Below, piece by piece: positions 1 through 54,698 of a stretch of DNA of 54,698 nucleotides (positions are counted from its first letter, which is position 1; the number at the start of each line of letters is the position of its first letter). Both the position numbers and the translations under genes were made by a program. Below the pieces are notes generated by a model, which was not told the origin of the DNA, searched no databases, and worked only from the letters and a program-made list of their open reading frames with translations. Source of the DNA: Nautiliaceae bacterium (lineage in GTDB: Bacteria > Campylobacterota > Campylobacteria > Campylobacterales > Nautiliaceae); contig JAMOQT010000127.1 of assembly GCA_027063865.1 (NCBI GenBank), forward strand, positions 1 to 54,698, in the 5' to 3' direction.

Positions 1-218
1 CACTGGCTACACCTTACGGAATTTATACAACTCACGGTTTTATGCACGGGGATGTAATTGATGAGGCGAGGGGAAATAACGGCTTTGGTTATGATCCGAT
101 GTTTATTCCATCAACATTTGACAAAACCCTGGGCGAACTAAGTGATGAAGTAAAAAAATCTATCTCTCACAGGAGTAAAGCTTTAGAACTTGCTAAAATT
201 ATTATAAAAATTTTATGA
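1..218 (+). CDS. rdgB: RdgB/HAM1 family XTP/dITP diphosphatase, C-terminal part
   Basis: Partial gene entering from the left edge; the frame is set by base 3 and the stop is TGA at 216-218. The 71 visible residues contain GFGYDPMF, a Thr-x-x-Glu-Leu stretch and ISHRSKAL, which match the conserved C-terminal half of the HAM1/RdgB family. These enzymes hydrolyse non-canonical purine triphosphates (XTP, dITP) to monophosphates and so clean the nucleotide pool. It ends two bases before the convergent rsmE stop. The N-terminal part with the rest of the active site lies outside the window. Confidence 0.88.
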
Positions 219-220
219 AA

Positions 221-880
221 TTATAATAATATTTTACTGCTAATGCTTGCCGCTGCCGTTTCGCTTCTTAGAATAAATCCTTTTAATTTTAGTTTGTTTT
301 TAAAAAATTCTCTTTCTTTTTCACTAAAACCGCCTTCAGGTCCTATTAAAAAAGGTTTTTCGCTGTAAAAGTTGCACTCTATTTCATTCCCGTCAAAATC
401 AAGTGCGTAAAATTCAGGATATTTTTCAAAAAATTCCTTAGAGGAATTAATTATTTCTATTTCCGGCAGGGAGCTTCTGCCGCACTGCTGGCATGAGTTT
501 ATCAGTATTTTTTCTACTCTTTCCGGTTTTAATTTGAAATTTTTCTGTGAATAATCGCAGTAAACAAACGTTATTTTTCCTACACCTATTTCATTTAGGG
601 ATGGAAGGACTTTTTCTACGTTTTTAGGGTCAATTATACACCATGCCAAATGAAAAAATTTTTCAGGTTTGTTTGGAGAGAATTTTTTTTCCACCAATGA
701 CAATATTGCCTCTTTTTTGTTTATTGAATTTATTTTGTAAATATATAAATAATCATCTTTCAAATTTCTTATTTTTACTAGTTCGTCTTTTTTTATTCTT
801 CTGACTTTAAAGAGGTATTTGTGCTCGTCACCTGTGATTATTATTTGGGTGGAAGTATTGGGAAAATAAATAAACTGCAT
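221..880 (-). CDS. rsmE: 16S rRNA m3U1498 methyltransferase RsmE
   Basis: A 219-residue protein whose C-terminal half has the SPOUT-fold signature of RsmE: FLIGPEGGFSEKE followed by LRSETAAA near the C-terminus, the SAM-binding knot. It methylates N3 of U1498 in 16S rRNA. The open frame extends 32 codons upstream, but the start at 880 (MQFIYFP) was chosen because AAAAAAAGG lies just before it and the upstream residues do not resemble the family. It is divergent from the AAA ATPase gene, and the two share a 49-bp spacer with a nearly symmetric -10 region. It is tail-to-tail with rdgB. Confidence 0.9.
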   Translation of the reverse strand: MQFIYFPNTSTQIIITGDEHKYLFKVRRIKKDELVKIRNLKDDYLYIYKINSINKKEAILSLVEKKFSPNKPEKFFHLAWCIIDPKNVEKVLPSLNEIGVGKITFVYCDYSQKNFKLKPERVEKILINSCQQCGRSSLPEIEIINSSKEFFEKYPEFYALDFDGNEIECNFYSEKPFLIGPEGGFSEKEREFFKNKLKLKGFILRSETAAASISSKILL

Positions 881-901
881 TAAAAACCTTTTTTTGATAA
901 A

Positions 902-909
902 ATTATAAT
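902..909. promoter_or_regulatory. Overlapping divergent -10 elements between rsmE and the AAA ATPase gene
   Basis: The 8-bp ATTATAAT reads as TATAAT on the plus strand (904-909) and also on the minus strand (907-902). It is 21 bp before the AAA ATPase start and about 22 bp before the rsmE start. A shared symmetric -10 serving both directions is inferred from position and sequence only. Confidence 0.45.
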
Positions 910-929
910 ATAACTGAAAAAGGAGATTA

Positions 930-2642
930 ATGTTAGATAATTTAAAGCTTTTTTTAAAAGACCCGAAAAAAAGCAAAATTTGCGGTATTTTAAACGTTAA
1001 AGACGAAGAACTGTATATATTGAAAAAATTATTGGAGGAATATATAAACGGTAAAGAGGATGTTTCTGTAAGGGATATTTTGACCTCTCTTTTTGATGAG
1101 GATAAAGTAAAAGCTTTAGAAAAAATCGGTTATATTAAAAATTTATTAGAAGAAGGCTGGATTGTTTTAAGCAGTTTCGGACAGATAAAAAGTAACGATT
1201 TGTCCGTTTTAGAAATTTTTAATTCAAACATATCTTTATCTGTAGCGTTTTTGAAACTTTTAGAAAAAGGCTCTTTAGAATTAGTGATACCTGAAAAAAA
1301 GCCTTATTCTGACCATTTAGAGTATTTACATGATCAGTTTTTGAGGATAGAGATTTACGAACAGTTAAGCAATATAAAAAACAGCTTTTCAAAAGAGTCC
1401 GCAAGTATAAAAAGGCTTCAAAGCAAATTAAAATTAATAGAAAATACCATTAAGGAAAAAATTAAAATAACAAAAATTGAGTTACCCGTGCAAAACTTTA
1501 TTGAAGAATACGATTTGAATGAGAAAGAAGAAATACTTTTTTTGGCTCTTTTAAAAGAAGAATATACTTCAAGTAACGAAAACACAAGAGAACAAAACTA
1601 TTTACTAAATTTAATAAGCAACGACGAAATTGAAAGGATCAAAAACAGAACGCTTCTTGATGATAATTCTAAATTAGTAAGTGAGGGAATTTTCGAATAT
1701 GATGAATTAATAGGTGCTTTTGGAGGATATAATAAAGTATATTTTATAAATGAAGAGATATTAAACAATTTAATTCATCCAAAGAAAAAACACAAAATAG
1801 AACATATTGTAAGAGAGACTATTTTTGATTTTTTCGAACCCCAGAAAAGTTTAGAGGATGTAGTATTGCCTGTAAAGACGAAAGAAATGATTACCACACT
1901 TTTAAAACAGATTGACAAAAGGGTTTTAAAACTTCTTAAAGAATGGGGAATTAAACACAGTAACGATATTGTGGCTAAAATAATTTTTTACGGACCTCCC
2001 GGGACTGGTAAAACCCTGACAGCAACCGCAATTGCTAAAGAGCTAGATAAACCTATATTAAGTTTAGACAGTAGTAAAATTTTATCTATGTATGTAGGTG
2101 AGAGCGAAAAAAACGTCAGACGTATGTTTGAGGAGTATTATTCTATATGTGAGAAATTAAAGACAAAACCGGTTTTACTGCTTAATGAAGCGGATCAGTT
2201 TTTAAGCTCCAGAACGACGGCTGCGTTTAGCAGTGCGGATAAAATGCACAATCAGATGCAAAATATTTTTCTTGAACAGCTTGAAAAGTTTGACGGGCTT
2301 TTAATAGCCACCACCAATTTGCTTGAAACAATAGATGCGGCATTTTCAAGAAGGTTTGAATATAAAATTCTTTTTGAAAAACCGGGACTTAAAGAAAGAA
2401 AAAAACTTTGGAAACTAAAGCTTCCAAAAACTGCCGAGTATGAAAAAAATTTCGATATTAATGTATTAAGCGGTTATGAATTGACGGGGGCGCAAATCGA
2501 AGTAATAATAAAAAATACGGCTTTAAAAGTTGCAATGAGGAAAAAACCTGTGTTTAAAACCGAAGATTTTATAGAAGAAATTAAAAAAGAAAAAGGAAGC
2601 GCTTTTGATGGTGAAAAGGCAATGGGATTTTTAAAAGTGTAA
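930..2642 (+). CDS. AAA family ATPase (CDC48-like single AAA domain)
   Basis: 570 residues with AAGGAG just before the ATG. Residues 1-300 form a charged helical region I cannot assign. The AAA domain follows: Walker A GPPGTGKT at about 355-362, a pore-loop-like MYVGESEKNVRRMF stretch, a Walker B-like VLLLNEAD, and a TTNLLETIDAAFSRRF segment with the sensor and arginine-finger region. The first Walker B acidic residue is Asn instead of Asp, a variant known in some AAA proteins. It probably acts as a soluble unfoldase or remodelling ATPase; the substrate is unknown. A 160-bp gap separates it from the nuo operon, so co-regulation is not implied. Confidence 0.8.
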   Translation: MLDNLKLFLKDPKKSKICGILNVKDEELYILKKLLEEYINGKEDVSVRDILTSLFDEDKVKALEKIGYIKNLLEEGWIVLSSFGQIKSNDLSVLEIFNSNISLSVAFLKLLEKGSLELVIPEKKPYSDHLEYLHDQFLRIEIYEQLSNIKNSFSKESASIKRLQSKLKLIENTIKEKIKITKIELPVQNFIEEYDLNEKEEILFLALLKEEYTSSNENTREQNYLLNLISNDEIERIKNRTLLDDNSKLVSEGIFEYDELIGAFGGYNKVYFINEEILNNLIHPKKKHKIEHIVRETIFDFFEPQKSLEDVVLPVKTKEMITTLLKQIDKRVLKLLKEWGIKHSNDIVAKIIFYGPPGTGKTLTATAIAKELDKPILSLDSSKILSMYVGESEKNVRRMFEEYYSICEKLKTKPVLLLNEADQFLSSRTTAAFSSADKMHNQMQNIFLEQLEKFDGLLIATTNLLETIDAAFSRRFEYKILFEKPGLKERKKLWKLKLPKTAEYEKNFDINVLSGYELTGAQIEVIIKNTALKVAMRKKPVFKTEDFIEEIKKEKGSAFDGEKAMGFLKV

Positions 2643-2737
2643 TTTTTAGCAAGATAACTGAATATTCATTTATTACTTTAGGTAACTGATTTTAAAAATA
2701 TATTAAGGTAAAATATATGTAATTAATAAATTTAACT

Positions 2738-2743
2738 TATAAT
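2738..2743 (+). promoter_or_regulatory. Probable -10 element of the nuo operon
   Basis: TATAAT preceded by TTTAACT lies 58 bp before the nuoA start in a very AT-rich 159-bp spacer. A second weaker candidate, TTTGATAAT, lies at 2773-2781. The choice between them is not certain. Confidence 0.4.
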
Positions 2744-2801
2744 TTGATAAATTGAATGCATAAGTAATTTAATTTGATAATATTTCCAAAAAGGAGTGTA
2801 A

Positions 2802-3140
2802 ATGGGAACAATTCTATTTTTTGTAGCGGGGATGCTTTTTAGTGTAATATTGCTTTATCTTATAGGTATAGCGGTAGCACCGTTAAATCCTACAGAAATT
2901 AAAAATGACCATTTTGAATGCGGACTTCCTCCAAGCAGTGAAGTACCAATGAAAGCCAATTTCGGATATTTTATATTTGCAATTGCTTTTATAGTGTTTG
3001 ATATGGCGGGACTTTTCTTTAGCTTATTTGTTTTTTCGGATTCTTTGGATGCGTTAAACTGGGCGATGGTTTTTGGAATACTTTTATTTGCGGCTATTAC
3101 AATTAGTATGAAGGAGTATAGAAATGCTAAAAGTGCTTGA
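2802..3140 (+). CDS. nuoA: NADH-quinone oxidoreductase-type subunit A (NuoA)
   Basis: 112 residues with three predicted membrane helices and the conserved loop HFECGLPPS after helix 1, which corresponds to the ND3 loop Cys at residue 40. This small membrane subunit of complex I helps link the quinone site to the membrane arm. AAAAAGGAG precedes the ATG. It opens the nuo operon and overlaps nuoB by 17 bases, which suggests translational coupling. Length and topology are normal for the family. Confidence 0.95.
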   Translation: MGTILFFVAGMLFSVILLYLIGIAVAPLNPTEIKNDHFECGLPPSSEVPMKANFGYFIFAIAFIVFDMAGLFFSLFVFSDSLDALNWAMVFGILLFAAITISMKEYRNAKSA

Positions 3141-3597
3141 TTTTTTTAATTACGCTAGGAGTAAATCTCCTTGGATTGTTCATTTTTGTAGCGGATGCTG
3201 TTCGCTTGAAATGCTGGCGGCAATGGGTCCTAGATATGACTGGGAGAGATACGGGTATATTATGACGCCGACTCCCAGACAGGCGGATATTATGTTTATT
3301 ACCGGGCTTGTAAGTAAAAAAATATTACCGGCTCTTCTTAGGACGTATGAGCAGATGCCGGAACCCAGATATGTTATGGCAATAGGTGCCTGTGCGTATG
3401 ATGGAGGACCTTATAACGATTCGGCGTCCGTTATTAAAAATATGACGGAAATTCTTCCTGCAGACGTGTTTGTTGCAGGTTGTCCTCCAAGACCCGAAGC
3501 TATTATTGCGGGACTTGAAGAACTGAAAGAAAAAATTAAAAGGGGTGAGCCTAGTGCGTCAAGTCAGGGCGGCCTCTGGAAACAAATGAAGTTTTAA
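3124..3597 (+). CDS. nuoB: Complex I subunit NuoB (N2 iron-sulfur cluster)
   Basis: 157 residues. The four ligands of the terminal [4Fe-4S] cluster N2 are visible: the Cys25-Cys26 pair (CSGCCSLEM), Cys90 (GACAYDGGPY) and Cys120 (AGCPPRPEA). N2 passes electrons to quinone at the junction of the hydrophilic and membrane arms. The start lies inside the nuoA end. The C-terminal tail is short and charged. Nothing abnormal is seen in the core. Confidence 0.96.
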   Translation: MLKVLDFFNYARSKSPWIVHFCSGCCSLEMLAAMGPRYDWERYGYIMTPTPRQADIMFITGLVSKKILPALLRTYEQMPEPRYVMAIGACAYDGGPYNDSASVIKNMTEILPADVFVAGCPPRPEAIIAGLEELKEKIKRGEPSASSQGGLWKQMKF

Positions 3598-3606
3598 GGG
3601 ATGGCT

Positions 3607-5256
3607 ATGGAGAATATTAAAAATATTTTAAACAAATTCGACATGGAGTATGTTGAAGATTATAAGCCTACATGGGTAAAAGCCAAACTTAAAAATAAAG
3701 AAGATATATTAAATGTTGTAAAAGCTTTAAAAAAAGAGGGTGTAAAAACCTGTTCAACCATATCTCCTACGGATTTTATAGATGAAAACAAAATAGAGGT
3801 AAATTACTTTTTAGAAGACTTGTTTAACAAAAGAAACGTATGGTTAAAAGTGGATATCCCAAGAGAACTTGAAAACTGCGAAATAGATTCAATCACTCCT
3901 TTAATGCCGAGTGCCGATTGGCATGAACTTGAAGCTTATTCGACTTTCGGTGTTAAATTTAAAGGTCATCCGAATTTAAGATATTTTTTAATCAGTCGTG
4001 ATTATTACGGTAAATTTCCGTTTAGAAAGGATTTTGACTGGAAAGAGCATGAGAAAAATTTAATGCAAAACATTGCAGAGATTACCGAAGAATATTTTGA
4101 TGAGTATGAAGAATATGAAGAAAATGTAGGACATGATGGAAGCAGGACGGTTCTAAACTGGGGGCCGACACATCCCGCAAGCGGTCCTATAAGACTTAAA
4201 GTTTATACCAACGGTGAAAATGTAGAAAAAATAGACCCGGATATAGGGTATGTATGGAGGGCGCTTGAGCATTTGGCTGAGAGAAAAGATTTTATAGGCA
4301 CTATTGTGGCGGTTGAGAGAATATGTTTTATGGATAATCCAAATCCTATGATTTGTTACTCTCAGGCAGTTGAGGAAATAGCCGGTAAAGAAATTACTGA
4401 ATTTGCCAAATATATGAGGGTTATTTTGGGAGAAACCGGAAGAATCGCATCGCATCTTATTTCACTCGGCGGATTTTTCGGGACAATGGGACTTCAGACA
4501 TTTTCAATGTGGTGTCTTGATATTAGGGAATATTTCTTAGACGTCCTTGAAGATTACAGCGGCGCTAGGATTGCAACCGCTTGTATCGAACCCGGAGGTG
4601 TAAGGTATCCGCTTAATGATTATAAAGCATGGTTTGAAAGCATTAATAAAGCGATTAAAAAATTTGAAGATACTAAAGATGATATTACAGATATCTTTAT
4701 GAAAAATCCGCTTATGAATACTAGGGCAAAAGGAAACGGGGTATTTACTTTAGATGATGTTGCTAAATATTACCTTGCAGGGCCGATAGCAAGGGCCAGT
4801 GGTGCTAAGATAGATGTTAGAATCGATGAGCCGTATGCGGCTTATGATAAACTCGAAATGGATTATGTAACGTGTGAAAACGGTGATGCAAGAGATAGGC
4901 TATATATCATATTTAAAGAGCTGCAACAGGCTATGGATTTAATCAAACAGGCAATGGCTAAAATTGAAGAAGGTATAAGTGAGGGTGAAATGGACCCTAA
5001 AAAAGACCATTTAATAAAAATGCCAAAAAGAATGCCGGCTGGTGAAGCTGTAGCCAGGGTAGAATGGGCAAGAGGTGAGATGTTAATGCATTTGGTTACG
5101 CAGGAAAAGGCAACCAGTCCTTACAGATTAAAACTGAAAGCGCCTAGTGTAAATCACACTATGGTGCTTGATAAATTATTAAAAGGTAAAACCCTTTCAG
5201 ATATTCCACTTCTATACGGTAGTATGCATATCTGTCAGGGTGACCTTGATAGATAA
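3607..5256 (+). CDS. nuoCD: Fused complex I subunits NuoC and NuoD
   Basis: 549 residues. The N-terminal part (to about 160) is NuoC-like, ending in WHELEAYSTFGVKFKGHPN, the 30-kDa subunit signature. A Glu-rich linker follows, then a NuoD (49-kDa, hydrogenase large subunit fold) domain beginning at NWGPTHPASGPIRL. NuoC and NuoD are separate genes in Campylobacter but fused in E. coli, so the fusion is a useful lineage marker. I place the start at the second ATG (3607): AAGGG at 3596-3600 is six bases upstream of it but abuts the first ATG at 3601. The next gene in the operon is nuoH; nuoE, nuoF and nuoG are missing here. Confidence 0.95.
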   Translation: MENIKNILNKFDMEYVEDYKPTWVKAKLKNKEDILNVVKALKKEGVKTCSTISPTDFIDENKIEVNYFLEDLFNKRNVWLKVDIPRELENCEIDSITPLMPSADWHELEAYSTFGVKFKGHPNLRYFLISRDYYGKFPFRKDFDWKEHEKNLMQNIAEITEEYFDEYEEYEENVGHDGSRTVLNWGPTHPASGPIRLKVYTNGENVEKIDPDIGYVWRALEHLAERKDFIGTIVAVERICFMDNPNPMICYSQAVEEIAGKEITEFAKYMRVILGETGRIASHLISLGGFFGTMGLQTFSMWCLDIREYFLDVLEDYSGARIATACIEPGGVRYPLNDYKAWFESINKAIKKFEDTKDDITDIFMKNPLMNTRAKGNGVFTLDDVAKYYLAGPIARASGAKIDVRIDEPYAAYDKLEMDYVTCENGDARDRLYIIFKELQQAMDLIKQAMAKIEEGISEGEMDPKKDHLIKMPKRMPAGEAVARVEWARGEMLMHLVTQEKATSPYRLKLKAPSVNHTMVLDKLLKGKTLSDIPLLYGSMHICQGDLDR

Positions 5257-5265
5257 GGAGAGTAA

Positions 5266-6237
5266 ATGAGTGTAGGAGCGATGCTATTTTATATTTTGGT
5301 TTTTCCGGGTCTTCTGTTTTTGCTTGCTTGGATGTTTTTTGTATTTTATTTTGCAAGAAAAGTGCTTGCATATATGCATAAAAGGGTGGGACCGCATTTT
5401 AACGGACCTGCCGGGACTTTACAGACTGTTTTTGACGTATTTAAATTACTTACAAAAGAGTCGATTACACCAAAAAGTGCCGACCCTTATCTTTTTAATA
5501 TTATTCCGATTCTTGCGCCTTTAGTAGCAGCTCTTCCGGTTATTTTAATTCCTTGGACTCCGCTTATTAATAACGGCCATGGAATTTTAGATACCGAGTA
5601 TGGTGTTTTGGGACTTGTGGTGCTAATCGGTGTTGAGCCGTTTTTACTATTCCTTACCGGATTTGGAAGTAATAACAAATATTCATTTCTTGGCGGTATG
5701 AGAATTTTGGCTCAGATGGTTTCAATGGAAGTACCGTTTTTTCTTGCCGCACTTTCACCGGCACTGCTTTTTGGGACAATGAATTTGTATGAAATTCAGT
5801 CCCAAAACACATGGCTGACGGCATTGATTTTATTACCGGGTGCGGTTATATTTATAATAGCAATGCTTGGAATTCTAGAACAACCGCCTTTTAACATTCC
5901 GGATGCCGAGCAGGAAATTGTGTACGGATTTTACACCGAATATTCAGGTACGAACTATGTGCTTTTAAAATTTGCCGAATTTACTGAAATGCTGGTTGTT
6001 TTATCTGCAGCAACAGTTTTATTTTTCGGCGGTTACAGAGGGCTTTTTTTTGACAGTTTTTGGTGGCTGTTTTTAAAAGTGGCTATGCTTGCCGCTGTAA
6101 TGGTTGCAATCAGGGCATCAAATCCAAGACTTAGACTTGATCAGATGTTAAAATTTTGCTGGAGCTGGTTGACACCTCTTGCTATTTTGAATTTAGTCTG
6201 GATTATTTTTGCCAAAATATATATTTTAGGAGCTTAA
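5266..6237 (+). CDS. nuoH: Complex I subunit NuoH
   Basis: 323 residues with about eight membrane helices. It carries the conserved RVGPHFNGPAG segment, DVFKLLTKE, and the acidic quinone-cavity loop PPFNIPDAEQEIVYGFYTEY. NuoH (ND1) forms the quinone-binding chamber with NuoB and NuoD and connects it to the proton-pumping subunits. AAGGAG precedes the ATG. There is a 9-bp gap after nuoCD and one base before nuoI. Confidence 0.96.
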   Translation: MSVGAMLFYILVFPGLLFLLAWMFFVFYFARKVLAYMHKRVGPHFNGPAGTLQTVFDVFKLLTKESITPKSADPYLFNIIPILAPLVAALPVILIPWTPLINNGHGILDTEYGVLGLVVLIGVEPFLLFLTGFGSNNKYSFLGGMRILAQMVSMEVPFFLAALSPALLFGTMNLYEIQSQNTWLTALILLPGAVIFIIAMLGILEQPPFNIPDAEQEIVYGFYTEYSGTNYVLLKFAEFTEMLVVLSAATVLFFGGYRGLFFDSFWWLFLKVAMLAAVMVAIRASNPRLRLDQMLKFCWSWLTPLAILNLVWIIFAKIYILGA

Positions 6238-6238
6238 G

Positions 6239-6811
6239 ATGTTTTTTGATATTATAGAAAAAGTTGTAAGGGTTACTAAAGCATTGAAAGAGCCGAGAAT
6301 TGCAACTAAAGACGTAACTCACGAAAAAATGCATCACTCTCCTATATTCAGAGGAAAACATGAAATCAGATATGACATATGTACGGGGTGTGAAGCTTGT
6401 GCAAAAATATGTCCGGTTGATGCAATTGTAATGGAACCGCTTCCGATTAAAAGACCAAAGGCGTTGCCTGAAGTAAATCTTGGTGTTTGTATATTCTGTG
6501 GTCTTTGTGAAGATGTATGTCCTACAAAACCACAAAAAGCTATTAAGCTTAGCGGCGGGACTTTTGAAATGATAACTGATGGAAAAGACGAAGCAATTAA
6601 AGAGTATTGGGTAAAACCGGAGGTTCCTGAAGAGTGGATTCAGAAGAAGAAAAAAGAAGAAGAGGAAAAAGCCAGAAAAAAAGCAGAAATGCTTGCTAAG
6701 AAAAAAGCTGAAACGGAAGCGAAAAAAAAGGCTGAAGAGGCAAAGGCAAAAGAAGATAAACCTGCAAATGTCGAGAACAAATCTGAAGCTGCGGAAGGAG
6801 ATACAAAATGA
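6239..6811 (+). CDS. nuoI: Complex I subunit NuoI (8Fe ferredoxin-like) with a charged C-terminal tail
   Basis: 190 residues. Two [4Fe-4S] motifs carry clusters N6a and N6b: Cys48/51/54/58 (CTGCEACAKIC) and Cys84/87/90/94 (CIFCGLCEDVC). The core ends near residue 135. The last ~55 residues are almost only Lys, Glu and Ala and look like one long charged helix. This tail is not part of the usual NuoI, although Nuo proteins of related bacteria sometimes have extensions. With nuoEFG absent, NuoI would be the outermost electron-entry subunit, so the tail may serve donor docking (inference). It overlaps nuoJ by four bases (ATGA). Confidence 0.95.
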   Translation: MFFDIIEKVVRVTKALKEPRIATKDVTHEKMHHSPIFRGKHEIRYDICTGCEACAKICPVDAIVMEPLPIKRPKALPEVNLGVCIFCGLCEDVCPTKPQKAIKLSGGTFEMITDGKDEAIKEYWVKPEVPEEWIQKKKKEEEEKARKKAEMLAKKKAETEAKKKAEEAKAKEDKPANVENKSEAAEGDTK

Positions 6812-7275
6812 GTGTGTTAATATTGGCTTTGGCAGTGGTGTTGGCCGTAATGGCTTTAACCCAGAAAAACACCGTACCGGCTGTTTTGTCTTTTGTACTG
6901 ATGATGTTTTTGCTTGGAATTTATTATATTTTGATGGATGAAAAATTATTGGGGCTTTTTCAAATATTCGTATATACAGGCGGTATTGTAGTATTAACGC
7001 TGTTTGGTGTAACAGTGGTTGGTGCCAAATTTCCTAAATTTGAAATCAGACCGTGGGCGGTTGCAGTTGTAACTGTCGTAATTATCGGGTTACTTATAAT
7101 TCCGTTTATTTTACCTCCGATACCATATGAGGGTAAAGTAATTCCTCTTAAAGACCAAGTTAAAGTATTTACTGATTTTTATTCAGAAATTGCTATATTT
7201 ATGGGTGTTGTGGCAGCAAGTATTTTATATGGAAGTATAAGAATGCTGCATACACTAAAATATGAAAAGGAATAA
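6808..7275 (+). CDS. nuoJ: Complex I subunit NuoJ
   Basis: 155 residues, five predicted membrane helices, with the family segment YTGGIVVLTLFGVTVVGA in helix 3 (the ND6 pi-bulge helix). It sits between NuoH/A and the antiporter-like subunits. The ATG overlaps the nuoI stop, so translation is probably coupled. It is slightly shorter than E. coli NuoJ (184), which is within the range for the family. Confidence 0.93.
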   Translation: MSVLILALAVVLAVMALTQKNTVPAVLSFVLMMFLLGIYYILMDEKLLGLFQIFVYTGGIVVLTLFGVTVVGAKFPKFEIRPWAVAVVTVVIIGLLIIPFILPPIPYEGKVIPLKDQVKVFTDFYSEIAIFMGVVAASILYGSIRMLHTLKYEKE

Positions 7276-7277
7276 AA

Positions 7278-7586
7278 ATGGTTGGTTTTTACATTGACGC
7301 AATTTTTGCGATTATACTTTTTGGTGTCGGTTTGTACGGTGTAACGAGTAAAAACGATTTTCTTAAGATTTTCTTTTCGCTGGAGATTTTACTGAATGCA
7401 GTAATTCTGTTTTTGGCCAGTGCCGCTTATCATTTCGGTCTTACAAGAGGACTTGCTATTGCATACGTAATTATCGTAATTGCGACTCTTGAAGCTGCGG
7501 CAGGAGTGCTGATATTTTTACTTAGTTACAGAATTACCGGTGAAATTATTCCGGATAAATTAGATAAGGCGGTGAGCGATGAATAA
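7278..7586 (+). CDS. nuoK: Complex I subunit NuoK
   Basis: 102 residues with three membrane helices. The two buried glutamates of the proton path are present: Glu36 in SLEILLNAV and Glu72 in ATLEAAAGV. This is the ND4L/MrpC-like subunit. AAAAGGAATAAAA precedes the ATG. The stop overlaps nuoL by eight bases. Confidence 0.94.
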   Translation: MVGFYIDAIFAIILFGVGLYGVTSKNDFLKIFFSLEILLNAVILFLASAAYHFGLTRGLAIAYVIIVIATLEAAAGVLIFLLSYRITGEIIPDKLDKAVSDE

Positions 7587-9432
7587 TGCAGTATTAGTAT
7601 TACTGTGCGCACCGTTTTTAGGCGCGGTGCTTGCGTATGTATTGGGGAAAATTAAAATTAATTTGGCATTTTGGGTTGCTGAAATAGTGGGCGCAATGTT
7701 GTTTTTGGCAAGTATTGTTATTTTTATAAATTACAGCGATACTCCGATAAATATTGATTATACGTGGATTGCATACGGTGATTTAAGACTTCCTTTTGGT
7801 ATATATATCGACCATCTTTCGATTGTAATGCTTTTAATTGCAACGGGTCTCGGGTTTGCGGATATTCATTTTGCGCACGATTATATGGGTAATGACCCTG
7901 ACCAACCTAGATATTATGCAAAGGTTTTATTCTTTATCGGCGGTATGGTTTTACTAGTTATTACTAAAGATTTAATAGGTGCGTTTGTCGGATGGGAGTT
8001 TATGGGACTTGCTTCATATGCGCTTATTAGTTTTTGGTATTATAAAAATTCAGCTGCCGATGCGGGTATGCAGGCATTTTTATATACAAGGTTCGGTGAT
8101 ATATTCATATTAGCGGCAATTGGTCTGCTTGTTTATTACGCAGGTACTTTAAACCTTGTGGAATTAAATGAAATGGCAAATGCGGGAGAAATCTCAAAAA
8201 CCGTAGCTCTGGTTGTGGCGCTGTTTATATTTATGGGTGCAATAGGAAAATCCGGTCAGTTTCCATTGTATCCGTGGCTTATGAACGCAATGGAAGGTCC
8301 TACAACCGTTTCAGCGTTAATTCACGGTGCGACAATGGTGAATTCGGGTATTTATATTGTTGCAAGACTGTTTGATTTCTTTTCTTATACCGATGCACTT
8401 TATATAGTTGCAAACGTAGCGGCGCTTTCCGCGTTTATCGGTGCAAGTAGTGCATTAGTCCAAAAAGAGATTAAAAAAATTCTGGCATATTCAACTATGT
8501 CACATTTATCTATTGCATTTGTAGGGCTTGGTGTGGGAAGTTTGGCGGCAGGAATGCTTCATCTTGTAAACCACGCTATTTTTAAAGCCCTGCTTTTCTT
8601 AAGTGCAGGTGCTGTAATTTATATAGCTCATCATACAAAAGATGCATGGAAATTAGGAGGACTTATTAAAACCGCTCCTTTTGTGGCTCTGTTTATGGCG
8701 ATGGGTTCATTAAGCCTAGCAGGCGTGCCTCCGTTTAGCGGATTTTTCTCTAAAGAAATGGTAGTGGCTAACGCGTGGGCGCATGGAAATGAATTTACAA
8801 AAGTATTTGTAACAATTGCGGCACTATTGTCAATTGCTTATATTACAAGACTTTGGGTATTGCTGTTTTTGGGTGAACCTAGAAACGAGGATATTGCCGG
8901 AAGCGTTCATGCTCCAAGCAACTTATGGATGAGGTTGCCGTTAGGAGTGTTGGCGGTAGTAACATTGTTTATATCTATTTGGCAAAGCGATATTGTTCAT
9001 TATGTTTTAAACGGCAAAGAAGAGGTCGAACCTCATATTATGGGACTGACTGCATTTATGCTCACAGGAATGCTAATACTGTTTTTAATTGTAATCGGTT
9101 TATACGTAAAAGGTTTAAATTTACTTTACAAAATTGCATCGCATCATTTTGTTATGACAATACACCAAATTTTATTTAACGGGTATTATGTTGAAAGAAT
9201 GATTACGTGGATTTCTAAAACAATTGTTGTTAATGCCGTGGCAAAAGCGGCAAGATGGTTTGACACAAACGTCATTGATTATTTGGTTAATGCAACCGTA
9301 CCTGCCACTCAGGGAATATATAAAGTGTTCAGAGCAGGGCACAGCGGTAAAATCGGTACGTATATGGGTCAGTTTGTAATAGGTGTTGCAATTATCGTTA
9401 TTGCTATCTTAATAATTGTAAAGGGGCTGTAA
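7579..9432 (+). CDS. nuoL: Complex I proton-pumping subunit NuoL
   Basis: 617 residues with a Mrp-antiporter core. It contains GWEFMGLASYALISFWYY, GPTTVSALIHGATMVNSG, LAYSTMSHLSIAF and AGVPPFSGFFSKE, all ND5 hallmarks, plus a C-terminal extension long enough for the lateral helix HL and the last helix. NuoL is the distal pump of the membrane arm. It follows nuoK with an 8-bp overlap and abuts nuoM with no gap. The full length shows the membrane arm is complete even though the NADH module is missing. Confidence 0.95.
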   Translation: MNNAVLVLLCAPFLGAVLAYVLGKIKINLAFWVAEIVGAMLFLASIVIFINYSDTPINIDYTWIAYGDLRLPFGIYIDHLSIVMLLIATGLGFADIHFAHDYMGNDPDQPRYYAKVLFFIGGMVLLVITKDLIGAFVGWEFMGLASYALISFWYYKNSAADAGMQAFLYTRFGDIFILAAIGLLVYYAGTLNLVELNEMANAGEISKTVALVVALFIFMGAIGKSGQFPLYPWLMNAMEGPTTVSALIHGATMVNSGIYIVARLFDFFSYTDALYIVANVAALSAFIGASSALVQKEIKKILAYSTMSHLSIAFVGLGVGSLAAGMLHLVNHAIFKALLFLSAGAVIYIAHHTKDAWKLGGLIKTAPFVALFMAMGSLSLAGVPPFSGFFSKEMVVANAWAHGNEFTKVFVTIAALLSIAYITRLWVLLFLGEPRNEDIAGSVHAPSNLWMRLPLGVLAVVTLFISIWQSDIVHYVLNGKEEVEPHIMGLTAFMLTGMLILFLIVIGLYVKGLNLLYKIASHHFVMTIHQILFNGYYVERMITWISKTIVVNAVAKAARWFDTNVIDYLVNATVPATQGIYKVFRAGHSGKIGTYMGQFVIGVAIIVIAILIIVKGL

Positions 9433-10860
9433 ATGGTTGCCGTTGATATTATCTTCGCTCCGATTTTCTTGTCGGTACTGTTATATTTTTTAACAAGAAA
9501 CAATCAGTATATGGCTAAATATATTGCGCTTGGATGGTTTGTGGTTCAGTTTTTTATAGCATTTAGCTGGTATAATGCTCTTCCTCAGGAAGGCTTTTTA
9601 GAGCTTGGTTCGTATTTAAGCGTACCTCAATTCGGATTTGAACTCACACTTAGAGTGGATGCGCTAAGTGTGGCAATGCTATTATTGACATCAGCTCTTT
9701 TGATTTTAGTGGTTTTTACGTCGTGGGAAGAAAAAAAACAGGCTGCATATTTTAGTTTGCTTGTACTCTTTAGCGGACCGATTTTCGGTGTATTTATGAC
9801 AACAAACGTTTTATGGTTTTTTATGTTTTGGGAGCTGACTCTTGTGCCTATGTTTTTCCTGGTAGGTTATTGGGGAGGTGAGAGAAGAATTTATGCTGCG
9901 GTTAAATTTTTCTTATATACGCATGTTGCAAGTATGTTTATGTTTGTAGGGTTTTATTTACTCTTTAAACAAACAGGTTTTTGGGATTTAACATTAATCA
10001 GGGAAACTGCTCTTGCGACACCGGCATTAATTTGGTGGTTTATGTTTATAGGGTTTGCTGCAAAGCTTCCGGTATTTCCTTTTCATACGTGGCTGCCTGA
10101 TGCACACGTTGAAGCTCCAAGCAGTATTTCGGTCTTACTTGCAGGGGTGCTTCTTAAAATGGGTGCATACGGTTTAATTAGATTTACTGTAGAACTTATG
10201 CCTGTTACAACTCAAGAGTTTTCAATTTGGATGTTGATTATCGGTCTTAATACAACATTGTTTGCGGGTATGCTTGCAATTTATGAAAGACATATCAAGA
10301 AAATGGTTGCCTACAGTTCCATTTCTCATATGGGATTAGTGGTAGTGGCTATTGCTACGATGACTTATGACGGTCTTAGTGCAGCACTTTTTGAAATGAT
10401 AGGACACGCCCTTGTAATATCTCCGCTTTTCTTGATTGCAGGATGGCTGCATCATAAAACGCATACATGGTATATGGATGAAATGGGAGGTATTATGAAA
10501 AAGGCTCCTTATGTAAGCGCAATATTTATCCTTGCCGGTATGGCGGCATTGGGACTTCCCGGAACGATGGGATTTGTAGGAGAGCTTACAATAATTATTT
10601 CTGCAATTAAATCATTCGGATGGTGGATTGCAGTTATTGCAATAGCTTCTCTTATCAGTGCGGGATATATTATCTGGTCTGTTAGACGTGCAATTCACGG
10701 TGAAATGTCACCGATTGTGCAAAAAGCCAGTTTTACAATGAGCTATCCTGAAAAAGCGGCACTTGCAGTGTTTGCTTTTATGATTGTATATTTTGGTATT
10801 CAACCACAGCCGATATTTGATTTAGCAAATAAAGCATTTAGCTTTCTTGGAGGTATGTAA
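9433..10860 (+). CDS. nuoM: Complex I proton-pumping subunit NuoM
   Basis: 475 residues, about 14 membrane helices. The conserved FWELTLVPMFFLVGYWGG and WLPDAHVEAPSSISVLLAG segments, with the helix-5 Glu and the helix-7 Lys region, identify ND4/NuoM. The start directly follows the nuoL stop, with GGGGCTGTAA before it as a weak ribosome site. The last base of the stop is the first base of nuoN. Confidence 0.95.
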   Translation: MVAVDIIFAPIFLSVLLYFLTRNNQYMAKYIALGWFVVQFFIAFSWYNALPQEGFLELGSYLSVPQFGFELTLRVDALSVAMLLLTSALLILVVFTSWEEKKQAAYFSLLVLFSGPIFGVFMTTNVLWFFMFWELTLVPMFFLVGYWGGERRIYAAVKFFLYTHVASMFMFVGFYLLFKQTGFWDLTLIRETALATPALIWWFMFIGFAAKLPVFPFHTWLPDAHVEAPSSISVLLAGVLLKMGAYGLIRFTVELMPVTTQEFSIWMLIIGLNTTLFAGMLAIYERHIKKMVAYSSISHMGLVVVAIATMTYDGLSAALFEMIGHALVISPLFLIAGWLHHKTHTWYMDEMGGIMKKAPYVSAIFILAGMAALGLPGTMGFVGELTIIISAIKSFGWWIAVIAIASLISAGYIIWSVRRAIHGEMSPIVQKASFTMSYPEKAALAVFAFMIVYFGIQPQPIFDLANKAFSFLGGM

Positions 10861-12197
10861 TGAATTTCATAATATTAATAGCGGCGGGATTATTGGTACC
10901 GGTGTTTTACAAAAGCAATATTTTCATTGCTAAATTAATAGCCGTTGCGGCATTTGTGGCAAGTGCTGTTATGGTGTATAACGGATTTGGTTTAAACAAC
11001 GTATTTCCGTATTTTGTACTTGACGGGTCTACTAAACTTATGGAGTACGTACTTTTAGCAACACTTGCGGCGGTTACATTGTCCCTTAGCGGTTTTGAAA
11101 GACCCCTGATAGCACAAATGCTTTTTGTAGCAGGTGCAAGTGTTGCGATACTTGAAACTAATAACTTTTTTATATTTATAGTTTTATTTGAAGTAATAGC
11201 GATTATTTCATATGTGCTTGTTGCAAACATCAGAAACTTTTATAACGCGGAAGGTGCAATAAAAGCATTTATCGCAGGTGCGGTGGCAAGTGGAATTATT
11301 CTTTTAGGATTTGCATTGTTTAGTTTTGTGACTGAAAGTTTTAATTATGCTCAAATGAACGTACAGGGTAAATTTACTTTAATAGCCGTTGCGATTATGC
11401 TTGCCGGTATTTTTTACAAACTTACAGTAGTGCCTATGCATGCGTGGGCGGCGGATGCGTATTCTCAGGTAAATCATGCCGCTGCGGCAATTTTAAGCGG
11501 TGTTATTAAAAGTGTAATGCTTGTAGCTGTGTTTAAAGCGTTTTATAAATTTTTAGTGGCATATCCGGGCGCAACGGTATTAATTTTCAGTTTCTTTGCA
11601 ATTCTTACAATGACACTTGCAAACTTTATGGCGTTGTGGCAAAAAAGAATATCTAAAATACTCGCATACTCTTCAATCGCCCACAGCGGATATGCACTCA
11701 TACCGTTTGCGGCTGCTGCAAGTGTTTATTCGTATACGGGTGTTTTATATTATGCTATTGCGTATATTTTTATGCAGACTAGCGTGTTTTTGATATTGAA
11801 CGATTTAAGAAGGGAAGCTGGAGTTAAATATCTTGAAGACATTAAAGGTTTAGGAGAAAAAGCGCCAATTCACGCACTCTTTTTTACAATTCAGTTATTC
11901 TCATTAGCAGGTATTCCGATGCTTGCGGGATTTTTATCAAAAGCCGTTGCGTTTTATGCGGGAATTGACGCGGGACTTTGGCCGATAGTTTTGATTGGGC
12001 TTTTAAATTCCGCACTTGCCGTGGCATATTACGCATGGATAGTAAAACATATTTATTTAAATAAGCCCGTTGAAGGCAGTGTTAAAAAAATCAATATTTC
12101 ACCGGGAAGCCTTATAGGTCAGCTTATTTTATTATTAGGTACGGTTTATTTCGGTATTGTTGCGGTTCAGGTGTTCAATACTACAATTTCAATGTAA
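10860..12197 (+). CDS. nuoN: Complex I proton-pumping subunit NuoN
   Basis: 445 residues, ND2-type antiporter-like subunit with VVPMHAWAADAYSQVNHAAA and LAYSSIAHSGYALIP. It completes the set of three antiporter-like pumps. The ATG overlaps the nuoM stop by one base. It is the last nuo gene; a strong extended -10 for pflA lies just after it. Overlap and codon use match the rest of the operon. Confidence 0.95.
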   Translation: MNFIILIAAGLLVPVFYKSNIFIAKLIAVAAFVASAVMVYNGFGLNNVFPYFVLDGSTKLMEYVLLATLAAVTLSLSGFERPLIAQMLFVAGASVAILETNNFFIFIVLFEVIAIISYVLVANIRNFYNAEGAIKAFIAGAVASGIILLGFALFSFVTESFNYAQMNVQGKFTLIAVAIMLAGIFYKLTVVPMHAWAADAYSQVNHAAAAILSGVIKSVMLVAVFKAFYKFLVAYPGATVLIFSFFAILTMTLANFMALWQKRISKILAYSSIAHSGYALIPFAAAASVYSYTGVLYYAIAYIFMQTSVFLILNDLRREAGVKYLEDIKGLGEKAPIHALFFTIQLFSLAGIPMLAGFLSKAVAFYAGIDAGLWPIVLIGLLNSALAVAYYAWIVKHIYLNKPVEGSVKKINISPGSLIGQLILLLGTVYFGIVAVQVFNTTISM

Positions 12198-12202
12198 ACA
12201 TT

Positions 12203-12211
12203 TGCTATAAT
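12203..12211 (+). promoter_or_regulatory. Extended -10 promoter before pflA
   Basis: TGCTATAAT (TG-N-TATAAT) starts 5 bp after the nuoN stop. The expected transcription start near 12218 would leave a leader of about 10 bases, so pflA could be transcribed apart from the nuo operon. Confidence 0.5.
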
Positions 12212-12228
12212 TAGCAAAAAGGTTGGAA

Positions 12229-14508
12229 TTGAGATTTTTTCTTTCTTTTTTTCTTACTTTTTTATTCTTGTATTCATTAGAAATAAATGTGGATTTTTTT
12301 AAAAACGATAAAAAAATTGAAATAATTACATTATACGATAATAAATATCCGTTTAAGTGTGAAGATAAAGATAAAAAAATAATATGTGAATTTGCAAAAA
12401 TTCCAAGTACACCCGTTTTTAAAACCGAAACGGTTTTTTTTAAAATAGACCCTCAGTTTAAAAAAAACAAATTTTATATAGTTTTTACAAAAAAAGTCCC
12501 ACAAAAAACTCTGCTTAAATCCTTTAATGACAATCTTTATTTGAATGCTACAATAGGTGTTGAATATAAAAAAGCAAAAAAATGGGTAATAATTACCGGC
12601 GGAGAAATTTTGTATTTAAATAAAAAAAAATTTAAAGACACGCTCGATTTTTATTTTGTAAATTCACCCAGACCATATATCGGCACCATTGATGAAAGCG
12701 GTAATCCCGTTAATATTGATAATCAGGCAAAAGACGTAATTAAGTTTTTTGATATAAAAAGAGCATACGAAAGAGGTAAAGATATTTCTATGTTAATAGA
12801 AGATTTTTTAAAAAATTATAAAGATTCAGTTTTTGTACCCGATGTGGAATTTTTAAAACTCAAAATATTAGATGCCGAAAATAGAGCGGAAGAGGTTATA
12901 ACATTAGGTAAAAAGTGGATTAAAAAATACGCATTTAATGAGAACCTGCCAAAAGTTTTGCTTTTAATAGCCAAAAATTATACAAAACTCGGATTTATGA
13001 CCGATGCCAGTTATTTTTACCAAAGAATAATAACGGAATATCCTAATACAAAAGAAGCTTATCTTGCAATGATTTACTGGGCTGATCAGATGTATATAAC
13101 GGGTGACGGGAAAAAAGCCTTTAAACTCTATAAAACCGCGCTTTATTCCACAAAAGATATTGAAATTGCATCCCTGGCAGCAATGAGACTTGCTCAAAGA
13201 TATATGGACAAAGGGGATATAAAAACAGCCTTTGAGTATTATAAACGTGTATATCAGGCAAATAAAGAGTTTATATTAAAAGACAAGAAAAAGGCATTTG
13301 AACTGGCAAAAATGCTCTCTTCACATCAGCTTTATTCCCTGGCGATCGATATAGGTGAAGATTTAATTAAAAAACTTAAAAAACTTGATGATTTATATGA
13401 ACCGTTAGAATATTACCTTGCAGTATGGTCGTATGAGGCAGGTAATTATAAAAAAGCGGATTACTGGATAAACAGATATTTGAGTGAATTTCCTTACGGT
13501 GATTACAGCGATAAGTTGCAGTCTTTAAGGGATAAGGTTTTGTTTGAAGTTGATGACAAAAACGTAACCGAACAACTTGAAAAAATTGATGAAATTATTA
13601 AAAAGTATAAAGGTCAGGAAATTGCGAAAAAAGCGCTTTACAAAAAAATAATGCTTTTATACAAACTGAAAAAATACAAAGAAATTCTTTCAATGAAAAA
13701 AGAGATTATGAATATTGATGAGAAGTATCTAAAAAACAAAAAAGAGTTTATAAAAAAAGTTGCCAAAGAATATGTCACAGGACTATTAAAAAACAAAAAA
13801 TGCATCAGTGCCGTTAAAATTATAAAAAATTATAAAATAGTTTTAGACAAGAAATACGATGATGAAATTTATAATTGCGCAATACAAACAAGAAATTTTA
13901 ATTTGGCTTCAGTAGTTTGCAATAAATATTTAAACTCGCCGGATGATAAAATATTTATCAAATGGATGAAAAGAAAAATCAAGGCACTCGGAGGTTTAAA
14001 AGATTATAAAAGTTTAATAACCGCAATTGAAGATTTATGTCAGGTTATGAAAAAAGGGTGTTATGAGTATAAACTTAAAAAGTTCTTTGCATTATGGAAA
14101 CTGAATAGATTTAAAGAAGCTCTTAAACTTGCCAAAGAGCTTGAAAAAACTCAAGATATGAGAAACTGCGATGCGTTTATAAAAATAGTGAATAAAGCGT
14201 TGCGTGAAGGGGAGTATCTCTTAGCAGCTCAGTATGCAGGTAAAATAGTTAAACTGCAAAATAAATTTAAAGCGTATCCTTATTCTCCTTTTGTCGATTT
14301 TACATATGCAAAATATACGAAAAACAAAAAAGAAGCAATAAAAACGCTTAAAAATTTACTTCCGAGAATTAACGGGGAAGATAAAGCAAGAGCATATTAT
14401 ATGCTGGCAAATTTGACGGGAGAGAAAAAATATATTGAAAAATGTATAGAAATTAAGGATTCAAAACTCTGGAAAAATTTATGCAAGGATGCTATGAGTT
14501 TATTTTAA
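12229..14508 (+). CDS. pflA: PflA-like TPR protein, flagellar motor scaffold
   Basis: 759 residues: an N-terminal signal peptide (FFLSFFLTFLFLYSLE), a beta-rich segment, then a long run of helical TPR-like repeats to the end. In Campylobacter and Helicobacter the gene directly after nuoN is pflA, which encodes a periplasmic TPR protein of similar size (about 790 residues) needed for flagellar rotation; with PflB it forms the disc that holds the stators. Position, length and architecture agree here. The start is probably TTG at 12229, because AAAAAGG (12216-12222) is six bases before it and touches the other TTG at 12223. The identification rests on synteny and architecture, not on a sequence search. 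Confidence 0.8.
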   Translation: MRFFLSFFLTFLFLYSLEINVDFFKNDKKIEIITLYDNKYPFKCEDKDKKIICEFAKIPSTPVFKTETVFFKIDPQFKKNKFYIVFTKKVPQKTLLKSFNDNLYLNATIGVEYKKAKKWVIITGGEILYLNKKKFKDTLDFYFVNSPRPYIGTIDESGNPVNIDNQAKDVIKFFDIKRAYERGKDISMLIEDFLKNYKDSVFVPDVEFLKLKILDAENRAEEVITLGKKWIKKYAFNENLPKVLLLIAKNYTKLGFMTDASYFYQRIITEYPNTKEAYLAMIYWADQMYITGDGKKAFKLYKTALYSTKDIEIASLAAMRLAQRYMDKGDIKTAFEYYKRVYQANKEFILKDKKKAFELAKMLSSHQLYSLAIDIGEDLIKKLKKLDDLYEPLEYYLAVWSYEAGNYKKADYWINRYLSEFPYGDYSDKLQSLRDKVLFEVDDKNVTEQLEKIDEIIKKYKGQEIAKKALYKKIMLLYKLKKYKEILSMKKEIMNIDEKYLKNKKEFIKKVAKEYVTGLLKNKKCISAVKIIKNYKIVLDKKYDDEIYNCAIQTRNFNLASVVCNKYLNSPDDKIFIKWMKRKIKALGGLKDYKSLITAIEDLCQVMKKGCYEYKLKKFFALWKLNRFKEALKLAKELEKTQDMRNCDAFIKIVNKALREGEYLLAAQYAGKIVKLQNKFKAYPYSPFVDFTYAKYTKNKKEAIKTLKNLLPRINGEDKARAYYMLANLTGEKKYIEKCIEIKDSKLWKNLCKDAMSLF

Positions 14509-14568
14509 ATTTACCAATTCCAAAAATTTTTGGAGTGAAAGAAAGTAAAAAGTTGTAAACTTTAAAAA

Positions 14569-14661
14569 TTATATGAGCTAGGAATTCATAATATTCAGGG
14601 TTATTTGTACTCTAAACCGTTACAAAAAGGTCAGTTAATTGAATTTTTGAAAAATTTTTAA
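14569..14661 (+). pseudogene. Remnant of an EAL-domain (c-di-GMP phosphodiesterase) C-terminus
   Basis: In the frame ending at TAA 14659-14661, the bases read as LGIHNIQGYLYSKPL and then QLIEFLKNF. This closely resembles the conserved last strand and helix of EAL domains (QGYLFSKPL). An in-frame stop lies only a few codons upstream (near 14563), and no start codon, ribosome site or remaining EAL domain is present. Upstream is pflA in intact form. The likely origin is deletion of an EAL gene that left its last ~30 codons. Confidence 0.7.
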
Positions 14662-14691
14662 TATTATACGTTAAAAAAATTAAGGAAAATA

Positions 14692-16053
14692 ATGAACTGG
14701 ACGAAAACAAGCTGGAGAGAAAAACCTATAAAGCAGCAGCCAACATATGAAGATTTGGATAAATTAAAAAAAGTTGAAAAAGAGTTGAGTAAATATCCGC
14801 CGTTGGTATTTGCCGGGGAAGTCAGAAATTTAAAAAAAGATTTGGCAAAGGTGTGTGAAGGTAAAGCGTTTTTATTACAAGGCGGGGACTGTGCGGAAAG
14901 TTTTGCCGAGTTTGACGGCAATAACATAAGAGATATGTTTAAAGTTATAATGCAAATGGCGGTTGTTTTAACGTTTGCAGGAGGTTTACCTGTTGTAAAA
15001 ATAGGAAGAATTGCGGGACAGTTTGCAAAGCCTAGAAGCAGTGATTTTGAAGAAAGAGACGGAGTTAAGCTACCAAGTTACAGAGGTGATATAATAAATT
15101 CAATCGAATTTACCCCTGAAGCCAGAAAAGCGGACCCTGAAAGAATGTTAAAAGCTTATAACCAGTCAGCCGCCACTATGAATCTTTTAAGGGCGTTTGC
15201 AAGAGGCGGTATGGCTGATCTTAGAAAAATACATAAATGGACGCTTGATTTTGTAAAAGAATCCCCGGAAGGTCACAGATTTGAAGAACTTGCTGACAGA
15301 ATTACGGAAAGTTTAAAATTTATGGAAGCTGTGGGAATCAATCCGGAAAACACACCGAGCCTTAGAGAAACCGTTCTTTACACCTCCCACGAAGCTCTTC
15401 TTTTAAATTATGAAGAAGCACTAACAAGACAGGACAGTCTAACGGGTGCATGGTATGACTGTTCGGCTCATATGCTTTGGATTGGGGATAGGACTAGGGA
15501 TCCGAATGAAGCGCATGTGGAGTTTTTAAGAGGGGTTAAGAATCCTATCGGAATAAAAGCGGGTCCTACAATGACACCTGAAGGTTTAATCGAACTGATT
15601 GAAAAACTTAATCCTGAAAATGAACCGGGTAGACTTAATGTGATTGTCAGAATGGGTGCGGATAAAATAGAAAAAGAGTTTCCGAAACTTCTTAAAGCGG
15701 TGGTTGATACGGATAAAAACGTTATCTGGAGTATCGACCCGATGCACGGCAATACCATTAAAACCTCAAGCAATATAAAAACAAGGGAATTTGACAAAAT
15801 TTTAGCCGAGGTTAAAGGATATTTTGCAGTACATGAGAGTTTTGGCACATTCCCCGGGGGTGTTCATTTGGAGATGACCGGTAGGGATGTAACCGAATGT
15901 ATCGGCGGGTCTTATGCCATCAGCGAAAAAGATTTAGGAAAACAATACGATACTCACTGTGACCCAAGACTAAATGCTAAACAGGCACTTGAGCTTTCTT
16001 TCTTAATTGCGGATTTGTTAAAACAGTCTATTAATAAAAATCCTAAACTGTAA
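14692..16053 (+). CDS. Class II 3-deoxy-D-arabino-heptulosonate 7-phosphate (DAHP) synthase
   Basis: 453 residues. It contains [11 protein letters not shown], the phosphate-binding region around [40 protein letters not shown] and DPMHGNT, all signatures of the plant/Helicobacter-type class II enzyme. It condenses phosphoenolpyruvate and erythrose 4-phosphate in the first step of the shikimate pathway. TAAGGAAAAT precedes the ATG. It is a single-gene unit, followed by a 411-bp gap with a large palindrome. The symbol varies (aroF or aroG), so it is left blank. Confidence 0.95.
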
Positions 16054-16464
16054 AAAAGCTAAAAGCACAAAGCATAAAGCTAATCATGAGGCTGACGCCT
16101 CGCTCAAGCCTTTTAAGGTATAATTAAATAATAAAATAAATATACCTTTCTACACATCTTCTACAATGGCAAAAAAAGCAGGATTATTTCATGCTAAACT
16201 ACAAAGATAAAAAATATGACAGCTCCGTGCTCCTTTTTGCTTACGCACCACTCAAATTTTGCTAAAAAGTGCGAACGGCAAGCGCCCTGACGGGTAGACG
16301 CACTTTTTTTAACGCAAAATTTTCGTTAAAATCCGCAATGCTGTCATATTTTTACTTTTTCGTAATTTAAATTTTTCAGTATGAAACAGCCTTAGTTTGA
16401 GGTTTGAGATGTGTAGAAAGGTATGATAATAAAGATAATATTGCATATATTTTGCTTTAAGCAT
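16054..16464. other. 411-bp gene-free region with AAAGC word repeats and a large palindrome
   Basis: No supportable gene. The left end (16056-16082) and right end (16443-16486) carry AAAGCA/AAAGCT words related to those at 28241-28326, in opposite orientation. A perfect hairpin GAGGC-TGAC-GCCTC lies at 16088-16101. Between these is the nested inverted-repeat element annotated separately at 16141-16425. Confidence 0.7.
16141..16425. repeat. 285-bp imperfect palindrome with nested inverted repeats (possible MITE-like element)
   Basis: Three nested inverted repeats are visible. The outermost is perfect over 18 bp: ATACCTTTCTACACATCT near 16142 and its complement near 16407. The middle one is 14 bp, AAAAATATGACAGC near 16208 and its complement near 16341. 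The inner one pairs AAATTTTGC..AAAAGTGCG with CGCACTTTT..GCAAAATTT, closing on an apex of about 25 bases. There is no transposase. The longest start-to-stop frame I noticed inside is 14 codons (ATG near 16167). ATAATAAA occurs near both outer ends but not exactly adjacent, so a target-site duplication is not proven. It could be a non-autonomous mobile element or a structured RNA. Confidence 0.6.
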
Positions 16465-17328
16465 TCAGCTTTGGGCTTTAAGCTTATTAATTATTAATTG
16501 CTCAAGCTTATCAAGCGGTGCAGATATTTTATTTTTAAATTGCGTTTTATTGAATGTCTGCTGTCTTTTGGCAAGTCTTGCGGTGTTTGTTATTATTTTT
16601 TCTTTTAATGTTTTTAAATCGTATTTTCCGTTGAAATAATCCAAAACTTCCTTGATTCCTATGGCTTTAAGTGCGGGAAGTCTTCTGTCACGGTATTTTT
16701 TTTCAATATACGCCACTTCGTCAATTAGGCCAGATTCAAACATTTTTTCAGTTCTTTTTTTTATTCTATCTCTCAAAACGTTTCTGTCCACGTCAATTTC
16801 AAATACGGGGATGTTAGGAAGAATGGGTTTTGGAGGGTTGTTTTTGAAATAAACACTCGGGGGCGTTGAGGTAGCGAGGTATATTTCTATGCCTTTTTGG
16901 ATTCTGTATGTGTCGTTTTGAGATATTTTAGAAGCGAAGATAGGGTCTATTTTTTGTAAAAAAGTGTAATCTTTTTTTGAAGCTTCTTTTTTTATTTCTT
17001 CGGAAATTTCAGGCATTTCTGAAATACCACCAAGCATAGCCTTTAAATAAAATCCGGTCCCTCCTACTATAATGATGTTTTTATGCTCTATTTTTTTATA
17101 AATTTCTATAAACTTCACAACATCGAATTTTTCGTTAGGGTATATTTCGTTTATTCCGTAGTGTTTGACTTTATTTAATTCTTCAGATGAAGGTTTTGCG
17201 GAAGCTATATCTATTTCTTTGTAAATGCTTAGTGAATCAAGAGAGAGTATTTCGTAATTAAGTTTTAATGCAAGGTTAATTGCCAAATCGCTTTTGCCGC
17301 TGGCTGTCGGTCCTATTAAAGCAAACAT
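16465..17328 (-). CDS. miaA: tRNA dimethylallyltransferase MiaA
   Basis: 287 residues with the P-loop LIGPTASGKSDLA at the N-terminus, LSLDSLSIYKEIDIASAKP, IIVGGTGFYLKA and LPALKAIGIKEV. It transfers dimethylallyl to N6 of A37 in tRNAs reading UNN codons. The start at 17328 fits the P-loop at residues 6-13; AAAAAAGGCGAAG precedes it. It is divergent from mqnP. The C-terminus (LINNKLKAQS) runs into the AAAGC word-repeat region. Confidence 0.95.
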   Translation of the reverse strand: MFALIGPTASGKSDLAINLALKLNYEILSLDSLSIYKEIDIASAKPSSEELNKVKHYGINEIYPNEKFDVVKFIEIYKKIEHKNIIIVGGTGFYLKAMLGGISEMPEISEEIKKEASKKDYTFLQKIDPIFASKISQNDTYRIQKGIEIYLATSTPPSVYFKNNPPKPILPNIPVFEIDVDRNVLRDRIKKRTEKMFESGLIDEVAYIEKKYRDRRLPALKAIGIKEVLDYFNGKYDLKTLKEKIITNTARLAKRQQTFNKTQFKNKISAPLDKLEQLIINKLKAQS

Positions 17329-17347
17329 CTTCGCCTTTTTTGTTACA

Positions 17348-17355
17348 ATTATACA
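17348..17355 (-). promoter_or_regulatory. -10 promoter of miaA
   Basis: On the minus strand the sequence reads TGTATAAT, 20 bp before the miaA start. The position fits a short leader that carries the ribosome site. Confidence 0.45.
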
Positions 17356-17404
17356 AAATTAAGTTATGAAGTTGATACTTTTTAAATTTTAAGGAGAAAA
17401 AATA

Positions 17405-18241
17405 ATGATAAAAAAATATATGGAGCTTGTTAAATTTTCACACACCATATTCAGTATTCCTTTTATATTGATAGCCATGGTGGTGGCGGCTGACGGGTGG
17501 TTTGGCTGGAAGCTGTTGTTTTTAAGCATATTGGCGGCTGTGAGTGCAAGAAATTTCGCAATGGCGGTAAACAGATATGTTGATAAAGATATAGATGCTA
17601 AGAATCCTAGGACTCAAAACAGGCCTTCGGTTACCGGAGAAATCAGCGATTCTCAAATGCAGCTTTTTATTTTGGCAAACGCACTTATTTTTATAGGAAC
17701 GGCTTATCTTGTTAATCCTCTTGCGTTTAAACTTTCAATTCCTATTTTGATAATACTTGGCGGATACAGTTATTTTAAAAGATTTAGCGAATTTGCGCAT
17801 TTGGTTCTTGGTATTTCGTTGGGATTGGCTCCGATTGCGGGAGCTGTAGCCGTTAGTGCTTCAATTCCCTGCTGGTCGGTTTTTTTGGCGCTGGGAGTAA
17901 TGTTTTGGGTTGCGGGGTTTGATGTGTTGTATTCACTTCAGGATATGGAATTCGATAAAAAAGAAGGGCTTTATTCAATACCGGCACTCGTGGGAGATAA
18001 AGGCGCTATATTTATTTCAAGTATGTTTCATTTGTTCAGTATTCTTTTCTGGATGCTGTTTGCGGCTTATGCTCATTTGGGGTTTTTCGGATGGCTAGCT
18101 GTGGTAATTGCCGCTATAATGTTATATTACGAGCAAAAACTTGTGAGAGTTGATTATAAAAACATTCCAAAAGCTTTTTTTGATGTAAACGGGTATTTGG
18201 GGATTGCGTTTTTAATTTTGATAATTTTGGATAAGGTGTAA
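17405..18241 (+). CDS. mqnP: UbiA-family prenyltransferase, probably MqnP of the futalosine menaquinone pathway
   Basis: 278 residues, about eight membrane helices. The first Asp-rich motif is NRYVDKDIDAKNPRT and the second is DMEFDKKEGLYSIP, both metal-diphosphate binding sites of UbiA-type aromatic prenyltransferases. Campylobacterota make menaquinone through futalosine, where this family member (MqnP) prenylates 1,4-dihydroxy-6-naphthoate. Quinone use fits the complex I operon nearby. AAGGAGAAAAAATA precedes the ATG. UbiA for ubiquinone is an alternative name in databases, but ubiquinone is not expected here. Confidence 0.82.
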   Translation: MIKKYMELVKFSHTIFSIPFILIAMVVAADGWFGWKLLFLSILAAVSARNFAMAVNRYVDKDIDAKNPRTQNRPSVTGEISDSQMQLFILANALIFIGTAYLVNPLAFKLSIPILIILGGYSYFKRFSEFAHLVLGISLGLAPIAGAVAVSASIPCWSVFLALGVMFWVAGFDVLYSLQDMEFDKKEGLYSIPALVGDKGAIFISSMFHLFSILFWMLFAAYAHLGFFGWLAVVIAAIMLYYEQKLVRVDYKNIPKAFFDVNGYLGIAFLILIILDKV

Positions 18242-18243
18242 AA

Positions 18244-18753
18244 ATGCCAAGACTTATTCCCGCTTTTTTTGAAATTGAATTTGACGGATTTAAGGATATA
18301 TATAAAGAAGAATACGATAAACTTGGAAGTGAAAGTGACGATCCTATAGGACAGTTTGTAAAACTTGCAAAAGCAAGAGGTGAAACAAAAGAGACCGACC
18401 CTGTTTTGCTTGAACTGTTAATAGCGCTTCACAGAAAAGTCGATGAACTGGCGGCATACGTAAAAAACGAAAAAAAAGAGTTTTTAAAATTAAGTTTTAA
18501 AACGGATATAGAAAAAATAGGATTTGATTATTTCGAAATAAAAGAAAAAGTTTTTGAAAAAGGTAAAAAATATTACGGAAGAATGTCACTTCCGGTGTTT
18601 CCTCCTAGAATCGTACCGGTTATATTTGAAGCCGAAAATGAAAAACTTGCTAAAATTTTGCTTATGCATGATAGGGATATTAAAGATTACAATGCCTTTA
18701 TAATGGCAAGAGAAAGAGCGATAATAAGGGAAATGAAGGCAAAAAATGGATAA
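18244..18753 (+). CDS. Conserved-looking hypothetical protein, possible PilZ-like fold
   Basis: 169 residues, no membrane segment or signal. The N-terminus is acidic, the middle helical (LLELLIALHRKVDELAAYV), and the C-terminal half has alternating strands with KVFEKGKKYYGRMSLPVFPPR and a final helix. The KVFEKGKKYYGRMSLPVFP pattern loosely resembles PilZ-type proteins, but the classic RxxxR and D/NxSxxG motifs are not visible, so no function is assigned. It starts 2 bp after mqnP with AAGGTG before the ATG, and overlaps the next gene by eight bases, so the three genes are probably cotranscribed. Confidence 0.75.
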   Translation: MPRLIPAFFEIEFDGFKDIYKEEYDKLGSESDDPIGQFVKLAKARGETKETDPVLLELLIALHRKVDELAAYVKNEKKEFLKLSFKTDIEKIGFDYFEIKEKVFEKGKKYYGRMSLPVFPPRIVPVIFEAENEKLAKILLMHDRDIKDYNAFIMARERAIIREMKAKNG

Positions 18754-19210
18754 AATAGAAATTATTATGTTTTTGGGGCTTAGCGGGTTTATATTTTTTC
18801 TCTTTTTTTATATCTTAAAAAGAGATAGGATTATTGATTCAAAACTTGCCGCAATGGAACTGGCGTTTGAAGATTTAAACCAAGAAATTTACAAAATAAA
18901 AAAAGAGATAAACGGTAAAGATACAAAAAAAATGCTTGAAGAGATGGAAAACGTTATAGAAAAACTTGTGGAAAATATTAAAAAACTTGAAGAAAAAAAC
19001 ATTAATTCGATAAAAGAACTTGAAAAAAAACTTTTTAGTTTAGAACATTCCGTTAAAAATAAAATAGTTGATTTTTCCAATGTCAATAAAAGCGATGAAC
19101 AAAGGATAATAAATCTTTATAAAAACGGATATACAATTGAAGAAATAAGTAGAGAATTAAGAATTCCTGCAGGAGAAGTTGAACTTGTTATCAAGTTTCA
19201 GAGTTTATAG
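18746..19210 (+). CDS. Membrane-anchored coiled-coil protein with C-terminal helix-turn-helix-like end
   Basis: 154 residues: one membrane helix at about 5-25 (MFLGLSGFIFFLFFYIL), a Lys/Glu-rich coiled coil at about 30-110, and a C-terminal segment (IINLYKNGYTIEEISRELR) that looks like a helix-turn-helix of the kind seen at the end of DUF2802/DUF6115-type small membrane proteins. Its N-terminus overlaps the previous gene. The function is unknown; proteins of this build are common near motility or cell-envelope genes of Campylobacterota, but that is a family impression rather than evidence. Confidence 0.75.
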   Translation: MDKIEIIMFLGLSGFIFFLFFYILKRDRIIDSKLAAMELAFEDLNQEIYKIKKEINGKDTKKMLEEMENVIEKLVENIKKLEEKNINSIKELEKKLFSLEHSVKNKIVDFSNVNKSDEQRIINLYKNGYTIEEISRELRIPAGEVELVIKFQSL

Positions 19211-19255
19211 GAAGGTAAAAAAGGGTGAAGATTGAAAGGAAAAAGAGGGATTTTT

Positions 19256-19290
19256 CTTAAACTTTCCTTAAATTAAGGTTCTTTTAAGAA
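19256..19290 (+). promoter_or_regulatory. Promoter-region motif of rplM-rpsI, shared with rplU-rpmA
   Basis: 35 bp beginning CTTAAACTTTCCTTAAATTA and ending TTTTAAGAA. It matches 21965-21999 at about 29 of 35 positions without gaps, and both copies are exactly 47 bp from their start codons. The TTTAAG-type elements resemble the AT-rich periodic upstream region described for Campylobacter sigma70 promoters. A -10 is expected in the following 20 bp (CTAAACTAAAATTC). Confidence 0.65.
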
Positions 19291-19337
19291 TTCTAAACTA
19301 AAATTCCATACCTAAAAAATTCACAAAAGGTGTGATA

Positions 19338-19760
19338 ATGAAATTTACTAAATCAATAAAGCCAGAAGATGTTAAAAGAGACTGGATTTTAATAGATGCT
19401 AAAGATAAGGTTTTCGGTAGGGTAATTACTGAAATTGCAACAATCTTAAGAGGAAAACATAAACCATATTATACGCCTCATGTAGACTGTGGTGATTATG
19501 TTGTTGTAATCAATGCTGAAAAAGTAAAATTTTCAACGTCTAAAAAACTTGAAGATAAATACTATAAACACACAGGTTACTTTGGTAACTTAAAAGAGGA
19601 AACGGTTGAAAAACTTCTTAAAAACAATCCTGAAAAATTATTTAAACTTGCTACGAGAGGAATGCTTCCAAAAACTAAACTTGGAAGAAAAATGCTTAAA
19701 AAACTTAAAGTTTACGCAGGTGAGAAACATCCTCATACAGCTCAAGTAAAGGGTAACTAA
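19338..19760 (+). CDS. rplM: 50S ribosomal protein L13
   Basis: 140 residues: W[18 protein letters not shown] near the start, [31 protein letters not shown] and [20 protein letters not shown] are all L13 signatures. The start ATG at 19338 is seven bases after AAAAGG; an upstream in-frame GTG at 19332 would be too close to that site. It is in an operon with rpsI, with the L13 stop overlapping the S9 start (TAATG). Confidence 0.97.
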
Positions 19761-20158
19761 TGAAAATGCACGGAAGAATTTACGCAACAGGAAAAAGAAA
19801 AGAAGCGGTAGCTAAAGTATGGCTAAAAGCTGGAAGCGGAAATATTACTGTTAACGGAAAAACTCTTGACGACTTCTTAGGTGGTAGAGAAGCGCTAAAA
19901 CTTAGAGTTAGATGGCCGTTAATGCTTACAAAACAGGAAAATGCCGTTGATATTGACGTAAAAGTGTTCGGTGGCGGTTTTGCCGCTCAGGCTGATGCAG
20001 TTAAACACGGTATTTCTAAAGCATTGGTTGAGTATGCTCCTGAATTCAGAAGTATTCTAAAACCTGCAGGTCTTTTAACGAGAGATGCAAGAAGAGTTGA
20101 GAGAAAAAAATACGGGAAAAAGAAAGCAAGAAAATCTCCACAGTTCTCAAAAAGATAA
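19760..20158 (+). CDS. rpsI: 30S ribosomal protein S9
   Basis: 132 residues with [15 protein letters not shown], the [19 protein letters not shown] stretch and the basic C-terminal tail ending SPQFSKR, whose final Arg reaches the P-site tRNA in S9. AAAGGG is six bases before the ATG. It is the second gene of the L13-S9 operon; the stop codon is inside the terminator stem. Confidence 0.97.
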
Positions 20159-20180
20159 TTTTTTATCTTTTTTCTTTTTT
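20149..20180 (+). terminator. Intrinsic terminator of rplM-rpsI
   Basis: AAAAAGATAA (20149-20158), a TTTT loop and TTATCTTTTT form a 10-bp stem that is followed by a T-rich run (TTTCTTTTTT). The stem includes the rpsI stop codon. The stem is AT-rich, so its strength is moderate. Confidence 0.6.
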
Positions 20181-20562
20181 GATTTAGATATAAGTGTCTG
20201 GCACTAATATAGTGAGCAGTATTTAGTTTAATAGTATATAGTTTTTAGTAATATCAAAACCAATTTTCACCTTTTAAAGTTTATATCTTTTCACCTTCTT
20301 TCATCCCAGAATAAATGTAATACCAAATCTAACTTATTCATAACCTTAAGTGATTTGCATAGGAGTTGAGGAGGAGAGGAGAAGAGGTGTTTAGTTCTCA
20401 ACCCCTAAATACCTTAAATAAAATGTGTATAAATATATTGGAATTGGTATAATATTTATTTCGGGGATTAGTATAATTACCTACTACCCACTGAATACTG
20501 AATACTGTTTACTAAACACTATTTCCTATTTGTGTTAAAATATTAATAAAAAAAGGATTTTG
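20159..20562. other. Gene-free region between rpsI and the patatin-like gene
   Basis: About 400 bp with no supportable gene. After the terminator it has AAGTGTCTGGCACT at 20191-20204 (found again at 30618-30631). It then has an AT-rich part, a purine run of GAGGAGAGGAGAAGAGG near 20369 whose flanks GGAGTTGAG and CTCAACCCC can pair, and word repeats of the TACTGAATACTG type at 20481-20520. A TATAAT-like ATATTAAT lies before the patatin start. Confidence 0.6.
20191..20204. repeat. AAGTGTCTGGCACT dispersed repeat, copy 1
   Basis: A 14-bp word with self-complementary ends (AGTG..CACT) that occurs identically at 30618-30631. Both copies are intergenic, downstream of RNA or ribosomal genes. Short palindromic words of this type are often REP-like elements mobilised by Y1 (IS200-like) transposases; no such transposase is in the window. 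Confidence 0.5.
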
Positions 20563-21390
20563 ATGAAAGTATCATTGGTGCTTAGCGGAGGAGGGGCTAG
20601 GGGATATGCACATATAGGTGTTATCGAGGAATTGAAAAAACAGGGTTTTGAAATTGTAAGTATTGCAGGGACGTCAATGGGAGCCGTTATTGGCGCACTT
20701 GAAGCGTGCGGTGCCTTGAATGAATATAAAAACTGGGTAATGAGCCTTGATTTTTTGGATATTTTTAAATTTTACAAGCCGCCGTTAAGACTCGACAATG
20801 ATAAAATTTTTAATAAAGTACAGGAATTGGCCGGCAATCATAATATAGAAGACCTTCCGATAAAATTTACTGCCGTTGCTACGGATTTAACCAAGAAAAA
20901 AGAAATTTGGTTTCAAAAAGGAGATTTATGGACGGCCGTAAAAGCTTCAAGCGCAATTCCGGGTGTGTTTGAACCTGTAATTAATAACGGCAGGGTATTG
21001 GTTGACGGAGGTGTTTTGAATATTATGCCCGTAGCGCCTGTTATGAGTGATATGAGTGATATAATAGTCGCTGTAAATTTATACGGTGACGAGAGAGAAG
21101 TTTCTATAAAGCTTTCAAAAGAAATAAAAAAGAAACAGTCTTTATTAGAAGATATGTGGGATAAGATAATTAATATTGATGAAAATATAGTAAATCGTTC
21201 AATAAATTTAATGATGGAGGTAATATTCAGATACAGACGTGCCGAATATATCCCTGATATAGAAATTAAAGTCCCTGAAAATATTGCAAACTGGTATGAT
21301 TTTCACAAGGCTCCCGAACTTATTGAAATAGGAAGAGTTTTGGCTAAAGAGGCGCTTTATAATGCGGAAAAGAAGAGTGAAAAATGGTGA
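20563..21390 (+). CDS. Patatin-like phospholipase (RssA/YchK type)
   Basis: 275 residues. It has the oxyanion loop GGGARG (9-14), the nucleophile elbow GTSMG with Ser38, and the DGG motif with Asp148, the complete Ser-Asp dyad of patatin-type lipid acyl hydrolases. No signal peptide or membrane segment is seen, so it is probably cytoplasmic or peripheral; the substrate cannot be told. The start ATG at 20563 is five bases after AAAAGGA (a TTG just before it is too close). The C-terminus (KKSEKW) is encoded by the first units of the GTGAAAA word repeat that follows. Confidence 0.9.
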   Translation: MKVSLVLSGGGARGYAHIGVIEELKKQGFEIVSIAGTSMGAVIGALEACGALNEYKNWVMSLDFLDIFKFYKPPLRLDNDKIFNKVQELAGNHNIEDLPIKFTAVATDLTKKKEIWFQKGDLWTAVKASSAIPGVFEPVINNGRVLVDGGVLNIMPVAPVMSDMSDIIVAVNLYGDEREVSIKLSKEIKKKQSLLEDMWDKIINIDENIVNRSINLMMEVIFRYRRAEYIPDIEIKVPENIANWYDFHKAPELIEIGRVLAKEALYNAEKKSEKW

Positions 21391-21479
21391 AAAAGGTGAA
21401 AAGGGTGAAAATGAGCGCAGCGAACCGGTCACTTGAAAAGTGGTGGGGAGGGTGAAATGGATAATGTAAAATGGAAAAC
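21377..21479 (+). repeat. GTGAAAA word repeat and hairpin repeat, copy 1
   Basis: Several degenerate GTGAAAA units run from inside the patatin gene, followed by GAGCGCAGCGAACC, then CACTTGAAAAGTG (a 5-bp stem with a GAA loop) and GGTGGGGAGG, then AATGGATAATG/AATGGAAAA words. The block from GTGAAAATGAGCG to AAGTGGTGG recurs at 34699-34761, and its hairpin part on the minus strand at 31237-31275. Confidence 0.65.
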
Positions 21480-21590
21480 TTATCAATTTAATTAACCTTA
21501 ATAACCGATACACCAATAAACTGTTTACTGAATACTGATTAACTAAACTCTACCAACTAATATGCTATAATTTTGGAAAAAGGAGAAGTG

Positions 21591-21959
21591 ATGCAAAAAA
21601 TTTATACTAAAAACGCGCCTGAAGCCATCGGACCGTATTCACAAGCTGTGAAAGTCGGAAATTTTATTTATACATCAGGACAGATTGCATTAACGCCCGA
21701 GGGTGAATTTTTAGATGCGGATGTAAAAACCCAGACAAAGCAGGTTTGCGAAAATTTAAAAGCAGTTTTAGAAGCTGCTGGGGCTAAAATTGAAAATGTA
21801 GTGAAAACCACAATATTTTTGGATGATATTAATAATTTTACCGCTGTAAACGAAGTATATGGAGAATATTTTTCTCATAAACCGGCTAGAAGTACTGTTG
21901 CAGTTAAAGAACTTCCAAAAGGTGCAAAAGTAGAAATTGAATGTATTGCATTCGTTTAA
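21591..21959 (+). CDS. ridA: RidA family enamine/imine deaminase
   Basis: 122 residues with [12 protein letters not shown] at the N-terminus, [17 protein letters not shown] with the arginine that binds the imine carboxylate, and the ending VEIECIAFV, all RidA signatures. It hydrolyses reactive 2-aminoacrylate and other enamines made by PLP enzymes. AAGGAG is upstream of the ATG at 21591; an in-frame TTG at 21573 is less likely. It is a single gene between two repeat-rich spacers, just before the rplU promoter. Confidence 0.94.
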
Positions 21960-21964
21960 TAAAA

Positions 21965-21999
21965 CTTAAACTTTTCTTAATTTAAGTTTAGTTTAAGAA
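21965..21999 (+). promoter_or_regulatory. Promoter-region motif of rplU-rpmA, shared with rplM-rpsI
   Basis: 35 bp beginning CTTAAACTTTTCTTAATTTA and ending GTTTAAGAA, gap-free match to 19256-19290. The spacing to the rplU ATG is 47 bp, the same as at rplM. The downstream spacers are also similar (CATCCTAAAAAA here, CATACCTAAAAAA there). Confidence 0.65.
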
Positions 22000-22046
22000 A
22001 TAATAGTTAATATTTCATCCTAAAAAACCAATAAAGGGTTAACAAA

Positions 22047-22358
22047 ATGTATGCAGTTATTAAACATGGCGGAAAACAATATAAAGTAAGCGTTGGAGAC
22101 GTATTAGAACTTGATAGAATCGAAGGTGCTGAGCCTAAGTCAAGTATTGAATTAAATGAAGTATTATTAGTTAAAGGTGATGATACTAAAATCGGTACAC
22201 CGCTTGTAGAAGGTGCGAAAGTAATAGCGGAAGTAATTAATAACGGAAGAGGAAAAAAAGTTATTATCTTCAAAAAAAGAAGAAGAAAAGACTCTAGAAA
22301 AAAAAGAGGTTTCAGAAGAGACTTCACAAGAGTAGTAATTAAAGAAATCGTAGCTTAA
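22047..22358 (+). CDS. rplU: 50S ribosomal protein L21
   Basis: 103 residues starting [14 protein letters not shown], with the basic [20 protein letters not shown] core, exactly the L21 pattern. AAAGGG lies upstream. It is followed after 14 bp by rpmA, the usual L21-L27 pair, with obgE next as in most bacteria. Confidence 0.97.
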
Positions 22359-22372
22359 TTTAAGGAGATTCC

Positions 22373-22636
22373 ATGGCACATAAAAAAGGACAAGGGTCAA
22401 CTCAGAACAACAGAGACTCAGCCGGTAGAAGACTCGGCGTTAAAAAATTCGGAGGAGAATTCGTAAGAGCTGGTAATATTATTATCAGACAAAGAGGGAC
22501 AAAAGTTCATCCAGGTAATAATGTCGGACTTGGAAAAGACCATACAATTTACGCTTTAATTGACGGATATGTAAAATTTGAAATTAAAGATAAACAAAGA
22601 AAAAAAGTTTCTGTTTATCCGGTAGAAAACAACTAA
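22373..22636 (+). CDS. rpmA: 50S ribosomal protein L27
   Basis: 87 residues beginning [18 protein letters not shown], the short N-terminus that reaches toward the peptidyl transferase centre (no cleavable Firmicutes-type extension). [18 protein letters not shown] and GRGKDHTI-like segments are typical. AAGGAGATTCC precedes the ATG. Confidence 0.97.
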
Positions 22637-22689
22637 TTTCTCTCTTTTCCCCTCATTTTTAAATCATATTTTGATAAAATTCTATATTA

Positions 22690-22785
22690 GTGAGTAGTAT
22701 GTAGTAAGTAGTATGTAGTAAGTAATAAAAAATTATCCACTACATACTACCACTACCCACTAAAAAGCTACCCACTACGTACTTA
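22690..22785 (+). repeat. GTAGTATGTAGTA word repeat forming a hairpin before obgE
   Basis: Tandem words of AGTAGTATGTAGTA at 22691-22725 are followed, after an AT-rich loop, by the complementary ACTACATACTACCACTACC at about 22739-22758 and further CCCACTAC words. The two arms can pair over at least 12 bp. It lies between rpmA and the obgE ribosome site, so it could end transcription or shape the obgE leader. Confidence 0.6.
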
Positions 22786-22796
22786 AAAGGAAATAA

Positions 22797-23870
22797 ATGT
22801 TCGTAGATAATATAAAGCTTAAAGTAAAATCCGGAAAAGGCGGTCAGGGGTGTGTAAGTTTCAGACGTGAAAAGTTTGTAGTGAAAGGCGGACCTGACGG
22901 CGGTGACGGAGGCAAAGGCGGTGATGTTATTATAGAATGTGACAAAAATACACACACTCTTTCGCACTTTAAAGGAAGACGCCTGTTAAAAGCAAAAAAC
23001 GGAAGACCGGGGGAAGGCAGAAAAAAACACGGTGCAAACGGAGAAGATTTAATTCTTAAAGTACCTCCGGGGACTGTTATTAAAGATGCCGAAACAGGAG
23101 AAGTCCTTCTTGATATGAAAGAAGACGGAGAGAGAAAAGTATTGCTTGAAGGCGGTAGGGGCGGACTTGGAAACTGGCATTTCAGGGGTCCTAGAAACCA
23201 AACTCCAAGATACGCTCAGCCCGGAGAAGAGGGCAAAGAGCTTGAGATTATAATGGAACTTAAACTGATAGCCGATGTTGGTCTTGTAGGATTTCCAAAT
23301 GCGGGAAAATCGACTCTTATAAGCACATTAAGTAATGCAAAACCTGAAATTGCAAATTATGAATTTACAACTCTTACACCAAAACTAGGAGTAGTTAGAG
23401 TTGATGAATACAGAAGTTTTGTAATGGCCGATATTCCGGGAATTATAGAAGGTGCACATGAAGGAAAAGGGCTTGGGATTGAGTTTTTAAAACATATTGA
23501 AAGAACGTCCACTATTCTTTATATGATTGATTTAAGCTCATACAGGGATCCTGTTTATCAATTTAAAACTTTGCAAAAAGAGCTTAAAGAATACAGCGAA
23601 AAATTAGCGGGTAGGGATTATGCCATAGCACTTACGAAATGTGATTCCGTGGAAATTGAGAAAATTGAGGAATTTTTTAAAAAAATGGGTATTGAAAAAA
23701 CTGAACCTAAATTTAAAGCAAATCCTGAATATCCCTGTTATTTTGATGATAACACTTTTGTCTTGCCGATTAGCTCTGTAGCCAATATAAATATCGAAGC
23801 ACTTAAGTTTGCACTTTTTGATCTCGTTGAAAAAAACAAAAGTAAAGAAAATGAAGAGAATAGTATTTAA
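22797..23870 (+). CDS. obgE: GTPase Obg/CgtA
   Basis: 357 residues: the Gly-rich N-terminal Obg fold ([29 protein letters not shown]), then the GTPase domain with G1 GFPNAGKS, switch [11 protein letters not shown]3 [16 protein letters not shown] and G4 TKCD. It acts in late 50S assembly and stress control. AAAAGGAAATAA precedes the ATG. The gene overlaps proB by 20 bases in a different frame. The C-terminal extension is absent, as usual in this group. Confidence 0.96.
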
Positions 23871-24630
23871 AGTCGGAACCGCCACTCTGTATGAAAACGG
23901 GAAACTCAGCAGCAGAATTGACGATATTGTAGAACTTTTGAGTGAGCTAAATAAAAAATACGAAGTATTGCTTGTAAGTAGCGGTGCGGTTGGTGCAGGA
24001 TATACAAGATGCCCTCTTGATAAAAGCCGCCTTGAAAATAAACAGGCCCTTGCCGCAATAGGTCAGCCTCTTTTAATGAGGGAATATAAAGAAAGATTTC
24101 ATAAATATAATATAACGGTCGCTCAAGTTTTAGTGACTGCTGCCGATTTTGACAGCAGGAAGCGAACAGAAAATGCAAGAAAAATGATAAATGTTTTGTT
24201 AAAAAACAAAGTAATCCCTATTATAAATGAAAATGATTCTGTAAGTGTTGAAGAGATATTGTTTGGTGATAATGATCAGTTAAGCGCTTATGTGACATAT
24301 TATTTTGATGCGGATATGCTTTTTGTTTTAAGTGATATTGACGCATTTTATACGGACAATCCTAAAACAAACAAAAATGCAAAAGCTCTTAAAATTGTAA
24401 CTGAAATCAAAGAGGAATGGTTAAAACAGGAATGTAATCCTAATGATCAATTTGCAACCGGCGGTATTGTTACAAAACTTAAAGCTGCAAAATTTTTAAT
24501 GGAGAGGGGCAAATCGATGTTTTTAAGTAGCGGTTTTAATTTAGAGGATGTAAAAGCTTTCTTAAATGGTGAACATAAAGGCGGGACGCTTTTTAGAAGT
24601 GTAAAAATGGTGAAAGAGGGTGAAAAATGA
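23851..24630 (+). CDS. proB: Glutamate 5-kinase ProB (without PUA domain)
   Basis: 259 residues of the amino acid kinase fold: VFKVGTATL at the start, [23 protein letters not shown][10 protein letters not shown] and [10 protein letters not shown]-x-AA. It phosphorylates glutamate in the first step of proline synthesis. It ends after the kinase domain, without the C-terminal PUA domain of E. coli ProB, as in other Campylobacterota. The start at 23851 inside the obgE end gives the kinase N-terminus; an earlier ATG in frame would add 14 unrelated residues. The last codons (MVKEGEK) are written in GTGAAAA words. Confidence 0.93.
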
Positions 24631-24649
24631 AAAGTGAGGGAGTGGCTGT

Positions 24650-25105
24650 ATGAAAGTTGTCGCTACTAATAGAAAAGCGTATCATGATTACGATATTTTT
24701 GATAAATACGAAGCGGGAATTGAGCTTAAAGGAAGCGAAGTAAAAGCGCTACGTCAGGGCAGGGTTAACCTTAAAGATTCATATGTCAGGATAAAAGACG
24801 GGGAAGTTTGGTGGCTCCAGGGGCATATTAGCAATCTTGATACGACTTACAGTGCTTTTAAACATGATGAAAAAAGACCAAGAAAACTTTTACTTCATAA
24901 ACAGGAAATTGCAAAGTTGGCCGGATATACCAGTGAAAAAGGGTATACTTTAGTCCCTTTAAGAATCTATTTCAATAACCGTAATCGTGCAAAACTTGAA
25001 ATTGCCGTTGCAAAAGGTAGAAAACTTCACGACAAACGTAGGGTGATGAAGGAAAAAGAACTTAAAAAAGAAGCTGCAAGCGCTATGAAAAGGTACGGCT
25101 TTTAG
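24650..25105 (+). CDS. smpB: SsrA-binding protein SmpB
   Basis: 151 residues: [48 protein letters not shown] and the C-terminal [10 protein letters not shown] tail are SmpB signatures. It brings tmRNA to ribosomes stalled on mRNAs without a stop codon. It is in an obgE-proB-smpB operon with a 19-bp gap after proB that holds GAGGGAG. Confidence 0.96.
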
Positions 25106-25114
25106 GAGAAGATT

Positions 25115-25993
25115 ATGGGTATGTCAAGAATTGAACAGTTAACTTCCACACATTTAAGAAATGAAGTACATTTTTTTGAATTTAAATTATTCGGTACAAA
25201 TGCAAAATTCGCCACAAATATTTTTAAGGTTAAGGAACTAATCGTTTATAAAGACAAATTAACGGATATTTTTAGCGATGTTGATTTTGTAACGGGTATT
25301 GCGAATATAAGAGGTGTTACCGTACCGGTATTGGACCTTAACAAATGGTTAAAAGGCATTGATGGCAGAAGCGAAATTTTAATGGTTTGCGATTTTTTAA
25401 ATTTAATTGTTGGAATAATGATTTCCAAACCGATTGGGATTAAAACAAAAAACTGGGAAGATTTTATAAGAAGCGATAATAATAAAATAATAGGCTATTA
25501 TAAAGACGGTGATGATATTGTTGAAGTATTGGACCTTGAAAAAATGATAACGGAGGCATTTCCTTTTATTGAAGAAACGAATCAGGATGAGTTAAAAAAT
25601 ATTGAAAAAATCGATACACAAAAATATGTTTTGGTTGCCGATGATTCGAAAATGGTTTTAAAAACGCTTTCTCATATTTTGGATAAAATGGATATTAATT
25701 ATAAAGTTTTTAAAAACGGGGAAGAGCTTCTCAATTGTTTGTTTGATACCGACCCGGATGAAATTTTTGCAGTTATTACGGATTTGGAAATGCCGGTAAA
25801 AAGCGGATTTGAGGTTATTAAAGAGATTAAAAATTCTTCTAAATACTCTAAAATTCCTATTATTGTAAATTCCACAATGAGCGGGAAATCAAATGAAGAG
25901 ATGGCAAAAAGCCTTAATGCCGACGGTTTTATTTCTAAAAACAAACCAAAAGAAATTGAGTTTTATTTAAAAAAATTACTTGCCGATAATTAA
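25115..25993 (+). CDS. cheV: Chemotaxis coupling protein CheV (CheW domain plus receiver)
   Basis: 292 residues: a CheW-like domain at about 15-160 (FKVKELIVY, GIANIRGVTVPVLDLNKWL) and a receiver domain at about 175-290 with the acidic pair in VADDSK, the phospho-acceptor Asp in VITDLEMP and the Lys in ISKNKP. CheV couples chemoreceptors to CheA and is tuned by phosphorylation; Campylobacterota often have one or more copies. AGGAGAAG precedes the ATG. It overlaps the convergent bcp gene by 18 bases. Confidence 0.93.
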   Translation: MGMSRIEQLTSTHLRNEVHFFEFKLFGTNAKFATNIFKVKELIVYKDKLTDIFSDVDFVTGIANIRGVTVPVLDLNKWLKGIDGRSEILMVCDFLNLIVGIMISKPIGIKTKNWEDFIRSDNNKIIGYYKDGDDIVEVLDLEKMITEAFPFIEETNQDELKNIEKIDTQKYVLVADDSKMVLKTLSHILDKMDINYKVFKNGEELLNCLFDTDPDEIFAVITDLEMPVKSGFEVIKEIKNSSKYSKIPIIVNSTMSGKSNEEMAKSLNADGFISKNKPKEIEFYLKKLLADN

Positions 25994-26434
25994 GGCTTTT
26001 AAATCCTCTAAAACTTTTGCTGCATGCCCTTTGGCTTTTACTTTTTTGTATTCCTTTACTATTTCACCTTCGGGATTTATTATAAAAGTTGAGCGAATCA
26101 CACCTTCGTATTCTTTGCCGTACATTTTCTTTTTGCCCCATGCTCCGTATGCTTTTAGCACTTCTTTGTTTTCGTCACTTAAAAGGGTGATTTCAAGGGA
26201 GTGTTTTTCTATAAAATTAGAGTGTTTTTTAGGGTTGTCCGGACTTATACCTATGACAATTGCTCCAAGTTTTTCAAATTCATCTAAAAGTTCGCTGAAT
26301 TCTTTAGCTTCAGTGGTACATCCGGGGGTATTGTCTTTGGGATAAAAATACAAAACAACCCATTTTCCTTTCAAATCCCTAAGACATATTTCTACTCCGT
26401 CCTGATTAGGCAGACAAAATTCAGGTGCTTTCAT
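25976..26434 (-). CDS. bcp: Peroxiredoxin of the Bcp/PrxQ family lacking the usual resolving cysteine
   Basis: 152 residues. The peroxidatic cysteine is in NTPGCTTEAKEF; Bcp enzymes of the two-Cys type have a second Cys five residues later, here Lys. The only other cysteines are near the N-terminus (FCLPN, EICLRD). WVVLYFYPKD and RSTFIINPEG complete the thioredoxin-fold signature. It would reduce peroxides, either as a 1-Cys enzyme or with an unusual partner cysteine. It is tail-to-tail with cheV, overlapping by 18 bases. Confidence 0.92.
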   Translation of the reverse strand: MKAPEFCLPNQDGVEICLRDLKGKWVVLYFYPKDNTPGCTTEAKEFSELLDEFEKLGAIVIGISPDNPKKHSNFIEKHSLEITLLSDENKEVLKAYGAWGKKKMYGKEYEGVIRSTFIINPEGEIVKEYKKVKAKGHAAKVLEDLKALIIGK

Positions 26435-26452
26435 TTAATTTCCTTTTTTCAC

Positions 26453-26461
26453 ATTATATCA
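26453..26461 (-). promoter_or_regulatory. Extended -10 promoter of bcp
   Basis: The minus strand reads TGATATAAT (TG-N-TATAAT) 18 bp before the bcp start codon, followed by AAAAAAGGAAATTAA as leader and ribosome site. Confidence 0.55.
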
Positions 26462-26503
26462 AAAAGCCTAAAAATTTAGTACAATAAACAAAAAGGATAT
26501 TCG

Positions 26504-26911
26504 ATGTGGCCACCACTTACGCCTTATTTAACTGTTGACGGAATTGTAAAAATTTTTAATCCCGAATTTAGCGGAATTGTATTGATAAAAAGAAAAAATC
26601 CCCCTTTGGGTTTTGCATTGCCCGGGGGCTTTGTGGACAGAGGAGAAAAAGTTGAAAATGCACTGAAGCGGGAAATGAAAGAAGAAATTAATCTTGATGT
26701 AAATATTGAAAAGCTTTTAGGCGTCTATTCAGACCCAAAAAGAGACCCGAGGCTTCATACCGTAAGCTGTGTATTTATCTGCAGTGCAAATAATTTGCCA
26801 AAAGCGGGGGATGATGCAAAAGATGCTGTTGTAATAAAACTTGAAGACATACCATGGAATGAGCTTGTGTTTGATCATGCGGATGTTTTAAGGGACTTTT
26901 TAAGTAGGTAA
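26504..26911 (+). CDS. Nudix hydrolase (ADP-ribose pyrophosphatase-like)
   Basis: 135 residues. The Nudix box reads GGFVDRGEKVENALKREMKEE, with REMKEE as the metal-binding REUxEE core. The conserved Gly after the box is Asn. The flanking residues (VLIKRKNPPLGFALPGG, GVYSDPKRDPR) are like the ADP-ribose pyrophosphatase group. It would hydrolyse a nucleoside diphosphate linked to another moiety; the substrate cannot be stated. AAAAAGGATATTCG precedes the ATG. Confidence 0.88.
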   Translation: MWPPLTPYLTVDGIVKIFNPEFSGIVLIKRKNPPLGFALPGGFVDRGEKVENALKREMKEEINLDVNIEKLLGVYSDPKRDPRLHTVSCVFICSANNLPKAGDDAKDAVVIKLEDIPWNELVFDHADVLRDFLSR

Positions 26912-27047
26912 GCGGGTAAGTTGTTAAGTAGATAAGTGGATATTTTAGTTATAAGCATAATTTGCCAACATAAAAAACAATTATCTTATATAGCGCTTGA
27001 TACATATTTGCATTCATAAAAGCTTAGAGTTAAGAGATGAGGACACT

Positions 27048-27097
27048 GAAAATGGAAATTCAAAATTCATAATTTAATATTAATTTTCCATTTTTCA
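27048..27097. repeat. AATGGAAATT inverted repeat
   Basis: AAAATGGAAATT at 27050-27061 and AATTTTCCATTTTT at 27083-27096 form an inverted repeat around AT-rich sequence with TTCAAAATTCAT. It belongs to the family of AATGGAAAAT words that also occurs at 30043-30076, 31277-31312 and 46282-46325. It lies downstream of prfA and next to the heptamer array. Confidence 0.5.
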
Positions 27098-27140
27098 CTC
27101 TTCACTCTTCACTTTTCACTTTTCACTTTTCACTTTTCAC
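27092..27140 (-). repeat. Seven-unit heptamer tandem array (GTGAAAA/GTGAAGA)
   Basis: Read on the plus strand: TTTTCAC, TCTTCAC, TCTTCAC, then four TTTTCAC units, 49 bp with no gap. Read on the minus strand, it directly follows the prfA stop codon. Pure heptamer arrays change length by slippage, so copy number probably varies between strains. It is not CRISPR (no spacers). Confidence 0.85.
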
Positions 27141-27142
27141 TT

Positions 27143-28210
27143 TTATAGTCCCGCTTCTTTTAAAGCTTCGGCCTGATAGTGAGCGATTAGCGGGTCGATT
27201 ATCTCATCAAACAGCCCTTCGTTCATAATTTGTTCGAGTCTGTAAAGTGTCAAGCCGATTCTGTGGTCGGTAATTCTGTTTTGAGGGTAATTGTATGTTC
27301 TGATTCTCTCACTCCTATCACCACTTCCAACCTGACTTTTTCTGGCTTCTCCTATTGCCGCAAGTCTTTCATTTTCAAGTTTTTCATAAACCCTGGCTTT
27401 TAATATCTGCATTGCTTTTTCTTTGTTTCTCTGCTGGCTTCTTTCATCCTGCATTGATACGGTTATACCTGTGGGAATATGTGTCATTCTAACGGCGCTT
27501 TCGGTTTTATTTACGTGCTGTCCTCCGGCTCCTCCCGCTCTCATTACCTCTATTTTGATGTCTTTTGGGTCAAGATCTATATCAACATCGTCAACTTCAG
27601 GCATAACCGCCACTGTAACGGCAGAAGTGTGAATTCTTCCCTGTGATTCTGTTTGTGGGATTCTTTGGACCCTGTGGGTTCCTCCTTCATATTTTAGACG
27701 TGAATAAACGTTTTCACCTTTAATGAGTAAGATTATTTCTTTATATCCTCCTACGTCGTTTTTGCTTTCACTTACAATTTCAACTTTCCAGCCTTTGTTG
27801 TCGGCATATCTTAAATATGCCTTTAATAAGTCTCCCACAAACAGTGCGGCTTCATCTCCGCCTGTTCCGGCTCTTATTTCAAGGAAAATGTTTTTATCAT
27901 CGTTTGGGTCTTTTGGTAAAAGAAGAATTTTAATCTCTTCTTCAAGTTTTGGCAGTTTTTCTTCTGCATCTTTCAGTTCTTCTTTTGCAAGTTCTGCCAT
28001 CTCCGGATCTTCTAACATCATTTTGGCTTCTTCTATTGTTTGAATAAGGCTTTCGTATTCTTTGGCTTTTTCAACGATAGGTTCTAGATTTCTCGCTTCA
28101 CGAGAAAGTTTTGTCATTTTTTTAATATCCTGTGTAATTTCCGGAGAGCTTAATAATTGATTTATTTCATTATATTTTTCTACAAAAGGTCTTAATTTGT
28201 CAAGTAGCAT
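27143..28210 (-). CDS. prfA: Peptide chain release factor 1
   Basis: 355 residues, full length. The GGQ motif that triggers peptide release is in [18 protein letters not shown], and the codon-recognition segment is [18 protein letters not shown], where the RF1 P-x-T motif is Pro-Gln-Thr. It reads UAA and UAG. The start at 28210 ([13 protein letters not shown]) is preceded by AAAAGGATATTAA. prfB (RF2) is also in the window at 43139. It is downstream of rpsT with a hairpin-rich spacer between. Confidence 0.96.
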
Positions 28211-28240
28211 TTAATATCCTTTTTAAGTTTCTTACGAAAC

Positions 28241-28326
28241 GCTTAAAGCTGAAAGCATAAAGCTGAAAGCTTTTATTCATTTAATTTTATTTTGCTTTTA
28301 GCTCTAAGCTTTAAGCTTTGTGCTTT
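28241..28326. repeat. AAAGCT word repeat forming an imperfect hairpin between rpsT and prfA
   Basis: Left arm GCTTAAAGCTGAAAGCATAA with a second AAGCTGAAAGCTTTT; right arm GCTTTTAGCTCTAAGCTTTA and AGCTTTGTGCTTTT. The arms are largely complementary. The same words occur at 16056-16082 and 16443-16486, next to the large palindrome. Confidence 0.6.
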
Positions 28327-28365
28327 TGAAAGTGTGGGGACAGGGGGAAAAGGGGCAAGGTGAAA

Positions 28366-28638
28366 TTATGCTGACGGTTCGATTGATTTTACTAAATGAT
28401 GAAGTCTAGAAATTTTTCTTCTTGCTGTGTTTTTCTTTAATATACCTTTATTGATAAAACTTTGGAATTTTTTATTTGCAACTTTCCATGCGTTTAATGC
28501 AGCTTCATAATTTCCTTCAGCTACCGCGTTTTCCACGTTTTTAGTGATTGTTTTGATTCTGGTTCTGTAGTATCTGTTTCTTTCAGTTCTTTTCTTTGTT
28601 TGTCTGATTCTTTTTAGTGCAGATTTGTTATTTGCCAT
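28366..28638 (-). CDS. rpsT: 30S ribosomal protein S20
   Basis: 90 residues, very basic, starting MANNKSALKRIRQTKKRTERN and with the three-helix pattern KKNTARRKISRLHHLVKS at the end, typical of S20. AAAAAAGGACATAA precedes the ATG. It is divergent from glmM, with 79 bp between the start codons. Confidence 0.96.
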   Translation of the reverse strand: MANNKSALKRIRQTKKRTERNRYYRTRIKTITKNVENAVAEGNYEAALNAWKVANKKFQSFINKGILKKNTARRKISRLHHLVKSIEPSA

Positions 28639-28717
28639 TTATGTCCTTTTTTGAAGCGTATTTTATAAAAATTTGGTAAAATTTGCAAATAAATATTTCA
28701 TTTTTTAAAGGAAACGG

Positions 28718-30040
28718 ATGAAACTTTTTGGAACTGACGGGGTTAGGGGAAAAGCCGGAGAATTTATTACCCCTTTTTTGGCTATGAAACTTGCAATGGC
28801 TTTTGGAGAGAGTTTGCCTAAAAAAACAGGCAAAATTTTAGTCGGTAAAGATACTAGAAGAAGTGGGTACATGATAGAAAACGCACTTGTGAGCGGACTT
28901 ACGGCGATTGGATACAATGTTATTCAAATCGGTCCTATGCCAACTCCTGCAGTTGCTTTTCTAACGGAAGATATGAGGTGTGACGGCGGAATAATGATAA
29001 GTGCCTCCCATAATCCGTATTATGATAACGGGATTAAATTTTTTGACAGTGAAGGTAATAAATTATCAAGAAATCTCGAAGAAAAAATTGAAAAAAGATA
29101 TTTTGAAAATAATTTTGAATTAAAAACCGAAAAAGAAATAGGAAAAAGTAAAAGAATAGACGACGTTATCGGAAGATATATAGTGCATATCAAATCCTCT
29201 TTTCCTAAACACGTAAATTTAAACGGTATGAGAATTGTTTTGGATACCGCAAACGGAGCGGCTTATAAGGTTGCTCCAACGATATTTGCAGAACTTGGAG
29301 CCGATGTAATTACAATAAACGACAAACCGGACGGATTTAATATTAACCAAAACGCCGGGGCTATGTATCCTGAATTTTTAGCGCAAAAAGTAATAGAATA
29401 CAGAGCCGATATAGGCTTTGCACTTGATGGGGATGCAGACAGGCTTGTAGTGGTGGATGAAAAAGGAAATATTGTAGATGGTGATAAACTTTTAGGCGCT
29501 TTGGCTTATTATTTATATAAAAATAATAAATTAAAAAACAATGCTATTGCCGTAACCGTAATGAGCAACGGTGCGTTGGAGGATTTTTTGAAAAAATACG
29601 GTATTGAAGTATTTAGAAGTGCGGTTGGCGATAAATACGTCCTTGAGATAATGAAAGAAAAAGATTTAAATTTCGGCGGTGAACAGTCCGGGCACATAAT
29701 ATTTAGCGATTATGCAAAAACCGGAGACGGTCTTGTAAGTGCCTTACAGGCCGTTGCTTATTTAATTGAAAGCGGTAAAACGGCAAGTGAGGCTTTTGAT
29801 TTGTTTAAACTATATCCTCAGGTTCAGTCAAACATTGCGGTCTCTTCGAAGCCTCCTTTAGATAAAATTGAGGGTGCCGAAAAAATATTAAAAGACGTAG
29901 AAAACGCGGGATACAGACATCTTGTAAGGTATTCTGGTACTGAAAACAAATTAAGGCTTTTGATTGAAGGTGAAAATGAAAAAAAAGCTAAAGAACTTTT
30001 AAATAATTTGATTGAATTTTTTAAAAGTAAACTTTCTTAA
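28718..30040 (+). CDS. glmM: Phosphoglucosamine mutase GlmM
   Basis: 440 residues, full length: FGTDGVRG near the N-terminus, the catalytic phospho-serine Ser97 in [15 protein letters not shown], the metal loop DGDADRLVV, the sugar loop GGEQSGHI and the phosphate-binding [15 protein letters not shown]. It converts glucosamine 6-phosphate to the 1-phosphate for UDP-GlcNAc and peptidoglycan. AAAGGAAACGG precedes the ATG. It is followed by lspA after 17 bp. Confidence 0.96.
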
Positions 30041-30042
30041 TA

Positions 30043-30076
30043 AATGGAAAATAAAAAATGAAAAATGGAAAATTAA
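30043..30076 (+). repeat. AATGGAAAAT words spanning the lspA start codon
   Basis: Between the glmM stop and the lspA frame are two copies of ATGGAAAAT separated by AAAAAATGAAAA; the lspA ATG (30058) and its first six codons are inside the second half. The words are those of the 46282-46325 and 31277-31312 repeats. Confidence 0.45.
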
Positions 30077-30513
30077 TTAAGTTTTTTATTTCTTTTTTTA
30101 TTATATTTGTGATTGATCAGTTAATAAAATATATTTTTTTAAACGGTTTTGAGTGGAATAGTAAATGTATTTCTTTGACACTTGCAATTAATAAAGGTGT
30201 AGCTTTTTCAATGTTTGCATTTTTAGGTGAATTTTTAAAATATATTCAGTTGTTGCTAATTTTGGGCTTGGGTTATTTTTTTTATAAAGAAAAACTTCTT
30301 CAAAAACATCCTGCAATAAGCGGTATTTTATTTGCCGCCGCTTTTTCTAATCTTTTAGACAGGTTTATAAGAGGCGGTGTGGTTGATTATGTTTATTGGC
30401 ACTGCTGGTTTGATTTTGCAATTTTTAATTTTGCTGATGTTTGTATAGATTTTTCGATTTTGATGTTTGCATATTATTACTTTTTTGGTAAAATTCCATC
30501 AAAGGTCGCGTAG
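30058..30513 (+). CDS. lspA: Prolipoprotein signal peptidase LspA
   Basis: 151 residues, four membrane helices, with the two catalytic Asp regions SNLLDRFIRGGVVDYV and FNFADVCIDF and the N-terminal IDQLIKY. It removes signal peptides from diacylglyceryl-modified lipoproteins in the inner membrane. No Shine-Dalgarno match is obvious; translation may be coupled to glmM, and the start codon is inside word repeats. The last three codons (GTC GCG TAG) are the first bases of the tRNA-Val gene, so the stop is TAG at tRNA positions 8-10. Confidence 0.93.
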   Translation: MKNGKLIKFFISFFIIFVIDQLIKYIFLNGFEWNSKCISLTLAINKGVAFSMFAFLGEFLKYIQLLLILGLGYFFYKEKLLQKHPAISGILFAAAFSNLLDRFIRGGVVDYVYWHCWFDFAIFNFADVCIDFSILMFAYYYFFGKIPSKVA

Positions 30514-30580
30514 CTCAGTTGGTTAGAGTACTACCCTGACATGGTAGGGGTCACAGGTTCGAATCCTGTCGCGACCACCA
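30504..30580 (+). tRNA. tRNA-Val (anticodon GAC)
   Basis: A 77-nt cloverleaf. The acceptor stem GGTCGCG pairs with CGCGACC, then A and an encoded CCA. The anticodon arm CTACC-CTGACAT-GGTAG gives anticodon GAC, which reads GUC and GUU. The T arm is ACAGG-TTCGAAT-CCTGT. Its first ten bases are also the end of lspA. A weak hairpin TTACA..TGTAA followed by a short T run is at about 30581-30610. Confidence 0.97.
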
Positions 30581-30617
30581 TTACAAATTAAAAATGTAAA
30601 ATGTTTTTATCATAAAT

Positions 30618-30631
30618 AAGTGTCTGGCACT
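30618..30631. repeat. AAGTGTCTGGCACT dispersed repeat, copy 2
   Basis: Identical to 20191-20204 over 14 bp; with the next T it reads AAGTG-TCTGG-CACTT, a complete 5-bp inverted repeat. It lies 37 bp after tRNA-Val. Confidence 0.5.
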
Positions 30632-30703
30632 TTAATTAAATATAGTCCGTGTTTTTTATATTTTTAAATGTTATAATGATTAAAATGATTATCAAGGATA
30701 AAA

Positions 30704-31165
30704 ATGAAGCTGAATATTCCGAATGTCGGAGAAATTGAAATCAAAAATATAGTTTTGGATTATAACGGGACAATAGCAAAGGACGGGAAAGTTAAAGAAA
30801 GCATAAAAAAATATATTAATGCACTTTCAGGAGAATTTGACATATACGTAATAACAGCAGATACGCACGGGAGTGCCGCAAAAAATTTATCTGATACTTC
30901 AGTAAAACTTCAGATATTAACATCAAACAACCATACAAAAGAAAAAGAAGAATTCGTAAAAAGTCTAGAAGATGTATTTGCCGTAGGTAACGGCAGTAAC
31001 GATTCTTTAATGCTAAAAGAGGCTGATATAGGTGTGTGTGTGGTTGAAGACGAGGGGGCTAGTGTCAAAAGCATTATCAATTCAGATATAGTATGCAGAT
31101 CAATTGAAGAAGCGTTTGAATTATTGATAAAACCTAAAAGAATTATTGCGACATTAAGAGAATAG
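30704..31165 (+). CDS. Small HAD-family hydrolase with DYNGT motif (soluble P-type-ATPase-like, COG4087 type)
   Basis: 153 residues. Motif I is VLDYNGTIAKDG with nucleophile Asp19 and Asn where most HAD phosphatases have the acid/base Asp; motif II is ITADTHG; motif IV is VGNGSNDSLMLKEAD. The DxNGT form and short cap-less build match the soluble HAD proteins related to P-type ATPase phosphorylation domains. Phosphatase activity may be weak or regulatory because of the Asn. AAGGATAAAA precedes the ATG. It stands alone between two repeat-rich spacers. Confidence 0.8.
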   Translation: MKLNIPNVGEIEIKNIVLDYNGTIAKDGKVKESIKKYINALSGEFDIYVITADTHGSAAKNLSDTSVKLQILTSNNHTKEKEEFVKSLEDVFAVGNGSNDSLMLKEADIGVCVVEDEGASVKSIINSDIVCRSIEEAFELLIKPKRIIATLRE

Positions 31166-31236
31166 GTAATTTTGTTTATTGTTAATAACTTTTAATAAAT
31201 ATTGTAATTGTTTGGCATTTTTCATTGTTCATTTTT

Positions 31237-31275
31237 CACCCCGCCACTTTTCAAGTGGCCGGGTTTGCTGCACTA
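31237..31275 (-). repeat. Hairpin repeat (GCGYAGCGAACC..CACTTGAAAAGTGG), copy on the minus strand
   Basis: The minus strand reads GTGCAGCAAACCCGGCCACT then TGAAAAGTGGCGGGG: a 6-bp stem CCACTT/AAGTGG with a GAA loop, preceded by GCAGCAAACCCGG. The same layout is at 21411-21446 and 34728-34761. Here it is downstream of tilS. Confidence 0.6.
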
Positions 31276-32211
31276 ATTTTCCATTTTACATTGTCCATTT
31301 TCTATTGTATAAACATACCCCCTGACTTTCGGAGGTATTTTTTCTTTTCTCATTTTTTCTTTAAATTCTTTTGGCATTGGAGTTTTCATATACGGTGAGA
31401 TATAAACTTCCTTTTCATTCGTATCTATTGCGATTTTTCCTTGAATGACGCATGAAAAGCCGGTTTTTATTACTTCATCTCTTTGCGCTTTTGTCATAAT
31501 AACGCCTAGTTCTTTAGTAATTAAATCTACTTTTTTTATATCGATTTGAGGTGATGATTTTGTAAATTTGTATAGTTTTTGGTGTTTTTCCCAGTCTTTT
31601 TGGAAAAGGAGATTCAAATCTTCTTCTAAATAATCGAAGCTTTTTTTCACTCCCTCTTCAAACATCTTTAAAAATTTATTTGCAAATTCGTGGCGGATTA
31701 GGTTTCTTTTGTATTTTTTATCAAAATTTGATTCATCGATATAGTATTTAATTCCTCTTTCATTTAAAAAAGATAAAATTTCCCTACGAGATATATTATA
31801 AAAAGGTCTGTATATTTTATAAAAATCTCTCTCCTCCCATTCACCCATTGCTATAAGTTCCTTAAGCCCCGCACCTTTAGCCATTTGCATTAAAAACCAC
31901 TCAAATCTGTCATTTAGCTGATGAGCAGTAATCAGTGTATTGTAGCCGTGCTTTTTTATAATTTTTTCAAAAAACTTATATCTGCAATTCCTTGCTTCTT
32001 TTTCGCTGAATTTATCTAAAAAACAGTCTTTGATATAAATTTTTTTATTGTATTTTTTAGCCAGTGATTTTGCGTATTTAACTTCTTCGTCACTTGTGGC
32101 TCTTGTGTGATAATTCACTATTGCAATGTCAAAGGGAATGTTTTTTTCAACCAGCCAGAAAAAAAGAGCTGATGAATCGACTCCTCCTGAAAAAGCTAAT
32201 AAATTTTTCAT
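31273..32211 (-). CDS. tilS: tRNA(Ile)-lysidine synthase TilS
   Basis: 312 residues. The N-type ATP pyrophosphatase P-loop SGGVDSS (8-14), LITAHQLNDRFEWFLM, and YIDESNFDKKYKRNLIRHE identify TilS, which turns C34 of the AUA-reading tRNA-Ile into lysidine, an essential step. The C-terminal domain is short. The last residues (IENGQCKMEN) are encoded by AATGGACAATG/AATGGAAAAT repeat words. The ATG overlaps the TGA of the upstream PIN toxin gene (ATGA), so translation is coupled to the toxin-antitoxin pair. Confidence 0.94.
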   Translation of the reverse strand: MKNLLAFSGGVDSSALFFWLVEKNIPFDIAIVNYHTRATSDEEVKYAKSLAKKYNKKIYIKDCFLDKFSEKEARNCRYKFFEKIIKKHGYNTLITAHQLNDRFEWFLMQMAKGAGLKELIAMGEWEERDFYKIYRPFYNISRREILSFLNERGIKYYIDESNFDKKYKRNLIRHEFANKFLKMFEEGVKKSFDYLEEDLNLLFQKDWEKHQKLYKFTKSSPQIDIKKVDLITKELGVIMTKAQRDEVIKTGFSCVIQGKIAIDTNEKEVYISPYMKTPMPKEFKEKMRKEKIPPKVRGYVYTIENGQCKMEN

Positions 32212-32606
32212 TTGAAAGGATTTATTATGGTTAAATTTTCTATTTTTAAATTATGTTGCATGTCTTCCGAATATAGTATATTCGCATTTGAATAAATTGC
32301 GGCACTTACAATTAATGAATCATAATATGAAATATTATATTTTCTTCTTATTGAAGATGCTTTTAAAAAAACAAATTTATTTAATTCTATAATTTTATAT
32401 CTATTGTAACAACTTATTATAAAATCTTCTATTTCATTTTCGTTTAGATGAAATTTTTTTATTAAATTAACACTTACTTCATTTATTACTTGAACACTTA
32501 TTATTTGATTTTCGGTAATTATTTGCGCAGCTGTTTTTTGTTTAATAATATCTTTTGTAGAAAAAGCATATAAAAAAATATTTGAATCAATAAAATTATC
32601 TTTCAT
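32208..32606 (-). CDS. PIN-domain toxin (VapC-like)
   Basis: 132 residues with FIDSNIFLYAF (first Asp), a conserved Glu in VINEVSVNL, YYDSLIVSAAI (third acidic residue) and LYSEDMQH (fourth), the acidic set of a PIN ribonuclease. VapC toxins cut tRNA or rRNA. The ATG at 32606 overlaps the last 11 bases of the antitoxin gene; an in-frame TTG at 32615 is possible but less likely. The gene ends in an ATGA overlap with tilS. Confidence 0.88.
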   Translation of the reverse strand: MKDNFIDSNIFLYAFSTKDIIKQKTAAQIITENQIISVQVINEVSVNLIKKFHLNENEIEDFIISCYNRYKIIELNKFVFLKASSIRRKYNISYYDSLIVSAAIYSNANILYSEDMQHNLKIENLTIINPFK

Positions 32607-32781
32607 TTGCTTCAACTCTATTTAAGAACTCTTTTACATTATGAGGATTGTTTATAGCTTTTGCAATAAAATCATTTTCTTCTGTAATTATTATAATTTT
32701 TGCTTTTTTATTTTTTAATTTTTTAAATTCTGGAATTTTAATATTAGGCTTGTTTATTTTAGTATCAAATTCAATTATCAT
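32596..32781 (-). CDS. Antitoxin of the PIN-domain toxin
   Basis: 61 residues, small and charged: a beta-like N-terminus (MIIEFDTKINKPNIKIPEF), a Lys-rich middle, IIIITEENDF and a helical C-terminus. No well-known DNA-binding motif is clear. Position directly upstream of and overlapping a PIN gene, and size, make it the cognate antitoxin. AAAAAGGATTATT precedes the ATG. It starts 14 bp after the rimO stop, so it lies between two genes that are adjacent in Campylobacter. Confidence 0.8.
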   Translation of the reverse strand: MIIEFDTKINKPNIKIPEFKKLKNKKAKIIIITEENDFIAKAINNPHNVKEFLNRVEANER

Positions 32782-32795
32782 AATAATCCTTTTTT

Positions 32796-34109
32796 TTAAT
32801 TATAACAAATTTTCCCAATTAACTGCTCTCCCACTAAAGTTTCGATTTTGACGTTATATAAATTTCCTATTTCAAGATTTTCTATTTCGCTTTCATTAAT
32901 TAATATATCTCCGTCAATTTCGGGTGCCCAGAGTTTAGGGCGGACGCTGTAGAAAAGTTCATCTTCCGTCAGACCGTCAAGATAACATTTGCAGGTTTTG
33001 CCTACATATTTTTTAAGGGCTTTTTTGGTTGTTTGTTTGACAATTTTGCCCATCTCTTTTGTGCGTTTGTCTATGATGTTTTGAGGCAGTTTGTCTTTTC
33101 TTTTGTAAGCTGCCGTGTCTTCTTCGTCCGAATAGGCAAATACGTTTACCCTGTCAAATTCAAATTCTTTAATAAAGCTTTTGAGCTCTTCAAAATCCTC
33201 TTCACTCTCTCCGGGATGCCCTACGATTACGGAAGTTCTTATGAAACTGAACTCTTTTTTCATATCATTTAGAAGGGATTTGAGCTTATCAACGCTTCCG
33301 CCTCTTTTCATAATTTTAAGCATTTTTGGACTTATGTGCTGAATAGGAATATCGAAGTAGTTTTCGACGACAGGGGAAGCAAATATTCTTCTTATAAGTC
33401 TTTTTGTTGTTGTGGCAGGATAGAGGTACAGGATTTTGACAGTTATTCCTTCAATTTTATCTATTTCGTCAATAAGTCTCTCAAGACCGTTTTTTATGCC
33501 TTTATCCCTCAGATAAGAACTTGAATCCTGACTTGCAAGTGAAAAATCTTTGAATCCTTTGTCTTTTAAGCGTTTGATTTCTTCGATGATTTCAGGAATT
33601 TCCCTTGATTGCAACCTGCCTTTGAAATTCGGGATTGCACAAAAGGCGCATTTTTGGTTGCAGCCTTCAGATAGTTTTATGTATGCGTGATAGCTGCTAC
33701 CCGTTATTATTCTATCTTCGTTATGAATCAAATAAACTTTTGGGGAAAATTGTGATTTTTTTTCTTTTACGAGTTTATCAATTTTGTCAAAATCCCCGAC
33801 TCCCGTCCAGATATCCACTTCGGGTATTTCTTTTGGAAGGATGTCTTTGTATCTTTCGCTAAGACATCCCGCAACAGCTAATATAGCGTTTTCTTTTTTA
33901 AGACTAGCGAGTTCTAAAATCGTTTCGATTGATTCTTCTTTTGCTGGATTTATAAATCCGCAGGTGTTAACTATTAAAAGGTCGGCTTCTTCAGGACTGT
34001 CGGTAAGAGCGTATTCGTTTTTTAAACGCCCAAGCATTACTTCGCTGTCGATTAGGTTTTTTACGCATCCAAGAGATGCTAAATATAGCTTTTTAGTAGA
34101 TGTCATCAT
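32796..34109 (-). CDS. rimO: Ribosomal protein S12 methylthiotransferase RimO
   Basis: 437 residues. It has the N-terminal methylthiotransferase domain with three cluster Cys (LGCVKN, NTCGF, AGCLSERY), the radical-SAM CNQKCAFCAIP triad, and a TRAM domain at the C-terminus. It adds a methylthio group to an Asp of ribosomal protein S12. The start is one of two ATGs (34109 or 34106) and lies inside the end of the RelE-type toxin gene, a 17-base overlap. The 32-34 kb genes on this strand form one unit: antitoxin, toxin, rimO, antitoxin, toxin, tilS. Confidence 0.94.
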   Translation of the reverse strand: MMTSTKKLYLASLGCVKNLIDSEVMLGRLKNEYALTDSPEEADLLIVNTCGFINPAKEESIETILELASLKKENAILAVAGCLSERYKDILPKEIPEVDIWTGVGDFDKIDKLVKEKKSQFSPKVYLIHNEDRIITGSSYHAYIKLSEGCNQKCAFCAIPNFKGRLQSREIPEIIEEIKRLKDKGFKDFSLASQDSSSYLRDKGIKNGLERLIDEIDKIEGITVKILYLYPATTTKRLIRRIFASPVVENYFDIPIQHISPKMLKIMKRGGSVDKLKSLLNDMKKEFSFIRTSVIVGHPGESEEDFEELKSFIKEFEFDRVNVFAYSDEEDTAAYKRKDKLPQNIIDKRTKEMGKIVKQTTKKALKKYVGKTCKCYLDGLTEDELFYSVRPKLWAPEIDGDILINESEIENLEIGNLYNVKIETLVGEQLIGKICYN

Positions 34110-34365
34110 GGGTCCCTATGTCTATTAGAAATATTTTGTTCTCAATTATTATAAAATCAAGGATTATTCTATACTGCATATCAAGTGAGACGGAATAAAA
34201 TTCTTTTTTATCTCCTTGCAGTTTGTGAAGCCTTAAAGACGGGTGAAAAGGGTTGTTTTTTAACAAATATATCGTTTTATTGTATTTTTGTTTTAAATCC
34301 CGATGTTTTTTAAAAAATTTTTTTGCAGCTTTTTCATATTTTTTTGTGAAGATTATTTCATACAT
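34093..34365 (-). CDS. RelE/ParE-superfamily toxin (YafQ/RelE-like)
   Basis: 90 residues: IIFTKKYEKAAKKFFKK, NNPFHPSLRLHKLQG, YSVSLDMQYRIILDF and LIDIGTHDDIY. The HKLQG..YRIILDF..IGTHDDIY pattern is that of YafQ/RelE-type mRNA interferases. It overlaps its antitoxin gene by eight bases and the rimO start by 17 bases. Toxicity is inferred from family. Confidence 0.9.
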   Translation of the reverse strand: MYEIIFTKKYEKAAKKFFKKHRDLKQKYNKTIYLLKNNPFHPSLRLHKLQGDKKEFYSVSLDMQYRIILDFIIIENKIFLIDIGTHDDIY

Positions 34366-34606
34366 TTTCTATTTCTTTTAAATGTTTTTCTATATCGGTG
34401 TGATAATTCCCTTTTTTATAATCTTCTATAACTTCTCTGTATGCAAGTTCAAGTTCGTTTTTTCTAAGCTCTTCATATCTTTCAATATCCATTACAACAA
34501 ATTTCTTTTTGCCTCTGAAGCTGATAATGATTTCGTCAAATTTTTTAAGCAGATCCTCAAAAATAGAAACCCCTCTTTTTTTTACTTCGTTTGCGGTTAT
34601 TACCAT
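34358..34606 (-). CDS. Phd/YefM-type antitoxin
   Basis: 82 residues with TANEVKKRGVSIFEDLL and KKFVVMDIERYEEL, the Phd/YefM fold, and a charged C-terminal tail that would wrap the toxin. AAAGGAACTATT precedes the ATG at 34606. It is first in the unit that continues into rimO, so its autorepression may set rimO expression unless rimO has its own promoter. Confidence 0.88.
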   Translation of the reverse strand: MVITANEVKKRGVSIFEDLLKKFDEIIISFRGKKKFVVMDIERYEELRKNELELAYREVIEDYKKGNYHTDIEKHLKEIENV

Positions 34607-34698
34607 AATAGTTCCTTTAAGAGTGTTTTTAAGAGTATTTTATAAAGTATTGTTATAAAAGTCAAATATTGAAGTTTAGCAAAAAAAGTAATATAATA

Positions 34699-34761
34699 GT
34701 GAAAGAGGGTGAAAAAAGGTGAAAATGAGCGTAGCGAACCCGGCTACTTGAAAAGTGGTGG
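34699..34761 (+). repeat. GTGAAAA word repeat and hairpin repeat, copy 2
   Basis: GTGAAAGAGG, GTGAAAAAAG, GTGAAAATGAGCGTAGCGAA then CCCGGCTACTTGAAAAGTGG. It matches 21389-21446 almost base for base in the GTGAAAATGAGCG to GTGGTGG part. It lies between the divergent toxin-antitoxin units. Confidence 0.65.
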
Positions 34762-34789
34762 TAAAAACGGAAGATAATAAGGGTTTAAA

Positions 34790-35014
34790 ATGAAAGAAAT
34801 AGTTATCAGAGTAGAAGATAATAAAGTGGAAAGTGTAGTGCAAAACATTAAAAATTCGGGAATTGAGATAGAATCAATAGATGAAGTTATAAGTTTCGAT
34901 GAAGCTAAAAAAAGAATCGCACAGGCTGTGGAAGAGTATAGAAGCGGGAATATGGAACTGATTGATGATGAGAAATTTTGGGAAGATGTAGATAATTTTA
35001 CGGATTTATTATGA
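34790..35014 (+). CDS. Antitoxin of a ParE/RelE-type pair
   Basis: 74 residues: a strand-rich N-terminus (KEIVIRVEDNKVESVVQNI), SFDEAKKRIAQAVEEYRSG and an acidic C-terminus (DDEKFWEDVDNFTDLL). Its size, acidic tail and ATGA overlap with the toxin gene support the assignment. AAGGGTTTAAA precedes the ATG. Confidence 0.78.
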   Translation: MKEIVIRVEDNKVESVVQNIKNSGIEIESIDEVISFDEAKKRIAQAVEEYRSGNMELIDDEKFWEDVDNFTDLL

Positions 35015-35286
35015 GAGTGCAAGAATCCGTAAAATTTAAAAAAAATCTTAAAAATATTTTGATATATATTTCAAGAGATAAAAAAATTGCTGCTGTAAAT
35101 TTTAAAAATAATTTAAAAAAATTAATTCAAAATTTGAAATTTATGCCTTATAAATACCGAAAATCATATTTTTACGATGATGAAAATATAAGGGATTTGA
35201 TTTTTAAGGGTTATGTTATTCCTTATCTGATAGATAAAGAAAAAATTATAATTCTTGATATTTTCAAATGGAGGGAGAATGAATAA
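35011..35286 (+). CDS. ParE/RelE-superfamily toxin
   Basis: 91 residues, basic: VKFKKNLKNILIYISRDKKIAA, MPYKYRKSYFYDDENIRDLI, FKGYVIPYLIDKEKIIILDIFKWR. This fits the ParE-type toxin fold (helical N-terminal half and beta C-terminal half). It overlaps its antitoxin by four bases and the next small gene by eight bases. Confidence 0.83.
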   Translation: MRVQESVKFKKNLKNILIYISRDKKIAAVNFKNNLKKLIQNLKFMPYKYRKSYFYDDENIRDLIFKGYVIPYLIDKEKIIILDIFKWRENE

Positions 35287-35518
35287 ATTAGGATTAATAG
35301 CCGGGCTTGTTTTGACGATTATAGGAATGTATAATATTGATAAAATTATAATGCCGACGCTTGATTATTTCGGGAAATATATTTTTTTTGTGGCGATAAA
35401 TGTTTTTGTATTTTGGGTGTTGTGGATATTTTATAAAAAGTTTAAGGGCAATTTGAAGATTTTAATGCCTCTGATATGGGGTGTTGTAATACTGCTGATA
35501 GGGATTAAGTTGGCGTAA
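35279..35518 (+). CDS. Small membrane protein of unknown function
   Basis: 79 residues, three predicted membrane helices (LGLIAGLVLTIIGMY, IFFVAINVFVFWVLWIFY, ILMPLIWGVVILLIGIKLA). GGAGGGAGA gives the ribosome site for the ATG at 35279, which lies in the end of the toxin gene. It could be a toxin-associated membrane protein or an unrelated gene; no family is recognised. Confidence 0.65.
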   Translation: MNKLGLIAGLVLTIIGMYNIDKIIMPTLDYFGKYIFFVAINVFVFWVLWIFYKKFKGNLKILMPLIWGVVILLIGIKLA

Positions 35519-35531
35519 TGAAAGGTTGTAA

Positions 35532-37055
35532 ATGAAAAAATTACCGATAGGGATACAGACATTAAAAGAAATAATAACGGGTAATTATATTTATATAGAT
35601 AAAACCTCATACGCATTGGAAATAATAGAAAATTACAAATACGTATTTCTCTCCCGCCCTAGGAGATTTGGAAAATCATTATTTCTTGATACGTTAAAAG
35701 AGATATTTGAAGGAAATAAAGAGCTTTTTGAGGGATTATATATTTACGATAAGTATGATTTTAAAGAATATCCCGTTATAAAGATAAGCTGGGGTGGTAA
35801 TTTTGATGAGACTGAGAAACTGATAAAACGGGCGATGTTTATTTTAAAAAACAATCAGGAGAGATTGGGGGTAAAGTGTGAGAGCGATACACCGGAAGAA
35901 TTTTTTGCAGAGCTTATACAAAAGAGTTATAAAAAATATCAAAAGCCCGTAGTGGTATTGATAGACGAATACGACAAACCTATATTTGACAATCTGCAAA
36001 ATAAAGAGGTAGCATTAAAAAACAGGGATTTTTTAAGAGGGTTTTACGTTCAGATAAAAGAGAGTGATGAATATATGAAGTTTGCATTTTTAACAGGTAT
36101 AACCAAATTTGCAAAAGCGTCAATATTCAGCGGACTTAATAACCTTGTGGATATATCGTTAAGGGAGAAATACGCTTCAATATGCGGTTATACCCAAAAA
36201 GATGTTGAGAGTGAATTTAAAGAGCATTTAAAAGGAGCAGATTTAGAAAAAGTAAAAGAGTGGTATAACGGGTATAATTTTTTAGGGGAGAGTGTGTATA
36301 ATCCTTTTGACATACTACAGTTTATAGATAACGGCTTTGTTTTTAAAAACTACTGGTGGAACAGCGGGCAGAGTCTTGGGATATTCAAAGAAGTTACAAG
36401 TGGGAGATATTATATCCCCGAGCTTGAAAACCTTAAAGTAAACGAGACGGCGTTTGATACGGTGGATGTGGAGAATTTTTCACTTGAGGCGCTTCTTTTT
36501 CAGGGAGGGTATCTGACAATTGACAGAGTAATTTATGATGAAGATTTTGATATGTATGAATATAAATTAAAAATTCCAAATAAAGAGATACAAAAAAGCT
36601 TAAACGAACTTTTTTTGAATTTTTTAACAGACGGTTATAAAGTAGATAAACATTCAATAATGGAAGCTTTGCGCGGTGCCGATTTTGAAAAAATGAAAGA
36701 TGCTCTGTATTCTCTTTTTGCATCCATTCCATACAACAACTACACAAATAACAACATATCGGTATATGAGGGATATTATGCGAGTGTGGTATATGCATAT
36801 CTGGCGTCTCTTGGTGTAAAGATAATAGCCGAAGACGTTACAAACAGGGGTAGGATAGACATAAGCGTGTTTTTTAAAGATAAAATTTATATAATAGAAT
36901 TTAAAGTAGGAGATGAAGACGCCCTAAAACAGATAAAAGAAAAAAAATACTACGAAAAATATCTAACCGAAAAAAAAGAGATTTATCTAATCGGTATAAA
37001 TTTCGATGAAGAAAAAAGAAATATAAGCAAATTTGAATGGGAGAGGGTTAAATGA
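35532..37055 (+). CDS. AAA-ATPase-like protein with C-terminal PD-(D/E)XK nuclease-like domain
   Basis: 507 residues. The N-terminus (LPIGIQTLKEIITGNYIYIDKT, then FLSRPRRFGKSLFLDTL with a P-loop-like RRFGKS) and VVLIDEYDKPI are the AAA-ATPase_like (PF09820) signature. The C-terminus, GRIDISVFF and IYIIEFKVG, has the D..ExK core of the PDDEXK_9 family (PF08011). These multicopy proteins are common in anaerobes and their role is unproven. The stop overlaps the next gene start (ATGA), so the surface protein gene is translationally coupled. Confidence 0.9.
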   Translation: MKKLPIGIQTLKEIITGNYIYIDKTSYALEIIENYKYVFLSRPRRFGKSLFLDTLKEIFEGNKELFEGLYIYDKYDFKEYPVIKISWGGNFDETEKLIKRAMFILKNNQERLGVKCESDTPEEFFAELIQKSYKKYQKPVVVLIDEYDKPIFDNLQNKEVALKNRDFLRGFYVQIKESDEYMKFAFLTGITKFAKASIFSGLNNLVDISLREKYASICGYTQKDVESEFKEHLKGADLEKVKEWYNGYNFLGESVYNPFDILQFIDNGFVFKNYWWNSGQSLGIFKEVTSGRYYIPELENLKVNETAFDTVDVENFSLEALLFQGGYLTIDRVIYDEDFDMYEYKLKIPNKEIQKSLNELFLNFLTDGYKVDKHSIMEALRGADFEKMKDALYSLFASIPYNNYTNNNISVYEGYYASVVYAYLASLGVKIIAEDVTNRGRIDISVFFKDKIYIIEFKVGDEDALKQIKEKKYYEKYLTEKKEIYLIGINFDEEKRNISKFEWERVK

Positions 37056-40000
37056 AAAAAATATTGTTTTTTTTGGTGTTAATGGGCTCTTTATTAAATG
37101 CTAAGACTTTGGTAGTTGATAATGATCCGAAATGTGTTTTATTTATATGTCAAGATTGTAAAGGAAATATAATAACACCTTTTTATTTCCCATATTCTAA
37201 AGTTCAAGATGCAATAAATGATGCAAATGCGGGTGATATTATTGAAATATGTAACGGACAGTATGATGAAAGTGTTTTAATTCCGGACAATAAAAACGGT
37301 TTAACCCTAAAAGCAGCGGAAGATGATCCTGATGTAATAATCAAATCATCTGACAAAGGAATTAGTGTTAGTCAAAACACTAAGGGACTGACACTGGAAA
37401 ATATCAAAATTTTTTCCAAAAAAGACGGGGTTTATTTTAACGGTAATGCAGGGGATGTTAATTTTACCAATGTTGTTATTCAAAACGAAAACGGTTATAT
37501 ATTATATACGAAAAATCCTCCCGCAAATAGTTTAAATATCGATAATAGTACTTTGATATCGAAAGACGGTGGTATAAAGTTTTCGACAAATAACGGAGTT
37601 AGTATAACGGACAGTAATATTACGGCTTTTTTGACTACAATAGACACGTCCGGGACATTAAAAATACAAAACAGTGAAATAAATTCAACTTCCTCAAATG
37701 CTTTGACGTTTAAGAGCTCAAATAATCCGAAAATAGACAATTCAACGATAAATGCTGAAGATTACGGTATATATTTATATAATATAAACGATTGGCAAAT
37801 TACCAATACTACAATCCATTCAAATTCAAAATACGCAATATACGCCGATGGAGGTAATAATAACTTTAAAATGGACTCTATTCATATTTCAGGTAACAAA
37901 GGTGCATATATCCGTGGTGGAAGCGGCGGAAAAATACTAAATAGCTGTTTTACGGGTATAACTAACGATGGATTAGTCGGAAGTCATGACCAGCTAACGG
38001 TAAAGGATAACTGTTTTATCAATATTGGCGGATATGAAGCCAATTTTAGCGGTAATAATTTGAATTTTAACGGTAACTATTGGGAAGATAAAGATTGGGC
38101 TGGCGGTGTTAATGATACTGAGCCTCTTAATAGTTGTCCTAATGATTGTGACAACAGCAGTGAAAATTTAAATCAATGTTTTTTTGATAATTTTAACAGG
38201 AGTGAATTAGGCGATAAATGGAAAATAATAAAATCAAAAAATTATACGCCAAATATTCAAAATGGAAAATTATACTTGACAAATAACAGTAAAGCTATTT
38301 CATCCGGAGTTACTTTGATAGGAAAATTTCCGGCAAAAGATAATTACGTAATTGTTGAATTTGAAGAAAATGCGTATGGTAAAAGCGGTACTGAAGGAGC
38401 GGACGGGGTTGCTGTTGTGTTATCGAATGCTTCTGTTGATCCTGTTGCCGGAGCGTTTGGAGGTTCTCTTGGATATGCCCCAAAGGATACTATTGCTTGT
38501 GATGAACCTGATGGATGTCCGGGATTTGCGGGAGGATGGCTTGGAATAGGACTTGATGAGTATGGAAACTTTTCTAATCCGACAGAAGGTAGGGAAGAAG
38601 GACCAGGCAGAAAACCTGACAGTGTTGCAATAAGAGGTAAAGGAAATGGATTAAAAGGATATAAATATATTGGCGGGACAGAATCTTTAAGTCCGGGAAT
38701 TGATGATAATTGGAATTATAATAATAACGAAAATAATAATATATTTACTTCTAATTCTGCCTTGCATTATAAATATAAAATTGTAATTGATACAAGAAAT
38801 AATAAAACTTTAATAAAAGTATATAGAGATACTGGTAATGGTTATGAATTGTTAATTAAAACAGATGCCAGCAGTAACGGCGAGCCTCCGGAATATTTTA
38901 AATTAAGTTTAACCGGTTCCACAGGCGATGCGAATAATTATCATACTTTTGATGATATTAATATTTCTGCTTTGGATTGTGGAACTTTGGGACAACAAGA
39001 AGAGACTAAAACATACAAATTCGACGCATGGGATACGTTTAGGGATGAAACAGACAAAAATATTTCAACAAAAATAGTAAATAAAGAATTTAATTTGACT
39101 TTGGCTGAATATAACGGAAGTGCTTATAATGATGATTTTAACGGAACGGTTTGCAGCATTCTTTTTGATGAAGATACCAAAAATAAAATAAGTGAGTGGA
39201 ATGCAACGTATTGGAGAAATAACGATGATATCAATAAAACAAATATATCTTTTAAAGTAACAAAAGCCGTAAAAAAAGCAAAAGTTTATATGTATTGGAT
39301 TGAAAACAGTTATGAAACAAATGACAGCTGTAGAGGACTTTTTAATCATGAAAATAACGAAACAAACTCAACTGATAATTTTGCAATTCGTCCCGAAAGA
39401 TTTAGTATAAGTATAAGTTCTTCTCATTTTTATGCAGGAGAGGATTTTAATATCACATTTAAAGCTTTAGACAATAGTGGCAAGCCATCTGAGGATTATA
39501 ATGAAAGCAAAAGCGCCAATTCTTTTGAGGTAAATGCAACAGAGATAAAATCGGGTTGTATAACGGGAACTTTTAACCTGAGTGATTTTAATTTTAGCAA
39601 CGGAATTGCAAACAATGTAGATGCAAATTATAGTGAAGTGGGCGAGATAAATATAACTCTAAAAGAGATAAATGGCAGTGAATTTGCCAACGTGGACAGT
39701 GATGATACGAACGATAGCGATAGGCTTATAACCCCATATACAAAGCAAATCATTGTCAATCCTTATGAGATAAATGTTACAGAGGGTAATTTAAGCGGAG
39801 TTTTTGATCCGAGTTCAAGTCGTTGGATATATATGGATAGCAACTTAAGTGAATTAAATGTTACGGCAAATGTGACAATATCGGTTAATAATAAACAACA
39901 TCAAACACTTTATGATTTTAACAGTAGTTGTTATGCTAAAGATATAAATGTTACATTTTATTATGATGTTAACAATACAAATAGCGATGTCAATCTAACT

Positions 40001-40777
40001 TATGAAGGTAATTTAGCAAACTTTAATAAATCAATTGGAGATATAAACAAGACTCTTCAAATTCCGGCTTCACATTTTACAACAAACGGTGAAACTAACG
40101 AAAGTTATAGTTTCAACATAGACAGAAATATTTCAAATCCACTTAATCCCGTTTATATAAATTTAAAGGAAATAAACATAACTGGCGGAAATGCAAAAAA
40201 CAAAAACGCAAAAACAATCGAAAGCAATGCAACATTTTATTACGGTAATCTCGCATTAGACGATGTAGTAACCACAAAAAATGAATTTAATAAAACTTTT
40301 AATTTTATTTTGTATGATGAGAATGAAAGCGATACTTTAATACCTAATGGGGCGAAAGAGATAAAATACAACTGGTATGAAAACCTATATCATCAGAAAA
40401 AAGACGGAGATGTTAATGAGAGTGAAATAGTGGTGAGCAGAGATTATAAAGCTTCAAATGCAATAAGTGGGGTTGATGTATCGGTTGATCAGGTTGAAAA
40501 AGGGGTTATTACTTTTAAAATATCAAGAAACGATTCAAATGTTAAATTTGCGGTTATTCATCTTTTAAGCCCGAATCTAAAATGGCTTTGGTATTCAAAA
40601 TTCGGAGATGAATATAATGTTTCGGATGATTCGAGTTGCCTTAATCATTTTTGTTTTACAATAACCTGGCAAAATGCAGACCAAACTGGAGAGGTTGGAA
40701 GCGGTGATTTTCATGGAACGGAGGCAAATGTTACAGATACTAATTCGACTAAAAGGGGAGTGAAAATATTTAGGTAA
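37052..40777 (+). CDS. Large secreted MshQ-like surface protein (beta-helix, lectin-like and DUF6701-like regions)
   Basis: 1241 residues. A signal peptide (MKKILFFLVLMGSLLNA) is followed by a right-handed beta-helix region at about 40-360 (many N-x-T/S-I strands). A concanavalin-like region at about 375-660 starts CFFDNFNRSELGDKWKI, and the end contains FAIRPERFSISISSSHFYAG, like the DUF6701 region of MshQ proteins of MSHA pilus clusters. It is rich in Asn, Asp and Ser. There is no C-terminal membrane anchor. MshQ-type proteins sit in MSHA pilus operons, and a pilus operon begins at 44.2 kb. A surface adhesin is likely; the ligand is unknown. Confidence 0.75.
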   Translation: MKKILFFLVLMGSLLNAKTLVVDNDPKCVLFICQDCKGNIITPFYFPYSKVQDAINDANAGDIIEICNGQYDESVLIPDNKNGLTLKAAEDDPDVIIKSSDKGISVSQNTKGLTLENIKIFSKKDGVYFNGNAGDVNFTNVVIQNENGYILYTKNPPANSLNIDNSTLISKDGGIKFSTNNGVSITDSNITAFLTTIDTSGTLKIQNSEINSTSSNALTFKSSNNPKIDNSTINAEDYGIYLYNINDWQITNTTIHSNSKYAIYADGGNNNFKMDSIHISGNKGAYIRGGSGGKILNSCFTGITNDGLVGSHDQLTVKDNCFINIGGYEANFSGNNLNFNGNYWEDKDWAGGVNDTEPLNSCPNDCDNSSENLNQCFFDNFNRSELGDKWKIIKSKNYTPNIQNGKLYLTNNSKAISSGVTLIGKFPAKDNYVIVEFEENAYGKSGTEGADGVAVVLSNASVDPVAGAFGGSLGYAPKDTIACDEPDGCPGFAGGWLGIGLDEYGNFSNPTEGREEGPGRKPDSVAIRGKGNGLKGYKYIGGTESLSPGIDDNWNYNNNENNNIFTSNSALHYKYKIVIDTRNNKTLIKVYRDTGNGYELLIKTDASSNGEPPEYFKLSLTGSTGDANNYHTFDDINISALDCGTLGQQEETKTYKFDAWDTFRDETDKNISTKIVNKEFNLTLAEYNGSAYNDDFNGTVCSILFDEDTKNKISEWNATYWRNNDDINKTNISFKVTKAVKKAKVYMYWIENSYETNDSCRGLFNHENNETNSTDNFAIRPERFSISISSSHFYAGEDFNITFKALDNSGKPSEDYNESKSANSFEVNATEIKSGCITGTFNLSDFNFSNGIANNVDANYSEVGEINITLKEINGSEFANVDSDDTNDSDRLITPYTKQIIVNPYEINVTEGNLSGVFDPSSSRWIYMDSNLSELNVTANVTISVNNKQHQTLYDFNSSCYAKDINVTFYYDVNNTNSDVNLTYEGNLANFNKSIGDINKTLQIPASHFTTNGETNESYSFNIDRNISNPLNPVYINLKEINITGGNAKNKNAKTIESNATFYYGNLALDDVVTTKNEFNKTFNFILYDENESDTLIPNGAKEIKYNWYENLYHQKKDGDVNESEIVVSRDYKASNAISGVDVSVDQVEKGVITFKISRNDSNVKFAVIHLLSPNLKWLWYSKFGDEYNVSDDSSCLNHFCFTITWQNADQTGEVGSGDFHGTEANVTDTNSTKRGVKIFR

Positions 40778-40822
40778 TTGAGAATGGAGAAAGGAGAATT
40801 GATTCTGGATTATAGATTTTAG

Positions 40823-40828
40823 TATAAT
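40823..40828 (+). promoter_or_regulatory. -10 promoter of the coiled-coil protein gene at 40854
   Basis: TATAAT preceded by TTTTAG, 25 bp before the ATG and followed by AAAGGAG. Confidence 0.6.
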
Positions 40829-40853
40829 ATAAAAATTTATTAAAGGAGCTTTG

Positions 40854-41243
40854 ATGCAATACTCTTTGCCAAGGGATGCTTTTGAAATATTAAGAGAAAC
40901 CTTTAACTCTAAAGAAAAAGCGGAAAAGTTTGCTAAAGCTATAGAGGAGATAGTGAATTTTGCACGGCAAAAAGCAAAAGATGAAATAACGGAGAAAAAA
41001 GAATATTTAAAAATAGAATTAAAAGAAGAGCTTAAAAAAGAATTGGTTACAAGAGAGCTTTTTGAAGAAAGATTTAAAAGTATAGATGAAAGATTTAAAA
41101 GTATAGATGAAAGATTTAAAAGCATAGATGAAAGATTTAAGATGCTTGATTTTAAAATAAACATTTTAATAGCTTTGACTTTAATCGTTATAACATTTGC
41201 CAATCCTACATTTGTTGAGCTAGTGAAAAATTTGTTTAAATAA
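40854..41243 (+). CDS. Membrane-anchored coiled-coil protein with ERFKSID tandem repeats
   Basis: 129 residues: N-terminus [17 protein letters not shown], a long charged coiled coil, three perfect ERFKSID heptads, and a C-terminal membrane helix ([15 protein letters not shown]). It is a paralogue of the protein at 44932 (N-terminal PRD-x-F, coiled coil, C-terminal helix with F-x-NP). The build recalls DUF1640/Bdr-type coiled-coil proteins; no function is known. AAAGGAG and a clear -10 give it its own promoter. It is convergent with panC, overlapping it by eight bases. Confidence 0.85.
41067..41141 (+). repeat. 21-bp in-frame tandem repeat (three and a half units)
   Basis: GAAAGATTTAAAAGTATAGA-T at 41067-41087, the identical unit at 41088-41108, one with a single change (AGC for AGT) at 41109-41129, and a partial fourth. 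Each unit adds one heptad of coiled coil, so length changes keep the frame and heptad phase. Confidence 0.9.
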
Positions 41244-42054
41244 AAATATTATCGATAAGCCTTGTGCTACCTACTTTTGCGGCGATTAGGATAATTGTAT
41301 TTCCCGGTTTTATTTCGTTTATATAATTAAAATCCCTATCCACAAAAGCAATATACTGAAGTTCGTCAACGTCTAAAATTTCAATCATCTCTTTTTTAAT
41401 TTTTTCAATATTGTTTGTTTTAGAAGACAGTTTGGCAGCTCTTTTTAACGCTTTACTGATACTCAGTGCTCTTTTTCTCTCTTCTTCGCTTAGGTAAATG
41501 TTCCTGCTTGAAAGTGCAAGACCGTCTTTTTCTCTTTTGGTTTCACATTCCACTATTTCGATATTAAAAAAGAAATTATCAACCATCTGTTTAATCAGAT
41601 ACAGCTGTTGGGCGTCTTTTTTGCCAAAATATGCGCGGGTAGGGCGGATGATATTAAAAAGCTTGTTTACAACCTGCAGCACTCCGTCGAAATGTCCGGG
41701 ACGGTTAAAACCTTCGAGGATGTAACCTTTTACTTTAGGGGCTTTGATTAAAACTTCATCGTTTGTATACATATTTTCGGGAGCAGGGGTAAATACTGCG
41801 TCAACTCCGGCTCTGCGGCAAATTTCAAAATCGGCTTCGAGACGTCTTGGGTATTTGTCTAAATCTTCTCCCGGTAGAAACTGGGTGGGGTTTACGAAAA
41901 TAGACACTATTACAAAATCGTTTTCCTCTCTTGCTTTTTCTATCAAACTTAAATGCCCTTCGTGTAAAGCGCCCATAGTCGGGACGAATCCTACACTGCC
42001 GTTTAGTGTTTTTCTATATGTTATTGCTTCGCTTGGGGAATTTAAAATTTTCAT
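41236..42054 (-). CDS. panC: Pantothenate synthetase PanC
   Basis: 272 residues: [56 protein letters not shown] and ALSSRNIYL. It joins pantoate and beta-alanine with ATP. AAGGAGCCTT precedes the ATG. The upstream region (42067-42105) has ACAGTATACAGTATTC words. It is convergent with the coiled-coil gene. Confidence 0.95.
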
Positions 42055-42066
42055 AAGGCTCCTTTT

Positions 42067-42104
42067 AGTAAACAGTATACAGTATTCAGAGAACAGTTTT
42101 TTAG
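42067..42104. repeat. ACTGTATACTG word repeat, left arm flanking the S23-type gene
   Basis: TAAACAGTATACAGTATTCA and GAACAGTTTTTT; its complement AAAAAACTG..CTGTATACTG resembles 42449-42486 on the other side of the gene, so the S23 gene is flanked by inverted related repeats. Confidence 0.5.
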
Positions 42105-42105
42105 T

Positions 42106-42111
42106 TATAAT
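42106..42111 (+). promoter_or_regulatory. -10 element of the S23-type gene, likely leaderless
   Basis: TATAAT ends seven bases before the ATG at 42118, so the first transcribed base would be at or next to the start codon, and no ribosome site is present. The overlapping ATTATA (42110-42115) reads TATAAT on the minus strand and could serve panC. Confidence 0.5.
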
Positions 42112-42117
42112 TATATT

Positions 42118-42462
42118 ATGAAATGCATAAATTTAAAAGTTTGGAAAAGAAGCTGTAGATTAAGTGCAGATATTTATGTTTATTTTAAAAATTGTAAAGA
42201 TTTCGGTTTTAAAGATCAAATTACCCGTGCTTCTTTATCAGTAGCAAGCAATATTGCAGAAGGAATTGAAAAAGATTCAAAAAAGGAAATTAAAAGATTT
42301 CTAAATATTGTACAAGGCTCAATAGCCGAAACTATTACACAGATATATATTGGAATGGAAATTAATTATATTAAAAAAGAAATCGGGTTTAAATGGATAA
42401 AAGAGTATGAAGAAATTTTAAAAATGATATCGTCTTTAAAAAAAACTTTTACTGAAAACTGA
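42118..42462 (+). CDS. Four-helix-bundle protein of the S23/23S rRNA-intervening-sequence family
   Basis: 114 residues: the pattern [36 protein letters not shown] and [16 protein letters not shown] matches the S23/IVP family. These proteins are found within intervening sequences of 23S rRNA genes or as free genes; the structurally related Avd protein works with diversity-generating retroelements. No rRNA gene or reverse transcriptase is in this window. The C-terminus (KKTFTEN) merges into ACTGAAAACTG words. A nearby -10 suggests a leaderless mRNA. Confidence 0.88.
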
Positions 42463-42486
42463 AAACTGTATACTGAAAACTAAAAG
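42449..42486 (+). repeat. ACTGAAAACTGTATACTG word repeat, right arm
   Basis: Begins inside the last codons of the S23-type gene, contains ACTGAAAACTGAAAACTGTA and TACTGAAAACT, and ends next to the AAAAGGATAAAA ribosome site of the MntA-like gene. Inverted relative of 42067-42104. Confidence 0.5.
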
Positions 42487-42493
42487 GATAAAA

Positions 42494-42799
42494 ATGGAGC
42501 CAAAAGAATATATTAAGTTGCTGAAAAAACTGAAAAACAGATATAAAGGAATAAAATTAATTGCTATGGTAGGCTCTGCGGCAAGAGGCGAAATGAGAGA
42601 AACAAGCGATATAGATATATTGTATCAAATTGATGATGCTTTTTTGTATGAAGTGGATCCTTTAGAGTTTTTTACTTATTTAAATGAAATAAAAAGTAAT
42701 ATTGAAAAAGAATTGGGTAAAAAAGTCGATTTGATTGATGTGAGTACACTTAATTCTATTGCTAAAAAATATATGCTTAAAGATAAAATAGATGTGTGA
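42494..42799 (+). CDS. mntA: MntA-type nucleotidyltransferase antitoxin
   Basis: 101 residues. GSAARGEMRETSDIDI is the GS-x10-DxD motif (Gly27-Ser28, Asp39, Asp41) of minimal nucleotidyltransferases. In the MntA-HepT system the antitoxin AMPylates a Tyr of the HEPN toxin. AAAAGGATAAAA precedes the ATG. The stop overlaps the hepT start by eight bases. Confidence 0.9.
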   Translation: MEPKEYIKLLKKLKNRYKGIKLIAMVGSAARGEMRETSDIDILYQIDDAFLYEVDPLEFFTYLNEIKSNIEKELGKKVDLIDVSTLNSIAKKYMLKDKIDV

Positions 42800-43136
42800 A
42801 AAAATAGAATTTGTATTGCAAAGGATTGATTTTATATTTCAAACCGTTGAACAGGCCGGATATGTTACGAAAGCTTTGGATGATGAAGTTACATATAGAG
42901 CTGCAATTTTGATGCATTTATCACAGATTGGGGAAGAGATGAATAAAATAGATGTTAAAATTCTTTCGAAAATGGATTTACTTTCAGATGCAAAAGGTGC
43001 GTATGATGTCAGAAATTTTATAGTTCATAGTTATGAAGGGGTGAATTTGGCGTTGGTTGAGAGAATAATAAAAGAAAAACTGCCTGTTTTGAAAAATAAA
43101 TTTTATAAATATTTAAAAGAAAACTGTAAAGGATAA
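42792..43136 (+). CDS. hepT: HepT-type HEPN ribonuclease toxin (DUF86)
   Basis: 114 residues, all helical, with the HEPN active-site motif R-x4-H-x-Y as Arg74, His79, Tyr81 (RNFIVHSY). The Tyr is the AMPylation target in studied pairs. It overlaps mntA and is followed by prfB after only two bases; the prfB ribosome site AAAGGAT is inside the end of hepT, so RF2 synthesis is linked to this pair. Confidence 0.9.
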
Positions 43137-43138
43137 AA

Positions 43139-44242
43139 ATGGACGCATACGAATACGGTGAATTGATAAAGAATCTTGAAAATAAAATAGAAAATATCGA
43201 ATCGATTTTAAAACCTGAAAAACTCGAAGCAAGGCTCAAAGAAATAGAAGAGATGGAAAACGATCCGGATTTTTGGAACGATCCTAAAAAAAGCGCAAAA
43301 ATACAAAAAGAAAAAAATGCGATTTTAAGAAAACTTGAAAAATATAAAAAAGCAAAAATGGCGCTTCAGGATAATAAGGATATGTTCGAACTTGCAAGCA
43401 TGGAAGAAGATGAAGAGACGCTGAACGAAGTGTTTGAAGATGTAAAAGAGCTTCAAAAAATAATAAGAGACCTTGAAATAGAAGTAATGCTAAGTGACGA
43501 AAACGATTCGAAAAACGCAATCATTTCGATACATCCGGGAGCCGGTGGGACTGAATCTCACGACTGGGCTTCAATACTTTACAGAATGTATCTCAGATAC
43601 GCCGAAAGAAGAGGCTGGAAAGTTGAGGTGTTAGATTATCAGGCGGGGGATGAAGCTGGAATAAAGGATGTTAGTTTCCTTGTTAAAGGCGAAAACGCAT
43701 ACGGATATCTTAAAGCCGAAAACGGAATACACAGATTAGTTAGGGTTTCTCCTTTTGACAGCGGAGGCAGAAGACACACATCTTTTGCTTCTGTTCAGGT
43801 TTCACCCGAAATTGACGATGATATAGAAATAGAAATAGACCCGAAAGACATAAGAATAGACGTATTCCGCGCAAGCGGTGCGGGCGGACAGCACGTAAAC
43901 AAAACCGAAAGTGCTGTAAGAATTACACACATTCCTACCGGTATAGTTGTCGGATGTCAAAATGACAGAAGCCAGCATAAAAACAAAGAAATGGCAATGA
44001 AAATGCTAAAATCCAAACTTTATGAACTCGAGCTTGAAAAAAGAAAAGCCGAGGAAGAGGGCAAACCAAAAGATGAAATGGGATGGGGGCATCAGATAAG
44101 GAGTTACGTTTTATTTCCATATCAACAGGTAAAAGACAACAGAAGTAACAAAGCCTATTCAAGGGTTGAGGATATACTTGACGGAGACCTTGATGAAGTA
44201 ATTGAAGATGTTTTGATTGCTCAAAAGGAAGCGGAAATTTGA
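43139..44242 (+). CDS. prfB: Peptide chain release factor 2
   Basis: 367 residues. The RF2 codon-recognition tripeptide SPF is in [13 protein letters not shown] and the catalytic GGQ is in [15 protein letters not shown]. It reads UAA and UGA. The frame is open from [12 protein letters not shown] with no UGA near codon 26, so the programmed frameshift used by E. coli prfB is not needed here. It is 2 bp after hepT, and its stop overlaps the TTG start of the first pilin-like gene (TTGA). No Shine-Dalgarno other than the one inside hepT is visible. Confidence 0.95.
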
Positions 44243-44862
44243 AAAAAGCTATAACGTTAATCGAACTTATTTTTACAATTGTTATTATTGCTGCTGTATT
44301 TACAACCATTCCGAAAATAATATATGTTAGCAATAAAAGCCTTGAATTTTCCAGAAAAGAAGATGCAATATTTAATATGATGAGTAAAATGATGGATGTT
44401 TCGCTTAAAGAGTATGATAAGAAAAATACCGAGTATGACGATATTTTATTAACGAAACAAAATCTTGATCTTGAATGTGATGCCACCACAGGATACAGAA
44501 AAGGGGGATTTAAAGGCAGCAGGAACTGTTTAAACGGAATTGAAGAGAGTAATATTCCGAGTAATTCAAGCGGGGAATATGATTATATTGAAGGATACAA
44601 CGGATATACCGATACATTAAATAACGGGCATACCACTTATACTTTAAAAATAGATGTTAACTATTCAAATGAATGGAGTGGTGGGAATTATAATTATGAT
44701 AATCAAGAATTAAGTTTTAATTTTGATTCTACAAGTGATGATAAAAAAAATATAAAAAGAGTTAGCGTAAGCGTTGAAGATTCAAGCGGTAACATAATAT
44801 CATCAGTCAGTTACTACAGCGCAAATATAGGACATATAAAAATAAACAGTGTGCAATGGTGA
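44239..44862 (+). CDS. Type IV minor prepilin (MSHA-like), TTG start
   Basis: 207 residues. The N-terminus [20 protein letters not shown] is a prepilin signal and helix; cleavage would be after Ala, not Gly, which is a less common residue at that site. Glu5 is present. The rest has Gly/Asn-rich beta segments ([19 protein letters not shown]). The TTG start overlaps the prfB stop; AAGGA lies eight bases upstream. This is the first pilus gene of the operon that runs to the end of the window. Confidence 0.85.
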
Positions 44863-44904
44863 TATAGAACTGAGAATTAATTTTGAATTTTCGTTTTTCG
44901 GATA

Positions 44905-44913
44905 TGTTATAAT
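44905..44913 (+). promoter_or_regulatory. Extended -10 promoter of the coiled-coil protein gene at 44932
   Basis: TGTTATAAT (TG-N-TATAAT) 18 bp before the ATG, with AAAAAGGCG between them. It lies inside the pilin operon, so downstream genes may also use it. Confidence 0.55.
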
Positions 44914-44931
44914 TATACAAAAAGGCGATAT

Positions 44932-45318
44932 ATGAATTACACAATTCCGAGGGATTTATTTGATGAATTAATTAAAAATATCGGAAAAGAGAGTGCGGAA
45001 AAATTTGCAAATGCTTTTGAGAAATTTTTAAATGTGTTTGCAAAAAAAGTTGAAGAAAATATTGATAAAAAAAAAGAGAGTTTAAAAGCCGAACTTTATA
45101 ATGAATTAAGAAGCGAACTTGCAACAAAAGAGTTTGTCCGCGCGGAAATAAACGAAGTCCGGGCGGAAATAAACGAAGTAAGAGCCGAAATAAACGAAGT
45201 CCGGGCGGAAATACAGAAAAACAATTTGCTTTTAAAAGTATTAATAGGAATTTCGTTATTTGCATTGACTATCTTTAATCCGAATTTTATAACAATAATA
45301 GAAAAAATTTTTAAATAA
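44932..45318 (+). CDS. Membrane-anchored coiled-coil protein with AEINEVR tandem repeats, paralogue of 40854
   Basis: 128 residues: MNYTIPRDLFDELIKN, a charged coiled coil (KKVEENIDKKKESLKAELY), three and a half copies of RAEINEV and a C-terminal membrane helix (LLLKVLIGISLFALTIF) before NPNFITIIEKIFK. It shares with 40854 the PRD-x-F start, the Ser/Lys-x-Ala-Glu-Lys-Phe-Ala segment and the C-terminal layout, but the repeat unit has a different sequence. It stands between two prepilin genes, in the same frame as the following prepilin, so a stop-codon change would fuse them. Function unknown. Confidence 0.85.
   Translation: MNYTIPRDLFDELIKNIGKESAEKFANAFEKFLNVFAKKVEENIDKKKESLKAELYNELRSELATKEFVRAEINEVRAEINEVRAEINEVRAEIQKNNLLLKVLIGISLFALTIFNPNFITIIEKIFK
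45139..45213 (+). repeat. 21-bp in-frame tandem repeat (three and a half units)
   Basis: CGCGCGGAAATAAACGAAGT-C, then CGGGCG.. and AGAGCC.. versions of the same 21 bp at 45160 and 45181, and a partial fourth. GC content is higher than in neighbouring DNA. As in 40854, one unit is one heptad. Confidence 0.9.
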
Positions 45319-45327
45319 GGATATAAA

Positions 45328-46281
45328 ATAAAAAGAGGTTTTACGTTAATTGAATCAATTTTTGTAATTGTTATTTTAGCTTTTGTATTAATAGGCGGTT
45401 TTCAGATTTTAAATAAGCTTTACGTAAGAAATTTCATAGCAAAAAAAACTGCCGAATTTGAGCTTCAATCCCAGCAGACATTGGATCAGGTGGCACAGTT
45501 TCTCTATTACAGGGTACCTTTGAGTACTATCGGATATGACCCTGTAAATCATGATTTTAAATATATAGGCGAAATAAACGATAACAATTATTCCGTATTG
45601 GAATGGATAGGTTATTTAAGCGATGCGATGGTTGAGAGGAATTTAAGCGGTTTTGCGGATTTGTATGCAAGTGATAAAAACAACAAGGTTTTAGCAGCTA
45701 AAGATTTTAATACAAGTTTTATAAATGATGTTTTGCAAAATAAATTTAATTCCGGAAACAATATTAAAAATTCTACGGCAATTATTTTTGCAGGAAGTTT
45801 TGACAGGGGGGAGGAAGGGGCTTTGGATAATTACAGTAATTCATTCGGATGGCATGGAAATAATCATAATTATGTATTTACCATTACAAATACAGCTGAT
45901 TCGGGAGATAACGACTGTAATCTTACACTTGATGAAAATGTTACGGGAAAAAGGATTTATGAAAAATTTTATCTGGTAGACAGTGCGTATGCAATAGCAT
46001 TGTATAAGGATATAAAAAATAATTGGAATTGTAATGATTTGGATTCTAATAAATTAAATGATGACGATTTGTTACTGTTTTATAATTACCGTCCTTGGCT
46101 TGGGGAGACGTTTTGTGCCGATAATAGTGGAAAATCTGAAGGCAATGTGACATTATTGGCTCAAAATGTTACTGCTTTTAGGGTTAGGAAAATAAATTCA
46201 CATCTTGTTTTAAAAATTACAATGAATAAACAAAAAGCCGATATTAACGTAACAGTATCAAAGCAGAAGGTGGCGTTTTAG
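45328..46281 (+). CDS. Type IV minor prepilin (MshO-like) with an apparent ATA start codon
   Basis: 317 residues if started at 45328. The N-terminus reads KRGFTLIESIFVIVILAFVL, a perfect prepilin signal (Gly-1, Phe+1, Glu+5). The only codons between the upstream in-frame stop (45316-45318) and KRGF are GGA TAT AAA ATA. AAGGA at 45317-45321 is exactly six bases before ATA. No ATG, GTG or TTG is available until TTG at 45481, which would remove the pilin helix. So either AUA starts translation, or the gene is a recent start-codon mutant, or the base call is wrong. The C-terminal part is Asn/Asp-rich with NVTAFRVRK near the end. Confidence 0.8.
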   Translation: MKRGFTLIESIFVIVILAFVLIGGFQILNKLYVRNFIAKKTAEFELQSQQTLDQVAQFLYYRVPLSTIGYDPVNHDFKYIGEINDNNYSVLEWIGYLSDAMVERNLSGFADLYASDKNNKVLAAKDFNTSFINDVLQNKFNSGNNIKNSTAIIFAGSFDRGEEGALDNYSNSFGWHGNNHNYVFTITNTADSGDNDCNLTLDENVTGKRIYEKFYLVDSAYAIALYKDIKNNWNCNDLDSNKLNDDDLLLFYNYRPWLGETFCADNSGKSEGNVTLLAQNVTAFRVRKINSHLVLKITMNKQKADINVTVSKQKVAF

Positions 46282-46325
46282 AATGGACAATGGACAATGG
46301 AAAATGGAAAATGAAAAGTGAAAAG
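46282..46325 (+). repeat. AATGGACAATGGAAAATG word repeat between two prepilin genes
   Basis: AATGGACAATGGACAATGGA then AAATGGAAAATGAAAAGTGA, starting at the base after the upstream stop codon and filling most of the 55-bp gap. It is the same word family as 27048-27097, 30043-30076 and 31277-31312. Confidence 0.65.
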
Positions 46326-46336
46326 GTTTTTTTTAA

Positions 46337-46774
46337 ATGAAAAAAGGATTCGGGCTTATAAGTGCTCTTATTATTATGCTTTTGATAGCAACACTTATGG
46401 TGGCGGTTGTTAAATTCGCTTTTATTTCGGTAAATCACACATCCGATACCTATTTGCAGCAGCGAGCTCAGCTTTTTATGCAAAGTGCGATAGAAAACGC
46501 TATTATGGCTATTGAAGGTTATGACAGAAAAAAGAAAAGCAATTGTTTGAAAAATATTCATTTTGTTGATGAAAACGAAAGGTTTGAAGCAAATATTACC
46601 GTATTAAGATATTATTGTTATAACGGAAATTGCGGTTGCAATGATAGTACACTTGAAAAACCAATTAGTACACCGCAGTCACACGGTTATGTACTGATGA
46701 AAGTGGTGGTTGCGAATAAAAATTCAGATATTAAGAAAATAAGACTTGAAAAAGTCACTCTTCAAAGGCCTTAA
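46337..46774 (+). CDS. MshP/PilX-like minor prepilin
   Basis: 145 residues. KKGFGLISALIIMLLIATLM has the Gly-Phe cleavage site but Ser at position 5 instead of Glu, as in MshP, PilX and GspK-type pseudopilins that cap the pilus tip. A Cys-rich C-terminal loop (YYCYNGNCGCN) may form disulfides. The start follows a T-rich run; AAGG is upstream but weak. Confidence 0.82.
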   Translation: MKKGFGLISALIIMLLIATLMVAVVKFAFISVNHTSDTYLQQRAQLFMQSAIENAIMAIEGYDRKKKSNCLKNIHFVDENERFEANITVLRYYCYNGNCGCNDSTLEKPISTPQSHGYVLMKVVVANKNSDIKKIRLEKVTLQRP

Positions 46775-47236
46775 ATGAAAGCGTTTAGTTTGATTGAGCT
46801 TATTTTTGTAATAGTGATTATGGGTGTTTTGACATTTTTAGGAATGCAGTATATGCCTGATGAGAAACTGACGGCTTATACACAGATGCTTAAAGCTAAA
46901 ATTATGGAAAAAAAATCAAACGCTCTTGGATATAAAACAACGGAAAGTGATTCATATTATTGTATTAAATTCAATAAAGACTGGCTTGCAAATGATGAAT
47001 CAGATTCTAAAATAAAATTTGATTTTAATAAAAGTTACATTACATTAGACGTTTCACCGTCATTGAATGATAACACACTCTGTTTTGATTATATGGGAAG
47101 GGATTTTAATGGAAGTGTGGGTAAAAATTTGACAAATTTATTACATAAAAATATAATTATTACCGTAATAAGAAGTGACAAAGAAAATGAAAAACAAAAT
47201 ATAACTGTATTTCCGGTAACAGGCACAGTGAGGTGA
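46775..47236 (+). CDS. Type IV prepilin (MshC/MshB-like)
   Basis: 153 residues. MKAFSLIELIFVIVIMGVLT is a prepilin helix with Ala-Phe at the cleavage site and Glu5. One Cys pair (SYYCIKF, TLCFDYMG) suits a disulfide. It starts directly after the stop of the previous gene. A main pilin or a minor one cannot be told; its short length and Cys pair fit either. Confidence 0.83.
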   Translation: MKAFSLIELIFVIVIMGVLTFLGMQYMPDEKLTAYTQMLKAKIMEKKSNALGYKTTESDSYYCIKFNKDWLANDESDSKIKFDFNKSYITLDVSPSLNDNTLCFDYMGRDFNGSVGKNLTNLLHKNIIITVIRSDKENEKQNITVFPVTGTVR

Positions 47237-47240
47237 GAAA

Positions 47241-48668
47241 TTGAAAACATTATATGTTACGAAAAAATATTTATACGTATATGAAGACGGGAGAGTTATA
47301 AGAAAAGATTTTTCTTTTGAAAAAGGCATAGTAACTTCATCGGTCGGTTATAATCATATACTCAATCTGACATTCAAACTTCCAAAAGATTTAGATCAGG
47401 AAATGCTTGAAGTGGAAGCGGAAAAATATATATTTACGGAAGGTTCGTTAGATTATTCGAAAGAGTATAAAATTAATTATTTTTTCAAGGAATATGACGA
47501 TTATTATAACGTCGAGGCTTTTATAATTGAGGTTAATGTTTTAAAAAGGGAATATGATTATATAGTTAAAACGTTTAAATATATTGATTTTATTTCCCCA
47601 AAACCTTTTGTATTTAAAAGCTATTACGATATAACCGGAGTAAAACCGCAAAACGATGCTTTTATATATTTCGATAAAAACGAAGCGTTTTTAAGCTGTT
47701 TTGAAAACGGTGAATTTGTTTTTGTAAAAAGTCTTACAAAAATGAGTTCCCTTGCCAGTCAGCTTTCTATGAAATTAGAAGATGTCGAAAATCTTTTAAT
47801 CGAAAAAGGGCTTGATGAAGCGGAGTATGAAGATAACAACTATGGTATTGTTGAATCTTTTTTTTCTCAGCTTTTTATGAAAGTAAGCAATTTGATAAAC
47901 TATTCCAGCAGTTATTACGGATTAAATAAAATCGACAGGCTTTATTTTTATTCTCCATTTGAAATTAAAAGTCTTTTTGAAAATTATGAAAGTTTTTGGA
48001 GTTTAAGCGGAATTGAGTTTAAAAAATATCAGTTTGAGACTGATTATGACTGTTTTGATTATACTGCTTGTGTATATAACTCCAAATATTATATTGATGA
48101 AAATCAGAATTTTTCAATATTTCCAAAACCACTTCCGTTTTATAAAACAAAAACCGGAATTTTGCTAAATATTTCATTGGTTTGTACATTGCTTATTGGC
48201 GCGGATGCGGTTTATAAAATCAATCAAATTAATAAAAAAGAAGAAGAGGTGTTAAAATTAAAAAAAAGAATCAGCAGAATACAAAGAGAAGAACGGCTGG
48301 TAAAAACAGCGGTAAAAAAATACAGGGACAATGTGTTACGGATAAAAAAGGAAAATGAAGCTATAAGAAAACAAATAGATGACATAGCAGACAAAATAAC
48401 ATATTTGAGAAATATATATTTCAAACGTCTTACAGCCAATCAGATAGCCGACTTGACGGGGTTACTTAAAAAGTATAATTTAAAACTCTCTTCATTTGTA
48501 AAAGAAGGGAATATTGTAAAATTATATATAGTAAGCGGATTTGATAATTCTTCCGATATTGCAAAATTTATGAAAGGGCTATATAAGCTAGGATATAAAA
48601 ATATATCATCAAATGAAATCAAAAACGAAAAAGGGTTGTTTATAGCAGAGGTGAGTTATGAGGAATAA
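47241..48668 (+). CDS. MshI-like pilus alignment protein (PilM/GspL-like)
   Basis: 475 residues. Residues 1-300 form a cytoplasmic domain with actin-like (PilM/GspL) features (FIYFDKNEAFLSCF, SLASQLSMKLEDVENLL). A membrane helix at about 306-325 (LLNISLVCTLLIGA) leads to a coiled coil and a small periplasmic ferredoxin-like domain. This fuses PilM-type and PilN-type parts, as in MshI and GspL. TTG is the start codon, with GAGGTGAG before it. It overlaps the next gene by 11 bases. Confidence 0.78.
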   Translation: MKTLYVTKKYLYVYEDGRVIRKDFSFEKGIVTSSVGYNHILNLTFKLPKDLDQEMLEVEAEKYIFTEGSLDYSKEYKINYFFKEYDDYYNVEAFIIEVNVLKREYDYIVKTFKYIDFISPKPFVFKSYYDITGVKPQNDAFIYFDKNEAFLSCFENGEFVFVKSLTKMSSLASQLSMKLEDVENLLIEKGLDEAEYEDNNYGIVESFFSQLFMKVSNLINYSSSYYGLNKIDRLYFYSPFEIKSLFENYESFWSLSGIEFKKYQFETDYDCFDYTACVYNSKYYIDENQNFSIFPKPLPFYKTKTGILLNISLVCTLLIGADAVYKINQINKKEEEVLKLKKRISRIQREERLVKTAVKKYRDNVLRIKKENEAIRKQIDDIADKITYLRNIYFKRLTANQIADLTGLLKKYNLKLSSFVKEGNIVKLYIVSGFDNSSDIAKFMKGLYKLGYKNISSNEIKNEKGLFIAEVSYEE

Positions 48669-49248
48669 AATTGAGGAATATTTAAACGATTTAGATAAAA
48701 AAAATCTAATAATGTTATATGCGTCGGTTATTATAATGTTTTTTATAATTTATTATAATTACAATTACTCTGTTTTAAGCGAAGAAATTATATCGTATGA
48801 TAATAAAATATCGAAGTTACAACAAAATCTCAAACACAATATTTCAAATAAAAAAGAGCTTGTCAGTCTTAAAAAAATGATGATTGAATTGAAAAAGGAG
48901 AATGTTTCATTGAAAGAAGATTTGAAATATCTTTCAATGCTTGTTAAAACATCCAAAATTCTTTATATAAATGATGAAAAATTTTTGGATATTTTAAACT
49001 ATATACTACAGAAAGCTGTAAATAGTAACATCAAAGCAAGTTATACGCTAAATGTGCAAACTGAAAAATTTAAAAAGTATTTAATCAAAATAAAAGGTGT
49101 ATTCAAAGCTAAACAGTATATCGACTTTTATAATTTTATAAAAAGTATAGAATCTATAAAAGCGGTAAAAGTAATAAGTAATATAAAACTTGAAAAAAAA
49201 GAAAATATAGAATTTGAAATAAAAGTGCTTTTTTGGAGCATAATATGA
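48658..49248 (+). CDS. MshJ-like pilus alignment protein (PilO/GspM-like)
   Basis: 196 residues: a cytoplasmic N-terminus, one membrane helix at about 17-36 (NLIMLYASVIIMFFIIYY), a coiled coil, and a periplasmic domain ending FEIKVLFWSII. This is the PilO/GspM layout. Position after the MshI-like gene supports it. The start is inside the end of the MshI-like gene and the end overlaps the next gene. Confidence 0.75.
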   Translation: MRNKIEEYLNDLDKKNLIMLYASVIIMFFIIYYNYNYSVLSEEIISYDNKISKLQQNLKHNISNKKELVSLKKMMIELKKENVSLKEDLKYLSMLVKTSKILYINDEKFLDILNYILQKAVNSNIKASYTLNVQTEKFKKYLIKIKGVFKAKQYIDFYNFIKSIESIKAVKVISNIKLEKKENIEFEIKVLFWSII

Positions 49249-49631
49249 AAAAAATCTTATTTTTGTTAATTGCTGTGTTATTATACGGTGATATTTCAGA
49301 TATAATCACTTATATAAAAAAGATGGAGTCATACACACCTGAATTTAAAAGGATTGTAAATTATAATGTCTTTTCTGATATTATTGAAGAAAAATCGGAA
49401 AATTTGAAAATAAATGGAAATATAAGCAACTCTATATATGTAAATAAAAATATTGCAATATACGCGGTTTTTCAGAATAAAATAAATATAAACGGACAGT
49501 GGTATAAGATAGGTGATATTGTTTATGGATACAAAATAGTTAAGATTACAAATGATAAGGTTTTTTTGAAAAAAAATAATCGTATAAAAATAATAGAATT
49601 TAAGACAAGTGTTATAAAGGTTATAAAATGA
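49245..49631 (+). CDS. MshK-like periplasmic protein (PilP/GspC HR-domain-like)
   Basis: 128 residues. A signal peptide or anchor (KKILFLLIAVLLYGDI) is followed by a small beta domain with NGQWYKIGDIVYGYKIVKI and VFLKKNNRIKIIEF, the pattern of PilP/GspC HR domains that link the inner membrane parts to the secretin. GGAG lies six bases before the ATG at 49245; an upstream TTG is less likely. It overlaps the secretin gene (ATGA). Confidence 0.75.
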   Translation: MKKILFLLIAVLLYGDISDIITYIKKMESYTPEFKRIVNYNVFSDIIEEKSENLKINGNISNSIYVNKNIAIYAVFQNKININGQWYKIGDIVYGYKIVKITNDKVFLKKNNRIKIIEFKTSVIKVIK

Positions 49632-51079
49632 AAAAACTTATTTTAATATTGATTTTCATAAATGCTATTTTCGCAACGACTTGTAATAAAAAAATGTTTT
49701 CCCTTCATATTATACAGCCTGTTAGCTTAAAAACGATACTTGCTGATTTGGTAAACGAGTGTAAAATAAATATAATTTTAAAAGACGCAAACGCAAAAAA
49801 AATGATAAATCAAAATATTGAGTTTGTAAATATTGAAAATGTAAGTTTTAAAAAACTTCTTGAAACTATATTCGAACAAACCGCTTTTTTTTATGAATTA
49901 AAAAACAATACGCTTTATGTTTCGTCATATAAAACAAAAACTTTTAAAATCGATTATATTCCAAATTCAATTACAGGTAAAACCAATATTAACAGTGATA
50001 ATTACAACAGCAATTCCGATGATGAAGATGACAGTGACACTAAAAGCGGTGAAAACAGTATTACTTCAAATTATAAATTTGATTTTTGGGATGGTTTGAA
50101 AGACAATATTACACAAATTTTGAAAAATACCGAGACAAAATATAAAAAGCCTGTTATTGACAGAAATTCGGGTTTAATTACTGTAACAGGTAACAAAAAT
50201 CAATTAGAAGAGATTGAAAAATATATAAATCATCTGAATGAAAGACTCCACAGGGAAGTCTTTATTGACGTAAAAATCTACAGTGTTACTTTGTCCGAAA
50301 GTCATAAAACTGGTATAGACTGGTCTAAACTTTCTTTGAGTCTGGGTTATAATAAATATGTGGAAAATCCGGCAAGACCTTCAAAAATTATAGAAAATTA
50401 TGAAAGTACTTTAATTAGAAGTAAAAATATAATTGGAAGTCAGTCTATTTTCAGCAAGGCAGTGTTTAATGTTTCAGGACTTTTAAATTTTCTTGCTCAA
50501 AATGGAAATGTAAATACGGTATCTAATCCTAAATTAGTTGTGTTAAATAATCAAAAAGCAATGATAAGTGTGGGTAAAAAAATATATTATAAATATTCTG
50601 ATTCTTTAAGTGAAGATGAAAACGGTAAAACTACTCAATCATATACAATCGGTTCTAAATTTGTGGGTGTGCTTTTAGACATTACCCCTCAAATAAGCGA
50701 CAAGGGAGAAATAATATTGAATATCAATCCGAAAATAAATGAATTGTTAAATCCTTCGGATGTAGATGTGGTAAACAGGGACAGGCCTCCTAATACCAAG
50801 GAAAATACCTTAATGAGCGTTGTCAGAATAAAAGATGGTAATACGCTTGTTTTAGGCGGACTTATAATGGATGATAAAGAATTAAAAGTCAACGGCGTTC
50901 CAATTTTAAAAGAAATTCCTTTAGTTAAATATCTTTTTTCTTCAAGAGAGCAGATTTCGACAAAAAAAGAGCTAGTATTTGTAATAACTCCTCATATAAT
51001 TAATCATACAAAAAAAACAACTTTAAAAGATTACGGGTATGATGCACTTCCTGATTTAGAGGATTTAGATGTTAAGTAA
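49628..51079 (+). CDS. mshL: Secretin of the type IV pilus (MshL-like)
   Basis: 483 residues. It has a signal peptide (KKLILILIFINAIFA), an N-domain with LKTILADLVNECKINIIL and a second N-domain (ITVTGNKNQLEEIEKYINHL). An Asp/Asn-rich spacer (SDDEDDSDTKS) lies between them. The secretin C-domain has VSNPKLVVLNNQKAMISVG and VPILKEIPLVKYLFSS. It forms the outer membrane ring through which the pilus passes. It is shorter than PilQ, like MshL. ATGA overlap with the previous gene. Confidence 0.9.
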   Translation: MKKLILILIFINAIFATTCNKKMFSLHIIQPVSLKTILADLVNECKINIILKDANAKKMINQNIEFVNIENVSFKKLLETIFEQTAFFYELKNNTLYVSSYKTKTFKIDYIPNSITGKTNINSDNYNSNSDDEDDSDTKSGENSITSNYKFDFWDGLKDNITQILKNTETKYKKPVIDRNSGLITVTGNKNQLEEIEKYINHLNERLHREVFIDVKIYSVTLSESHKTGIDWSKLSLSLGYNKYVENPARPSKIIENYESTLIRSKNIIGSQSIFSKAVFNVSGLLNFLAQNGNVNTVSNPKLVVLNNQKAMISVGKKIYYKYSDSLSEDENGKTTQSYTIGSKFVGVLLDITPQISDKGEIILNINPKINELLNPSDVDVVNRDRPPNTKENTLMSVVRIKDGNTLVLGGLIMDDKELKVNGVPILKEIPLVKYLFSSREQISTKKELVFVITPHIINHTKKTTLKDYGYDALPDLEDLDVK

Positions 51080-51752
51080 TTTGATAGAGGAATTCAGAGA
51101 CAGAATTGATATCGGGGATTTTTTCAGTTATATCAATTTTGAGATAGTAAAAGAAGAGCTGATATCAACAAGGTCCAATATAGTTTTTCTACTTGGAAGC
51201 CCCGGAAGCGGGAAAAGCTATATGCTTTCGCTTTTAAAACATAAGTTTCCGAACAGATATGTATTACAAAAAGAGCCTTTTTTGAGCAAAGAAGAATTTT
51301 TAAAAAATCACAAAAATTTAAATGATAAGATTATACTGGTTGATGAAGCCCAGCTGCTTTCAACTGAAATGATTGAATATTTAAGGCTTTTGAGTGACGC
51401 GGGAAACAGAGTTATTTTAAGTATGCATCAAAAGGAAGGGGAAAAAATAGCCAATTTGCCGCAGTTTGCATCAAGATATACACAAAAGATTTTTATGAAA
51501 CCGCTTACCTTTGACGAATTTGAAAAATATGTAATGTCAAAATTTATCAAATACAACAGGTATGACCTTATTGATAAAAAAAAGCTGAAAAAAATATATA
51601 AATTTACAAAAGGAAATTTCAGACTTTCAAAAAAATTCATATTTACAGCACTAACACTGTTGAATTATTCAATAAAAAACGCATACAAATATAATAAAAT
51701 AGACGATTGTATAATAGAAATGAGCGCAATAGAACTGGGGCTTTTGAAATGA
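51069..51752 (+). CDS. mshM: MshM-like ATPase (ExeA/AAA type)
   Basis: 227 residues, with Walker A GSPGSGKS at 43-50 and Walker B LVDEAQLL with Asp92-Glu93. The middle has a sensor-like LSMHQKEG segment. MshM and ExeA belong to this family and act with a peptidoglycan-binding partner to place the secretin; ExeA-type peptidoglycan domains are absent here. It starts inside the secretin end and its stop overlaps the next gene. Confidence 0.82.
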   Translation: MLSNLIEEFRDRIDIGDFFSYINFEIVKEELISTRSNIVFLLGSPGSGKSYMLSLLKHKFPNRYVLQKEPFLSKEEFLKNHKNLNDKIILVDEAQLLSTEMIEYLRLLSDAGNRVILSMHQKEGEKIANLPQFASRYTQKIFMKPLTFDEFEKYVMSKFIKYNRYDLIDKKKLKKIYKFTKGNFRLSKKFIFTALTLLNYSIKNAYKYNKIDDCIIEMSAIELGLLK

Positions 51753-52465
51753 CATTTCAGGAACTTGAAAAAATATGTAAAAAAAGAAGGCTTTACAAGA
51801 AAGTCCGTGCTGGTGTTTTAACTGTTTTGTTTGTTGCAGTTGGTATCGGCGTTTTTTATATTAATAAAAAAAATCAAAAAATTCCTGCTGAGGGAAAAAG
51901 TATAAAATTAAAAGATAATAGTACTGAAAAAAATATTGTAATAAATAAAACATCTCATAAAGCTAATTTTCAAAAGACAAAACCTACAGCGACTAAAAAA
52001 ATATCCAAACAGAAACTCAAATTGGTTCTGGATTTGAATTTTACTGAAATTGAAAACATCCATAAAATAAATAAACATACATTTAAAAAAGAAAAACCGA
52101 AATATAAAGAGAAAAAACAGCAATCGACAAAAAGCAAAGAGCAGCAGGCAGAAAAGAAACTGCTAAAATCTGCTGATAAAAAAAATTATATTATAAAGTC
52201 AAATACACTTCCCTCATATGAAACCTGTATAAAACTGTCTGAAAAATACTTTAAAGAAGGCAAATACAACGAAGCATTAAAATGGGCGAAAAATGCCAAT
52301 ATTCAAAATAAAAAAGATCCTCTCTCATGGATTATGAGCGCAAAATCACTGTATAAACTCGGTAGAAAAAGCGAAGCGGTAAGAATTTTGAAAATATATT
52401 ATAATTACCGTAAAGACAAAGAAATTGAAAAATTACTGAGGGAATGGAATGCGAATATTGAATAA
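51749..52465 (+). CDS. MshN-like membrane protein with TPR region
   Basis: 238 residues. A short cytoplasmic N-terminus, a membrane helix at about 22-40 (GVLTVLFVAVGIGVFY), a Lys-rich linker with KKEKPKYKEKKQQS, and TPR-like helices in the C-terminal third (YNEALKWAKNANIQNKKDPL). MshN proteins share this layout. The ATG at 51749 overlaps the previous stop (ATGA); an upstream TTG at 51707 would add 14 residues. Confidence 0.72.
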   Translation: MTFQELEKICKKRRLYKKVRAGVLTVLFVAVGIGVFYINKKNQKIPAEGKSIKLKDNSTEKNIVINKTSHKANFQKTKPTATKKISKQKLKLVLDLNFTEIENIHKINKHTFKKEKPKYKEKKQQSTKSKEQQAEKKLLKSADKKNYIIKSNTLPSYETCIKLSEKYFKEGKYNEALKWAKNANIQNKKDPLSWIMSAKSLYKLGRKSEAVRILKIYYNYRKDKEIEKLLREWNANIE

Positions 52466-52970
52466 AATTATTTTAATTTTACTTTTTTTTGTTTTGGGGA
52501 ACGCGTCCATTGTAGATGATTATATATCCGGAAAATATGAAAAAATTTGTACTTTTGAAAATATTTACGATTATGGAAATAATGAAAAAGTTCTGAGTAT
52601 TATAGGTGAGTCTTGTATAAAGCTTGATAAAATATATGTGCTTCCATATTTAATAAACAAACTTAAAAAAACGGATCTCGGACGTAAAAATGCAATATAT
52701 TTTTTAACGATATTGATGCAAAAAAAACTTCTTTATTCATATCTGTTTGATAATATGCCTTTAGATTCTTTTAATTTTCCGTTAACTGATTATGTACTTT
52801 CATATGTTTTTGAAAAAATTAAAAACAAAGAATTTCAAAAACAAGACGGTGTTATAATTATAAAAGGTGCCAAAGAAGGAGTAGTGTACAAAGTTTATAA
52901 AAACGAAGACAAAATGTATCTGGATGAATATATGAATGATAATTTAATAAAAAGGCGGTGGTATAAATGA
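52449..52970 (+). CDS. Secreted protein of unknown function in the pilus operon
   Basis: 173 residues with a signal peptide (KIILILLFFVLGNAS), a helical middle (NEKVLSIIGESCIKLD, YVLPYLINKLKK) and a C-terminal strand-rich part (VYKVYKNEDKMYLDEYMNDN). Two Cys are likely to pair. It has no counterpart that I recognise in the standard MSHA set. It overlaps both neighbours, so it is made with them and probably acts in the periplasm or outer membrane with the pilus. Confidence 0.75.
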   Translation: MRILNKIILILLFFVLGNASIVDDYISGKYEKICTFENIYDYGNNEKVLSIIGESCIKLDKIYVLPYLINKLKKTDLGRKNAIYFLTILMQKKLLYSYLFDNMPLDSFNFPLTDYVLSYVFEKIKNKEFQKQDGVIIIKGAKEGVVYKVYKNEDKMYLDEYMNDNLIKRRWYK

Positions 52971-54640
52971 TTAAGCAAAAAGTCAGGCTCGGGGATTTAT
53001 TAATAAACGAAGGCATAATTACCGAAGATGAGCTTATTCAGGCATTAAACAGGCAAAAAGAGTATAGAAACGACGGTGTTGATAAAAAACTCGGTGAGAT
53101 ATTAATTGAGCTTGGGTTTGCCTCTGAAAAACAGATATTAGAAACCCTTTCAAAGCAGCTTGGATTTCCTTTTGTTGATTTATACGGTGAAAAGATAGAT
53201 TATGAGTTTCTTTCTTCGTTTCCTTTAAGTTTGATTGAAAAACATCATGTAATTCCTTTTAAAAAAGACGAAGAATATGTATATGTCGCAACGGCTGACC
53301 CTCTTGATTATGATTCGCTTGAACTGATTGAAAAATTTTCTCCAAAACCTCTGAAAGTTTTTATTGCTTTAACCAAAGAAATTCAAATAATCATTGAGCG
53401 TCTTAAAATCACAATTTCCACACATGAATTAATCAATAAAGTAAAAAAAGAATTAAAAAGCGGCGGGTCTGAAAATATCAGTGCAATTGACGAACTGGTT
53501 GATTTGATTTTGGAAAAAGCCATAAAAGACAGGGCAACAGATGTACATATAGAACCGTTAAGATACAACTTTACCGTAAGAGATAGGGTTGATGGTGTTT
53601 TAAAAGAACTTTTTTCTTTTGAAAAAGATATATATTTTCCTTTGGTTTCCAAAATAAAATTGCTTTCAAATATGGATATAAGTGAAAAAAGAAAACCACA
53701 AGATGGCCGTTTTACAAAAAATTACAATTCAAACATTTACGATTTCAGGGTGTCTACAACCCCGACACTTCACGGTGAAAGCGTGGTTTTAAGAATTCTT
53801 GATCAGGAAAAAATTCTGCTTCGTATGACAGAGCTTGGAATGAGCGAGTACAATTTAAAAAGATTTGAAAAATTGGTTCATTCACCTTACGGGATTGTGT
53901 TTGTAACCGGACCTACGGGAAGCGGTAAAACAACAACCCTTTATGCAGCTTTAAATGAAATTAAAGGTGTCGATAAAAAAATTATTACGGTTGAGGACCC
54001 GGTAGAATATGAAATTCCGCTTATACAACAGATACCAGTAAATGCAAGGGTAGGTATGACTTTTGCGGCCGCTCTTAGAAGTATATTAAGGCAGGACCCT
54101 GATATTATAATGATTGGTGAAGTAAGGGATAAAGAAACGCTTGAATCCGCTATTCAGGCTTCACTTACGGGGCATCTGGTTTTAGCCACACTTCATACAA
54201 ACGACGCACCTAGTGCGGTTACAAGAATGATTCAAATGGGTGCGAAAAATTACATGGTTGCGGATTCACTTATAGGAGTCGTAGCTCAAAGGCTTGTAAG
54301 AAAGATTTGCCCTTACTGTAAAACAGAATATATGCCCGTAAAAGAAGAAATTGAAATGATTAAGCCTTTTTTAAAAGAAGACATTAAATTTTATAAAGGT
54401 ACAGGCTGTAAAGAGTGCGGTTTTACGGGATATATCGGAAGGGAAATGATTAGTGAGGTGCTGGTTGTAAACGATACCATATCCCATTTGATAGCCATAA
54501 ACAAAGATAAGATGGAAATTGTAAATGCGGCGAAACAATTCGGATATGTTGGAATGATTGAAGACGGAATCAATAAAATTAAAGAAGGAATAACTACACT
54601 TGATGAAATTCTAAGGGTGGTTAAAGTAGATGTATTTTAA
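52967..54640 (+). CDS. mshE: Pilus assembly ATPase, MshE-like, with c-di-GMP-binding N-domain
   Basis: 557 residues. The N-terminal part has two MshEN-type repeats: RLGDLLINEGIITEDELIQA (about 7-26, followed by LNRQ) matches the R-L-G-x-x-L-x-x-x-G-x-L/I..L..Q motif that binds c-di-GMP in MshE, and KLGEILIELGFASEKQILET is the second. The GspE ATPase core has Walker A GPTGSGKT at 315-322, the Asp box, IIMIGEVRDKET (Walker B region) and a CPYC..CKEC zinc motif. It polymerises the pilus. The c-di-GMP link is inferred from motif only. Confidence 0.93.
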   Translation: MIKQKVRLGDLLINEGIITEDELIQALNRQKEYRNDGVDKKLGEILIELGFASEKQILETLSKQLGFPFVDLYGEKIDYEFLSSFPLSLIEKHHVIPFKKDEEYVYVATADPLDYDSLELIEKFSPKPLKVFIALTKEIQIIIERLKITISTHELINKVKKELKSGGSENISAIDELVDLILEKAIKDRATDVHIEPLRYNFTVRDRVDGVLKELFSFEKDIYFPLVSKIKLLSNMDISEKRKPQDGRFTKNYNSNIYDFRVSTTPTLHGESVVLRILDQEKILLRMTELGMSEYNLKRFEKLVHSPYGIVFVTGPTGSGKTTTLYAALNEIKGVDKKIITVEDPVEYEIPLIQQIPVNARVGMTFAAALRSILRQDPDIIMIGEVRDKETLESAIQASLTGHLVLATLHTNDAPSAVTRMIQMGAKNYMVADSLIGVVAQRLVRKICPYCKTEYMPVKEEIEMIKPFLKEDIKFYKGTGCKECGFTGYIGREMISEVLVVNDTISHLIAINKDKMEIVNAAKQFGYVGMIEDGINKIKEGITTLDEILRVVKVDVF

Positions 54641-54698
54641 AATCGAATATATTTCAAAAGGGAAAATGCAGGAAATTGTAATTTCTGCAAAAACAGTC
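54630..54698 (+). CDS. Start of a GspF/PilC/MshG-like inner membrane protein (partial)
   Basis: Begins with ATG inside the end of the mshE-like gene (11-base overlap) and runs off the right edge: 23 codons reading YFKIEYISKGKMQEIVISAK. GspF-family proteins start with a similar strand-turn-strand. Position directly after an MshE-like gene is where mshG is expected. Confidence 0.6.
   Translation, partial: MYFKIEYISKGKMQEIVISAKTV

Follow-up and report, generated by a model that had tools for sequence, protein, structure and literature searches.

A minor prepilin gene of a Nautiliaceae bacterium with a candidate AUA start beside an inserted gene

The gene for IF3, infC, has autoregulated AUU or AUA starts in Escherichia coli and Staphylococcus aureus. 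Bacterial AUA starts are documented for only a handful of genes. In S. aureus, infC, ccpN and citZ have AUA starts behind Shine–Dalgarno (SD) sequences, and the starts of ccpN and cvfC1 are conserved among relatives (PMC13009471). For the two S. aureus genes tested in reporters, AUA gave about 10–30% of the output of AUG: about 10% in poor medium and, with ccpN in rich medium, as much as 30% (PMC13009471). Here we describe a prepilin gene with a candidate AUA start in a Nautiliaceae genome (GCA_027063865.1), on a contig of 54,698 nucleotides (JAMOQT010000127.1) that was analysed in full and is referred to below as the window. Relatives are denoted by genome handles (G001 and so on, the present assembly being G000) and locus handles (L).

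The prepilin gene and its proposed start

Read from position 45316 onward, the sequence runs TAA, GGA TAT AAA, ATA, AAA AGA GGT TTT ACG TTA ATT GAA, and the codons preceding this in-frame TAA (AAA ATT TTT AAA) are the end of an inserted gene described below (Table 1). Translation from 45328 yields 317 residues with the N-terminus (M)KRGFTLIESIFVIVIL. This segment contains the prepilin signal KRG^FTLIE, in which a basic leader ending in Gly is followed by Phe, a hydrophobic helix and Glu at +5. The first-pass annotation had recognized the N-terminus as a prepilin signal, and two profiles bear this out by reaching their cutoffs: Pfam N_methyl PF07963 (21.3 bits, cutoff 21.2) and NCBIfam TIGR02532 (21.0 bits, cutoff 16.3). 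The whole-protein cutoffs for GspJ (TIGR01711, 16.7 of 64.85 bits) and ComGF (NF041002, 21.4 of 80 bits) were not reached, the N-terminus alone matching these models. An AlphaFold model of the protein (mean pLDDT 89.8) has a long N-terminal pilin helix; structure comparison against the PDB gave no significant match, with the GspJ-like XcpW appearing only at E 1.4. Prepilin-like genes starting at 44239, 45328, 46337 and 46775 share the neighbourhood with an MshL-like secretin gene (242.3 bits on the MshL model, cutoff 250.2), and the gene belongs, as that of a minor prepilin, to an MSHA/type II-like pilus cluster.

Table 1 Features of the prepilin locus and of the second gene with an ATA start
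Feature	Position	Strand	Remarks
Paralogue of inserted gene	40854..41243	+	32% identity, E 3.6e-16
Upstream prepilin-like gene, TTG start	44239..44862	+	3' end carries relic start of downstream pilin
Relic ATG GTG, ancestral start of downstream prepilin	44856..44861	+	From orthologue comparison; now followed by ATA TAG
Segment missing at orthologous loci, ~465 bp, between relic start and pilin body	44863..45327	+	Edges accurate to within a few bases
Inserted gene with 21-bp repeats, for a 128-aa coiled-coil protein with C-terminal membrane segment	44932..45318	+	Absent from G001 and G002
TAAGGA, inserted-gene stop overlapping ribosome site	45316..45321	+	6 nt to ATA
ATA, proposed prepilin start codon	45328..45330	+	Sole start-like codon between in-frame TAA and prepilin signal
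Prepilin-type minor pilin gene, intact	45328..46281	+	317 codons plus stop; 316 after ATA
Next pilin-like gene, weakly GspK-like	46337..46774	+	Profile match
Next prepilin gene	46775..47236	+	TIGR02532 above cutoff
Secretin, MshL/GspD-like, same cluster	49628..51079	+	Profile matches
Membrane/TPR gene, ATA start	L082:14211-14663 (G000:C36; 14211-14660 also given)	-	Start read in relatives

The earlier annotation had also held that ATA was the only possible start after the in-frame TAA, and direct reading of the sequence confirms that no ATG, GTG or TTG lies between that stop (45316–45318) and the prepilin signal. The next canonical in-frame start is TTG at 45481, the use of which would delete the entire signal helix. 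A start in another frame followed by ribosome slippage was considered and rejected, since ATG, GTG and TTG are absent in all frames from about 45266 to 45328. The ribosome site had been described as ideal; AAGGA is indeed placed 6 nt before ATA, but the adjective is too strong, because AAGGA 5–6 nt before the start is ordinary within the window (for example, in the genes at 43139 and 42494).

The window contains 3,661 ATA triplets on its two strands, of which 0.9% have, at a usable distance, a match to the anti-SD complement that is 6 bases long or longer. Only three sites combine an upstream in-frame stop without an earlier start, an open reading frame of 100 codons or more and the absence of a canonical start from codons 1–10. 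The prepilin ATA has the longest anti-SD match among them (6-base), and a second site, another ATA within the same prepilin reading frame, has a 4-base match. The third, an ATA at 1078 on the minus strand (5-base match), belongs to a frame spanning about 224–1078 in which the conserved part starts only far downstream of this ATA. Structure of the mRNA at the pilin start was unremarkable (z 0.27). The pilin thus lacks a canonical start and has an SD sequence at a usable distance; its ATA is not conserved in relatives, the orthologues having ATG, GTG or TTG, or starts displaced in other ways.

Displacement of the ancestral start

The pilin protein was matched in 48 of 60 relatives searched. Among the best orthologues that align over their full length, with identities from 66% down to about 34%, the alignment begins at or beside the residue after the proposed start. 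At the orthologous loci L006, L008–L011 and L020 the pilin starts with ATG GTR followed by AAR, and at L019 with GTG GTA. In those relatives the pilin gene before it ends within the same ATGGTRA (as TGG TRA), so that the start of one gene and the stop of the other overlap. The window keeps CA ATG GTG A at 44854–44862, followed by TA TAG, and the pilin body restarts with AAA AGA GGT at 45331, which places the relic ATG 472 bp upstream of ATA. Loss of the ATG by point mutation is ruled out, because the relic ATG at 44856 and the inserted segment account for the gap; the comparison shows instead that a gene insertion displaced the normal pilin start, with no point mutation needed. A sister strain sharing this insertion did not turn up, and the pilin ATA codon is known from one metagenome-assembled genome (MAG).

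The inserted gene gave no match in G001 and G002, two complete genomes of the same genus, yet copies 72–77% identical occur in distant families of the order amid unrelated surroundings, a distribution that marks it as a laterally scattered gene. In G018, of another genus of the family, the copy is shorter, reaches 94% identity along one stretch and likewise lies in unrelated surroundings. A promoter scan inside the insert returned nothing above chance. The same small coiled-coil/membrane family is also represented at G000:C79:15610-15822; its members have variable 21-bp repeats and are scattered as single genes across the order. A short match shared with G000:C11 proved to be just a similar gene end, 'AAAAGGATATAAATG', rather than a further copy of the insert.

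The same junction has been altered in other genomes. G001 has GAGAATT-type heptamers, which give a TTG start placed two codons farther upstream; G002 (L005) has a GAAAATGG-type repeat plus an in-frame extension, and G004 (L007) has a short repeat that provides ATG. Because it was also invaded in these three genomes, the pilin junction evidently tolerates inserts, with a new start needed each time; in the window the candidate is ATA. Heptameric repeat spacers are also found between window genes (46282–46317, 40780–40798, 42451–42485 and 27092–27144), the heptamers being of the types AATGGAA, GAGAAAG, ACTGAAA and TTTTCAC.

A second gene with an ATA start

As a control for start codons, the fetched part of the assembly (the window and 60 whole or partial contigs) was compared with 1.59 Mb of G001, giving 277 matched non-overlapping genes, 21 of which were flagged and then inspected. 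Two of the 277 lacked a canonical start at the conserved N-terminus: the minor pilin and a membrane/TPR gene that follows miaB (named from its sequence, not by family search) and precedes a gene for a XerC-like recombinase. This TPR gene has GGAGAGAATATAAAAAAAGTA in the present genome and GGAGGTAATATAAAAAAGTTA in G001. Separately, L051:410-793 matches just the inner part of a longer frame in G001, so that the copy here is interrupted or truncated close to the end of its contig, perhaps through a frameshift.

Of 60 genomes, 43 had a TPR orthologue that could be located. Within the family, ATA stands directly before KK in all 16 resolvable genomes, representing four genera (G000-G005, G007-G009, G011-G013, G015, G016, G019 and G020, with G014 and G018 left out), the codon having been identified in most of them by pattern matches at the coordinates where it was expected, not in fetched DNA. 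GGAG precedes this ATA by 5–7 nt in the five genomes where it was read (by 6–7 nt in G007, G012 and G004), and in G012 an in-frame TAA immediately precedes ATA. In G032 and G049, which belong to another family, the codon at this place ends in TG, that is, NTG. The ATA of G001 overlaps the TAA of miaB, an overlap that might hold ATA there; in this genome a repeat-like spacer of about 90 bp parts miaB from the TPR gene and ATA is still retained.

The conservation of ATA in 16 of 16 genomes, set against NTG in the two genomes of another family, makes it very probable that members of this family initiate at AUA. This is strong sequence evidence for AUA as a working start codon in the family, although it does not amount to proof for the pilin. 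The TPR gene itself probably has a fixed AUA start and is likely mis-annotated. The chances seem evenly balanced that the family tolerates AUA both as a start fixed in the TPR gene throughout family history and as one newly adopted after an insertion, as in the pilin. The two cases make it testable whether near-cognate starts persist because low output is favoured or because selection on start codons is relaxed. As regards a dedicated AUA initiator tRNA, no UAU anticodon was present among the tRNAs found in about 1.59 of the 1.79 Mb of G001, where there were three CAU tRNAs. We also considered infC as an AUA gene and rejected it, as its start is ATG both here and in G001 (L106:8660-9071, L152:17255-17672), in contrast to bacteria that autoregulate infC through AUU or AUA.

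Competing explanations and comparison with known systems

Taken together, the observations suggest that the pilin is probably still made from AUA, its start having been displaced by an insertion into the start/stop overlap. According to the comparison with relatives, a coiled-coil gene landed in the pilin junction and thereby parted ATG GTR from the pilin body. At the new boundary, the inserted gene's stop and AAGGA overlap, with the putative AUA start 6 nt beyond. Ribosomes would probably be handed over from the TAA of the inserted gene, or would bind at the overlapping AAGGA, and the initiator tRNA would start at AUA to give MKRG^FTLIE, with a normal 4-residue leader. The yield would be below that of AUG, yet presumably enough for a minor subunit, and it is plausible that the AUA start keeps this minor pilin low. 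Three options had been listed in the first-pass annotation, a true non-canonical start, a phase- or mutation-silenced pilin and an ATG read as ATA, and the first now has the strongest support, given that another gene in this genome has an AUA start fixed throughout the family. A point against it is that the pilin SD is ordinary (5–6 bases) and does not match the strength of the extended SDs in S. aureus.

The insertion may instead have silenced the pilin, leaving an intact, barely translated gene on its way to becoming a pseudogene. In favour of this, the canonical start has been lost, as the silencing option had supposed, though to a gene insertion and not to a mutated base or a phase switch; AUA initiates weakly, at about 10% of AUG in several tests (PMC13009471); and the insertion could be recent. 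Against silencing, the reading frame continues for 316 codons without a stop or frameshift and keeps all 30 columns that are invariant among 18 orthologues, and its divergence is not raised. Identity to G001 and G002 is 65% and 64%, compared with 64/67% and 66/66% for the two flanking pilins, and dN to the same genomes is 0.25 and 0.28, a divergence equal to that of both flanking pilins. This intactness argues against long inactivity; the insertion itself is not datable, and a recently silenced gene would look alike. A correctly spaced ribosome site would be expected by chance at only about 1% (6-base) to 4% (5-base) of ATA sites, and the family-wide AUA start of the TPR gene means that the codon very probably works in this lineage. 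We therefore regard silencing as unlikely.

Less probable again is that the true base is G, so that the organism, or part of its population, has ATG and the ATA is a consensus error or reflects a strain mixture. ATA and ATG are one base apart, and the assembly is a MAG, 57% complete, with 951 kb in 127 contigs (the window being C127). Start-destroying errors are rare, however, given that only one other of the 277 matched genes lacks a usual start and that this gene has ATA in 16 genomes. A misread ATG is conceivable but is not needed to explain the sequence, as the original ATG persists upstream. A TAA codon is usually an efficient stop, and it is very improbable that the pilin is made as a fusion by readthrough of the in-frame TAA of the inserted gene: the stop and the pilin are in the same frame with only four codons from stop to ATA, but in a fusion the class III leader would be hidden behind 128 residues and a membrane segment, and an SD right at the stop favours re-initiation.

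Tolerance of AUA starts across the family, if real, would make them a working and systematically mis-annotated class in these thermophiles, and gene callers restricted to ATG, GTG and TTG will truncate or lose such proteins, export signals included. The pilin would also provide a traceable route by which an AUA start originates, through a gene inserted into a start/stop overlap. It would be a further gene of the known AUA-start kind with an unusually clear origin; its sister case, the TPR gene, is the more striking.

Like the GspJ and ComGF minor prepilins of MSHA, type II and competence pili, the protein has a class III leader and a long N-terminal helix and is encoded in a pilin cluster with an MshL/GspD-like secretin; unlike them, it scores far below the cutoffs of their models and has no significant match among solved structures. 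With the AUU and AUA starts of infC it shares a near-cognate codon expected to lower initiation, the difference being that neither AUA gene described here is infC. The closest parallel is with the AUA and AUU starts of S. aureus infC, ccpN, citZ and cvfC1 (PMC13009471), where an SD likewise directs initiation to a non-canonical AUN codon and a low yield is expected. Those cases were established by ribosome profiling and reporters and have extended SDs, whereas the present one is read from sequence alone and combines an ordinary pilin SD with a start that would have been created by an insertion.
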